The position numbers and the translations under genes are program-made. The notes under the pieces were generated by a model that ran no database searches, was not told where the DNA came from, and was given only the letters and a program-made list of their open reading frames with translations. DNA of 43,828 nucleotides from an uncultured Bacteroidales bacterium (GTDB lineage: Bacteria > Bacteroidota > Bacteroidia > Bacteroidales > FEN-979), in assembly GCA_903875045.1 (NCBI GenBank), contig CAIQUS010000200.1, positions 1 through 43,828 on the forward strand. Reading direction: 5' to 3'. This document shows positions 1-43,828 of the stretch, piece by piece. Numbering within the stretch: position 1 is the first letter of the stretch; the number at the start of each line of letters is the position of its first letter.

Positions 1-1690
1 ACGGCTCCGACAGCCTCTGTGATTACAGCAGGCGGATCTACAACATTTTGTACTGGCGGGAATGTGATCCTTTCAGGAAATGCAGGTGGAGTTTGGAGTA
101 CCGGCGCCACAACCGCATCAATCACCGTAACAACAGCCGGTGATTATTCAGTAACAAACACCAATGCCTGCGGCAGTGTAACATCCAATCATATTGTGGT
201 AACTATCAATCCGCTGCCAACAGCCTCCGTCATTACAGCAGGCGGAGCAACCTCATTTTGTACCGGTGGCAGTGTTACCCTCTCAGGAAACGTTGGCGGT
301 GTATGGAGCAACGCGGCAACAACCGCATCCATCACCGTAACTGCTTCGGGTGATTATTATGTAACCAACACCAATGCCTGTGGCAGTGTGACATCAAATC
401 ATATCATTGTAACGGTGATCACGGCACCGGTTGCCGCGGTTATTACTGCAGGCGGGGCAACCACATTTTGTACCGGTGGCAGTGTCATCCTTTCCGGAAA
501 TACCGGTGGCGTCTGGAGTACCGGTGCCACAACCGCATCTATTACCGTAACCACGGCCGGCGACTATTCTGTTACCAACACCAATGCTTGCGGCAGTGTA
601 ACTTCCAATCATATTGTGGTAACCATCAATCCGCTGCCAGCAGCCTCCGTCATTACAGCAGGCGGAGCAACCTCATTTTGTACCGGTGGCAGTGTTACCC
701 TCTCAGGAAACGCTGGCGGTGTATGGAGCAACGCGGCAACAACCGCATCCATCACCGTAACTGCTTCGGGTGACTATTATGTAACCAACACCAATGCCTG
801 TGGCAGTGTGACATCAAATCATATCATTGTAACGGTGATCACGGCACCAATTGCCGCGGTTATTACTGCAGGCGGGGCAACCACATTTTGCATCGGTGGC
901 AGTGTCATCCTTTCCGGAAATGCAGGTGGCGTCTGGAGTACCGGTGCCACAACCGCATCAATCACCGTAACAACAGCCGGTGATTATTCAGTAACAAACA
1001 CCAATGCCTGCGGCAGTGTAACTTCGAATCATATTGTGGTAACCATCAATCCGCTGCCAACAGCCTCTGTCATTACAGCAGGCGGAGCAACCTCATTTTG
1101 CACCGGTGGGAGTGTTACCCTTTCAGGAAACGTAGGCGGTGTATGGAGCAACGCGGCAACAACCGCATCCATCACCGTAACTACCACGGGTGACTATTAT
1201 GTAACCAACACAAATGCCTGTGGAAGTGTAACATCAAATCATATCATTGTAACGGTGATCACGGCACCGATTGCCGCGGTTATTACTGCAGGCGGGGCAA
1301 CCACATTTTGCATCGGTGGCAGTGTCATCCTTTCCGGAAATGCAGGTGGCGTCTGGAGTACCGGTGCCACAACCACATCAATCACCGTAACAACAGCCGG
1401 TGATTATTCAGTAACAAACACCAATGCCTGCGGCAGTGTAACTTCCAATCATATTATTGTCACCGTCAACCCGTTGCCAACTGCATCGATCATTACAGCG
1501 GGCGGATCAACCTCATTTTGTACCGGTGGCAGTGTTACCCTTTCAGGAAACGTTGGAGGAACCTGGAGTACCGGAGCAACAACGGCAACCATCACAGTTA
1601 CCACAGGCGGTGACTATTATGTAACCAACACCAATGCCTGTGGAAGTGTCATATCGAATCACATTCTGGTAACAATCAATCTGAGTCCCG
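1..1690 (+). repeat. 210-bp in-frame tandem repeat array with 420-bp higher-order period
   Basis: Eight consecutive 210-bp units encode 70 residues each. Two unit types alternate: one is preceded by INPLP and carries GGVWS-N-A, the other is preceded by VITAP and carries GGVWSTG. This gives a 420-bp higher-order repeat, and blocks 421-840 and 841-1260 are almost identical. The last unit is more diverged. Such near identity indicates recent duplication or gene conversion. Confidence 0.93.
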
Positions 1691-3978
1691 CCGCAAATGC
1701 CGGAGCTGACAGGGCTATTTGCCTGAGTACAGGTACCCAAATTGGTGCTATCGCCGTTCCAGGGAATACCTATAGCTGGATATCTGTTCCATCAGGGTTT
1801 ATTTCAACCATTGCGAATCCAACCGTGAGTCCGATTGTATCAACAACATACACTTTAACAGAAACTGTTACAATAACGGGTTGCCAATACTCAAATTCTG
1901 TGACTGTTACAGTGGATACCGCTCCGGTCATTGTTGTTCAACCTTCTAACCAGGCAGCATGTATCGGCACCTCAGTTAGTTTTTCAGTAACTGTAACCGG
2001 CACAGGTCTAACTTATCAATGGAGGAGAGGCCTTGTTAATCTCATCAACGGAGGAAATATTTCGGGCGCGACCACTGCCATGCTTACCATTAACCCAGTG
2101 GGCTTGTCAGATGGTGCTTCAGACTACAACGTTGTGATCACAGGAACATGTTCTCCAATTGCTACTTCAACAAATGTTTTATTGAACATTAACATCACTC
2201 CGATTGCCTGTGCTACAGCCTGTGTCGGGAGTTCAATAAGCTTTTCCGTGCCCGTTGTAGCGGCAGGACTTACCTATCAATGGAGAAGAGGTGTAACAAA
2301 CCTGATCAACGGAGGGAATATATCAGGTGCAACATCTGCTATCCTTACCATCAATCCGGTGAATATATCCGATGCCGCATCAGATTATAATGTTGTGATC
2401 ACAGGGTTGTGTTTGCCAAATCAGATTACCGTAAATGTTTGTCTGTCTGTTAATACGGCACCTGTACCGACGATAACCGGCCCGGCCACAGTTTGTCTGA
2501 ACTCAACAGGGAATCAGTTTACGACTGAAACAGGCATGACCGGCTATACCTGGACTGTATCGGAAGGTGGTACCATTACTTCAGGCGGGGCAACCAATGT
2601 GATATCGGTAACATGGAATACTACTGGTGCTAAAACTGTAACCGTAAACTATAATAATCAAACCAATTGTAGCGCAATTTCAGCTGCTGTTTTCAATGTA
2701 ACCGTAAATCAGTTGCTTCTTCCAACCATTTCCGGTCTTAATTCAGTATGCCAGGGTACAACCGGTGTTGTTTATACTACCCAGGCAGGATACACAAATT
2801 ATATCTGGACTGTTGCGGCTGGTGGTACCATTACCGCCGGAGGTACTCCGACCAGTAATACGATTACCATTACCTGGAATACATCAGGAGTAAAAACAAT
2901 TACTGTATATTACAGCAATACCATTGGCTGTACCTCCCTGACCTCTGATCCATATAGTGTTATGGTCAATTCCTTACCTGTGCCCACCATTGGCAGTACC
3001 AATGACCCCTGTGTTGGATCGACCGACAATATTTACTACACCGAAAGCGGGCAAAGCAATTATATCTGGACGGTTTCCGCAGGTAGTATTGTTAACGGAC
3101 AAGGAACTAGTACCATCAATGTTACATGGACCGGCATCGGAGCACAAACAGTCAGTATCAACTACACAAGTTCATCCGGCTGTTCCGCCGGTGTTCCATC
3201 TGTTTATAATCTGTTTGTGAATGCCTATCCGGGTGCAGCAGGTACTATTTCAGGTCCTGGCTCAGTATGTACCGGTGCCAGTGGCGTGGTCTATTCTACC
3301 ATACCTGTTGTGAATGCCACCTCTTATACATGGACTTTGCCAACCGGTGCAACCATTGCATCAGGAGCAGGAACAACAAGCATAACCGTAAACTTTGGCA
3401 ATTCTGCAATGGCAGGGAATATAGCTGTTGCCGGAAATAATGGCTGCGGAGATGGTACTTCTTCCAACTTCCCGGTTACAATCCATGCCATTCCGGCAGC
3501 ACCGGTTGTGACTGTTTCCGGCTCAATTTTAACCAGTAGTGCAACTGTTGGTAACCAATGGTACAATGATGGCATCCTAATTCCCGGGGCAACCGGACAA
3601 ACCTATACCGTAACTCTTAATTCCGGATTTTACTGGTGCGTTGTTACCTTGAACGGTTGTTCTTCCGACATTTCAAACAAGGTTTGGATCACGATCGTAG
3701 GCGTGTCGGACCATACCGGTTCTGCATCCTTTAGTATCTATCCTGTTCCCAATAACGGACTATTTACTGTAATGATCAGTTCGCTGGTTGACGAAATTTT
3801 CACGATCACAGTTTACAATCAGATTGGTGTGAAGTTATTCGGTTTGAATAATGCGGCAACGGTTGGTGGTAAATTTGAAACTCAAATTGACCTTCGTCCG
3901 ATAGCCAGTGGAATGTATCTGGTGGTTTTTATGAATAGTGAACATAAAGTTGTCAGGAAAATCTTTGTAAACCAATAA
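1..3978 (+). CDS. Giant repeat surface protein with T9SS sorting domain (5' end outside window)
   Basis: The frame is open from base 1, so the N-terminus lies upstream of the window. The visible 1325 or so residues begin with eight ~70-residue repeats, each with a TFC(T/I)GGSV-like segment, a GGVWS turn and an ACGSVTSNHI-like end. These are followed by PKD/Ig-like domains (about residues 560-1220) with YQWRRG or YTWTV strands and paired cysteines. The last ~85 residues form a type IX secretion C-terminal sorting domain (SIYPVPNNGLFTV, then GVKLFGLNN, GMYLVVF and a basic KVVRKIFVNQ end). Proteins of this build are exported through the Por/T9SS pathway and anchored or released at the cell surface. 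Adhesion or gliding-related roles are inference. A hairpin follows the stop. Truncation is due to the window edge only. Confidence 0.9.
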   Translation, partial: TAPTASVITAGGSTTFCTGGNVILSGNAGGVWSTGATTASITVTTAGDYSVTNTNACGSVTSNHIVVTINPLPTASVITAGGATSFCTGGSVTLSGNVGGVWSNAATTASITVTASGDYYVTNTNACGSVTSNHIIVTVITAPVAAVITAGGATTFCTGGSVILSGNTGGVWSTGATTASITVTTAGDYSVTNTNACGSVTSNHIVVTINPLPAASVITAGGATSFCTGGSVTLSGNAGGVWSNAATTASITVTASGDYYVTNTNACGSVTSNHIIVTVITAPIAAVITAGGATTFCIGGSVILSGNAGGVWSTGATTASITVTTAGDYSVTNTNACGSVTSNHIVVTINPLPTASVITAGGATSFCTGGSVTLSGNVGGVWSNAATTASITVTTTGDYYVTNTNACGSVTSNHIIVTVITAPIAAVITAGGATTFCIGGSVILSGNAGGVWSTGATTTSITVTTAGDYSVTNTNACGSVTSNHIIVTVNPLPTASIITAGGSTSFCTGGSVTLSGNVGGTWSTGATTATITVTTGGDYYVTNTNACGSVISNHILVTINLSPAANAGADRAICLSTGTQIGAIAVPGNTYSWISVPSGFISTIANPTVSPIVSTTYTLTETVTITGCQYSNSVTVTVDTAPVIVVQPSNQAACIGTSVSFSVTVTGTGLTYQWRRGLVNLINGGNISGATTAMLTINPVGLSDGASDYNVVITGTCSPIATSTNVLLNINITPIACATACVGSSISFSVPVVAAGLTYQWRRGVTNLINGGNISGATSAILTINPVNISDAASDYNVVITGLCLPNQITVNVCLSVNTAPVPTITGPATVCLNSTGNQFTTETGMTGYTWTVSEGGTITSGGATNVISVTWNTTGAKTVTVNYNNQTNCSAISAAVFNVTVNQLLLPTISGLNSVCQGTTGVVYTTQAGYTNYIWTVAAGGTITAGGTPTSNTITITWNTSGVKTITVYYSNTIGCTSLTSDPYSVMVNSLPVPTIGSTNDPCVGSTDNIYYTESGQSNYIWTVSAGSIVNGQGTSTINVTWTGIGAQTVSINYTSSSGCSAGVPSVYNLFVNAYPGAAGTISGPGSVCTGASGVVYSTIPVVNATSYTWTLPTGATIASGAGTTSITVNFGNSAMAGNIAVAGNNGCGDGTSSNFPVTIHAIPAAPVVTVSGSILTSSATVGNQWYNDGILIPGATGQTYTVTLNSGFYWCVVTLNGCSSDISNKVWITIVGVSDHTGSASFSIYPVPNNGLFTVMISSLVDEIFTITVYNQIGVKLFGLNNAATVGGKFETQIDLRPIASGMYLVVFMNSEHKVVRKIFVNQ

Positions 3979-4015
3979 GATTATCATACAAAATCATTTT
4001 GGTTTTCACTGTAAA

Positions 4016-4040
4016 GAGGCCGTCCCGCAAGGACGGCCTC
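4016..4040 (+). terminator. Hairpin terminator after the adhesin gene
   Basis: A perfect 10-bp stem (GAGGCCGTCC and GGACGGCCTC) encloses a 5-nt loop, about 38 bp after the stop codon. There is no long T run, so it may act as a 3' end stabiliser as well as a terminator. Confidence 0.7.
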
Positions 4041-4052
4041 TGGCTTTAAGGT

Positions 4053-4136
4053 GTGAATCATGTAACAAATTTCCAAAGTTGTGTAACACTTTACCAGGTG
4101 AATTGACTCAACTTTGTATAGTGAAAAATCATTCAC
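4053..4136 (+). promoter_or_regulatory. Stress-type promoter module, copy 1 (two TGTAAC boxes, -7 element, leader hairpin)
   Basis: TGTAAC occurs at 4061-4066 and 4082-4087, start to start 21 bp, i.e. two helical turns. A CAACTTTGT sequence at 4109-4117 fits the Bacteroidota -7 consensus TAnnTTTGY apart from the first base. GTGAA (4121-4125) and TTCAC (4132-4136) form an inverted repeat at the expected transcript start. The same elements with the same spacings occur upstream of the CsbD gene at 5735-5818. The direct-repeat spacing resembles sites bound by response regulators such as the LytTR family, but the box sequence is not a clear LytTR match. Confidence 0.7.
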
Positions 4137-4152
4137 AACTAAAATCTAAATT

Positions 4153-4593
4153 ATGAAAAATTCAATGCTGGCATTGGCGGCGTGTACGCTCATCACAGGA
4201 GCAATCCTGTCAGGTTGCAGTACCTCTTCACAAAAAGTGGAAGACGCTCAGGAAAATGTTGTGGCGGCAAATCTGGCGCTGGACCAGGCCAATAAAGAGT
4301 ATCTGGCAGACATGGCAAATTACAGACAGGAAACATCAAGCAGGATTGCTGCCAACGAGGAAAGCATCAAAGAGTTTAACGGAAGAATAAAAGAGGAAAA
4401 AAAAGCGGCAAGGGCCGATTTCAAAAAGAAAATTGCTGCATTGGAGCAACAGAATAACGATATGAAAATTCGAATGGATAATTACCGTGAAGAAGGTAAA
4501 GACAAATGGGTCATATTCAAAGCTGAATTTAGTCACGACATGGATGAAATGGGGCAGGCATTTAAAGATTTAACAGTTAAAAATGTTAAATAG
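4153..4593 (+). CDS. Small coiled-coil lipoprotein, hypothetical
   Basis: This 146-residue protein has a signal sequence ending in a lipobox (LSGC, cysteine at residue 22), so it should be lipidated and held at the inner or outer membrane. The rest is hydrophilic, very rich in Lys, Glu and Ala, and predicted to be a long alpha-helical coiled coil (about residues 30-125). No enzymatic motif is visible. It is the first gene behind the TGTAAC-box promoter and precedes YtxH, holin-like and CsbD-type genes, which are commonly induced by envelope or general stress in Bacteroidota. An envelope-stress role is inferred from that company only. Confidence 0.8.
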   Translation: MKNSMLALAACTLITGAILSGCSTSSQKVEDAQENVVAANLALDQANKEYLADMANYRQETSSRIAANEESIKEFNGRIKEEKKAARADFKKKIAALEQQNNDMKIRMDNYREEGKDKWVIFKAEFSHDMDEMGQAFKDLTVKNVK

Positions 4594-4704
4594 CCATCAC
4601 ACAAAAAATAATTAAATGCAATCCGCTGAAATAATTAAGGCAATGGAACCAGTATAAATATAAAGCAATTCATTCACAATTAGAAACACTTAAAAACAAT
4701 CATC

Positions 4705-4983
4705 ATGAACTCAGGAAAAGTTTTTTTAGGCCTTCTGGCAGGTATTGCCGTTGGCGCGACATTAGGGATTTTATTTGCCCCCGATAAAGGTTCAAAAACC
4801 CGGAGCAAAATTTCTCAGAAAAAGGATGACTATGCGGATACATTGGAAGAAAAATTCAATGAATTCACCGAAAGCATCACCGAGAAATTTGACAGTGTAA
4901 GAAATGAAGCCAACAAGGCTGTCAAAAACGGGAAACATAAGGTGGACATGGCCGAAGCAGAGGTGATAGATGCCTTTAAATAA
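4705..4983 (+). CDS. YtxH domain-containing small membrane protein
   Basis: The 92-residue product opens with a single glycine-rich membrane segment (GLLAGIAVGATLGILFAPDK, about residues 9-28) that ends in the LFAPDKGSKTR signature of the YtxH family. A charged helical tail follows, similar to Gram-positive general-stress protein YtxH. Its biochemical role is not established. The leader just upstream repeats a CATTCACAA stretch also found in the leader of the preceding lipoprotein gene. It lies 111 bp after the lipoprotein and immediately before the holin-like gene, and is probably cotranscribed with it. Confidence 0.85.
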   Translation: MNSGKVFLGLLAGIAVGATLGILFAPDKGSKTRSKISQKKDDYADTLEEKFNEFTESITEKFDSVRNEANKAVKNGKHKVDMAEAEVIDAFK

Positions 4984-4987
4984 CAGC

Positions 4988-5329
4988 ATGGAAACCCCGG
5001 CAATGTTAATTGAAGCACTGGTTGAGCGGGCCGAATCTTATGGCAAAACCACGTTCGAACTCTCAAAACTGAAACTGCTGGAGACGACCACCATCGTCGT
5101 CACCTCATTAATCCCTCGAATCAGTGTAATCCTCATGATCTCCTTGTTCATTTTTGTGATGACCATCGGGATTGCGCTGTTGCTTGGCGAACTGCTTGGT
5201 AAAGCTTATTACGGATTCTTTATCGTGGCGGCATTCTACCTTCTGGCGGGCATTGTATTGCATTTTTTTCTCCAGAACTGGATTAAAAAACCGATAAGCG
5301 ATTTAATCATCAAACAAGCACTTCAATAA
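4988..5329 (+). CDS. Phage holin family (holin-X / DUF1469-like) membrane protein
   Basis: The product is about 113 residues, with two strong transmembrane helices (roughly residues 40-65 and 70-95) separated by a short loop with GELLGKAYYG. The N-terminus is amphipathic and resembles the Phage_holin_3_6 family, which is common in bacterial stress operons and not usually phage derived. I prefer the ATG at 4988, because an upstream in-frame ATG at 4970 would overlap the end of the YtxH gene. It is followed 7 bp later by the next small gene. The function is unknown; a membrane-associated stress role is inferred from its neighbours. Confidence 0.75.
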   Translation: METPAMLIEALVERAESYGKTTFELSKLKLLETTTIVVTSLIPRISVILMISLFIFVMTIGIALLLGELLGKAYYGFFIVAAFYLLAGIVLHFFLQNWIKKPISDLIIKQALQ

Positions 5330-5336
5330 AACCCCG

Positions 5337-5738
5337 ATGCAAAAAATTAATTCTGAGACCAGTCTCAGGGAAGCCATTATCCAGCTGGAACGCAAGCGGG
5401 CTTTTGAAGGAGCGCTGCTGAAAGAGGAATTCCGGATTACCCTTGAAGGGTTAAAGCCGGTCAACCTGATTAAAAGTACTTTAAAGGAGGTAGTTGGATC
5501 AGGAGAATTGAAAGACAATGTTGTAAATGCTTCTGTTGGGGCAGGTGCCGGATTTTTGGCTAAAATAATCATTGGCAGTGTTACAAAAAGTCCATTTAAA
5601 AGAATCCTGGGAACAGTGGCAATGTTCGGCATAAAAAATGTAATCGCACGAAATCCTGAAACCGTAAAATCATTGGGGAAGGCATTTTTTAAAATGATCA
5701 GAAATAAGTCGGGGGGCAGGGTTATACAAAACATGTGA
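5337..5738 (+). CDS. Hypothetical protein of the YtxH/holin stress cluster
   Basis: I do not recognise a named domain in this 133-residue protein. The N-terminal third is charged and helical, with many Glu and Lys residues. The middle holds a glycine/alanine-rich amphipathic stretch (NASVGAGAGFLAKIIIG, about residues 64-80) and a second weakly hydrophobic segment (ILGTVAMFGIKNVIA). The C-terminus is basic. Its position, 7 bp after the holin-like gene and before the CsbD promoter module, suggests that it is the last gene of the small stress operon and probably works with the membrane. Genes of similar size and composition often follow holin-like genes in Bacteroidota. Confidence 0.7.
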   Translation: MQKINSETSLREAIIQLERKRAFEGALLKEEFRITLEGLKPVNLIKSTLKEVVGSGELKDNVVNASVGAGAGFLAKIIIGSVTKSPFKRILGTVAMFGIKNVIARNPETVKSLGKAFFKMIRNKSGGRVIQNM

Positions 5739-5818
5739 ATAATGTAACTCTTCCATGAAATTGTGTAACGCTTTCCATTATGATTAATCTGAACTTTGCC
5801 CTGTGAAATGTTTTTCAC
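5735..5818 (+). promoter_or_regulatory. Stress-type promoter module, copy 2, upstream of csbD-like gene
   Basis: TGTAAC boxes at 5743-5748 and 5764-5769 are 21 bp apart. GAACTTTGC at 5791-5799 fits the -7 element. GTGAA (5803-5807) and TTCAC (5814-5818) enclose six bases. Every element sits at the same relative position as in the module at 4053-4136, and a GTGAAT is also kept 26 bp before the second TTGTGTAAC. Conserved blocks separated by diverged bases argue for a selected regulatory unit rather than a recent DNA duplication. Confidence 0.7.
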
Positions 5819-5857
5819 ACCTGTCCCCCCAGTTGCGGGAATAAAAAATAAAACAAA

Positions 5858-6043
5858 ATGAATACTACAGAAGTTAAAGGAAACTGGAATGAGCAGAAAG
5901 GCTTGCTCAAACAGAAATTCGCGGTCCTGACGGACAATGACCTGATGTTTGAAGAAGGCCAAAAGGATGAAATGTTTGGCAAACTTCAAATCAAACTAGG
6001 AAAAACAAAAGAAGAAATGCACAAAATCATCAGTACGCTTTGA
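5858..6043 (+). CDS. CsbD family stress protein
   Basis: This is a 61-residue hydrophilic protein matching the CsbD-like family: an N-terminal VKGNWNEQKGLLKQKF segment and a C-terminal stretch ending in GKTKEEMHKIIS. CsbD proteins are small general-stress proteins (sigma-B controlled in Bacillus) of unknown biochemical activity. The length is usual for the family. It has its own promoter module, shared with the lipoprotein gene at 4153, and is closed by a strong terminator, so it forms a single-gene unit coregulated with the upstream cluster. Confidence 0.88.
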   Translation: MNTTEVKGNWNEQKGLLKQKFAVLTDNDLMFEEGQKDEMFGKLQIKLGKTKEEMHKIISTL

Positions 6044-6066
6044 TCGTTTGGTTTTTGCATGGGATT

Positions 6067-6101
6067 CCGTTTAGCTTAAAATTTGGCTAAACGGTTTTTT
6101 T
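6067..6101 (+). terminator. Rho-independent terminator after the CsbD gene
   Basis: A 9-bp stem (CCGTTTAGC / GCTAAACGG) with a 10-nt loop is followed directly by seven T residues. Confidence 0.9.
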
Positions 6102-6103
6102 AT

Positions 6104-6136
6104 TTTTATGTGATATCAGAATAACCATATCTTTGT
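6104..6136 (+). promoter_or_regulatory. Candidate promoter of the sensor-kinase operon
   Basis: TATCTTTGT at 6128-6136 matches TAnnTTTGY exactly. TTTT at 6104-6107 stands where the -33 TTTG is expected. The start codon of the kinase gene lies about 73 bp downstream. Confidence 0.5.
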
Positions 6137-6208
6137 TGTTACAACTGTATGGAGTGGCAATTCACACTGACAATGTTGGGCCCATCCGGCAGGACGCTTG
6201 AAAGATAG

Positions 6209-8815
6209 ATGGAAATGAACCAAGACGAACAAATTTCTGAATCCCTCCACTTGCCTGTGGACAATGGAACATCACCTGAGCCTGAAATTTCGACAGGGAC
6301 CAATCGTGAAATGACCAGCAGCAGGAAAACGGTAAACGAATTAAAAGATAAAACGAACCTGCTCACAAACCTGATCCTTAATTTACAGGAGGGTATTTTG
6401 CTCGAGGATGCAAACCGGACAGTTATATTAACCAATCAGCAATTCTGCGATATGTTTGGCATCCAAGGATCTCCTGAATCACTTATAGGAGCCGATTGTT
6501 CCAACGCAGCCGAACCAAATAAGGTTTTCTTCAAAAATCCTGATCAGTTCATTGCTAAAATCAATATGCTCCTGGCACACAAAATTGCCATGTTTAATGA
6601 TCCGCTGGAATTAATTGATGGCCGGCATTTCGAACGGGATTATATCCCGACTTATCTGGATAACCAATATAGCGGTCATTTGTGGAAATACAGGGATGTT
6701 ACCGAACGTAAAAAAGCAGAACAGGTTATTCACGATCTCAACGCCAACCTTGCTTTCACAGTCAATGAAAGAACAGCCCAATTACAGGTAACCAATGAAA
6801 ACCTGCAGAAAGAAATAGAGGAGCATAAATGGGCGAGAGAGGCGCTGCAGCAAAGCATTCTGATTGCTGAACGTGATATAACAGATCGCAAAAAAGCAGA
6901 AGCGTTACTTGAACAAACGCGGCAGAATTACCAGACTTTTTTCAATACCATAGATGATTTTCTATTCGTGCTTGACGAAAAAGGGAATATCATCCACACC
7001 AACTCCACCGTGACCCAGAGGCTGGAATATTCGACCGATGAGCTTAACGGAATGTCGGTTCTGGAGGTGCATCCTGTTGAACGCAGAGAGGAGGCCGGCC
7101 GGATTGTCGGGGAGATGCTGACTGGCAAAGCTGATTTTTGCCCTGTGCCTCTCATTACAAAATCTTGTAAACCCATCCCCGTTGAAACGAGGGTAAAACA
7201 TGGTTATTGGGATGGTAAGCCAGTGATTTTCGGTGTGAGCAAGGATGTGTCGAAACTCCACTTATCGGAGGAGAAATTTTCAAAAGCTTTTCATACAAGT
7301 GCTGCAATGATGGCCATATCAACTTACCATGATGGCAGATTCATTGATGTGAACAACGCTGTTTTGAAGGTCCTGGGTTATTCCCGCGATGAAATCATTG
7401 GTCAGTCATCAACAAAACTTAAACTATATCCTGATGCGGAATTCCGAAATAAAATTATTACAAAATTGGAACAAAACATTCCGGTCAGGGATGTTGAAGC
7501 AGTATTAATAACGAAATCGGGGGCTCCGATTATTGGCCTGTTTTCTGCTTCATCTATATATATTGGAAACGATTTGTGCTTGTTAACAGTAGTGGTTGAT
7601 ATTTCTGAGATAAAAAGAACAGAAGAAGATTTAAGGAAAGCTAGGATTGAGGCTGACAAGGCAAATCAGGCAAAGAGCGAATTCCTTTCTCGTATGAGCC
7701 ATGAATTACGTACACCCATGAATTCAATACTTGGTTTCGCCCAGTTAATGAAGATGGGAGAGTTGAACCCGACCCAAAGAAATAATGTCAGCCATATCCT
7801 GAACAGTGGAAAACATTTGCTCAACCTCATCAATGAAGTGCTCGATATTGCAGGAATCGAAGCCGGCCGGCTCAAACTCTCACTGGAACCTGTCAATTTA
7901 TACAGTTTGATTTGGGAAATGATCGAAATCGTTCAGCCAATCGCCGCACAACGCAATGGGGTTATTGAGTGTGACCAACCGAAGGACAGCGGGCTTTTTG
8001 TTATGTCAGACAGCCAGCGATTGAAACAAGTCCTCCTTAATCTGTTCGATAACGCAGTTAAGTATGGTAGTGAAGGTGGTTCTGTGACTATAACAACCCG
8101 TTTGTTACAAAAGGGGGACCCTGAAATTTCCATGGTAAGGGTTTTAATTCACGATACAGGTTTTGGCATTCAGCCTGAAAACCTGGATAAACTCTTTCTG
8201 CCCTTCGAACGGATTGGTGCAGAAAATAGCGCAACACAGGGCACCGGACTCGGGTTAACGGTGGTTAAAAAGCTGATGGATGCCATGGGGGGGACAATCG
8301 GTGTGGAAAGTACCGATGGCCATGGAAACACTTTTTGGATTGAACTTCCACAAGCCGAAGAACCGAAAACGGGATCGAAACAAACCAAAGAAAATCCACC
8401 TTCTGATGTCCTGTTGAATGGCAAAACCGGAACGATTTTATACATCGAAGACAATGTTTCAAATGCCGAACTGGTTGAAGAAATCATAGGAAATCATCGT
8501 CCGGAAATCCGGATATTTACCTCTGTTTATGGAATGCAGGCAGTCAAACTGGCAAAGGATTATCTGCCTGATTTGATATTGCTTGATCTCGATTTGCCCG
8601 ATATCCCGGGGAGCAAGGTGTTGGAAAACCTTCACGAAAACGATCAGACAAAAGCAATTCCTGTCGTCATTATCAGCGCAGATGCGATGTCTGATACAAT
8701 TGAACATCATATGAATGCAGGAGCGATGGATTATCTGACCAAACCAATTGATATCAATATGTTTTTGCAGGTTGTGGATGAATGGATCGGAGAAAAGGGA
8801 AAGAGTCATAGATAA
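6209..8815 (+). CDS. Hybrid sensor histidine kinase, PAS-PAS-PAS-HisKA-HATPase-REC
   Basis: This 868-residue soluble hybrid kinase has no clear transmembrane segment. Three PAS-type domains lie at about residues 50-165, 238-350 and 355-475, joined by helical linkers. HisKA follows, with the H-box SHELRTPMN (phospho-acceptor His498). HATPase has the N box (DNAVKYG) and the G boxes DTGFGI and GTGLGL, ending near residue 715. The C-terminal receiver (about 740-862) has ILYIEDN and LLDLDLPD, with Asp793 as the likely phospho-acceptor. The last base of its stop codon is the first base of the next ATG, so translation of the following kinase is coupled. The signal is unknown. PAS domains and a cytosolic location suggest an internal cue such as redox state or small ligands. 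Confidence 0.92.
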   Translation: MEMNQDEQISESLHLPVDNGTSPEPEISTGTNREMTSSRKTVNELKDKTNLLTNLILNLQEGILLEDANRTVILTNQQFCDMFGIQGSPESLIGADCSNAAEPNKVFFKNPDQFIAKINMLLAHKIAMFNDPLELIDGRHFERDYIPTYLDNQYSGHLWKYRDVTERKKAEQVIHDLNANLAFTVNERTAQLQVTNENLQKEIEEHKWAREALQQSILIAERDITDRKKAEALLEQTRQNYQTFFNTIDDFLFVLDEKGNIIHTNSTVTQRLEYSTDELNGMSVLEVHPVERREEAGRIVGEMLTGKADFCPVPLITKSCKPIPVETRVKHGYWDGKPVIFGVSKDVSKLHLSEEKFSKAFHTSAAMMAISTYHDGRFIDVNNAVLKVLGYSRDEIIGQSSTKLKLYPDAEFRNKIITKLEQNIPVRDVEAVLITKSGAPIIGLFSASSIYIGNDLCLLTVVVDISEIKRTEEDLRKARIEADKANQAKSEFLSRMSHELRTPMNSILGFAQLMKMGELNPTQRNNVSHILNSGKHLLNLINEVLDIAGIEAGRLKLSLEPVNLYSLIWEMIEIVQPIAAQRNGVIECDQPKDSGLFVMSDSQRLKQVLLNLFDNAVKYGSEGGSVTITTRLLQKGDPEISMVRVLIHDTGFGIQPENLDKLFLPFERIGAENSATQGTGLGLTVVKKLMDAMGGTIGVESTDGHGNTFWIELPQAEEPKTGSKQTKENPPSDVLLNGKTGTILYIEDNVSNAELVEEIIGNHRPEIRIFTSVYGMQAVKLAKDYLPDLILLDLDLPDIPGSKVLENLHENDQTKAIPVVIISADAMSDTIEHHMNAGAMDYLTKPIDINMFLQVVDEWIGEKGKSHR

Positions 8816-11800
8816 TGGGAAAGAGCCAATTGAGGAATATTGTTGACCGGATAGTGAAAATGGTTGAATCCACCGGGCGAAAACAGACGAAAGAAGAATT
8901 ACGCATGTTTCGTACCATTTCAGATCAGGCCAATTCAGGGGCATCCATTTCATCACTGGATGGAACGTTTATTTACGTTAACGATACCCTGGCCAGGATG
9001 GTTGGTTGGGAAGCCAGGGACCTGCTTGGAAAAAATTACATGTCAATTCATAACGAGGAACAGGCACCACGGGTCAGTGAATTAATAAAACTTCTGAAAA
9101 CCAAAGGAGGGTTAACCTCGGAGGAACTATTCCATACGAGAAAAGATGGTTCGACATTTCCATCATTGATGACTGCAAAAGTTATTTATGATGAAAAAAT
9201 GGGTGCACAGTATATGTCTGCTTCCATCATTGATATCACGGAGAAGAAACTGTCGGAAGAGAAAATCAAACAGCAAAACGAACGACTGAATGCGATCGTA
9301 AGTGCCATGCCTGATTTGATTTTTGTGATAGATGAGGAGGGTACATACACCGAATTTTATTTTTCCACACCCGAAATCCTTCCTGTTTTGCCGGATCAGA
9401 TTATTGGCACAAACCTGAAGTCGTTCTTTAGCAAGGAGATTGCCGGCTGTTATCTTGAAAGCATTCATGAATGTATTCAATTTAAGAAGCTTACAACGTT
9501 TGAATACCAGGTGTTGGAAGGAAATTCCCAAAAATATTATGAAGCACGGCTGGCTCCTTATGGAAATGCCCAGATATTGTCATTTGTGAGAGATGTTACT
9601 GAAATGAAGGAAAAGGATCTTGTTGTAAAAAAACTTTCCCTGGCCATTCAGCAAAGTCCGGTTGGTATTGCAATTACCGATCTGAACGCCAATCTTGAAT
9701 ATGTGAATCCAGCCTTTGAAGCAAATACAGGGTATAGTTTTGAGGAGGTAAAAGGGCAGAACCCCAGAATTCTCCAGTCAGGGAAGATGGATCCTGCTGT
9801 TTATAAGGATTTATGGGAAACCATTTCGGCCGGGAAGAAATGGCGGGGCGAATGGATGAATAAAAAGAAAAACGGTGAATTGTATTGGGAGGATGTTTCG
9901 ATCACGCCCATCTTCGGGGAAAAAGAAAAAGTAACAAATTACCTGGCTGTAAAACAGGATATTACACAACGGAAGACCTCTGATCAACAAATTCTTGATT
10001 TGAATGTAAACCTCGAACGAAAGATTGCCGAAAGAGAAAATCAATACCGCTCGGTAGTTGAAAATGTGAATGAAGTGATTTTCCAGACCGATGCACAGGG
10101 ATTGTGGCTATTCCTGAATAAGTCATGGGAGACAGTTACTGGTTTTAGTGTTGATGAATCTTTGGGCCAATTATTTCTAAATTATGTCCATCCCAACGAC
10201 AGACAGCATAACATGGAGTTGTTCGAACCACTGATTAATCGGGAAAAAGAATATTGTCGCCATCAGATCAGATATTTAACCAAAGATGGAGGGTTTCGCT
10301 GGATTGAAGTTTTTGCCCGGTTGGGATTAAATGAAAAGGATGAAATTACCGGCACTTATGGAACCCTTCAGGATATTACCGACACCAAACGGGCGGTTGA
10401 CGAACTGGAAGAAAGCAGGGAAAGGTATCGTGGGTTGAGTGAAGCGGCCTTTGACTCAATCTTCTTTTCCGAGAAAGGCATTTGTATTGAGCAAAACCAA
10501 ATGGCCCGAAAGGTGTTTGGCTATACCGATGAAGAGGCGATTGGCCGGTACGGGACAGATTGGATCGTGCCTGCCGACCGTCCGATCGTAATGAAAAATA
10601 TGCTTTCGGGCATGGAGGAACCATACGAAGTAACTGCATTAAAAAAAGACGGTACAACATTTCCGTGTATGTTATGCGGAAAGATGATGTATTATAAAGG
10701 AAGAGATGTCAGGGTTACCTCGTTGATTGATATTACTGAGCGCAAACTGGCAGAAGAAAGTATCAGAGAAGCCCGGGATGCGGCAGAAAAAGCAAACCAC
10801 GCCAAAAGCGAATTTCTTTCCCGTATGAGTCACGAACTTCGCACCCCCATGAATTCCATTCTTGGCTTCGCCCAGTTGATGAACATGAGCGGTCTCAGTC
10901 CGGCCCACAGGAAAAGTGTCAACCATATCTGGAACAGTGGAAAACATTTGCTCACTCTGATCAATGAAGTACTCGATATTTCGAGGATTGAAGCGGGAAA
11001 ATTTGCCATGTCGATCGAGCCTGTCCAAATTCATGGGGCAATTTCCGAAATGCTTGAAGTTGTTCAACCCGAAGCAGTAAAACGAAATATCACCACACAG
11101 ATGTTGCATTCACCGGCCAATGAACTATTCGTATTGGCCGACAGGCAGCGTTTTAAACAAGTACTGCTCAATCTGATCATCAATGCTGTGAAATACAACA
11201 GGGATGGTGGATCAGTTAAAATAAAATGTGAGTTGATCGAAAAGGAAACTCATGGTATTTCCTCGGTCAGGGTATTGATAATTGATACAGGTATCGGCAT
11301 TAAACCGGAAAACATGGAGAAGCTTTTTCTCCCTTTCGAAAGGATAGGTGCTGAAAAAACGATAACTGAAGGCACCGGGCTCGGGCTTACCATGGTTAAA
11401 ATGATGATGAAAGGAATGGGTGGGACCATCGGAGTAGAGAGTATTTACGGGGAAGGCAGCACTTTCTGGGTTGAACTTCCACTTGCTGCTGACAAGAAAA
11501 TTCAAAAAAAAATATCCTCAGATACCTTAGAAAAGGATACTGCGGAAAACGAACAATCCGGTACCATTTTATACATTGAAGATAATATACTGAATATTGA
11601 ATTAGTCGATGAAATTATTAACAGCCACCGTCCTGCGATTCATTTGATTACATCAATTTTCGGATCAAATGCCATTAAATCTGCCACTGAATACAAGCCT
11701 GATCTGATTTTGCTCGATCTCGATTTGCCCGATATAAAAGGCACACAGGTATTGGCGAATCTGCAGGCAAACGATCAGACAAGATCAATCCCGGTCGTCA

Positions 11801-11967
11801 TTGTCAGCGCCGATGCGATGTCTGACAAAATTAAACAGCTGATGAATGCCGGGGCAAGGGATTATTTGACCAAACCACTCGACATTAACCTGTTTTTGCA
11901 GGTTGTTGACAAGTGGATTGGGGATAAGGATAAAGACACAGGATTAATAAAACCACCAAAGGAATGA
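8815..11967 (+). CDS. Hybrid sensor histidine kinase with about five PAS domains
   Basis: The 1050-residue product carries successive PAS/PAC units at roughly residues 30-150, 155-275, 277-395, 405-535 and 540-650. PAC-like ends (DITEKKL, DVTEMKE, DITQRK, DITDTK, DITERKL) mark their borders. HisKA has SHELRTPMN with His673. HATPase carries DTGIGI and GTGLGL. A receiver domain carries LLDLDLPDIKG with Asp968. Its kinase-receiver half is a close paralogue of the preceding gene, including the same H-box context, so the pair arose by duplication and differs mainly in the sensory PAS array. Its end overlaps the next start (ATGA). No membrane segment is visible. Confidence 0.92.
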   Translation: MGKSQLRNIVDRIVKMVESTGRKQTKEELRMFRTISDQANSGASISSLDGTFIYVNDTLARMVGWEARDLLGKNYMSIHNEEQAPRVSELIKLLKTKGGLTSEELFHTRKDGSTFPSLMTAKVIYDEKMGAQYMSASIIDITEKKLSEEKIKQQNERLNAIVSAMPDLIFVIDEEGTYTEFYFSTPEILPVLPDQIIGTNLKSFFSKEIAGCYLESIHECIQFKKLTTFEYQVLEGNSQKYYEARLAPYGNAQILSFVRDVTEMKEKDLVVKKLSLAIQQSPVGIAITDLNANLEYVNPAFEANTGYSFEEVKGQNPRILQSGKMDPAVYKDLWETISAGKKWRGEWMNKKKNGELYWEDVSITPIFGEKEKVTNYLAVKQDITQRKTSDQQILDLNVNLERKIAERENQYRSVVENVNEVIFQTDAQGLWLFLNKSWETVTGFSVDESLGQLFLNYVHPNDRQHNMELFEPLINREKEYCRHQIRYLTKDGGFRWIEVFARLGLNEKDEITGTYGTLQDITDTKRAVDELEESRERYRGLSEAAFDSIFFSEKGICIEQNQMARKVFGYTDEEAIGRYGTDWIVPADRPIVMKNMLSGMEEPYEVTALKKDGTTFPCMLCGKMMYYKGRDVRVTSLIDITERKLAEESIREARDAAEKANHAKSEFLSRMSHELRTPMNSILGFAQLMNMSGLSPAHRKSVNHIWNSGKHLLTLINEVLDISRIEAGKFAMSIEPVQIHGAISEMLEVVQPEAVKRNITTQMLHSPANELFVLADRQRFKQVLLNLIINAVKYNRDGGSVKIKCELIEKETHGISSVRVLIIDTGIGIKPENMEKLFLPFERIGAEKTITEGTGLGLTMVKMMMKGMGGTIGVESIYGEGSTFWVELPLAADKKIQKKISSDTLEKDTAENEQSGTILYIEDNILNIELVDEIINSHRPAIHLITSIFGSNAIKSATEYKPDLILLDLDLPDIKGTQVLANLQANDQTRSIPVVIVSADAMSDKIKQLMNAGARDYLTKPLDINLFLQVVDKWIGDKDKDTGLIKPPKE

Positions 11968-13160
11968 TGGATACTACGTTTATCGATGCAAATATTCTTA
12001 TTGTAGATGATAAGGAAACCAATATTGATGTTCTTGCCGGACTACTTGAATTTCAAGGCTATAAAAATATTCAAAGCACAACGGATCCTCGTTTGGTAGT
12101 TGACTTGTTTAACACTTTTCACCCCGATTTGATCCTGCTCGATTTAATGATGCCTTACCTCACAGGCTTTGAGGTGCTGGATCAGTTGAAAGAATTGATT
12201 TCACCCCAGGCATATTTGCCCGTTTTGGTACTTACTGCCGATATATCAGTCGAAACCAAGCAACGGGCCTTATCCGCAGGGGCAAAGGACTTTCTTGCAA
12301 AGCCATTTGATTTGATTGAAGTGGGATTACGCATTGAAAACTTGTTGTTCGCACGCCATTTGTATCAAACACTGCAGAATCAGAATCAGGTTTTAGAGGA
12401 AAAAGTCAGGGAAAGGACAATTTCGCTTGAAAAATTAAATGAAGAACTGGAACAACGGGTGATTCAACGCACTTCACAGCTCAAAAGAGCAAATCAGGAG
12501 CTTGAAGCCTTTTCGTATTCTGTTTCACATGATTTGAGGGCTCCTTTGAGACATATAAAGGGCTATATTGATCTGTTGATGGATTTGAACACCAATCAGC
12601 GCTCCGAAGATGAAATTCATTATTTAAAGGTCATTGTTGGAGGCGCGTCAGAGATGGAAAAACTGATTGATGCATTGCTTTCTTTTTCGAAACTTAATTC
12701 TGCTGAGTTGAGAAAAACCCACATCGATTCAATGGCGATGATTAAACAGGTTATAAAGTTGCTTGAACCTGAAACGCAAAACCGGAATATTACCTTTCAT
12801 CTTGGACAAATACATGATTGTGAAGGAGACGAACAGCTTTTAAAGCAAGTCTGGATCAACCTCATTTCAAATGCCATTAAATATACCGGTAAAAAGGAGG
12901 AGGCAATCATCGAAATAGGAAGTGTCAGGAATGATGAGGAGATAGATTTTTTTGTAAAAGACAATGGTGCCGGTTTTGATAATAAATACGCCGGAAAACT
13001 ATTCACAGTATTTAAACGGTTGCATAAACCCGGCGATTTTAATGGCATTGGCATCGGACTGGCAATTGTTAACAGCATTGTTACCCGCCACGGAGGTCGT
13101 TGTTCAGGCAATGGCGAGGTGGGAATGGGGGCAACATTTCGTTTTTATCTCCCGGTTTGA
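11964..13160 (+). CDS. REC-coiled coil-histidine kinase
   Basis: This 398-residue protein has an N-terminal receiver (residues 8-130; acidic pair VDD, phospho-acceptor Asp60 in LLDLMMP, KPFD lysine). A coiled-coil linker (about 130-175) follows, then a HisKA domain of the SHDLRAPLRHIKGY type with His189, and an HATPase domain (SNAIKYTG, DNGAGFD, GIGIGLAI). Receiver-first kinases take phosphate from another kinase and pass the signal on. The preceding hybrid kinases overlap it by 4 bp and are the obvious partners. The HisKA/HATPase belongs to the phytochrome-like/bacteriophytochrome subgroup, distinct from the next gene despite a similar receiver. Confidence 0.9.
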   Translation: MMDTTFIDANILIVDDKETNIDVLAGLLEFQGYKNIQSTTDPRLVVDLFNTFHPDLILLDLMMPYLTGFEVLDQLKELISPQAYLPVLVLTADISVETKQRALSAGAKDFLAKPFDLIEVGLRIENLLFARHLYQTLQNQNQVLEEKVRERTISLEKLNEELEQRVIQRTSQLKRANQELEAFSYSVSHDLRAPLRHIKGYIDLLMDLNTNQRSEDEIHYLKVIVGGASEMEKLIDALLSFSKLNSAELRKTHIDSMAMIKQVIKLLEPETQNRNITFHLGQIHDCEGDEQLLKQVWINLISNAIKYTGKKEEAIIEIGSVRNDEEIDFFVKDNGAGFDNKYAGKLFTVFKRLHKPGDFNGIGIGLAIVNSIVTRHGGRCSGNGEVGMGATFRFYLPV

Positions 13161-13202
13161 TTTGAGTAAAATATAATTTGACAGGTTCTAAAAGAAATTG
13201 TG

Positions 13203-14411
13203 ATGATCGATTCAACGTTTAAAAATGCAAACATCCTCATCGTGGATGATATGAAGGTCAATATTGATATTCTTGCCGGCTTTCTTGAAATCCAGGGTTA
13301 TACCAACATTCAGTATACTACTGACTCAAGGCTTGTTGTAAAGTTGTTTCAATCCTTCAAACCTGATTTAATCCTGTTAGACTTAATGATGCCTTACTTT
13401 ACCGGGTACGATGTGATGGCCCAATTAAAGGAGTTGATTGGAACCAACGAATACCTGCCGATCCTTGTTCTTACAGCCGACATCACTTGCGAAGCCAAAC
13501 AACATGCGTTATTTGATGGCGCCAAAGATTTTCTTGCCAAGCCTTTTGATTTGGTGGAGGTGGGTTTACGTATTGGCAATCTGCTGTTTGCCAGATATCT
13601 GTATCAGCAATTGCAAGCCCAGAATCACAGTTTGGAGGAGAAAGTCATGGAGAGGACCATGGAACTGGAAAAAATAAATTGTGATTTAATAGCAGCCAAG
13701 GAGAAGGCCGAATCAAGCGACCGTCTGAAAACAGCTTTTCTCAATAATATTTCGCACGAAATCCGGACCCCTCTCAGCGGAATCATTGGTATGTCACAGG
13801 TTCTTACGGAACCCGAACTCTCACAGGAGGAAAAAGAAGTGTACTCTTCACATTTGAAATCCAACAGCGACAGGCTAATAACCACCATCACCAATTATGT
13901 GGATATGGCGCTGCTTGTTTCTGGGAATCTGGAAATTGAAGAAAGTATATTTGCACCAGGATTGTTCCTGGCAGAACTTCAGGAGGAATTCAGGCCCTTG
14001 AGTGAATTCAGACATCTTACATTCATTTTGCAGCAGTCGGGGCTGGATGATGATTTTCAAATTAAATCCGATGCAGGGATGTTGCGAAAAGCGATATCGC
14101 AACTGATCGATAATGCGATAAAATTTACGAAGCAGGGCGAAGTTGTTTTTGGTGCTGAACGGAGAGAAAACGAATTGGAATTTTTTGTCAGGGACACAGG
14201 TACTGGCATCGACGAAGCCTCACACTCAAAAATATTTGATCATTTTACCCAGGAGAACCTCAACAACACCCGTGGTCACGAAGGAAGCGGACTCGGACTG
14301 TCCATTTCAAAAAAAATGATAGAACTTCTGGGGGGCCAAATCAGGTTTGAATCGGTCAAGGGAAAAGGGTCAACTTTTTATCTTTCACTTCCGTACAAAG
14401 CCATTATATAA
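13203..14411 (+). CDS. REC-histidine kinase, paralogue of the preceding receiver
   Basis: I choose the ATG at 13203; the GTG immediately before it is also possible. The receiver (residues 8-130, Asp60 in LLDLMMP) is clearly related to that of the gene at 11964. It is followed by a coiled coil and a classic HisKA with SHEIRTPLSGI (His185). HATPase motifs are DNAIKFT, DTGTGID and GSGLGLSI. The kinase half differs from its neighbour, so only the receiver was shared or duplicated. The gene starts 42 bp after the previous stop without an obvious promoter and is probably the last member of the four-kinase operon. None of the four proteins carries a DNA-binding or enzymatic output domain. Confidence 0.9.
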   Translation: MIDSTFKNANILIVDDMKVNIDILAGFLEIQGYTNIQYTTDSRLVVKLFQSFKPDLILLDLMMPYFTGYDVMAQLKELIGTNEYLPILVLTADITCEAKQHALFDGAKDFLAKPFDLVEVGLRIGNLLFARYLYQQLQAQNHSLEEKVMERTMELEKINCDLIAAKEKAESSDRLKTAFLNNISHEIRTPLSGIIGMSQVLTEPELSQEEKEVYSSHLKSNSDRLITTITNYVDMALLVSGNLEIEESIFAPGLFLAELQEEFRPLSEFRHLTFILQQSGLDDDFQIKSDAGMLRKAISQLIDNAIKFTKQGEVVFGAERRENELEFFVRDTGTGIDEASHSKIFDHFTQENLNNTRGHEGSGLGLSISKKMIELLGGQIRFESVKGKGSTFYLSLPYKAII

Positions 14412-14501
14412 TCATTGTTGCTTTTTCAGTATATCACCATTCGTTGAATCACATGCTCTGCAAACTCATTTTCATACACATCTATCACTAAAAATCACAC
14501 C

Positions 14502-17500
14502 ATGAAAAAGTATTACATTCTGATCATCAGTTGCATGATGATCGTATCAATGCTTGATGCCCAGGTTGCAATAACCACCGATGGCAGTCTGCCCGATGGT
14601 AAAGCCATGCTGGATGTTCAATCTACTACGAAAGGGATGTTAATCCCCCGGATGACAACTGCTCAACGTATCGCCATAGGCGTTGCTGCCGATGGATTGG
14701 TAGTTTATGACAATGATCTTGGAGCTTTTTGCTTTTTTCGTTCAGGAGGGTGGAAAGTTTTATTCGATGATTCACAGGGATGGTCACTAACGGGTAACTC
14801 AGCTGTAAACCCCGATATTCATTTTCTGGGAACGACCGATACCGCCCGGTTAATGTTTCGGGTCAACAACAATCGCGCAGGGACCATCAGCAGCAGCGGG
14901 CTGACACTTTTCGGATATGAGGCCGGAAAAATTAACAACGGTACTTCGAATACTTTCATCGGTTTCCAGTCGGGGTTATACAACATGACCGGTAACTGGA
15001 ACACAGCATTGGGTTATGTGTCATTTCAGGCAAATGTAACAGGATCAAGCAATACTGCGCTGGGCGTGTATGCTTTAAAAACGAATACGGAAGGTTCCAA
15101 TAATATTGCCGTTGGGCACCAGGCGCTTAATCTCAATGAGACAGGAAATGATAATACGGCGGCCGGTTTCCTGGCGCTCGCAAGAAATACCAGTGGAGGC
15201 AACAATACAGGAATTGGCGCAAGTGCATTGTATAATAATTTTACAGGCTATTATAACACGGCAGTGGGAAACGGTGCCAATGTTACATCCTCCGATCTCA
15301 ACAATACAACCGCACTTGGCTACAATGCCTGGGCAACGGCCAGTAATCAGGTACGACTGGGTAATTCCAATATAACATCCTTATTTTGCAAGGGGGCATA
15401 CGTCGCAACCTCTGTTTTACCAACCAATATGGTAGTTGATGTTAACGGACAGATTATGCGAAGCACGGCTTCTATGCCCTCTGGTTCAGGGGGCAACGGT
15501 CAGGTTACTTTTTGGACCGGTTCCGTCTCGCAGAGTGGCAGCAATAACCTTTTTTGGGATAACACCAATGGCAGGCTTGGAATCGGCACAAGCATCCCGG
15601 GGAACAAATTAACAGTGCAAGATGGAAATATTGCACTGACAAGTACTACTCCATCCGCAGATGAACTTCAGTTTTATGAACCGGGTCCTGTAAGTCCCTA
15701 CTACACCGCTATCAAGGCTCAGCATCAACTCGGCAATATTACCTACTCACTTCCTTCACTTGCTGCAACCACCGATGGACAGGTTCTTTCATCAACCACG
15801 TCAGGTACGCTTTACTGGAATTCTGCCGAGCCGCCGCTTACCTTCCTGAATGGGTTGACCCGTTCAACCAATACCATTAAGTTGGGAGGTCCCCTTACTG
15901 AAAATACAACGATCACCCAGGATGGTTCGGAATCATTCACCATCTCAAATATGGCAACTGGAAATACCGCATTCAATCTCTCCAACACAGGCGATTTTCA
16001 GATACTTGACCGCGGAACACCATTTTTTACGGCTACCAATGGAGGACGGGTTGGTATTGGTACCACAGCGCCCAACCAGCAACTTGAGATTACAGGTTCT
16101 CTAAGGCTACCAGCTGATGCGAACGGAGTAAACGGAGTTATTTTTAAAGGTGATTTGCCATTCGTACATGACTATAAGCCAGTGAGCAATGACGGAAAGA
16201 ATACTTTTGTCGGTATATCGGCCGGAAACTTTACCATGACCAGTCCCACCAGTTATGAAGCCAGCTACAACACGGGAGTTGGTTATCTTTCATTGCATGA
16301 TCTTTCGACAGGTGCCCAGAATACTGCAGTTGGAAATCTTTCTTTATCATCGGCCACAACCGGAAATCTTAATACTGCGATGGGGAGTAAAGCGCTTTTT
16401 GAAAACCTGACAGGCGATCATAACACAGCAATAGGATTTTCTGCGCTTTATTTCAATACCAGCGGAAATAATACTGCCATCGGATCCGGTGCCCTCCTGT
16501 ACAACTCAACTGGTAGTGCAAATGTGGCTGTTGGAATGGGTGCTGGTTACGGCCCCACGAATGGTTATTACAATGCCATTCTGGGATATAATGCCGGCCA
16601 GGGAAGTGCGTTATTTTCCTATTCAAGAAATTGTATTTTCGGTTACCAGGCGGGACGATTTTTAACAACAGGTTCAAACAATATCCTCATTGGCTATCAG
16701 GCCGGAGATGCACTTACTTCTGGCGCCAATAATATTATTATCGGATACGATATAGATGCCCCGTCTGCCACAGGTCATAACCAATTGGTTCTTGGGGCCG
16801 CCGATTTTTTCTATGGAGACCTTGCAGCAAAAAAGATTGGTATCGGAACCACAAATCCCGGGCAAAAGCTTACCGTTGATGGTACGATCGGGATTCTTGA
16901 AGGGGGTGCTTCGCCAGTGAATCATACTATTTTTCAGGGGGGCACTCAACCGGCGGATATAACGTATACCCTGCCGGTTGATGACGGCACCACCGGGCAG
17001 GTACTCACCTCTGATGGCAGTGGTGTATTAAGCTGGAGTTCGGTTGGTTCAGTTACCGGTACCGGAACAGCCACAAGGGTTGCTTTCTGGAACGGTGCGA
17101 GCTCTCTCGGTTCCAGTGCCAGTCTTTTTTGGGACAATACCAATTCACGGCTTGGGATCGGAACGGCCACCCCCAATCAGCAACTTGAATTGACAGGGAA
17201 CCTGAGATTGCCTTCCACGACCTCTACTGCTGGTATTATTTATGCCGGCGCCAACCCTTTCATCCACAATTATGGAAATGCAAACAATTTTATGGGGCAA
17301 TACTGCGGTAATCTGACCTTGGCGGGAGCCGAATATAACTCAGCATTGGGCGACAGTACCTTGTACAATCTCACCAGCGGTGACAGGAATATTGCCATCG
17401 GCCAGGGAGCATTAAAGTCGGTTACCACCTCAGTCGGGAACATTGCAATCGGATATGGTGCCGGCAGAAGCATTGTTGCAGCTTCAGGATATAATACCAT

Positions 17501-18602
17501 TGTGGGGTATCAGGCCGGTATCCTTAATAACACCGACCGTAATACATTCCTCGGTTGTGAAACAGGATATGCCAATACTACCGGACATTTTAGTGTTTTT
17601 GTAGGCCATCAGGCAGGAAATAAGAATACCGTTGCCAACAATTGCGTAGCCATTGGATATCGCGCACTGTTTAATCAAACAGGAGAACTCGGCATGCTCG
17701 ATTTGAATAATGTTGCGGTTGGTTTTGAGGCCCTGTACAGCAATAATCCTTCCAACCTCATTAATGGCCATGAAAATGTTGCCGTTGGTTCCGGTGCATT
17801 AAGGGCAAATACGACAGGATATGAAAATACCTCAATTGGGTTCGAATCTTCCATTGCCAATACAACGGGTAATTACAATACAGTTTATGGCGCTTATGCA
17901 TTCAATGCCAATGAGATTGGATACGGGAATACCGCAATCGGGCGAGCCAGCCTGGCTAACAACATCTCGGGATGTAATAATACCGTAATTGGTATTGGTA
18001 GTTTTGCTAATCATACCACTGGCTCTCAAAACACAGGCCTTGGATGCAACGTTAACGTCGGTGCCGGAAATTTAACCAATGTTACGGTTATTGGGTATGG
18101 TGCCTTCGCTGCTTTAAATAACCAGGTTCAGTTGGGAAACGGAGATGTTACTTCGTTATATTGCGATGGCGCTTATGCTGGTACTGTAGGAGTTACCAAC
18201 AGACCGCTTTATGCCGATGTAACAGGTAAGATCGGTTACATCGCTTCATCTGCCCGTTACAAAGATGACATCCTGGATATGGAAAGTTCAGATTGGTTGT
18301 TTCAACTCCGACCGGTGAATTTTACATATAAAACCGATGTGCTCAAAAAGAAGCAATATGGTCTTATCGCCGAGGAAGTTGAAAAAATCAATCCTGATTT
18401 TGTGAGTTACAACAAAGAAGGGGTGGTTGAAACCGTTTCCTACAACCAGTTGATCTCTCCTATGATCAAAGCAATGCAGGAACAGCAGAAAACGATCTCT
18501 GCCTTGCAATCGCAGGTGGAGGAACTGAGAAAAGACCGGGAGGCAATGTTATCGCGGCTTGAGGCAATAGAGAAAGGAGAGCAGGGCCTGACCAGAAAAT
18601 AG
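14502..18602 (+). CDS. Secreted head-repeat protein with C-terminal S74 intramolecular chaperone
   Basis: The 1366-residue product begins with a signal peptide (MKKYYILIISCMMIVSMLDA) followed by the Bacteroidota motif QVAITTDGSLPDGKAMLDV. Most of the chain consists of three arrays of YadA-head-like repeats of the form NTA-x-G-x-x-AL (about residues 145-280, 565-760 and 930-1180), separated by spacer domains with LGIGT-x-xP-x-x-LT motifs. The last ~110 residues (ARYKDDI, LRPVNFTYK, YGLIAEEV, SYNQLISPMI) match the peptidase S74 chaperone of phage tail spikes, which folds trimeric fibres and cleaves itself off. A coiled coil ends the chain. A trimeric surface fibre or adhesin is the likely role. 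A 17-bp gap separates it from the convergent cydB. Confidence 0.85.
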   Translation: MKKYYILIISCMMIVSMLDAQVAITTDGSLPDGKAMLDVQSTTKGMLIPRMTTAQRIAIGVAADGLVVYDNDLGAFCFFRSGGWKVLFDDSQGWSLTGNSAVNPDIHFLGTTDTARLMFRVNNNRAGTISSSGLTLFGYEAGKINNGTSNTFIGFQSGLYNMTGNWNTALGYVSFQANVTGSSNTALGVYALKTNTEGSNNIAVGHQALNLNETGNDNTAAGFLALARNTSGGNNTGIGASALYNNFTGYYNTAVGNGANVTSSDLNNTTALGYNAWATASNQVRLGNSNITSLFCKGAYVATSVLPTNMVVDVNGQIMRSTASMPSGSGGNGQVTFWTGSVSQSGSNNLFWDNTNGRLGIGTSIPGNKLTVQDGNIALTSTTPSADELQFYEPGPVSPYYTAIKAQHQLGNITYSLPSLAATTDGQVLSSTTSGTLYWNSAEPPLTFLNGLTRSTNTIKLGGPLTENTTITQDGSESFTISNMATGNTAFNLSNTGDFQILDRGTPFFTATNGGRVGIGTTAPNQQLEITGSLRLPADANGVNGVIFKGDLPFVHDYKPVSNDGKNTFVGISAGNFTMTSPTSYEASYNTGVGYLSLHDLSTGAQNTAVGNLSLSSATTGNLNTAMGSKALFENLTGDHNTAIGFSALYFNTSGNNTAIGSGALLYNSTGSANVAVGMGAGYGPTNGYYNAILGYNAGQGSALFSYSRNCIFGYQAGRFLTTGSNNILIGYQAGDALTSGANNIIIGYDIDAPSATGHNQLVLGAADFFYGDLAAKKIGIGTTNPGQKLTVDGTIGILEGGASPVNHTIFQGGTQPADITYTLPVDDGTTGQVLTSDGSGVLSWSSVGSVTGTGTATRVAFWNGASSLGSSASLFWDNTNSRLGIGTATPNQQLELTGNLRLPSTTSTAGIIYAGANPFIHNYGNANNFMGQYCGNLTLAGAEYNSALGDSTLYNLTSGDRNIAIGQGALKSVTTSVGNIAIGYGAGRSIVAASGYNTIVGYQAGILNNTDRNTFLGCETGYANTTGHFSVFVGHQAGNKNTVANNCVAIGYRALFNQTGELGMLDLNNVAVGFEALYSNNPSNLINGHENVAVGSGALRANTTGYENTSIGFESSIANTTGNYNTVYGAYAFNANEIGYGNTAIGRASLANNISGCNNTVIGIGSFANHTTGSQNTGLGCNVNVGAGNLTNVTVIGYGAFAALNNQVQLGNGDVTSLYCDGAYAGTVGVTNRPLYADVTGKIGYIASSARYKDDILDMESSDWLFQLRPVNFTYKTDVLKKKQYGLIAEEVEKINPDFVSYNKEGVVETVSYNQLISPMIKAMQEQQKTISALQSQVEELRKDREAMLSRLEAIEKGEQGLTRK

Positions 18603-18620
18603 CAGAAAGCGGTGCCTGTT

Positions 18621-19784
18621 TCAGTAGGTGTGCCCGCCTTCTTCCATCTCGGCAGCATCAATCTTTTTGCTGTTGATCGCTTTCCAGGCATACCATATAT
18701 ATGCAAATACAAATGGTACGAGCAATGATACATAACTCATGGCAGTGAGTGTATAATGGCTCGATGAACTGTTGCGGATGGTCAATGAATGTTGAATGTT
18801 GAATGTTGACGGATAATAGGCCGTGTTGTTCAGCCCTGCCATGCAGAAAAGTGCAAAAACAGTAAGGATTGTTCCCGCACCTGCATACCAGATACCGGAA
18901 GATCCGTTTCTGGCATGATCAAGCAGCGGCAAAGCCACGCCGAGCAACACAAACACCACCCCGGCTGCAAACATCATCAGTACCAGGGGCATTTGAATGA
19001 GGTTGTGGAAATATTTGAATGGCTCGCCAAAAATAAAACCATCCTGCGGGCGAACGGCAAACCCCGGCATTGTTAGAATGGCAAGGACGAAAACCACGAA
19101 ACAAACCAGAAATGGGACGGTATTGATCAGCAACTGCTTTTTCGACCGGGTGATGATCTGTTCATTATCGATGGTATTCATGAAATAGAGGATTCCCAGT
19201 ACCCTCGACAGAAAAAACACAGCCAGCCCGAGGGCAACATTACGCCAGTTTAACACAGCTTCGAGGCCATGTGCCGGATGCTGCCATCGGGAAATCGCCG
19301 GGTCAAGAAGATTGGTGAGCGCCGATTTATTGACCGAAAAGGCCGATCCGGTGAAAAATGTTGCCACAGCAATGCCGATCAGCACTGTTCCAAGCAACCC
19401 ATTGATGATCAGAAACCATTCATACGTTTTGTGCCCCAGAAAATTATCTGGCTTGCTGCGGAATTCATAAGCCACCGCCTGAATGATGAAGGGGAACAGG
19501 ATCGCCATCCAAACCCAATAGGCACCGCCAAAACTGGTGGAATAGAAGAGTGGGAAGGAGGCAAAAAAAGCACCTCCGAAGGTTACAAGGGTGGTAAAGG
19601 TAAATTCCCACTTGCGTCCAAGTGCATTTACAAGCATTTTACGTTCCGGTTCGGTTTTACCAATGGTGTAAATCAGGGTTTGCCCGCCCTGAACAAACAT
19701 CAGGAATACAAGGAGGCTGCCAAGGAGCGAGATGATGAGCCACCAATATGTCTGCAGGGTTTCAATCGACATGGTTTCAAACAT
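18621..19784 (-). CDS. cydB: Cytochrome bd quinol oxidase subunit II
   Basis: This 387-residue polytopic membrane protein has about nine transmembrane helices. The opening LQTYWWLIISLLGSLLVFLM and the following GGQTLIYTIGKTEPERKMLVN fit CydB. The conserved WDGN-type segment of enterobacterial CydB is here KWEFTFTTLVTFGGAFFASFP, with Glu in place of Asp, as I would expect for Bacteroidota members. With CydA it forms the high-affinity quinol oxidase that reduces oxygen to water without pumping protons. Its ATG overlaps the last base of the cydA stop codon (TAATG), so the two are translationally coupled. No separate small CydX-like gene is apparent downstream. Confidence 0.93.
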   Translation of the reverse strand: MFETMSIETLQTYWWLIISLLGSLLVFLMFVQGGQTLIYTIGKTEPERKMLVNALGRKWEFTFTTLVTFGGAFFASFPLFYSTSFGGAYWVWMAILFPFIIQAVAYEFRSKPDNFLGHKTYEWFLIINGLLGTVLIGIAVATFFTGSAFSVNKSALTNLLDPAISRWQHPAHGLEAVLNWRNVALGLAVFFLSRVLGILYFMNTIDNEQIITRSKKQLLINTVPFLVCFVVFVLAILTMPGFAVRPQDGFIFGEPFKYFHNLIQMPLVLMMFAAGVVFVLLGVALPLLDHARNGSSGIWYAGAGTILTVFALFCMAGLNNTAYYPSTFNIQHSLTIRNSSSSHYTLTAMSYVSLLVPFVFAYIWYAWKAINSKKIDAAEMEEGGHTY

Positions 19785-21361
19785 TATTTGGTCCCTCCCT
19801 CTTTTGGTCCGAGTTTAATTTGTTTGAGCATGATCATCACTTCGGCAATCAGCAATACGGTGAATATGGCTGCAAACAGGGCGAATGTGATCATAACCGA
19901 ACTGGCATCGACTTTTGAAAGGGCTGCCATCACCGGCATCAGATCCTGGATGACCCATGGCTGGCGGCCAACCTCTGCAACCACCCATCCGGCTTCCGAA
20001 GCCAGGTATACAAATGGGATGGTAAAGATGGCGAGCCATAACAACCACCGATGGTCTTCAAGTTTCTCTTTTTTTAGTAAATAAAGGACTACCGTGAATA
20101 ACAGGATGAAATACATTCCAAGGTATACCATCAGATGAAAACTGTAAAAGGTGATCGGAACATTGGGAATCACACTTTGCGGGGAGTTGAGGTAGGCATA
20201 ACCGAACCATGGAAAATTTTCTTTTAAAGCTGTCAGGGAGAGATTGATGCCGGCAGTATCCTTGGCAGCTTTTGAGAGACGGTAAGAAGCCAGGGCTGAA
20301 ACAGCATTTTTACCCCGGATGATCTTTTCTTCCACCGAAAAAGTCCGGTCTTTCTCCAGCGGATTGATATGGTCGAACCCTGGTTTAAAACCTCCCTGAA
20401 TTAGATTATCCACCCCCGGAACAAAAGCGTCAGGATTTCGATATCCCAGAAAGGATAATAATTTCGGGAATTCAACTTTGAAAAGGAACGGATCTTTGCC
20501 ATCGCCTTGGGTTTTAGCAGGGTCAAGAATACCGAAGGCCACCAGGCCCGCTCCCGCTTTTCCCTGGTATAAACCTTCCATGGCGGCCAGTTTCATGGGC
20601 TGCTTTTGCGAAACCTGGTATGCAGAACCATCACCGGTAAAAGCCAGGAAAAGAGATGTGGCAAGTCCGAAAATACTGGCTATAAGGATACTGCGTTTGG
20701 CGAGTAAAGTATGTCGCTGTTTGAGCAGGAACCAGGAACTGATGCCGATCACGAATACTGCAGCAGTTACATAGCCCGAAGATACTGTATGCAGAAATTT
20801 ATTCACGGCAACCGGAGAGAAAAGGATCGCCCAGAAATCAACCATCTCGTTGCGTGCCGTATCCGGATTAAATTGCATGCCCACAGGAAACTGCATCCAT
20901 GCGTTGGCGACTAAAATCCATAACGCAGAAAGGTTGGCCCCGATGGCAGTGAGCCATGAAGCCGCAAGGTGGAATTTCTTACTTACCTTGTTCCATCCGA
21001 AAAACATCACCGCGATAAAGGTCGATTCGAGGAAGAAGGCCATGATCCCTTCAATGGCCAGGGGGGCGCCGAAAATGTCGCCTACAAACCAGGAGTAGTT
21101 CGACCAGTTGGTGCCAAACTGAAACTCGAGGATGATCCCGGTGGCAACCCCGATGGCAAAGTTTATCCCGAAAAGGGTCATCCAGAATTTAGTGACCTGT
21201 TTCCACTCGGGATTCCCGGTTTTGACATAAACCGACTCCATGATGGCCACAATAAAGGCCAATCCGAGGGTGAGGGGAACAAAAATCCAGTGGTAAATGG
21301 CAGTAAGCGCAAATTGGGCCCTCGACCAGTCAATCAACGATAGTTCTACATGTTCAACCAT
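19784..21361 (-). CDS. cydA: Cytochrome bd quinol oxidase subunit I
   Basis: The 525-residue CydA has an N-terminal RAQFALTAIYHWIFVPLTLG segment with the haem b595 ligand histidine. A second conserved histidine lies in FLHTVSSGYVTAAVF (haem b558). The signature GWVVAEVGRQPWVIQDLMP lies near residue 440. The periplasmic quinol-binding loop (about residues 245-380) is long and contains the conserved PWFGYAYLNSP stretch. The length is close to E. coli CydA. It starts 112 bp from the divergent copper ATPase gene and has a good -7 element on its own strand. The protein gives the cell a high-affinity oxidase for microaerobic growth or oxygen detoxification. Confidence 0.95.
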   Translation of the reverse strand: MVEHVELSLIDWSRAQFALTAIYHWIFVPLTLGLAFIVAIMESVYVKTGNPEWKQVTKFWMTLFGINFAIGVATGIILEFQFGTNWSNYSWFVGDIFGAPLAIEGIMAFFLESTFIAVMFFGWNKVSKKFHLAASWLTAIGANLSALWILVANAWMQFPVGMQFNPDTARNEMVDFWAILFSPVAVNKFLHTVSSGYVTAAVFVIGISSWFLLKQRHTLLAKRSILIASIFGLATSLFLAFTGDGSAYQVSQKQPMKLAAMEGLYQGKAGAGLVAFGILDPAKTQGDGKDPFLFKVEFPKLLSFLGYRNPDAFVPGVDNLIQGGFKPGFDHINPLEKDRTFSVEEKIIRGKNAVSALASYRLSKAAKDTAGINLSLTALKENFPWFGYAYLNSPQSVIPNVPITFYSFHLMVYLGMYFILLFTVVLYLLKKEKLEDHRWLLWLAIFTIPFVYLASEAGWVVAEVGRQPWVIQDLMPVMAALSKVDASSVMITFALFAAIFTVLLIAEVMIMLKQIKLGPKEGGTK

Positions 21362-21383
21362 GCTTGTTTAATTTTTAACGAAG

Positions 21384-21392
21384 GCAAATATA
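21384..21392 (-). promoter_or_regulatory. -7 element of the cydAB promoter
   Basis: On the minus strand the sequence reads TATATTTGC, an exact match to TAnnTTTGY, 22 bp before the cydA start codon. No good -33 TTTG is seen, which may mean activator dependence. Confidence 0.55.
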
Positions 21393-21446
21393 CCGAAATA
21401 TCGTATGGCATTGCCGACCAATTCTGGAAACCAATGCTGTTTTAAT

Positions 21447-21455
21447 TAATTTTGC
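21447..21455 (+). promoter_or_regulatory. -7 element of the ccoI promoter
   Basis: TAATTTTGC is an exact TAnnTTTGY match, ending 18 bp before the ccoI ATG. It lies about 55 bp from the divergent cydA -7 element, so the two oxidase units could share regulator sites in the short region between them. Confidence 0.55.
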
Positions 21456-21473
21456 CGCCTATAAAAGTATCGA

Positions 21474-23906
21474 ATGCAAAACACCACTGTTAACCCGGAT
21501 ACAAAAAACAAGCTGAATGCCTGCTACCATTGTGGCGAAGATTGTGGTACCGTACCTATAAAGCTCGAGGAAAAATTATTTTGCTGCAACGGCTGTAAAA
21601 TGGTTTATGAGATTTTGAGCCAGAGCAATGCCTCCGATTATTACAAATATGAAGAACACCCCGGTCTCAAAGCCGGAAACGGTGAAGTCGGCAGCCGTTA
21701 CGCCTATCTTGACAATGAGGAGATCAGAAGGGAATTGCTCGAATTTTCCGAAGATGGCGTGAGCAAAGTCAAACTATTCATTCCTGCCATCCATTGCAGT
21801 TCATGCATCTGGCTGCTCGAAAACCTGCAGCGGTTGCATCCCGGAGTGATGCACTCCTCGGTGAACTTTGTTAAAAAAGAGGTGATCATCACCTTTCATG
21901 ATTCGCAGCTAACCCTCCGGCAATTGATAGAGTTGCTGGCCTCTATCAACTACGTTCCGCAAGTTACCCTGGATACGTTTGAAAAAGGGACAAAACGGAA
22001 AGTCAATCGCGGGGTTTACTATCGGCTGGGTGTGGCCGGGTTTTGTTTCGGGAACATCATGCTTTTCAGTTTTCCCGGCTATCTCAGTGTGAATGATGCG
22101 GTGGAAAACCTGCTGCGTCAGAATTTTGGATTGCTCAACATCCTTTTTGGCATCCCCGTGGCTTTTTATTCTGGTTCAGTTTTTATTATTTCGGCTTATA
22201 AGTGGTTGAAAAAGAGGTTTGTAAGTATTGATGTGCCCATTGCCATCGGGATTCTCGTCCTGTTTTTCCGAAGCGTCTGGGAGATTATTTCCGGTACCGG
22301 TCCCGGCTTTATGGATTCGCTGGCCGGTCTTGTATTTTTCCTGTCGATCGGACGATGGTACCAGGACTTGACTTACCAGGCACTCTCCTTTGAACGTGAT
22401 TACCGATCCTATTTTCCGGTGGCAGTTACCTTGATATCTGAGACTGGTGCAGAGTCGATAATTCCCATTAAAAATCTGAAACCCGGCATGCGTATCCTCG
22501 TCAGAAATCAGGAGCTGGTGCCGGCCGATGCACTGCTGATCAAAGGGGATGGATCCATCGATTATAGTTTCGTCAGCGGAGAATCAGCTCCGGTGACGAA
22601 AAAGGAGGGGGAACGCATATTTGCCGGCGGACGCCAGGCGGGTGCTTCCATTGAACTTCTTGTTGAACGTGAAGTTGCCCAGAGCCGCCTCACCGAGTTG
22701 TGGAATCAGGATATGACAGGCGGGGAAAAACAGACCCGGTGGGACTCCATCCTGGACGTGATCAGCAGGTATTTCACGGTAATGATCCTTGTCCTTTCGA
22801 CAGTTTCCGGGATCGCTTGGTGGTTTATCAATCCTTCCATGGCATTTCTGGTGGTCACAGCGATCCTGATCGTGGCTTGCCCTTGCGCACTGGCCATGAC
22901 CTACCCGTTTTCGCTGGGTGGTGCCATGCGGGTTTTCGGAAGGAACAACTTTTACCTGAAACGGACCGGCGTGGTGGAGGCCTTATCAAAAATTGACACC
23001 ATTGTGTTTGATAAAACCGGGACGATCACACGCAACGATGGTTTTGGTGCTGATTTTAATTCGCTTGTCGCAACCATGGATCAGTTGCACTGTATTTCCT
23101 CCCTTGTGAGGCATTCAACCCATCCGGCCAGTGTGGCGATCTTCCGCCAGTTACAGGGGTTTACAGCATTACCGGTTAAAGGTTTTAAGGAGCTGCCAGC
23201 CAAAGGAATTGAAGGTAATGTTAATGGTCATTGGTTGAAGATCGGTTCGGAGGAATTTGTTACAGGGACCATTACCCTTTCTTCCTCCTCCGGCAGGACT
23301 TTTATCTCTATGGATGGTTCGGTTTTGGGGTATATCGGTATGATGAATCATTACCGTGATGGCATGAAAGAAGTATTGTCGGAACTGGCAACCCGTTATG
23401 AGCTGCACCTGCTTTCGGGCGACAATGATGCGGAACTTTCCAACCTGCTTGCCTTTTTTCCCTCCAGGGACCATTTGAATTTCAATAAGTCACCCAAAGA
23501 TAAACTTGAGTATATCCGGGCGCTCAAAGCTGCAGGTAAGAGGGTGCTTATGATCGGGGATGGACTGAATGATGCCGGCGCCTTGCGCGAAAGTGACTGC
23601 GGAATTTCCATTGCCGATGATATCTACCATTTCTCACCCGCCTGTGATGCCATTCTGGAGTCGGGGCAATTCCGTTACCTGCCCGATTTTCTTCGGTTCA
23701 GCAGAAAGAGTATGCGAATCGTTTTTATCAGCATGGGACTTTCGTTTCTATACAATGTCGTGGGATTAAGTTTCGCCATTACGGGTAATTTGTCGCCGGT
23801 CGTTTCTGCCATTCTCATGCCGCTCAGCTCCGTAACAATTGTTGCGTTTGTTACGCTATCTGTTTTGATATCAGCCCGTTTTAGTAAGTTTGAAAAGAAG
23901 TCTTAA
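21474..23906 (+). CDS. ccoI: Copper-type P1B ATPase of the cbb3 oxidase cluster
   Basis: The 810-residue product begins with the cysteine-rich metal-binding domain typical of CcoI/FixI (CYHCGEDCG and CCNGCKMVYE). An HMA domain with HCSSC (Cys108 and Cys111) follows. The transport core has the CPC copper site (Cys469, Cys471), the DKTGTIT phosphorylation site (Asp513) and the hinge GDGLNDAGAL. CcoI delivers copper across the inner membrane for assembly of the CuB centre of cbb3 oxidase. Context agrees: ccoS and the oxidase subunits follow, and the divergent cydAB lies upstream. A 141-bp gap with a promoter separates it from ccoS. Confidence 0.95.
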   Translation: MQNTTVNPDTKNKLNACYHCGEDCGTVPIKLEEKLFCCNGCKMVYEILSQSNASDYYKYEEHPGLKAGNGEVGSRYAYLDNEEIRRELLEFSEDGVSKVKLFIPAIHCSSCIWLLENLQRLHPGVMHSSVNFVKKEVIITFHDSQLTLRQLIELLASINYVPQVTLDTFEKGTKRKVNRGVYYRLGVAGFCFGNIMLFSFPGYLSVNDAVENLLRQNFGLLNILFGIPVAFYSGSVFIISAYKWLKKRFVSIDVPIAIGILVLFFRSVWEIISGTGPGFMDSLAGLVFFLSIGRWYQDLTYQALSFERDYRSYFPVAVTLISETGAESIIPIKNLKPGMRILVRNQELVPADALLIKGDGSIDYSFVSGESAPVTKKEGERIFAGGRQAGASIELLVEREVAQSRLTELWNQDMTGGEKQTRWDSILDVISRYFTVMILVLSTVSGIAWWFINPSMAFLVVTAILIVACPCALAMTYPFSLGGAMRVFGRNNFYLKRTGVVEALSKIDTIVFDKTGTITRNDGFGADFNSLVATMDQLHCISSLVRHSTHPASVAIFRQLQGFTALPVKGFKELPAKGIEGNVNGHWLKIGSEEFVTGTITLSSSSGRTFISMDGSVLGYIGMMNHYRDGMKEVLSELATRYELHLLSGDNDAELSNLLAFFPSRDHLNFNKSPKDKLEYIRALKAAGKRVLMIGDGLNDAGALRESDCGISIADDIYHFSPACDAILESGQFRYLPDFLRFSRKSMRIVFISMGLSFLYNVVGLSFAITGNLSPVVSAILMPLSSVTIVAFVTLSVLISARFSKFEKKS

Positions 23907-23957
23907 ATTTAGACTGAATATAAATATTCAAAATTAGCTATATTTTGTTCTCCCTAT

Positions 23958-23990
23958 TTTGGAAATGAGATACTTTAATCTTTATTTTGC
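23958..23990 (+). promoter_or_regulatory. Candidate promoter of the ccoS-NO-Q-P-G-H unit
   Basis: TTTG at 23958-23961 is followed, 20 bp later, by TTATTTTGC at 23982-23990, one mismatch from TAnnTTTGY. This spacing is standard for Bacteroidota sigma factor promoters. The ccoS ATG lies 57 bp downstream. Confidence 0.5.
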
Positions 23991-24047
23991 TAACAGGTAG
24001 GATCAACAGTGTCGGATTAATACTGATCGATGCCGTAGAAAATCAAT

Positions 24048-24257
24048 ATGAGTGTCATTCTTGTCCTTGTAGCTTTTAGTGTAGTACTTGCGGGAGGTTT
24101 CCTGGCTGCATTTTTCTGGTCTGTAAGAAGCGGACAATATGATGACACCTACAGTTCATCGGTCAGGATACTTTTTGATGATGACAAACCCCGGGAAACC
24201 CTGGAACCACAGGTTCCACCTGCCGGGCTGGTAAAAGAACAATCACCAAACCAATAA
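24048..24257 (+). CDS. ccoS: cbb3 oxidase maturation protein CcoS
   Basis: This is a 69-residue protein with one N-terminal membrane helix (about residues 3-24) and the family pattern AFFWSVRSGQYDD followed by an acidic segment with ILFDDD. CcoS is needed for incorporation of redox cofactors into cbb3 oxidase. Its position between the copper ATPase and the catalytic subunit is the usual one. The tail after DDDK is proline-rich and variable. The next gene starts 3 bp after its stop, showing tight coupling. Confidence 0.92.
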   Translation: MSVILVLVAFSVVLAGGFLAAFFWSVRSGQYDDTYSSSVRILFDDDKPRETLEPQVPPAGLVKEQSPNQ

Positions 24258-24260
24258 AAT

Positions 24261-26420
24261 ATGGAAAATCAGACGTTTTACTATGACAACAAAATTGTAA
24301 AAAACTTTGCCTACGCCACCCTCTTCTGGGGTGTGATTGGCATGGTTGTCGGACTTTTACTGGCGTTGCAATTTATCTGGCCGGCACTTACCTTCGGGAT
24401 TCCTTACACGACCTTTGGCCGCATCCGCCCGATCCACACCAATGCAGTTATCTTTGCCTTTGTCGGGAACGGGATGTTTACAGGGATCTATTATTCTCTT
24501 CAACGGCTTTGCAAAGCCAGGATGTTCAATGACCTGCTCAGCAAGATCAACTTCTGGGGCTGGCAACTGATCATTGTGTTTGCAGCACTTTCCTTTGCTT
24601 TTGGGGTCACCACCGGCAAAGAATATGCTGAACTCGAATGGCCGATCGACCTGCTTGTGGCTGTTATCTGGCTTGTTTTTGGCTGGAATATGATCGGAAC
24701 GATCATCAAACGCCGGACACAGCATATTTATGTAGCCATTTGGTTTTACATTGCAACATTTGTAACAATTACCGTTTTGCATGTTACCAACAGCCTGGCC
24801 ATCCCGGTTGGACTATTCAAAAGCTATCCCATCTATGCCGGCGTACAGGATGCACTTGTTCAATGGTGGTATGGGCACAATGCTGTGGCATTTTTTCTCA
24901 CCACTCCATTCCTGGGATTGATGTACTACTTCCTTCCCAAAGCCGCCAACCGTCCGATTTATTCGTACAGGCTCTCTATCGTCCATTTCTGGGCACTGAT
25001 TTTTCTCTATATCTGGGCCGGACCGCACCATCTTTTATATAGTGCCCTGCCTGATTGGGCGCAATCACTGGGTGTCGTGTTCTCTGTGATGCTCATTGCT
25101 CCTTCCTGGGGCGGGATGGTTAACGGATTGCTTACCTTGCGTGGTGCCTGGGACCGTGTACGTGAAGACCCTGTGCTGAAGTTTATGGTAGTGGCTGTTA
25201 CTGCTTATGGAATGTCTACTTTTGAAGGTCCCATGATGTCGACCAAAACGGTGAATGCCATATCGCATTTTACCGACTGGACAGTAGGCCATGCACACAT
25301 CGGTGCCTTGGGCTGGAATGGTTTTCTTACCTTTGCCGTTCTTTATTACCTGATTCCCAGGATATTCCAAACACAACTATTTTCAAAAAAGATTGCCAAT
25401 CTGCATTTCTGGATCGGTACCCTCGGAATCATTTTTTATGCTGTGCCATTATATTGGGGCGCTATTACCCAGGCTTCCATGTGGAAAGAATTTACAGCCG
25501 ACGGGTTCCTGAAATATCCGAACTTCCTTGAAACAGTTACCCAGCTGCAACCCATGTATGCTGCCCGCGCCATCGGAGGTGGCTTATATATCGTTGGTAT
25601 TGTTCTTGGAATCTACAACCTTATCCTTACCATCAAGGCCGGGAAATTCCTTCCGGAAGAGGTGGCCTCAGCACCTGCTCTGTTAAAAGTCCAGGGCAAA
25701 CGGGGATCCGGCGAAGGCATCCATCGCTGGCTCGAGCGCCGTCCGGTTCAGTTCACCCTTTTTGCACTTGTAGCAATACTCATCGGGGGGCTGATTGAAA
25801 TTGTTCCTCTGTATCTCATAAACAGCAACATCCCCACCATCGCAAGTGTGAAGCCCTATACGCCTCTGGAATTACAGGGACGGGATATTTATGTACGTGA
25901 AGGCTGTTATACCTGTCATTCCCAGCAGGTTCGTCCATTCAGGTCTGAAACTGAACGTTATGGCGAATATGCCAAAGCCGGAGAGTATGTATATGACCAT
26001 CCGTTCCAATGGGGTTCCAAACGCAATGGTCCTGATTTATCACGGGAAGGCGTTGTCGGAGGCCGTCAGTACCGGCCAAATTCATGGCACTATAATCACA
26101 TGGAGAATCCTCAGCGGCTGAATGCACAATCGATCATGCCGGTTTACAAATGGCTGATTACCGATGACCTTGATTTATCAACCACCGCAAAGAAGATCCG
26201 CGTGATGCAATTTCTCGGTGTGCCTTATCCGCAGGGATACGATCAAATCGCCAACGATGAACTCATGGCCCAGGCAAGGGGAATTGCCGATGACCTGAAA
26301 GCCCAGGGCATCCAGGTTGAGCCTACAAAGGAGATCATAGCCATGATCGCTTATCTCCAACGGCTTGGTAAAGATGTTCATGCGGCAGGCCAGCCAACAG
26401 CCATAAACCCGGTGAAATAA
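24261..26420 (+). CDS. ccoNO: Fused cbb3 oxidase subunits I and II (CcoN-CcoO)
   Basis: The 719-residue protein joins the haem-copper catalytic subunit CcoN (about residues 1-475, twelve helices) to the monohaem subunit CcoO (about 485-719). CcoN haem and CuB ligands appear in RPIHTNAVIFAF, WWYGHNAVAFF, WAGPHHLLYSALPDW and the double-histidine helix WTVGHAHIGALGW. CcoO has one membrane anchor (FALVAILIGGLIEIVPLYLI), the haem c site CYTCH (Cys549, Cys552, His553) and QQVRPFRSETERYG. An N/O fusion is known in Bacteroidota and some other phyla. It is the proton-pumping core of the high-oxygen-affinity terminal oxidase. It is preceded directly by ccoS and followed 7 bp later by ccoQ. Confidence 0.96.
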   Translation: MENQTFYYDNKIVKNFAYATLFWGVIGMVVGLLLALQFIWPALTFGIPYTTFGRIRPIHTNAVIFAFVGNGMFTGIYYSLQRLCKARMFNDLLSKINFWGWQLIIVFAALSFAFGVTTGKEYAELEWPIDLLVAVIWLVFGWNMIGTIIKRRTQHIYVAIWFYIATFVTITVLHVTNSLAIPVGLFKSYPIYAGVQDALVQWWYGHNAVAFFLTTPFLGLMYYFLPKAANRPIYSYRLSIVHFWALIFLYIWAGPHHLLYSALPDWAQSLGVVFSVMLIAPSWGGMVNGLLTLRGAWDRVREDPVLKFMVVAVTAYGMSTFEGPMMSTKTVNAISHFTDWTVGHAHIGALGWNGFLTFAVLYYLIPRIFQTQLFSKKIANLHFWIGTLGIIFYAVPLYWGAITQASMWKEFTADGFLKYPNFLETVTQLQPMYAARAIGGGLYIVGIVLGIYNLILTIKAGKFLPEEVASAPALLKVQGKRGSGEGIHRWLERRPVQFTLFALVAILIGGLIEIVPLYLINSNIPTIASVKPYTPLELQGRDIYVREGCYTCHSQQVRPFRSETERYGEYAKAGEYVYDHPFQWGSKRNGPDLSREGVVGGRQYRPNSWHYNHMENPQRLNAQSIMPVYKWLITDDLDLSTTAKKIRVMQFLGVPYPQGYDQIANDELMAQARGIADDLKAQGIQVEPTKEIIAMIAYLQRLGKDVHAAGQPTAINPVK

Positions 26421-26427
26421 TCGGTCT

Positions 26428-26619
26428 ATGCTGCGTGATATTTTCAAATCGGTCGGGGGCATTGAAGGTTATGGAATGATATCCATGATCATTTTTGCAG
26501 TATTCTTCCTGATGCTGTTGCTTCATACTTTCTCCCTTAAAAAGAAAGATGTCGATCATTTCAGCCGCATGCCCCTGGACGATTTTTCAAAGGAATCAGA
26601 CGAAATTAAAGATATTTAA
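26428..26619 (+). CDS. ccoQ: Small cbb3 oxidase subunit CcoQ-like
   Basis: The 63-residue protein has one transmembrane helix (about residues 16-35, MISMIIFAVFFLMLLLHTF) followed by a lysine-rich cytosolic turn and the segment DVDHFSRMPLDD typical of CcoQ. CcoQ stabilises the oxidase complex. The assignment rests on size, topology, this motif and the place between ccoNO and ccoP. A longer upstream start is not available in frame without overlapping ccoNO. Confidence 0.85.
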   Translation: MLRDIFKSVGGIEGYGMISMIIFAVFFLMLLLHTFSLKKKDVDHFSRMPLDDFSKESDEIKDI

Positions 26620-26630
26620 AAATAGTTTCT

Positions 26631-27197
26631 ATGGAATTGAATTCAAATAAAACCGTTGAAAAGGATGAGCTGACCGGTGATAAACTGTTGTCGGATCACG
26701 AATATGATAACATCAGGGAATTAGACAACAATCTGCCTAAATGGTGGGTATGGCTCTTTATCATCACCATCGTTGGTTCGCTGGTATATCCCTTTGTAAT
26801 CAAAACCCAGAAGGATGAATGGAAGAATGAGATGGCCACGGCAGGAGCATCTGCCGGGCAGTCCAGTGTGGTATCTGCTGCCGATACCATCGCACTTACC
26901 GATCAGGCCAGCCTCGATGCAGGCAAGGAGATCTGGCTCAAACAGTGTAAAGTTTGTCATCTTGAAGGTGGGCAGGGACTTGTCGGCCCCAATATGACCG
27001 ATAACTTTGCCATTTATGGCTGTAGTTATTACAATGTTTTGAATATCATTACGGTGGGGGCTCCTGAAAAGGGAATGATCTCATGGAAAACACAACTTTC
27101 CGGCGACCAGATAAAAAAGGTTGCCAGTTTTGTCATGACACTGAGAGGTACCACACCGCCAAATCCAAAAGCACCGCAGGGCGAACCTTGCAAGTGA
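26631..27197 (+). CDS. ccoP: cbb3 oxidase cytochrome c subunit CcoP (monohaem form)
   Basis: The 188-residue protein has a CcoP N-terminal domain: DHEYDNIRELDNNLPKWWVW followed by one membrane helix ending in GSLVYPF. After a linker it carries a single cytochrome c domain with CKVCH (Cys106, His110) and a later methionine in EKGMISWK as candidate axial ligand. Proteobacterial CcoP has two haem domains. One domain is the shorter form seen in Bacteroidota. It passes electrons from periplasmic cytochromes to CcoO/CcoN. It starts 11 bp after ccoQ and is followed by the ccoG start 1 bp after its stop. Confidence 0.93.
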   Translation: MELNSNKTVEKDELTGDKLLSDHEYDNIRELDNNLPKWWVWLFIITIVGSLVYPFVIKTQKDEWKNEMATAGASAGQSSVVSAADTIALTDQASLDAGKEIWLKQCKVCHLEGGQGLVGPNMTDNFAIYGCSYYNVLNIITVGAPEKGMISWKTQLSGDQIKKVASFVMTLRGTTPPNPKAPQGEPCK

Positions 27198-27198
27198 T

Positions 27199-28605
27199 AT
27201 GCAAAACCAGGACGATTCTAATGGCAGCTTTCGCGACAGGCTATATACCATCGATGAAAGCGGCAAACGACTTTGGGTTTTTGCGAAGAAGCCAAAAGGG
27301 ACACTGACCATGGCAAGGAATATCACCGGCATCATGCTGATGATATTCCTTTTTACTGCCCCTTTCATCAAAGTCAACGGTCAGCAGTTGTTGTTGTTTG
27401 ATTTTCTCCACCGCACTTTCGTCATCTTTGGCGTACAGTTCTGGCCCCAGGATTTCAACCTCTTTTTTATCGGGATGATCGCCATCATGGTCTTCATCAT
27501 TCTCTTTACAGTAACGTATGGGAGAATCTGGTGCGGATGGGCATGTCCCCAAACGATTTTTATGGAGGTGCTGTTCCGTCGCATTGAATACTGGATTGAC
27601 GGGGATACACACCAGCAGAAAGAATTGGAAGCAGCCCCATGGAATGCGGGGAAGATTTTTCGCCGGGTGTTGAAACATGGCATATTTTACCTGATCTCCT
27701 TCATCATCAGCAACTATTTCCTGATGTACATCATGGGATCGGATGCCTGGATCAGACTGGTCACTGAAAGCCCTGCAAATCATGTTGCCGGATTAACCGG
27801 CATGGCGGTGTTCTCGTTTATTTTCTATTTTATCTTCTCCTGGTTTCGTGAACAGGTATGTACCATCGTGTGCCCCTACGGACGTTTGCAGGGTGTGTTG
27901 CTCGACCGTGAAACTGTTGTGATCTCCTATGATTATTCCAGAGGGGAAGAGCGCGGTGTACTCCGTAAAAGCGAAAACAGAAGCGAGACCAAAAAAGGCG
28001 ATTGCATCGACTGCAGCCATTGTGTGGCAGTTTGTCCAACGGGGATCGACATCCGCAATGGTACACAACTGGAATGCATCAATTGTGCCTGTTGCATCGA
28101 TGCCTGCAATGCAGTGATGCGCAAGGCGGGGTTTCAACCCGGACTCATAAGGTATGCCTCGGAAAAGATGATCGCCGATAAGAAACCATGGCATTATACG
28201 ATTCGCTCGGGTGCCTACACCATTGTTCTATCGATTTTGTTTGTTGCATTGGGTTATTTCCTGATTTCACGTCATCCGGTTGAAGCCACGGTGCTTCGTT
28301 CGCCGGGAATGCTTTACCAGGAGCAGGATAGCGGGATGATCAGCAATCTTTACAGCGCCAAAGTTGTGAACAAAACCAATCATGATCTGCCTTTGGAAAT
28401 CCGTTTGCTTTCAGGATCAGGCGAAGTCAAAGTAATCGGCAATGCCCCTGTGATTGCCAGGCAATCTCTGGGTGAAGTGGTGTTTTTTCTGCTGATTGAC
28501 AAAACCAAGCTTTCCGGGAATAAAACGGAGGTCGAAATCGGTATTTTCTCCGGCGGTGAGAAACTTGATCAAACCCGGGCAACTTTTGTTGGTCCGGATA
28601 AATAA
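27199..28605 (+). CDS. ccoG: Cytochrome oxidase accessory protein CcoG (4Fe-4S membrane protein)
   Basis: This is a 468-residue polytopic membrane protein with several helices in its first half (starting near residues 45, 85 and 155). It has the TYGRIWCGWACPQTIFMEV motif of the FixG/NapH-like family and a dicluster ferredoxin region with CIDCSHCVAVCP (Cys269, 272, 275, 279) and CINCACCIDACN. A C-terminal immunoglobulin-like domain follows another membrane helix, as in FixG/RdxA. CcoG is a copper reductase needed for CuB assembly. Start choice is constrained by the ccoP stop 1 bp upstream. The next gene, ccoH, follows after 6 bp. Confidence 0.94.
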   Translation: MQNQDDSNGSFRDRLYTIDESGKRLWVFAKKPKGTLTMARNITGIMLMIFLFTAPFIKVNGQQLLLFDFLHRTFVIFGVQFWPQDFNLFFIGMIAIMVFIILFTVTYGRIWCGWACPQTIFMEVLFRRIEYWIDGDTHQQKELEAAPWNAGKIFRRVLKHGIFYLISFIISNYFLMYIMGSDAWIRLVTESPANHVAGLTGMAVFSFIFYFIFSWFREQVCTIVCPYGRLQGVLLDRETVVISYDYSRGEERGVLRKSENRSETKKGDCIDCSHCVAVCPTGIDIRNGTQLECINCACCIDACNAVMRKAGFQPGLIRYASEKMIADKKPWHYTIRSGAYTIVLSILFVALGYFLISRHPVEATVLRSPGMLYQEQDSGMISNLYSAKVVNKTNHDLPLEIRLLSGSGEVKVIGNAPVIARQSLGEVVFFLLIDKTKLSGNKTEVEIGIFSGGEKLDQTRATFVGPDK

Positions 28606-28611
28606 GGTATC

Positions 28612-29055
28612 ATGAAGTGGAACTGGGGAACCGGCATTTTTATTGTAATTGTTCTTTTTATTGGAACATGCATTGCTTTTATCATTTATTCGCAACATGA
28701 GAAATGGAATCTTGTGGAGGCCGATTATTATCCGAAGGAACTTCAGCATGAAGCGAAACTTAATAAGATACGTAATGCCAGCGCCCTGACATCACCACTC
28801 ACGGTCAAACTCGACAAATCGAACCTTGTTCTGCAATTTCCTGTTGATTTCCATGGAAAAATTCTAACCGGGCAAATAGATATTTACCGCCCTTCCGATG
28901 AAAACCTTGATGTATTGTTACCCGTTTCAGTCGACACTTCGCTGATACAACTGGTCCCGTTGAACAAATTAGCAAAAGGCCGCTATGTGGTCAAGGTTGA
29001 TTGGGCCTCTGAGGGGAAAAAATTCTTTTTGGAACAGGACATTTTTATTCCCTGA
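28612..29055 (+). CDS. ccoH: cbb3 oxidase assembly protein FixH/CcoH
   Basis: The 147-residue protein has one N-terminal transmembrane helix (GTGIFIVIVLFIGTCIAFII) and the FixH pattern NLVEADYYPKELQHEAKLNK. A beta-rich periplasmic domain ends in FLEQDIFIP. CcoH binds the assembling cbb3 complex and is needed for its stability. The neighbours ccoG upstream and the TauE/SafE-like gene downstream fit. The length is usual for Bacteroidota members. The next ATG comes 1 bp after the stop. Confidence 0.92.
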   Translation: MKWNWGTGIFIVIVLFIGTCIAFIIYSQHEKWNLVEADYYPKELQHEAKLNKIRNASALTSPLTVKLDKSNLVLQFPVDFHGKILTGQIDIYRPSDENLDVLLPVSVDTSLIQLVPLNKLAKGRYVVKVDWASEGKKFFLEQDIFIP

Positions 29056-29056
29056 G

Positions 29057-29776
29057 ATGGATTTTTGGCAACCCCTGATCATTGGTTTATTAGGCAGTTT
29101 TCACTGCATGGGCATGTGCGGCCCTATTGCCCTTTCACTGCCGTTGAAACAAAAATCGTGGGGCACAAAAATGCTCAGCGGATTGTTGTATAACCTGGGG
29201 CGTGTTTCAACATATATTTTGCTGGGGCTCATCTTTGGCTCAATGGGGTTTGGGATCCACATCTGGGGAATCCAGCAATGGGTTTCCATCGGGGTTGGGG
29301 CAATCATGATCCTGAGTGTTGCTTTCCCGGTGCTTTTCCATGGTTCAAAACTAACCGGAGGAGTTGACAGGCTATTTTCAGGATTAAAGAAATACTTCGG
29401 ACGTTTTTTCGGGTTTCGTACCTATCTGTCAACTTTGATCATCGGACTTCTGAATGGATTGTTACCATGCGGATTGGTTTACATTGCCCTCGCAGGTGCC
29501 CTGGTTTCAGAAAGCCCGGCCAATGGCGCACTTTATATGTTGTTTTTTGGTCTGGGTACGCTTCCGGCTTTACTCGCACTGTCAATGCTGGGAAATGTAA
29601 TCAATCTGAAATTTCGCAGGAGTGTTCAACAGTTCTTCCCGTTTCTGATTATCCTCATAGGCGTTTTATTTGTAATCCGGGGCATGAACCTTGGAATCCC
29701 TTATGTCAGCCCTAAAATGGAACCACGGCATCATCCAGACACCGAACAACTTCAAAAACCTGAATGTTGCCCTTGA
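29057..29776 (+). CDS. Sulfite exporter TauE/SafE-like (DsbD_2-type) membrane protein of the cco operon
   Basis: I choose the ATG at 29057, 1 bp after the ccoH stop. An upstream in-frame ATG at 28985 would lie deep inside ccoH. The 239-residue protein has about six helices and the conserved opening GLLGSFHCMGMCGPIALSLP, with a matching GLLNGLLPCGLVYIALAGAL in the second half. Paired Cys/Met motifs in membrane helices suggest metal or thiol handling. Homologues regularly close cco operons and are annotated as TauE/SafE or UreH-like. A role in copper or electron supply to oxidase assembly is inference. The tail is histidine- and cysteine-containing (RHHPD, ECCP), which could bind metal. Confidence 0.88.
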   Translation: MDFWQPLIIGLLGSFHCMGMCGPIALSLPLKQKSWGTKMLSGLLYNLGRVSTYILLGLIFGSMGFGIHIWGIQQWVSIGVGAIMILSVAFPVLFHGSKLTGGVDRLFSGLKKYFGRFFGFRTYLSTLIIGLLNGLLPCGLVYIALAGALVSESPANGALYMLFFGLGTLPALLALSMLGNVINLKFRRSVQQFFPFLIILIGVLFVIRGMNLGIPYVSPKMEPRHHPDTEQLQKPECCP

Positions 29777-29803
29777 AAATCCGGATTTTTTCAATAATTT
29801 TGC
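29773..29803 (+). promoter_or_regulatory. Candidate promoter of the cytochrome c lipoprotein gene
   Basis: TTG at 29773-29775 and TAATTTTGC at 29795-29803 (an exact TAnnTTTGY) are 19 bp apart. The predicted transcript would carry a leader of about 150 nt containing the 8-bp tandem repeats at 29857-29906. An AAAATCCGGATTTT palindrome lies between the two promoter elements. Confidence 0.5.
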
Positions 29804-29856
29804 AAATCAAAACAAACTGCCACCGCACTAACCAGCAACCAACGTCACATGCTCAT

Positions 29857-29906
29857 CTGCCCACCCGCCCACCTGTCCACTTGCCCACTTGCCCACTTGC
29901 CCACCC
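29857..29906 (+). repeat. 8-bp tandem repeat (GCCCAC plus two), six copies
   Basis: GCCCAC (once GTCCAC) recurs at 29859, 29867, 29875, 29883, 29891 and 29899, exactly 8 bp apart. It lies in the leader between the cco cluster and the cytochrome c gene. The period is not a multiple of three, so it is not coding. Copy number may vary by slippage. Confidence 0.85.
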
Positions 29907-29956
29907 TTTTCAAAACATATAACCCAAACTAAAACCAATACTAAAACCCAAACCCT

Positions 29957-30436
29957 ATGAAAAAAGCTTCCCTAATCCTGATTTCCTTATTTGCCATAAC
30001 CCTTATGATGAGTTCCTGTGGCGGTGGCAGTCAGCCTGCAGCCGAACAAACTGCTGTTAAAGCGACCGGACCTTATGCTGATCTGCCAGCCGATATCCAG
30101 GCCATGATGCCACGTGGCGAAGAACTTTACAAAACCAAGTGTACCGTTTGTCATCAGGTAACCGGATTGGGCATCGATAATGTATTCCCTCCTGTATCCA
30201 AGGCTGATTACCTTCTGGCCGATAAAGTAAGAGCAGTTGCCCAAACACTCAATGGTTCAAAAATTGAAATGATTGTGAATGGGAAAAAATACACCCAGGA
30301 GATGGTTCCTCAGGTAGATACCAAAGAAGATGCTGTTGCGGTAATCAATTATGTACTGAATAATTTTGGCAATAAAGATGGTTTCGTGACCATGGCCGAA
30401 GTTCAGGGAATTGAGATCAAACCCAGAAAAAAATAG
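29957..30436 (+). CDS. Monohaem cytochrome c lipoprotein
   Basis: The 159-residue product has a signal peptide with lipobox (LMMSSC, cysteine at residue 21), a short low-complexity linker and a class I cytochrome c domain with CTVCHQ (Cys62, His66). A conserved PPVSKADYL segment and a methionine in YTQEMVPQ (candidate sixth ligand) follow. Lipidation would tether it to the periplasmic face of a membrane. As it follows the cbb3 operon, it is a plausible electron donor to CcoP or an extra electron shuttle; this is inferred from position. It has its own candidate promoter. Confidence 0.9.
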   Translation: MKKASLILISLFAITLMMSSCGGGSQPAAEQTAVKATGPYADLPADIQAMMPRGEELYKTKCTVCHQVTGLGIDNVFPPVSKADYLLADKVRAVAQTLNGSKIEMIVNGKKYTQEMVPQVDTKEDAVAVINYVLNNFGNKDGFVTMAEVQGIEIKPRKK

Positions 30437-30447
30437 CAACATCCGAT

Positions 30448-30506
30448 AAAGCTGACTGCAATAGATTCGCCGAACGGATCATCTATTGCAGTTGGCTTTA
30501 GCCAAC
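30448..30506 (+). terminator. Inverted repeats after the cytochrome c gene
   Basis: A 19-base arm at 30448-30466 pairs with 30481-30499 apart from two positions, with a 14-nt loop. The right arm overlaps a second, perfect 6-bp hairpin (GTTGGC TTTA GCCAAC) at 30491-30506. The two structures are mutually exclusive. The arrangement probably marks the transcript end. Confidence 0.6.
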
Positions 30507-30874
30507 TGTTGATGTTATGACTTATGTCTTCCCGCTTTTGCCACATTAATCCAGACTTCCTAACCGTACCGGTGGTGGTGCCACCTTTTCCCCAATACTT
30601 TCCGGACTTCTGACATTTAGTGCGGAACAACTTGAAGTACGAAGCACGAGGTACGAATGACGAAGTAAGAGGTACGAATGTCGAAGTAAAAAGTTTGGGA
30701 TTAGCTGGCCGTTGTTCGTCCTTCAAACTTTGTACTTCCCACTTTCGTTTGTACTTTGTAGGTTGTATTTCGTACTTAAAATGGGCGTTAGTGCGGTAAA
30801 AATCACAATTATGAATTTTATATAATTGAAGTTCAGTTACTTGAAAAATGTCAACGCACTAAAATTGAAAAGCG
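30507..30874. other. Gene-free stretch holding a palindromic repeat element
   Basis: No convincing coding frame is present between the cytochrome c gene and the end of the restriction cluster. The stretch contains the repeat element at 30617-30796 described separately. The rest is AT-rich and unremarkable. Confidence 0.6.
30617..30796. repeat. Imperfect palindromic element flanked by 9-bp direct repeats
   Basis: TTAGTGCGG occurs at 30617-30625 and 30788-30796, bracketing 162 bp. Inside, two adjacent 21-bp units (30648-30668 and 30669-30689, one mismatch) of GAGGTACGAATG plus CGAAGTAA type are answered on the right (30729-30777) by inverted GTACTT/CGTACTT motifs. The terminal AAGTACGAA arms are inverted. 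This could be a small non-autonomous mobile element with a target duplication. No transposase is present. Confidence 0.6.
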
Positions 30875-32155
30875 TCAGAAGTCAGGAATTTTATCAATCT
30901 CTTTCATCAACCTGTCTGTTTCTGACAGCGCAACAATGATTTTTTGATAATGTTGGATGTCCTCAAATTGAAGTTCACGATCTTTCCGGTCTTTCAGCCA
31001 TTTCTGAGCAGGTTGGTAGCCTCCAATGTAGAACCCCCAGGCAGCCTGTGGCACATTGGCAAAGTACTGTGTGTCGTTTATAAAAACATTGCTGTTTTCA
31101 AATCGCACTTTCTCAACCATATTGCTGCCCCCAACCGGGTATTGTGTGATATAATTTTTCACCACCGGGCTTTCCAGCAAATGGATTTGCCGTAACTCAC
31201 TACCAAGCGCCACCAGTTGCCAGAATGTTGCAGCATCCTTCGGGTAGGGGACCCTGGGAAAGTCGATCTTCAGAAACTCTTTGTATTTCTCGCGGTAGGT
31301 TGGGCTGTGCAATACCGCATAGATGTAATCGAGGAGATCGATCGGGGCAAAGGTGCCGGGGTTTCCGGATGTTGAACTGACTGAATCATCCTTTTCACTG
31401 GTGAACTTTAAGCCCGATTTTTCAGCGATCTGACTGACGATTTGCTGACTGAGGTTGGGATTCCTGCATTTTGTTGTAAGTAAATCTGTAGTTGAATTAT
31501 TGAGATAAAGTGGAAAAATATAGCCCCATTCTTGTGTTTGTAATGAAATTGCACCACTTTCAATAATAGTATTTGCAACAATGATATGTTGAAAATCAAA
31601 AGTACTTTGTTGTCGGACAGTAATAAGCCCAAAATTATCTCCTTTTGCCATATGTTTCATAGTATCAAATCGGGGGCGGCCAACAAATCCTCCAGATTTT
31701 TCTGTCATATAAATATACCTAACGTCAAACGGCCGATAAAGGATCGGGTAATGGCAACCTTCATTCCTTAGGATATCCTCCTTTGCCTTTTTTACTGTCC
31801 AACCACTTGTATCTTTCAGCCTGTATTTATTCGCAAGTTCAGATTCAGACAATTCCTGAAAATCCCGAACAACCAACTTTAAATTTTCTTTTCGAAGGTG
31901 GATAGTAAGCTCATCGTTTTTAGTTTGAATACCAGAATTACTATTTATAAACAATTGGTTTATTAAAAACCCTCCTGAATATTCTGATTGTCGGGTAAAA
32001 TCCTTCGGCACAAAGAAATGGTAAGGTTCCGGGCAATCCAGTTCCGTCCATGGGATGGAGTCAAGGCTTTCGTTGGTGAGGAAATCGTATTTCTCCCCGC
32101 GTTTGCCATAGAGGTCGAAGTGGAAGACTTGGGCGGGTTTCGGTTGATTTTTCAT
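30875..32155 (-). CDS. Type ISP/IIG restriction-modification enzyme, C-terminal (target recognition) part
   Basis: The 426-residue product starts abruptly with AQVFHFDLYGKRGEKYDFL, the sequence that normally follows the methylase NPPY region within one chain in fused type ISP/IIG enzymes. It continues with YFFVPKDF-like, YRPFDVRYIY and GRPRFDTMKHM motifs and a variable target-recognition-like region ending near NNSTTDLLTTK. The conserved end contains LLDYIYAVLHSPTYREKYKEF, FPRVPYPKD and a YIGGYQPAQKWLKDRK motif. It lacks nuclease and methylase motifs of its own. These sit on the product of 32615-34495. Its ATG overlaps the stop of the DinD-like gene (ATGA). Together the two halves total about 1050 residues, the size of intact relatives. 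Confidence 0.85.
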   Translation of the reverse strand: MKNQPKPAQVFHFDLYGKRGEKYDFLTNESLDSIPWTELDCPEPYHFFVPKDFTRQSEYSGGFLINQLFINSNSGIQTKNDELTIHLRKENLKLVVRDFQELSESELANKYRLKDTSGWTVKKAKEDILRNEGCHYPILYRPFDVRYIYMTEKSGGFVGRPRFDTMKHMAKGDNFGLITVRQQSTFDFQHIIVANTIIESGAISLQTQEWGYIFPLYLNNSTTDLLTTKCRNPNLSQQIVSQIAEKSGLKFTSEKDDSVSSTSGNPGTFAPIDLLDYIYAVLHSPTYREKYKEFLKIDFPRVPYPKDAATFWQLVALGSELRQIHLLESPVVKNYITQYPVGGSNMVEKVRFENSNVFINDTQYFANVPQAAWGFYIGGYQPAQKWLKDRKDRELQFEDIQHYQKIIVALSETDRLMKEIDKIPDF

Positions 32156-32613
32156 GGTTTGGGAAGTCTCTTTTGCTTAGACTGTTCGTTGCGAAGGAAC
32201 AATCTTTTTTCATTTTCATCAGTTAGCCGGGTGTATTCCTGCATTTTGCTGATTTCCTGAAGTCGTGTTTGGACAGCAAAATAGGTTTGTCCAATGGCGA
32301 CAACTTCTTTTGCAGGATCGGCATTTTGAACAATTAAATAACAGGCATATCTCGATAATCTTATGTTATCTATTTGTCTTTTAGCACCTTTTCCAATCCC
32401 GATCATTTCGTTGAATTCAACGAAATAATCCGAGGTTGCATAACCGCTATTCTGACAGGCTTCCTTTGCCTTATCAATTACCGATTTGAAATTCCGGTAA
32501 TCGGTATAATCCAGAATTTTAGCCAATTCTCTGGCAGACCAAAACTCATTTCCTGTTTCATCAGTCTGTTTTAGTTTTTCGAAAACAGATTGTTGGATCA
32601 GTTCTTTTGCCAT
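32152..32613 (-). CDS. dinD: DinD-like BRO-N domain protein lying inside the split restriction enzyme gene
   Basis: This 153-residue protein matches the N-terminal half of DinD (DNA-damage-inducible protein D): EFWSARELAKILDYTDYRNF, KAKEACQNSGYATSDYFVEF, RYACYLIVQNADPAKEVVAI and GQTYFAVQTR. E. coli DinD is about 274 residues and is reported to inhibit RecA filaments. Here the chain ends soon after KRLFLRNE, so the C-terminal domain is missing. The ATG begins 1 bp after the stop of the upstream RM half (TGATATG), and its own stop overlaps the ATG of the downstream half. The gene is thus translationally coupled on both sides. DinD, RhuM and Fic genes are known as guests in type I RM operons. 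Here the guest sits within what is normally one gene. Confidence 0.88.
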   Translation of the reverse strand: MAKELIQQSVFEKLKQTDETGNEFWSARELAKILDYTDYRNFKSVIDKAKEACQNSGYATSDYFVEFNEMIGIGKGAKRQIDNIRLSRYACYLIVQNADPAKEVVAIGQTYFAVQTRLQEISKMQEYTRLTDENEKRLFLRNEQSKQKRLPKP

Positions 32614-32630
32614 ATCATTTTCTTTTTTTT
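32603..32630 (-). other. A8 slippage tract and junction repeat at the RM-dinD boundary
   Basis: On the minus strand an A8 run (32630-32623) precedes AGAAAATGATATG. Counting from the ATA codon, the distance to the dinD ATG is 19 nt. One A fewer makes it 18 and gives an unbroken frame through I-K-K-E-N-D-M into dinD. GCAAAAGA at 32610-32603 recurs at 32176-32169 next to the other junction. Confidence 0.6.
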
Positions 32631-34495
32631 ATGAAAATATTGATGCTCACCCCCTGCATGATATCGAATACATTCTCATCTTTCCCTCCGTCAGGCGTAG
32701 TCTCCTTTTTTTTTGCATTCCCATGAAGGTCCAGGATATACACTTTATCAAACGTCGAAAGAAGATGCTTTCGCATTTGCCGGTGTGTAATGCCATCAAT
32801 GAAGCTGTTGTTGGAGATGTAAGCCAGAATGCCTTCTCCGTTCTTTTCAATGAAATACTGACCGTAACGGATAAACTTAATGTAATCGTCGTCGAGGTTT
32901 AGTTTCTTTTCATTCAATCCGGTTTTATATTCAGCGATGAGCGACTGGATCCACTCTCCTTTGTTGCTGCTGCTCACCGAATAAGGAGGATTTCCAAGTA
33001 CCACCATCACCGGTGTGTCGCGCTTCACATAGTTGGCTTCGTTGGCTTCGGTACTCAGCCAGTTCGCAAACAGAGTTCCGGTGTCGGCATGGTATTCTTC
33101 GAGGCTGTTGGTCAGATATATTCTGAAACGTTGTTCATATTTAGGCATATAGCCGGTTTCTCTCAACAACAGATCGAGTTTCAGGTGTGCCATGGCATAG
33201 GAGGCCATCAGGATTTCAAAGCCATTCAGCCGGGGGATCAGGTGCTTCTCCACATAATCGTTCCAGATGCCTTCCTGTCCCAGGAATTTGCTGTAAATCT
33301 GTCTGATGAGTTCAGCCAGAAATGTCGCAGTTCCGGTGGCCGGATCAAGAAATTGTACCCGGTGTACCTGCTTTTCCACCGGATTTTTAACGCCTGGTAC
33401 ATTTACTTTAATGGTTGTCATTGAATTGTCTGCCAGCCCATCCACGAGACCGAATTCAGTTTTTAAAATATAGTCAATGGCACGAACAATGAAATTTACA
33501 ACCGGGTGAGGTGTGTACCATACACCACGGGTTTTGCGCAGTTTGGGATCATATTCGGCCAGGAAAGTTTCGTAAAAATGGATGATCGGGTCCTGGGTTT
33601 GTGTGGCATTTCCAAAGTTTTTAAGTAGTGCGGAAACATCGGTGGCACGAAACAGGTCGGCGAGTCCATCAACGATCCACACAATCCTTTTGTCCAGATC
33701 ATAACCGGCAACATACTGAAACAGCTTACGTAAAAATGGGTTTGTTTTCGGGATAAGCTCAGCCGCTTCCTGACGGGAAAAAGTGTCGAGCGAAGTGTCG
33801 TGCAAACGGGCGGCAAACATGCCATAGGCGATGGTCTGTGCATAGATATCTGCAAATTCCTTTGGGTTGATATCATGAATGAGGATTTGCCTGAAAGCCG
33901 AGAGTTGATCGCGCAGCGTGTTATTTGCTTCATGAACGGATAATGGTTCTTCATCCGGGTTGATATCAGCCAGCGCATTTTCAATGACAGTTGCCAATAG
34001 TTTGGCTTTTGCAGCCATCATGGTGGCCAGCTTTTTGGGACTTTTGATGGTTTGCCCAGGATAAGCGCAAAAATCTTTGATCAGGTTTTCAAAGGATGCG
34101 AAGTTTCCTGGCAGTGAGGCCAACCGGCCATGATGGATTTCAGCAATTCTTAAGGATGTTTTAAACTCGCCGTCAATATAGAGATGAAATTCCAGGTAGT
34201 CTGTAACAATCAGGTTCTCCAACGATGCCCGGTAACGATTTAATTGTTCCTGGAGCATTTTCCCTTTCAAGTCGACCCCAATATCCTTTGCCTCGATATA
34301 CCCGATGGGAATATTCTTCCTGGTGAGGATATAATCTGGCGCCCCGCAAGCCACCCGCGAGGGTTCATTGGTTACCTGAATATCATGAGCCATGCTTTCT
34401 AACAGGCTTTGCAAATCTCCCCGATAGGTATGTTCAGTGCTTATTCCGGTTCGGTAACGGCGGTTTAGGTTTTCAAGGTATTCGGGAATGGTCAT
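32615..34495 (-). CDS. Type ISP/IIG restriction-modification enzyme, nuclease-methylase part
   Basis: The 626-residue product has an N-terminal Mrr-like PD-(D/E)xK nuclease (Pro53-Asp54, then Glu68-Ala-Lys70 in GYIEAKD). A helical coupler follows (about residues 150-320), then VWYTPHPVVNFIV and an N6-adenine methyltransferase with motif I DPATGTATFL (384-393; the third glycine is Ala) and motif IV NPPY (502-505). It stops after DENVFDIMQGVSINIFIKK, where related fused enzymes continue into target recognition. The missing part is the separate gene at 30875-32155. An A8 run covers the last codons (32623-32630). Loss of one A would join this frame to the DinD-like gene. Whether the split enzyme is active is unknown. 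Confidence 0.88.
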   Translation of the reverse strand: MTIPEYLENLNRRYRTGISTEHTYRGDLQSLLESMAHDIQVTNEPSRVACGAPDYILTRKNIPIGYIEAKDIGVDLKGKMLQEQLNRYRASLENLIVTDYLEFHLYIDGEFKTSLRIAEIHHGRLASLPGNFASFENLIKDFCAYPGQTIKSPKKLATMMAAKAKLLATVIENALADINPDEEPLSVHEANNTLRDQLSAFRQILIHDINPKEFADIYAQTIAYGMFAARLHDTSLDTFSRQEAAELIPKTNPFLRKLFQYVAGYDLDKRIVWIVDGLADLFRATDVSALLKNFGNATQTQDPIIHFYETFLAEYDPKLRKTRGVWYTPHPVVNFIVRAIDYILKTEFGLVDGLADNSMTTIKVNVPGVKNPVEKQVHRVQFLDPATGTATFLAELIRQIYSKFLGQEGIWNDYVEKHLIPRLNGFEILMASYAMAHLKLDLLLRETGYMPKYEQRFRIYLTNSLEEYHADTGTLFANWLSTEANEANYVKRDTPVMVVLGNPPYSVSSSNKGEWIQSLIAEYKTGLNEKKLNLDDDYIKFIRYGQYFIEKNGEGILAYISNNSFIDGITHRQMRKHLLSTFDKVYILDLHGNAKKKETTPDGGKDENVFDIMQGVSINIFIKKRK

Positions 34496-34676
34496 AAAAA
34501 TTCCATTGATAATGATTTGCTTTATGGTTTTGGGGTTCGCAATATTATGTGCAAATGAGTAATAAACGCAACCAGTAAAATTAAACCAATATTTCTACTT
34601 CAAATACAATTACATTTAAATTTCCCTGGCAATACAATCACTTTGAATCATTTTGCCATTTACGACCATAAAAAAC
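34496..34676. other. Upstream region of the restriction cluster, no gene seen
   Basis: AT-rich intergenic DNA with no supported coding frame. On the minus strand TGTATTTG near 34600 is one mismatch from a -7 element and could serve the restriction operon. The -33 part is not clear. Confidence 0.4.
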
Positions 34677-34705
34677 GGGAGTTCCGCCCCAAGGGTGGAA
34701 CTCCC
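34677..34705 (-). terminator. Strong hairpin terminator for minus-strand transcription
   Basis: GGGAGTTCC and GGAACTCCC form a 9-bp stem that extends inward over a G-T position. Read on the minus strand it is followed by GTTTTTTATGG, a T6 run. It closes the small ORF at 34712-34825 and insulates the restriction genes. Confidence 0.8.
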
Positions 34706-34711
34706 AAAAAT

Positions 34712-34825
34712 TCAGAAGTTGATCTTCTCTTCAGCCTCTGAAATGCTACCATCGAATGAAGACTTGAGGTTTTCAACTTTGAGTATCTTCTCCAGGCTTG
34801 TCTGAGGTTCCGGTGTTTCAACCAT
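34712..34825 (-). CDS. Possible 37-residue small protein or gene remnant
   Basis: An ATG-initiated frame of 37 codons (MVETPEPQTSLEKIL to EEKINF) ends 7 bp before a strong minus-strand terminator. The peptide is acidic and helix-prone, with no membrane segment. Its ATG directly abuts the left end of the palindromic element at 34826. It may therefore be a real small gene whose promoter lies in or beyond the element, or the 3' remnant of a gene broken by the element. I do not recognise the sequence. Confidence 0.35.
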   Translation of the reverse strand: MVETPEPQTSLEKILKVENLKSSFDGSISEAEEKINF

Positions 34826-35032
34826 GAGCCCACTCCGAAAAGTCTGTAAAAAATGCTCGCAGCCAATCTACCCACCCCCGACCCCTCCCTTGAAAAGGGA
34901 GGGGAGCGGAGCTACTAGTCCCAACAGTAAGATATGCAGCATTTTGCCGGTGCAGAGGGACTCCCCTCCCTGCGGGCAGGGAGGGGTTGGGGGTGGGTAG
35001 ATTTACCCAACACTAATTTTCGAAGTGGGCTT
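34826..35032. mobile_element. 207-bp nested palindromic element, copy 1 (MITE-like)
   Basis: Ends are inverted (GAGCCCACTCCGAAAAGT-like left arm, ATTTTCGAAGTGGGCT right arm). A second pair of arms (ATCTACCCACCCCC / GGGGGTGGGTAGAT) lies inside. Each side also contains its own hairpin (CCCCTCCCTT...AAGGGAGGGG and CCCCTCCCTGC..GCAGGGAGGGG). The core with CCCAACAG and TTGCC-GTGCAGAG is conserved with copy 2. There is no transposase and no clear target duplication. Confidence 0.8.
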
Positions 35033-35136
35033 AAACATGATCCTTTCAGAATATAATTGAGGAAACATTAGGTTGGTTTGCATTTGATATGATATTTCGG
35101 TTTAATTTTACCCTTCCCAATTTAAAACGCAATCCT

Positions 35137-37593
35137 ATGAGAAACCTTTACAAAATTTTTGTCGTGCTGGGATTTTTTTTAACTATCCCGTCTTTTTCCC
35201 TTTTCGCCCAGGTTGGTATCAATACAGACGGTTCACCTCCGCATAGTTCAGCGATGCTCGATGTAAAAGCAGCCAACAAAGGATTTCTTCCTCCAAGGAT
35301 GACACATGCCGCAATGAATAACATCGTAAATCCTGCCGATGGCCTGATCATCTATTGCATCGATTGTGGAACAAATGCATTTGGGGCTTTGTCATTATTT
35401 ATTGCCGGTTCATGGTATAATCTAAGCATCCAGTGTTTAAATCCATTTCCCCCCCAAACAGGAATACATATCATATCAGCTGAACAGATTATATGGAATT
35501 GGAATCCTGTTTCCGGTGCTGCGGGGTATAAGTGGAATACTTCCAGTGATCTCGCATCGGCGAAAGAAATGAATACAGCCACAACCTATACAGAAACTGG
35601 CCTTTCGTGTAACACCCAATACGCCAGGTACATTTGGGCTTACAATGGTTGCGGTGGTATTTCAAATCCAACGACAATAACATCTATCACTTCAATGGTT
35701 CAGGCAGCAACGCCAGGTTCAGGAACTAATATTTCCAATACGAGTTCAATACAATGGAATTGGAATACAGTAGCTAATGCCATCGAATACAAATGGAGTA
35801 CCATCAATAATTTCTTAACCGCTACTACGCTCACAGTTCCAAGTTACACCGAAACCGGCCTGACTTGCAATACTGCCTACACCAGTTACGCTTGGGCCAT
35901 TAGTTCCTGCGGAAACTCAGAGGCTTTGACCATGACTGAGTCAACCAAGCCCGTATCTCCCGGAAACCTGGTGGAAGGAACCCATATTTCGTCATTAAAC
36001 CAAATTATATGGCACTGGAATCCTCTTCCCAATGCCACCGGATATAAATGGAGTACCATCAATAATTTCTCAACTGGCATATTTACTCCAAATACATCCC
36101 ATCTGGAATCAGGTCTGACTTGCATTACTGCCTACACCAGCTACGCTTGGGCCATTGGGGCCTGTGGAAACTCAATGCCTTTGACCATGACCAAGACAAC
36201 GGCCAAGGATCCGGAATCACCCACATCTGGGGTGAACGTTGCTACAACAACACAGATTGTATGGAACTGGAATTCTGTTCCTGGTGCAACCGGATATAAA
36301 TGGAGTACCACCAATGATTATACAACGGCCACATCCACTCTTGGGAATGCTACATTCCATACTGAAACCGGCCTGACGTGCAATACGGCCTACACAAGCT
36401 ACGCATGGGCAGTTGGGACGTGTGGGAACTCAACGCCTTTGACCATGACCAAGACAACTGCCACGAATCCTGTACCACCTTTGTCAGCAACGCACCTTGC
36501 AACTACAACTTCGATTAATTGGAACTGGGTTCCTGTTCCCAATGCAACCGGATATAAATGGAATACCATCAATGATTACGCAACGGCCACTTCTACGATT
36601 GGCAATGTTACATCCTATCTACAAACCGGCCTGACATGCAATACTACCTACACCAGCTATGCCTGGGCCATTGGTGGCTGTGGGCACTCTGTCGCGCTTA
36701 CCATGACCCAAACAACATTGCTCAATCCTGAGCCACCGACTGCCGGCACGCATGTTCCGGGCCTAACTCAGATCGTATGGAAATGGAATGCAGTAGCGGG
36801 AGCCACCGGGTACAAGTGGAGTGTGACCAACAATTTTGCCAATGCCATTGACTTGGGCTCAGGTTTGCTGATTGCTGAAACCGGAATGACCTGCAACACG
36901 CCTTATACAAGATATATATGGGCTTATGGTGCGTGTGGGAATTCAACACCTGCAACTTTGACCCAAACAACCTTCGGTTGTCCTGTTGTTTGCGGTTCTG
37001 CCTTCACCATTAACCATTCAGCCTCCGGTGGCGTAGCCCCTGTTGACAAAACAGTAACGTATGGTACTGCTACCAACATACCCGGCGAACTTACCAAGTG
37101 CTGGATCACCCGAAACCTTGGTGCAAGTCAGCAGGCAACAACTGTTGATGATGCTACCGAGGCTTCTGCTGGTTGGTATTTCCAGTTTAACCGCAAACAG
37201 GGGTATAAACATGATGGGTCAGCCAGAACCCCCAGTGCTGCATGGGATGCAACAAATGACAACTTAAGCGCAACCTGGGAGGCAGCAAAAGACCCATGTA
37301 CAATTGAACTTGGTACCGGTTGGCGCATCCCGACAAAAACTGAATGGACTAATGTAGATGCCAGTTGGACAGACTGGAACGGCCCTTTCGGCTCAGCCTT
37401 AAAACTCCATGCTGCCGGGTACCTGTACAACAGCGATGGTTCGCTGAGCAGTCGCGGCTCTTACGGCTACTACTGGAGTAGTACGCAGAACGATGCCGCC
37501 GCCGGCTGGTTCCTGGGCTTCTTCAGTGGGACCAGCGTCATGGTCAACGGCAACAAGGCGTTCGGCTTCTCCGCCCGCTGCGTAAGAGACTAG
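35137..37593 (+). CDS. Secreted FISUMP protein with repeat stalk and candidate hypervariable C-terminus
   Basis: I choose the ATG at 35137, giving 818 residues. It starts a clear signal peptide (LYKIFVVLGFFLTIPSFSLFA) followed by QVGINTDGS and AMLDV. An in-frame ATG at 35089 adds only a non-signal stretch. Residues ~100-610 hold six ~86-residue fibronectin-III-like repeats with W-N-W-N, GYKWST, ETGLTCNT and YAWA-G-CGNS. The C-terminus is a FISUMP/C-type-lectin-like domain (CWITRNLGA, GTGWRIPTKTEW, GYYWSST, FSARCVRD). The last 35 codons are adenine-poor and mostly end in C, unlike the rest of the gene, as expected for a diversity-generating retroelement variable region. It is flanked by two copies of a 207-bp palindromic element. 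Confidence 0.87.
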   Translation: MRNLYKIFVVLGFFLTIPSFSLFAQVGINTDGSPPHSSAMLDVKAANKGFLPPRMTHAAMNNIVNPADGLIIYCIDCGTNAFGALSLFIAGSWYNLSIQCLNPFPPQTGIHIISAEQIIWNWNPVSGAAGYKWNTSSDLASAKEMNTATTYTETGLSCNTQYARYIWAYNGCGGISNPTTITSITSMVQAATPGSGTNISNTSSIQWNWNTVANAIEYKWSTINNFLTATTLTVPSYTETGLTCNTAYTSYAWAISSCGNSEALTMTESTKPVSPGNLVEGTHISSLNQIIWHWNPLPNATGYKWSTINNFSTGIFTPNTSHLESGLTCITAYTSYAWAIGACGNSMPLTMTKTTAKDPESPTSGVNVATTTQIVWNWNSVPGATGYKWSTTNDYTTATSTLGNATFHTETGLTCNTAYTSYAWAVGTCGNSTPLTMTKTTATNPVPPLSATHLATTTSINWNWVPVPNATGYKWNTINDYATATSTIGNVTSYLQTGLTCNTTYTSYAWAIGGCGHSVALTMTQTTLLNPEPPTAGTHVPGLTQIVWKWNAVAGATGYKWSVTNNFANAIDLGSGLLIAETGMTCNTPYTRYIWAYGACGNSTPATLTQTTFGCPVVCGSAFTINHSASGGVAPVDKTVTYGTATNIPGELTKCWITRNLGASQQATTVDDATEASAGWYFQFNRKQGYKHDGSARTPSAAWDATNDNLSATWEAAKDPCTIELGTGWRIPTKTEWTNVDASWTDWNGPFGSALKLHAAGYLYNSDGSLSSRGSYGYYWSSTQNDAAAGWFLGFFSGTSVMVNGNKAFGFSARCVRD
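35443..36980 (+). repeat. 258-bp in-frame repeats of the FISUMP protein stalk
   Basis: Six units with a period near 258 bp (86 residues). For example, the TACGC(T/A)TGGGC segment recurs near 35886, 36142, 36400 and 36658. Units are more diverged than those of the adhesin at the start of the window. Confidence 0.8.
37486..37590 (+). other. Candidate variable region (VR) of a diversity-generating retroelement
   Basis: Of these 35 codons 24 end in C, and only 10 adenines occur in the 87 bases 37495-37581. C-ending codons that could each come from AAC occupy alternating positions (residues 787-789, 792, 794, 796, 799, 801, 803, 805, 809, 811), with conserved residues between them. Two short hairpins follow the stop (37611-37625 and 37660-37672). 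The call is an inference; no template or reverse transcriptase lies in this window. Confidence 0.45.
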
Positions 37594-37610
37594 GAATTTA
37601 TTTGTTTCAT

Positions 37611-37625
37611 TTGACACTTTGTCAA
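37611..37625 (+). other. Short hairpin 17 bp after the FISUMP stop codon
   Basis: TTGACA, a 3-nt loop, then TGTCAA: a 6-bp perfect stem. Retroelement targets typically have a small hairpin just downstream of the variable region, so its position is suggestive. It could equally be part of the transcript end. Confidence 0.4.
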
Positions 37626-37659
37626 TTTATTTTTTTATTTCTTATTTTTTCTTCATCAT

Positions 37660-37684
37660 ACCGCGTAGCGGTCGAATTTTTTTT
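37660..37684 (+). terminator. Terminator after the FISUMP gene
   Basis: ACCGC, a GTA loop and GCGGT form a short GC-rich hairpin. A T8 run starts 4 bp later (37677-37684). Confidence 0.65.
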
Positions 37685-37697
37685 AATCAAATTTATT

Positions 37698-37904
37698 GAG
37701 CCCACTCCGAAAAGTCTGTAAAAAATGTTCGCAGTCAATCTACCCACCCCCGGCCCCTCCCTTTAAAAGGGAGGGGAGTGGTGCTACCATACCCAACAGC
37801 AAGAAATACAGTATATTGCCTGTGCAGAGGTGCTCCCCTCCCTGCGGGCAGGGAGGGGTTGGGGGTGGGTAGATTCACCTAAAACTACTTTTCGGAGTGG
37901 GCTC
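37698..37904. mobile_element. 207-bp nested palindromic element, copy 2 (MITE-like)
   Basis: It has the same length, orientation and organisation as the copy at 34826-35032. Terminal arms are GAGCCCACTCCGAAAAGT and ACTTTTCGGAGTGGGCTC, here perfectly inverted. Arms and hairpin stems are almost unchanged, while the central ~60 bp differ by scattered substitutions. The two copies bracket only the FISUMP gene. Confidence 0.85.
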
Positions 37905-38147
37905 AAAATTAAACAAACAATTGAACATGGCCTGTCGGCATCGGCAATCAGGAGCAGGTGTCAAACCACCCTGCGGTGCTTCCCGACAATGTGGGAGGTG
38001 CTGACCGGCCATATATGGCTGTCGGCAAAAGACAAAGGGAAAAGGAAAATCCGTTTTGTTAAAATCGGTCGTTTCCCTTCCTGCAATGGTCAGCACTTGT
38101 TTTGTTTTGGTGTAACTTAACCAGGTCTAGGGTTGAGGTATTTTCCG
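37905..38147. other. Gene-free stretch with a 9-bp inverted repeat
   Basis: GTGCTGACC at 37998-38006 and GGTCAGCAC at 38088-38096 are perfect inverted arms 81 bp apart, with further partly inverted A/G- and T/C-rich tracts between. Frames running through the region lack recognisable protein features. It may be a remnant mobile element or a structured leader. Confidence 0.45.
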
Positions 38148-38155
38148 TAATTTTG
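38148..38155 (+). promoter_or_regulatory. Candidate -7 element of the GH109-like gene
   Basis: TAATTTTG fits TAnnTTTG, 24 bp before the ATG at 38180. The following base is A rather than Y, and no -33 element is clear. Confidence 0.35.
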
Positions 38156-38179
38156 AAAAATATTCTCAATCTGTTTCCT

Positions 38180-39541
38180 ATGAATAAGCAATTTAACCGC
38201 CGTGATTTTATTAAGTCCATCGCAGTTGCCGGAGTCGGGCTTGCGGTGAGCGACGACCTGATGGCTTCGATTCAGCCCGACAGACCCGACAGCCACTTTT
38301 CGCCTGCACCTGTGGGCAGTCCGATGCAAAAAGTTCGAATCGGCTATGTGGGGGTTGGCCTCCAGGGCACATCGCATGTCGAAAACCTCCTGAAAGTTGA
38401 AGGCGCTGAAATTGTTGCTGTGTGCGACATCGTTGAGAGCAAGGTTCAGCGGGCACAGGATATGGTTGAAAAGGCCGGTTTTAAGAGACCGGAAGGATAT
38501 TCGAAAAATGAATTCGACTGGCAGCGGTTATGTGCCCGGAACGACATTGACCTTGTATACACCGCAACACCATGGCAATGGCATGTTCCCATCTGCCTGG
38601 CCGCCATGAACAATGGAAAGCATGTGGCAACGGAGGTTCCGGCTGCCATCACGCTCGATGAGTGCTGGGAACTGGTTGAAACTTCAGAAAAGACCGGAAA
38701 GTATTGTATCATGATGGAGAATTGCAACTACGACAAAGTAGAAATGATGATCCTCAACATGGTGAAAAAAGGTTTGTTTGGCGAATTAGTGCACGCTGAA
38801 TGCGGTTACCTGCATGATTTGCGGGCCGTAAAGCATGATATGGAAGGGGAGGGGGTATGGCGCCGCGATTTCTCCATGCGCAACAACGGGGATCTCTATC
38901 CCACGCATGGTTTGGGCCCCGTGATGCAGTGTATGGACATCAACCGTGGAAACTATTTCGATTCAATGGTATCGTTTGGTTCCAAAACCCGTGGACTGCA
39001 CGATTATGCTATTGACAAATTCGGGCCTGACAGTCCGCAAGCCCGTGAAAAATATACCCTGAGTGATGTGGTTACGACGTTAATCAGTACCATGAACGGG
39101 GAAACCATTGTGGTTACGCATGATACAAGCCTGCCGCGACCTTACAGCCGGAATATCCTGGTTCAGGGAACAAAAGGAATTGTGCGGAAATATCCGGAAC
39201 CGAAAATTTATATAGAAGGTGTCAGCAAAACCAACGACCAATGGGAGCCGATCAATGAATACCTGAAAAAATACCAGCATCCGATCTGGGAAGAGTTGGA
39301 AACAGCCAGCAAAGGAGCTGGTCACGGCGGAATGGACTACATTGAAGATTACCGGCTGGTAAACGCCCTGCTCAAAGGCACAGAACCCGATATGGATGTG
39401 TATGATGCAGTGGTGATGAGCGCGGTGCGGGTACTTAGTGAACGTTCTATCGCAAAAGGTGGTAAAACACTCAAATTCCCTGATTTCACCCGGGGGAGGT
39501 GGAAGAAACCCCGCATGCTGCCAGTCATGCAGATTGGATAA
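38180..39541 (+). CDS. Gfo/Idh/MocA family protein, glycoside hydrolase family 109-like
   Basis: The ATG at 38180 gives 453 residues and a twin-arginine signal (NRRDFIKSIAVAGVGLAV). An upstream in-frame ATG would hide it. A Rossmann NAD-binding start follows (RIGYVGVGLQGTSHVENLL, then EIVAVCDI). The signature YTATPWQWHVPICLAAMNNG and the EVPAA and HAECGYLHDLR segments match GH109 enzymes, which cleave alpha-N-acetylgalactosamine by an NAD-dependent redox mechanism. Substrate identity cannot be read from the sequence; relatives include other NAD-dependent sugar-active proteins. Export by Tat would carry the folded, cofactor-loaded protein to the periplasm. A palindromic element begins 5 bp after the stop. 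Confidence 0.85.
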   Translation: MNKQFNRRDFIKSIAVAGVGLAVSDDLMASIQPDRPDSHFSPAPVGSPMQKVRIGYVGVGLQGTSHVENLLKVEGAEIVAVCDIVESKVQRAQDMVEKAGFKRPEGYSKNEFDWQRLCARNDIDLVYTATPWQWHVPICLAAMNNGKHVATEVPAAITLDECWELVETSEKTGKYCIMMENCNYDKVEMMILNMVKKGLFGELVHAECGYLHDLRAVKHDMEGEGVWRRDFSMRNNGDLYPTHGLGPVMQCMDINRGNYFDSMVSFGSKTRGLHDYAIDKFGPDSPQAREKYTLSDVVTTLISTMNGETIVVTHDTSLPRPYSRNILVQGTKGIVRKYPEPKIYIEGVSKTNDQWEPINEYLKKYQHPIWEELETASKGAGHGGMDYIEDYRLVNALLKGTEPDMDVYDAVVMSAVRVLSERSIAKGGKTLKFPDFTRGRWKKPRMLPVMQIG

Positions 39542-39546
39542 TTTCA

Positions 39547-39713
39547 TGAATTGCCCCGGCCTGAAGGCCGGGGATAAGAAAATATGTTGCCATTTTCGGG
39601 CTTTAGTCCAAATTATTTTACACATAAATACAAATCCAATGTTTATTTTTTGGGCTAAAGCCCGGGTTCTCTTCAGCCACCTCAATCCCCGGCCTGAAGG
39701 CCGGGGCAATTCA
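39547..39713. mobile_element. 167-bp nested palindromic repeat element
   Basis: Perfect terminal inverted arms (TGAATTGCCCCGGCCT at 39547-39562 and its complement at 39698-39713) each form part of a CCCCGGCCTGAAGGCCGGGG hairpin. A second inner pair, CGGGCTTTAG-CC / GG-CTAAAGCCCG, surrounds an AT-rich centre. No transposase is present. The element fills the gap between the GH109-like and peptidase genes and overlaps the only available ATG of the latter. Confidence 0.8.
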
Positions 39714-41309
39714 AAATTACCCCCGGATCACCGGACTGTATTCATCGCCTTACTTTTTTTTCTTTCTATCTCTGTCACCACCCTTGCCCAACGCACAGTA
39801 GCCGACCACGCCAGGGCGGTTATCAATCCCGTCCTGATGAAACAAACCATCGGGTATCTTGCCTCCGATTCGATGAAGGGCAGAGCTGTCGCCAGTGAAG
39901 GACTTGACGCAGCCGGAGAGTATATTGCCCGGCAGTTTAAATCGTTCGGATTGCAACAATTCAATGGCTCCTGGTTTCAGGATCTCTCATTTTGTTATTT
40001 CGACCTTGGAAAGGATAGCTTTTTATCGCTGGTGAAGGGTGTGGAGACAGAAAATTTCAAAATCAAAGATGATTATATCCCTTATGAATATTCGGGAAGC
40101 CGGCCGGCAGAAGGGGAGATACTTTTTGCCGGATACGGCATTACTGCGCCTGAATACAATTATGATGATTATAAGGATATGGATGTCAAGGGAAAGATCG
40201 TGGTTGTGTTGCGGAAGGAGCCAGGGCAGGCAGACCCAAACCCTCAGTTTTTTAAGGGAAGTGATCTTACCCGTTATTCGCTGTTGAAGGAGAAACTTAA
40301 AATGGCCCAGGACCATGGAGCACTGGGGCTGCTAGTTATTTCCGGACCTCTTCAATTTTCATCTCTTACCCCTGAGGCATTCCCATGGCCATCGTTGTCG
40401 AAAATTATGCCAAAGGCAACCTTACCTATGGATTATTGCGATAAACCCCGGTTCGCCATCCCGATGGTTCATGTCGGTGAAGCAGTTGTGAATGAATTGT
40501 TTGGAAGTGTGGACTCTCTTAAAAGTATCCAGCAACGTATCGAAAAAAATATGCAGCCAGGCTCGTTTCCGGTTCCTGGAAAAACAATCGCCATGAATGT
40601 TTCCTTTATCAGCATACCGGTTGGTGGACGGAATGTGATTGCATGGATGGAAGGCTCTGATCCGATTCTGAAAAAGGAGGCGGTTATCATCGGTGCGCAC
40701 TACGACCACATTGGTTATAAGAAAGACCACAAAGCAGATACTGATTATATTTACAATGGCGCCGACGACAATGCTTCAGGCACCAGTGGTGTACTTGCGG
40801 TGGCAAAAGCTTTTGCATCCATGGTTGAAACACCAAAACGCAGCGTGATTTTTATTGCATTTGCCGGTGAAGAAAAGGGTCTTCTGGGAAGCGATACCTA
40901 TGTGCATAATTCTATGTGGCCGCTGGATAAAACCGTGGCCATGCTCAATCTCGATATGATCAGCCGCAACAACCCTGATTCTTTGAAATTGATTGGTGCC
41001 CGGCAAAACCCTGATCTCGTAAAGGTTGTCAGAAAGCAAAATAAAGAAATCGGATTTACCCTCAATGAAAGTAAAAGCAGGCATTTGGGTGGAGGCAGCG
41101 ATCATGTCAGTTTCTTTAGAAACGGAGTACCTTCGCTCTTTTTCTTCACAGGATTGCATAAGGATTACCATCGGGTAACGGATAATCCGGAATTGGTGGA
41201 TGCAGACAAAGCCTCACGAGTGGCCAGACTGGTTTTTATGACCGCCTGGAAGGTGGCGAATGAAAGCAAACATTACAAAATTGTAAAGTCCGATGACGGT
41301 GAGAAGTAG
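39639..41309 (+). CDS. Secreted M28 family metallopeptidase with PA domain
   Basis: From the ATG at 39639 the product has 556 residues. The first ~30 are encoded by the palindromic element, and the apparent native signal peptide begins only at TVFIALLFFLSISVTTLAQ. A PA-type insert (YEYSGSRPAEGEILFAGYGI) is followed by the M28 zinc site: IGAHYDHIG (His, Asp), GADDNASG (Asp), FAGEEKGLLGS (general base Glu and zinc Glu), NLDMI (Asp) and HKDYHRVTD (His). It is probably an aminopeptidase acting in the periplasm or outside the cell. An in-frame ATG at 39438 lies inside the preceding gene and is unlikely. No other ATG or GTG lies between the repeat and the signal peptide. Confidence 0.85.
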   Translation: MFIFWAKARVLFSHLNPRPEGRGNSKLPPDHRTVFIALLFFLSISVTTLAQRTVADHARAVINPVLMKQTIGYLASDSMKGRAVASEGLDAAGEYIARQFKSFGLQQFNGSWFQDLSFCYFDLGKDSFLSLVKGVETENFKIKDDYIPYEYSGSRPAEGEILFAGYGITAPEYNYDDYKDMDVKGKIVVVLRKEPGQADPNPQFFKGSDLTRYSLLKEKLKMAQDHGALGLLVISGPLQFSSLTPEAFPWPSLSKIMPKATLPMDYCDKPRFAIPMVHVGEAVVNELFGSVDSLKSIQQRIEKNMQPGSFPVPGKTIAMNVSFISIPVGGRNVIAWMEGSDPILKKEAVIIGAHYDHIGYKKDHKADTDYIYNGADDNASGTSGVLAVAKAFASMVETPKRSVIFIAFAGEEKGLLGSDTYVHNSMWPLDKTVAMLNLDMISRNNPDSLKLIGARQNPDLVKVVRKQNKEIGFTLNESKSRHLGGGSDHVSFFRNGVPSLFFFTGLHKDYHRVTDNPELVDADKASRVARLVFMTAWKVANESKHYKIVKSDDGEK

Positions 41310-41323
41310 TAAAACTTTGCCGG

Positions 41324-42793
41324 TTATACCAGGTAAAACCGAAGGAAATGGGAGGCCCAGGGACCCAGTGCCACATACAACCCGGCATCGTGCATTTCAT
41401 CGCCGTTGCGCTCGTAGGTAACCTCACTCAATGCATCGTTCAACCGCCAGTTTTGCCCTCGCAGATCATTGCCGGGAAATCTGATACGCCCCTGAGCGTT
41501 GATGGATGAATAGTTAACAACAATCAGGAAACGGTCATCACCATCACACCAGCACCAGGCCAGCAGGTTTTCAAAACTTGTGTTATCAGTCCAGCCAACA
41601 CATTCAGAAAGGTGCCATAACCCATCATGAAATACAGGATGGTTGATTCCATGGAGCAACCGCTGGCAAAATGCCCTCAGCTCGAAATCAACAAGCTCCT
41701 GCTGGCGTCTGCGCAGAAACACCGGTAATTTTATCTTTCGGCCATCAAATTGCCCTTCATGGTATAGTTTTGCACCCGGAAGGGTGGAGGATATCACAGT
41801 GGCGGCCCTGTTTTTACCTGCCTGAAAAGCAACAACATGCCTCGGCTCATCATGATTTTCAACAAACCGGATCATTTTTGACTGGTAACCGGAATCTGCC
41901 TGCAAATGAAGCCTGATCTCCTGAGGGCTGGAATGTTCCAACCGGTCGTAAAGCCGTTTGTCGTAGCAGAAGTCGAACCCTTGCTGCTGAAGAGCCCATT
42001 CCATATCCCAGTATGCTTCGGCAATAAAGATAAATTCCGGGTTGCTCCGTTTTACTGCCGGGATCAGCTCTTCCCAATACTCAAGCAACGGTTTCGAACC
42101 AGCCCTTTTGCCCCAGGTACGTTCAAAAATATCATTCATCATCAGCATGGCCATGTCACACCGAACGCCATCGCATTGTCCGGAAATCCGGGTTACTGAT
42201 TCGATCACAGATTCACGTAAACCGGGATGGAAAGCGTTGACCTGCAGCACGTCCTGCCAGGCAGGATAAAAAGGGTCCTTTCCACAGGCGAAAATATTTC
42301 CGCCAATTTGCACATAAGTCCCCGGATCATCACGAAGATCTTCTTTATTCCCTGAGATAAAATATTCGGGCGATTCTTCTACCCAGCGATGATCGTGCGC
42401 CAGATGGTTGGGGACAAAATCAAGGATGAGTTTGATGCCGCGTTTGGCAAGTTGCTGACGGGCGATGAACAACCCTTCATCGCCTCCAAGTTGGGTATCG
42501 ACGGTATAACGTCGCACACAATATGGGGATCCAACATTATCTGCAAAACTGAAATCAGGCAATGCCCGGCGAAAATCGGCAAGATTTCCGGCATGAAGGT
42601 TTGATATAGCGATCCCGCGTGGGCTTCGTTCCCAAACACCCATCAACCAAACAGCTTCAATATTGAGATGGGCAAGTTCATCCCATTTCTCGGCGGGAAC
42701 ATTGGCCAGTGTGATGGGAAACCGCATCTGTTCGCCCATTTCATAGAGCCACACCCATGTGTTTATTTCGTAAATAACAGGATTTTTTTTCAA
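41324..42793 (-). CDS. Glycoside hydrolase family 13 (alpha-amylase family) enzyme
   Basis: This 489-residue cytosolic protein has no signal peptide. GH13 regions in order: LILDFVPNH (region I), CDGVRCDMAML (region II, nucleophile Asp213), FIAEAYW (region III, acid Glu259) and FVENHDEPR (region IV, Asp315). The start is short (VIYEINTWVWLYEM), without a carbohydrate-binding module. A C-terminal beta domain ends in GPWASHFLRFYLV. Related Bacteroidota enzymes act on alpha-1,4-glucans or oligosaccharides; the exact substrate cannot be told. It follows the acyltransferase gene by 8 bp in the same direction and may be cotranscribed. Confidence 0.9.
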   Translation of the reverse strand: MKKNPVIYEINTWVWLYEMGEQMRFPITLANVPAEKWDELAHLNIEAVWLMGVWERSPRGIAISNLHAGNLADFRRALPDFSFADNVGSPYCVRRYTVDTQLGGDEGLFIARQQLAKRGIKLILDFVPNHLAHDHRWVEESPEYFISGNKEDLRDDPGTYVQIGGNIFACGKDPFYPAWQDVLQVNAFHPGLRESVIESVTRISGQCDGVRCDMAMLMMNDIFERTWGKRAGSKPLLEYWEELIPAVKRSNPEFIFIAEAYWDMEWALQQQGFDFCYDKRLYDRLEHSSPQEIRLHLQADSGYQSKMIRFVENHDEPRHVVAFQAGKNRAATVISSTLPGAKLYHEGQFDGRKIKLPVFLRRRQQELVDFELRAFCQRLLHGINHPVFHDGLWHLSECVGWTDNTSFENLLAWCWCDGDDRFLIVVNYSSINAQGRIRFPGNDLRGQNWRLNDALSEVTYERNGDEMHDAGLYVALGPWASHFLRFYLV

Positions 42794-42801
42794 GGGCAGG
42801 G

Positions 42802-43596
42802 TTATTTGTTATCTTTCCAGACTTCGAGGTGCGATTGGATGAATTCAACCACCTGCTGATGCTCTTCCTTGCCAGTTCCAGTCACATTGATGGGTTCCCC
42901 GAAAGCAATGTGAACTTTTTTGTTTCGATCAATCGGCCCCAGGTAGGACAGATATTTACCAAGGCCCCAAAAATCGGTTTTAATGGCAACCGGGATTACC
43001 TGAACTCCGGCTTTTGATGCCAGTTTTGTGCCAAGTGAGTTGAAGGAGGAAGGTTGAAAGTCTAATGTACGCGTGCTTTGCGGGAAAATAATGATGGATA
43101 TATTATTTTTCAGCCGTTCCATTCCCTGTTCCATCACAACTCTGAAGTCCTCCCTTGGATTTGAACGGCTCAATACAATCGGATTGCGTGACTGCATCAC
43201 ATCTTTGAAAGCCCAATGTTTTACCAGTTCTTCCTTTACCACAAAGGTAACATCTTTCAAAGGTTGAATAATCCCCGGGAAGATCATGGTCTCCAATGTA
43301 CTCATGTGGTTGCTCAGGAATAGCACAGGCCCCCGGGTATTACGGAAATTATCTAATCCTGTGATATGGATTTGTCCGCCACATCGTTCAACATGTGAAA
43401 ATATCTCATGAGATGAATCAATCCAATGCCTGGTATCATAAACTCCTTTCCGTGCCAGCAAGGCCGATCTGAAAACACTTTCCATGAACATGATGGTGAA
43501 AATATACCGCGAATTGAAAGTGATCCTGTCGATGAGGATGTGTTTGGTGTCCGGTAACGTGTGGTATTCGTTTTCAGCGGTAATTTCCTGACGCAT
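42802..43596 (-). CDS. PlsC-like 1-acyl-glycerol-3-phosphate acyltransferase family protein
   Basis: The 264-residue protein has a hydrophobic N-terminal part and an acyltransferase core. Block I is NHMSTLE (His97, with Glu102 where PlsC usually has Asp). Block III is FPQSTR in place of the common FPEGTR. A GxPINV-like segment (FGEPINV) lies near the end. The family transfers acyl chains to lysophosphatidate or related lipids at the inner membrane. The altered motifs suggest a divergent subfamily, perhaps with another acceptor. The first ~35 residues are weakly conserved in character, and a start at the internal Met near residue 36 is possible. It leads a two-gene unit with the GH13 enzyme. 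Confidence 0.85.
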   Translation of the reverse strand: MRQEITAENEYHTLPDTKHILIDRITFNSRYIFTIMFMESVFRSALLARKGVYDTRHWIDSSHEIFSHVERCGGQIHITGLDNFRNTRGPVLFLSNHMSTLETMIFPGIIQPLKDVTFVVKEELVKHWAFKDVMQSRNPIVLSRSNPREDFRVVMEQGMERLKNNISIIIFPQSTRTLDFQPSSFNSLGTKLASKAGVQVIPVAIKTDFWGLGKYLSYLGPIDRNKKVHIAFGEPINVTGTGKEEHQQVVEFIQSHLEVWKDNK

Positions 43597-43828
43597 TGGA
43601 GAAGCATTTACAATTCATACTATGGTTTGACCATGGTAAAATGGCTATCATCTATTGAAATTTCAGTTGTCAAATATAGTAAGTTTTTTTTTACAATATT
43701 TCCTTGACTTGGCTGTTTGTAACTATTCACCCCCTACAAATGTAGGGCATTAATTTGGGAGAGAGAATGCTAAGGATTCAGATTATTTTTAATCGCAGTG
43801 TCAATAATCGATCGCAGGATTGCAAAAG
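43597..43828. other. Upstream region of the acyltransferase unit with a palindrome
   Basis: On the minus strand TATATTTG (43678-43671) resembles the -7 element and could drive the acyltransferase gene about 75 bp away. CCCTACA AA TGTAGGG at 43732-43747 is a 7-bp inverted repeat with a 2-bp centre, of the kind bound by LuxR/NarL-type regulators. No complete gene is visible. A short frame opening at 43767 runs off the window end. Confidence 0.45.

Follow-up and report, generated by a model that had tools for sequence, protein, structure and literature searches.

The end of a lectin-like gene from an uncultured Bacteroidales bacterium appears to be a remote target of a diversity-generating retroelement on another contig

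Introduction

Targets of diversity-generating retroelements (DGRs) localised far from the reverse transcriptase (RT) are already known, and so are targets of the FISUMP type. Remote targets have been described in Treponema denticola (PMC4891356), in cyanobacteria (PMC7517822) and in Thiohalocapsa (PMC10907252). The arrangement described for T. denticola, in which one RT and one template repeat (TR) are accompanied by several scattered targets of C-type-lectin fold, is similar to the one that we report here, but its targets are of the FGE-sulfatase type and its accessory genes of the HRDC type, in contrast to those of our locus; the same paper describes 'suspicious' over-mutated targets and strains that keep targets without an RT, and the word 'hairpin' is absent from its main text (PMC4891356). 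The trans-acting DGRs of Thiohalocapsa PB-PSB1 have MITE-like repeats near their loci, as does the locus studied here. Their targets are described as putative antigen sensors and their diversification was observed in natural populations (PMC10907252), whereas our target is of the FISUMP type and is known from sequence alone. A C-terminal target domain is also shared with the Fib_succ_major targets of human microbiomes, nine proteins that come from metagenome assemblies; the introduction of that paper mentions that target genes are widely separated in some genomes, and the word 'remote' is absent from its main text (PMC4159848). A large metagenome survey states that its own approach would miss the class of remote targets (PMC8144416).

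In the DGR of phage BPP-1, the variable repeat (VR) has a GC-rich 3' end and is followed by a hairpin/cruciform that is important for efficient homing, an order that we also found here. Inverted repeats after the VR are said to be nearly always present in DGRs, the phage-type hairpins having stems of 7-10 bp, 4-nt GRNA loops and a distance of 4-34 bp from the VR (PMC3240598). A reconstitution published in 2026 described the BPP-1 hairpin as important, not strictly required (PMC12875486), and trinucleotide (GRA) loops have been reported in nanoarchaeal DGRs (PMC4372165).

In the present case, it was the codon pattern, read from raw sequence, that revealed the remote hypermutation target. If the module that follows the target gene is an address label, a short DNA signature would make remote targets searchable, and the choice of DGR targets in trans would become directly testable.

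The window gene and its variable repeat

The window, that is, the whole stretch of 43,828 nucleotides that was analysed, is contig C200 of a draft genome (G000, 253 contigs, 2.29% contamination). Its features and those of contig C29 are shown in Table 1.

Table 1. Features of the target gene, its surroundings in the window and the DGR locus on contig C29
Feature	Position	Strand	Remarks
Target gene, 818 aa	35137..37593	+	ORF open from 35089
Variable repeat (VR), 183 bp	37409..37591	+	near copy of the TR on contig C29 (L012:4610-4792)
Putative IMH	37564..37591	+	assigned by position; contains one of the two non-A differences
AT-rich linker	37594..37659	+	TTTRWC units 8 nt apart: TTTGAC 37610-37615, TTTGTC 37618-37623
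Hairpin and tail	37660..37684	+	GNA-triloop ACCGC-GTA-GCGGT (37660-37672), then CGAATTTTTTTT
MITE-like repeat copy 1, 211 bp	34825..35035	.	~20-bp terminal inverted repeats; 89% identical to copy 2
MITE-like repeat copy 2, 211 bp	37697..37907	.	orientation as copy 1; starts 106 bp after the VR
Insertion, ~7.7 kb	30438..38139	.	ends approximate; between cytochrome c and oxidoreductase genes
Cognate VR	L012:3596-3778 (C29)		3' end of lectin-type target gene
Template repeat (TR)	L012:4610-4792 (C29)		183 nt, 17 AAC codons and one AAT
Avd gene	L012:4849-5199 (C29)		PF22296, PHROG 3206, NF033474
RT gene	L012:5165-6355 (C29)		RVT_1 60 bits

The product of the target gene has a signal-peptide-like start that ends in FAQ, as judged by eye, fibronectin-III-like repeats (fibronectin chains, E=1.7e-4) and a C-terminal domain of the FISUMP/Lcl_C type. 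This domain matched TIGR02145 with 28 bits and PF07603 with 21.1 bits, under the respective cut-offs of 41.65 and 34.9. Its fold model was poor (mean pLDDT 57.5; an earlier model of 218 aa from 14 sequences gave 46), and the best solved match, the C-terminal domain of Legionella Lcl, was non-significant (E=0.21).

A preliminary description of the window had singled out positions 37486-37590 as a candidate remote VR, on account of codons rich in NNC and poor in adenine. Both features were borne out: 24 of the 35 codons are NNC, compared with a maximum of 16 (mean 9.0) in any upstream 35-codon stretch of the gene, and adenine accounts for 17.1% of this region versus 27.9% of the part of the gene upstream of 37486. 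Taken alone, such NNC richness might reflect ordinary codon usage or a composition island within the lectin domain; however, the upstream stretches never exceed 16 and a template with adenine-specific differences exists, which refutes this explanation.

When the whole genome was searched at the DNA level using 37380-37593 as query, 25 places matched, including the query itself and two on C29. The predicted near copy with adenine-specific mismatches was indeed found on another contig beside a retroelement-type RT, together with an Avd gene, and 25 of its 27 mismatches were at template adenines. The proposed region does lie in a remote VR, but the repeat is longer than had been proposed, since it covers 183 bp and 17 template AAC codons. 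Within the shorter region, at least twelve codons had been considered derivable from AAC, and the TR has in fact 12 AAC codons there, nine of which are altered in the window.

Over the 183 bp, aligned without gaps, 25 of the 57 template adenines are replaced in the window VR, compared with 2 of the 126 remaining TR positions (Fisher p=5.4e-13). When the comparison was limited to the first two codon positions, the differences were 23/54 for adenines and 0/68 for non-A bases. One of the two non-A differences is a T>C in codon 37498-37500, within the convertible stretch, and the other is a synonymous C>A in the third position of codon 37582-37584. The latter is the one base that distinguishes the 3' end of the window VR from that of the TR, the cognate VR on C29 having no difference at its 3' end.

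The DGR locus on contig C29

The preliminary description had reported neither an RT nor a template in the window, in agreement with our results: the three RVT_1 matches in the genome are on contigs C93, C244 and C29, and the TR matches C200 at the repeat itself only. Contig C29 (6828 bp) carries, in this order, a radC-like ORF (by eye), a lectin-type target gene with the cognate VR, a 167-aa ORF, the TR, the Avd gene and the RT gene. The VR on C200 is 6237 bp from the nearer contig end, and the RT and TR are on a separate contig of a draft assembly.

Sequence comparison identifies the C29 RT as one of the DGR type. Its best solved relative was 8ub7 (E=8e-37), which we take to be the RT of the BPP-1 DGR, with a group II intron RT far behind (5e-9). 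The best NCBIfam model was that of a group II intron RT/maturase (105.5 bits, under the cut-off of 300), and the NCBIfam matches included no DGR RT model. The Avd product scored 55.2 bits with PF22296, over the cut-off of 40, and 63.8 bits with NF033474, under the cut-off of 80, and it matched PHROG 3206, 'Avd protein of DGR', at 5e-19. In two of the three annotated phages examined (Magia and Bacteroides phage F2) a related RT adjoins or is near an annotated Avd gene, and in the third it is next to a 'four helix bundle protein'.

The RTs of C93 and C244 were also considered as the source of diversification and both were rejected, the first being retron-like (PADLOC RT-Toprim, 2e-95) and the second having a retron-like sequence and adjoining cas1. 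A CRISPR effector gene set was recognised by eye beside the retron-like RT and cas1 of C244 (L032).

The 167-aa ORF localised between the cognate VR and the TR (L012:3946-4449) had no Pfam, NCBIfam or PHROG matches. Relatives of it were detected by tblastn (E up to 1e-3) in 15 of 54 RT loci, and it is possibly an undescribed DGR accessory gene.

Adenine specificity and the origin of the window repeat

The cognate C29 VR differs from the TR at 20 of 57 adenines and at none of the 126 other bases. We compared four clean VRs, defined by no more than three non-A differences from the C29 TR, which were those of the window, of C29 and of the same-genus genomes G015 and G001. The AAC codons were altered in 55 of 68 cells, and the third C of these codons (17 in each VR) was kept in all 68. 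Eleven places in the genome were the best matches to the TR besides itself; ten could be scored without gaps, two being clean and eight having 9-29 non-A differences, and the one on C160, which needed gaps, was left out.

Outside the repeat, the targets of the window and of C29 matched in 126 of 210 columns over the 200 bp directly upstream of the VR, in 143 of 203 over the next 200 bp, in 74 of 95 over the first 95 bp downstream and in 104 of 227 between 100 and 300 bp downstream. The low similarity of the flanks, the identity of 124 of the 126 non-A positions between the window VR and the TR, and the similarity of the first 95 bp downstream together indicated that the closely shared unit is the VR plus a short 3' module. 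A simple gene duplication was rejected because the flanks have diverged while the non-A positions of the VR still match the TR.

Gene conversion from VR to VR among paralogous lectin genes, without reverse transcription, was another explanation to be weighed, and the 80 FISUMP family matches in the genome, some of which are pieces, would offer a large recombination substrate for it. However, of the 20 template adenines that are substituted in the C29 VR, six are retained in the window VR and the other 14 have changed there too (seven of them to the same base), so that the window VR was not derived from the C29 VR alone; moreover, conversion alone would not restrict the differences to adenines. 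We regard this explanation as highly improbable.

The end of this lectin-like gene appears, by sequence comparison, to have been rewritten from the TR and RT of another contig, with nearly all changes at template adenines, and the proposal of a retroelement acting at a distance gains support from the RT, Avd and TR found there. We are confident that the repeat in the window is a remote VR that owes its diversification to the C29 DGR, whether past or continuing. In the mechanism that we propose, the C29 element would transcribe its template, the RT with Avd would copy the template RNA and misincorporate nucleotides opposite adenines, and the mutated cDNA would take the place of the corresponding part of the gene in the window. 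In this manner, as many as 18 asparagine positions could change in a presumably secreted lectin-type domain, while the scaffold would stay fixed.

The window VR might also be a remnant, diversified by the C29 DGR in the past and no longer targeted, which would agree with the above explanation in everything except activity. Targets seem to decay, because the same genome contains the more diverged VR-like copies (eight of the ten scored), and two non-A differences have accumulated in the window VR itself. Nevertheless, these are just two, and the one at the 3' end lies where target-specific sequence is retained in other DGRs; the hairpin module of the window is intact, and the C29 RT and Avd reading frames are open. 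A remnant is unlikely in our judgement, and the window VR is likely to be active at present.

The 3' module

Small hairpins after the stop codon had been noticed previously, and two were recognised here, the triloop hairpin listed in Table 1 and a weaker one, TTGAC...GTCAA, at 37611-37625. The former has a 5-bp stem and a 3-nt GTA loop and begins 68 bp from the VR; its DNA fold gave -4.7 kcal/mol (z -2.29), and 4 of 200 shuffles were equally good. In contrast to the phage-type hairpins, it is smaller, further from the VR and separated from it by a linker with T-tracts.

In the genome, an exact match to the 22-mer ACCGCGTAGCGGTCGAATTTTT is present twice, once downstream of the cognate C29 VR and once downstream of the window VR. 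A further site, with two mismatches, is at C250:1562, 3' of another lectin-type gene end. This gene end (C250:1330-1583, L033; lectin-type by eye) has NNC-rich codons and a hairpin, ACCGC-ATA-GCGGTCGG. A template for it was not found in the genome search, where the longest other match was 71% identical over about 180 bp and the remaining ones were of 77 bp at most, including pieces of 31-38 bp at 95-97%. When one mismatch was allowed, the 17-mer core appeared six times in 19 further genomes; five of these sites were within about 70 nt after lectin-type gene ends (by eye) and the sixth (G004:C412) was too close to the contig start to judge.

The hairpin pattern CCGC-N3-4-GCGG was present after 4 of 4 clean VRs, a count that overstates independence because three of the four are orthologous cognate targets, and after 2 of 51 diverged VR-like copies from 15 genomes, these 51 being a part of the VR-like matches, among them a TR (G054) and a copy whose downstream sequence spans 34 nt. 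Other templates may serve the two diverged copies in which the hairpin is intact (G015:C237 and G009:C189).

The comparison was extended to 60 RT loci, 54 of them from one search and some overlapping, in which TR/VR pairs were sought with a mechanical finder. A GC-rich hairpin with a loop of 3-4 nt was found within 160 nt of 26 of 37 VR 3' ends versus 33 of 613 control ORF ends, and CCGC(C)N3-4(G)GCGG after 19 of 37 versus 6 of 613, where one of the six controls is the window VR and two are a single L140 hairpin read on both strands. Four of the 37 ends (window, C29, G001 and the template-less C250) had suggested the motif in the first place, and a fifth, L090, is the same as G015; without these five, the hairpin was present in 21 of 32 and the CCGC pattern in 14 of 32, L122 with its 5-nt loop being among these 14. 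In addition, three of the 37 rows are one locus (L135), and the VR calls of L099, L107, L118 and one of the two in L116 seem to stop before the stop codon.

The linkers between these 37 VRs and their hairpins contained 45 TTTRWC units, versus 7.4 expected from dinucleotide shuffles (maximum of 200 shuffles, 16), and at least two units were present in 17 of 37 linkers versus 6 of 616 control ORF ends. T-tract spacings of 8 nt numbered 36, versus 4.65, the T-tracts between VR and hairpin being mostly 8 nt apart. Since TTTRWC was picked after the first set had been seen, fresh loci were the sole fresh test of it. Of 21 such loci, 17 had a TR/VR pair, and 14 were kept after setting aside L144 (TR/VR layout identical to that of L135), L147 (result identical to that of L145) and L168 (on the contig of L149). 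At least two TTTRWC units were found in 2 of the 14 (L149 and L041), which indicates that the linker probably characterises near relatives, and the hairpin was found in 7 of the 14. When viral contigs were scanned twice more for RTs, two new loci were added, both on contigs already in the set. The hairpin recurs in DGRs of Bacteroidota, of other bacteria and of phages, and the periodic linker seems to be most frequent close to relatives of the C29 RT.

We found no published naming of a periodic linker 3' of a VR in the literature searched. The GNA-triloop type of hairpin is known; the whole module common to the window and cognate targets (TTTRWC linker, hairpin and TCGAATTTTT) is possibly new. 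The candidate 'address label' after the stop codon of the window target is unusually clear. That the module is the address of the target is a good hypothesis, backed by the shared sequence and the BPP-1 precedent, and the T-tract linker, hairpin and TCGAATTTTT would most likely mark the gene for a machinery acting in trans, in the manner of the BPP-1 hairpin/cruciform.

Genomic setting

The target gene sits between two copies of a MITE-like repeat. At least nine copies are present in the genome (E 1e-10 or better; 40 of 71 candidates scored; neighbouring pieces counted as one), and three of the nine are 3-106 bp 3' of a VR (C200, C178 and C160). An end of the repeat was also seen after a VR in G015:C232.

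The cytochrome c gene that ends at 30436 and the oxidoreductase gene that starts at 38180 are adjacent in five of six relatives examined, showing that the target gene is within an insertion of about 7.7 kb; in the sixth relative (G004), the cytochrome c gene was not found in the stretch examined. Of the 14 genomes searched, 12 had the oxidoreductase gene, never on a contig listed with a VR-like match, and no syntenic orthologue of the target gene was seen among the matches listed. Between 30875 and 34495 there is a type ISP restriction-modification gene split into two ORFs that flank a Bro-N ORF.

A joint reading of module and setting can be put forward tentatively, as a possibility rather than an expectation: the VR and the ~95-bp 3' module (TTTRWC, hairpin and TCGAATTTTT) might together be a portable label that turns any gene carrying it into a DGR target in trans, the MITE-like repeats might spread the targets, and copies whose label has decayed might become fixed lectin paralogues. 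The periodic T-tracts would then bend or open the DNA and aid extrusion of the cruciform.

Template conservation in relatives

The genome is a draft and C29 is a short contig, and an assembly or binning artefact could have brought in the C29 DGR from another organism. This is very improbable, because the locus is also present in same-genus genomes, with a TR region identical over 211 bp at 99% in G001, 99% in G015 and 96% in G004, and because in this genome the exact 22-nt hairpin stretch follows solely the C29 and window VRs. The identities of the RT protein were 93% in G001 (partial), 75% in G015 and 89% in G004 (partial). The contrast in conservation between the template region and avd/RT was slight in G001 and G004. 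Compared with G015 (L056), the region L012:4381-4800 was 97-100% identical in 60-bp windows, and avd and RT were 42-90% identical. Finally, in a DGR locus from Rikenellaceae (L106:1692-4509 and 7699-8085), we observed consecutive VR-like lectin segments with no single clean gene end, as judged by eye.
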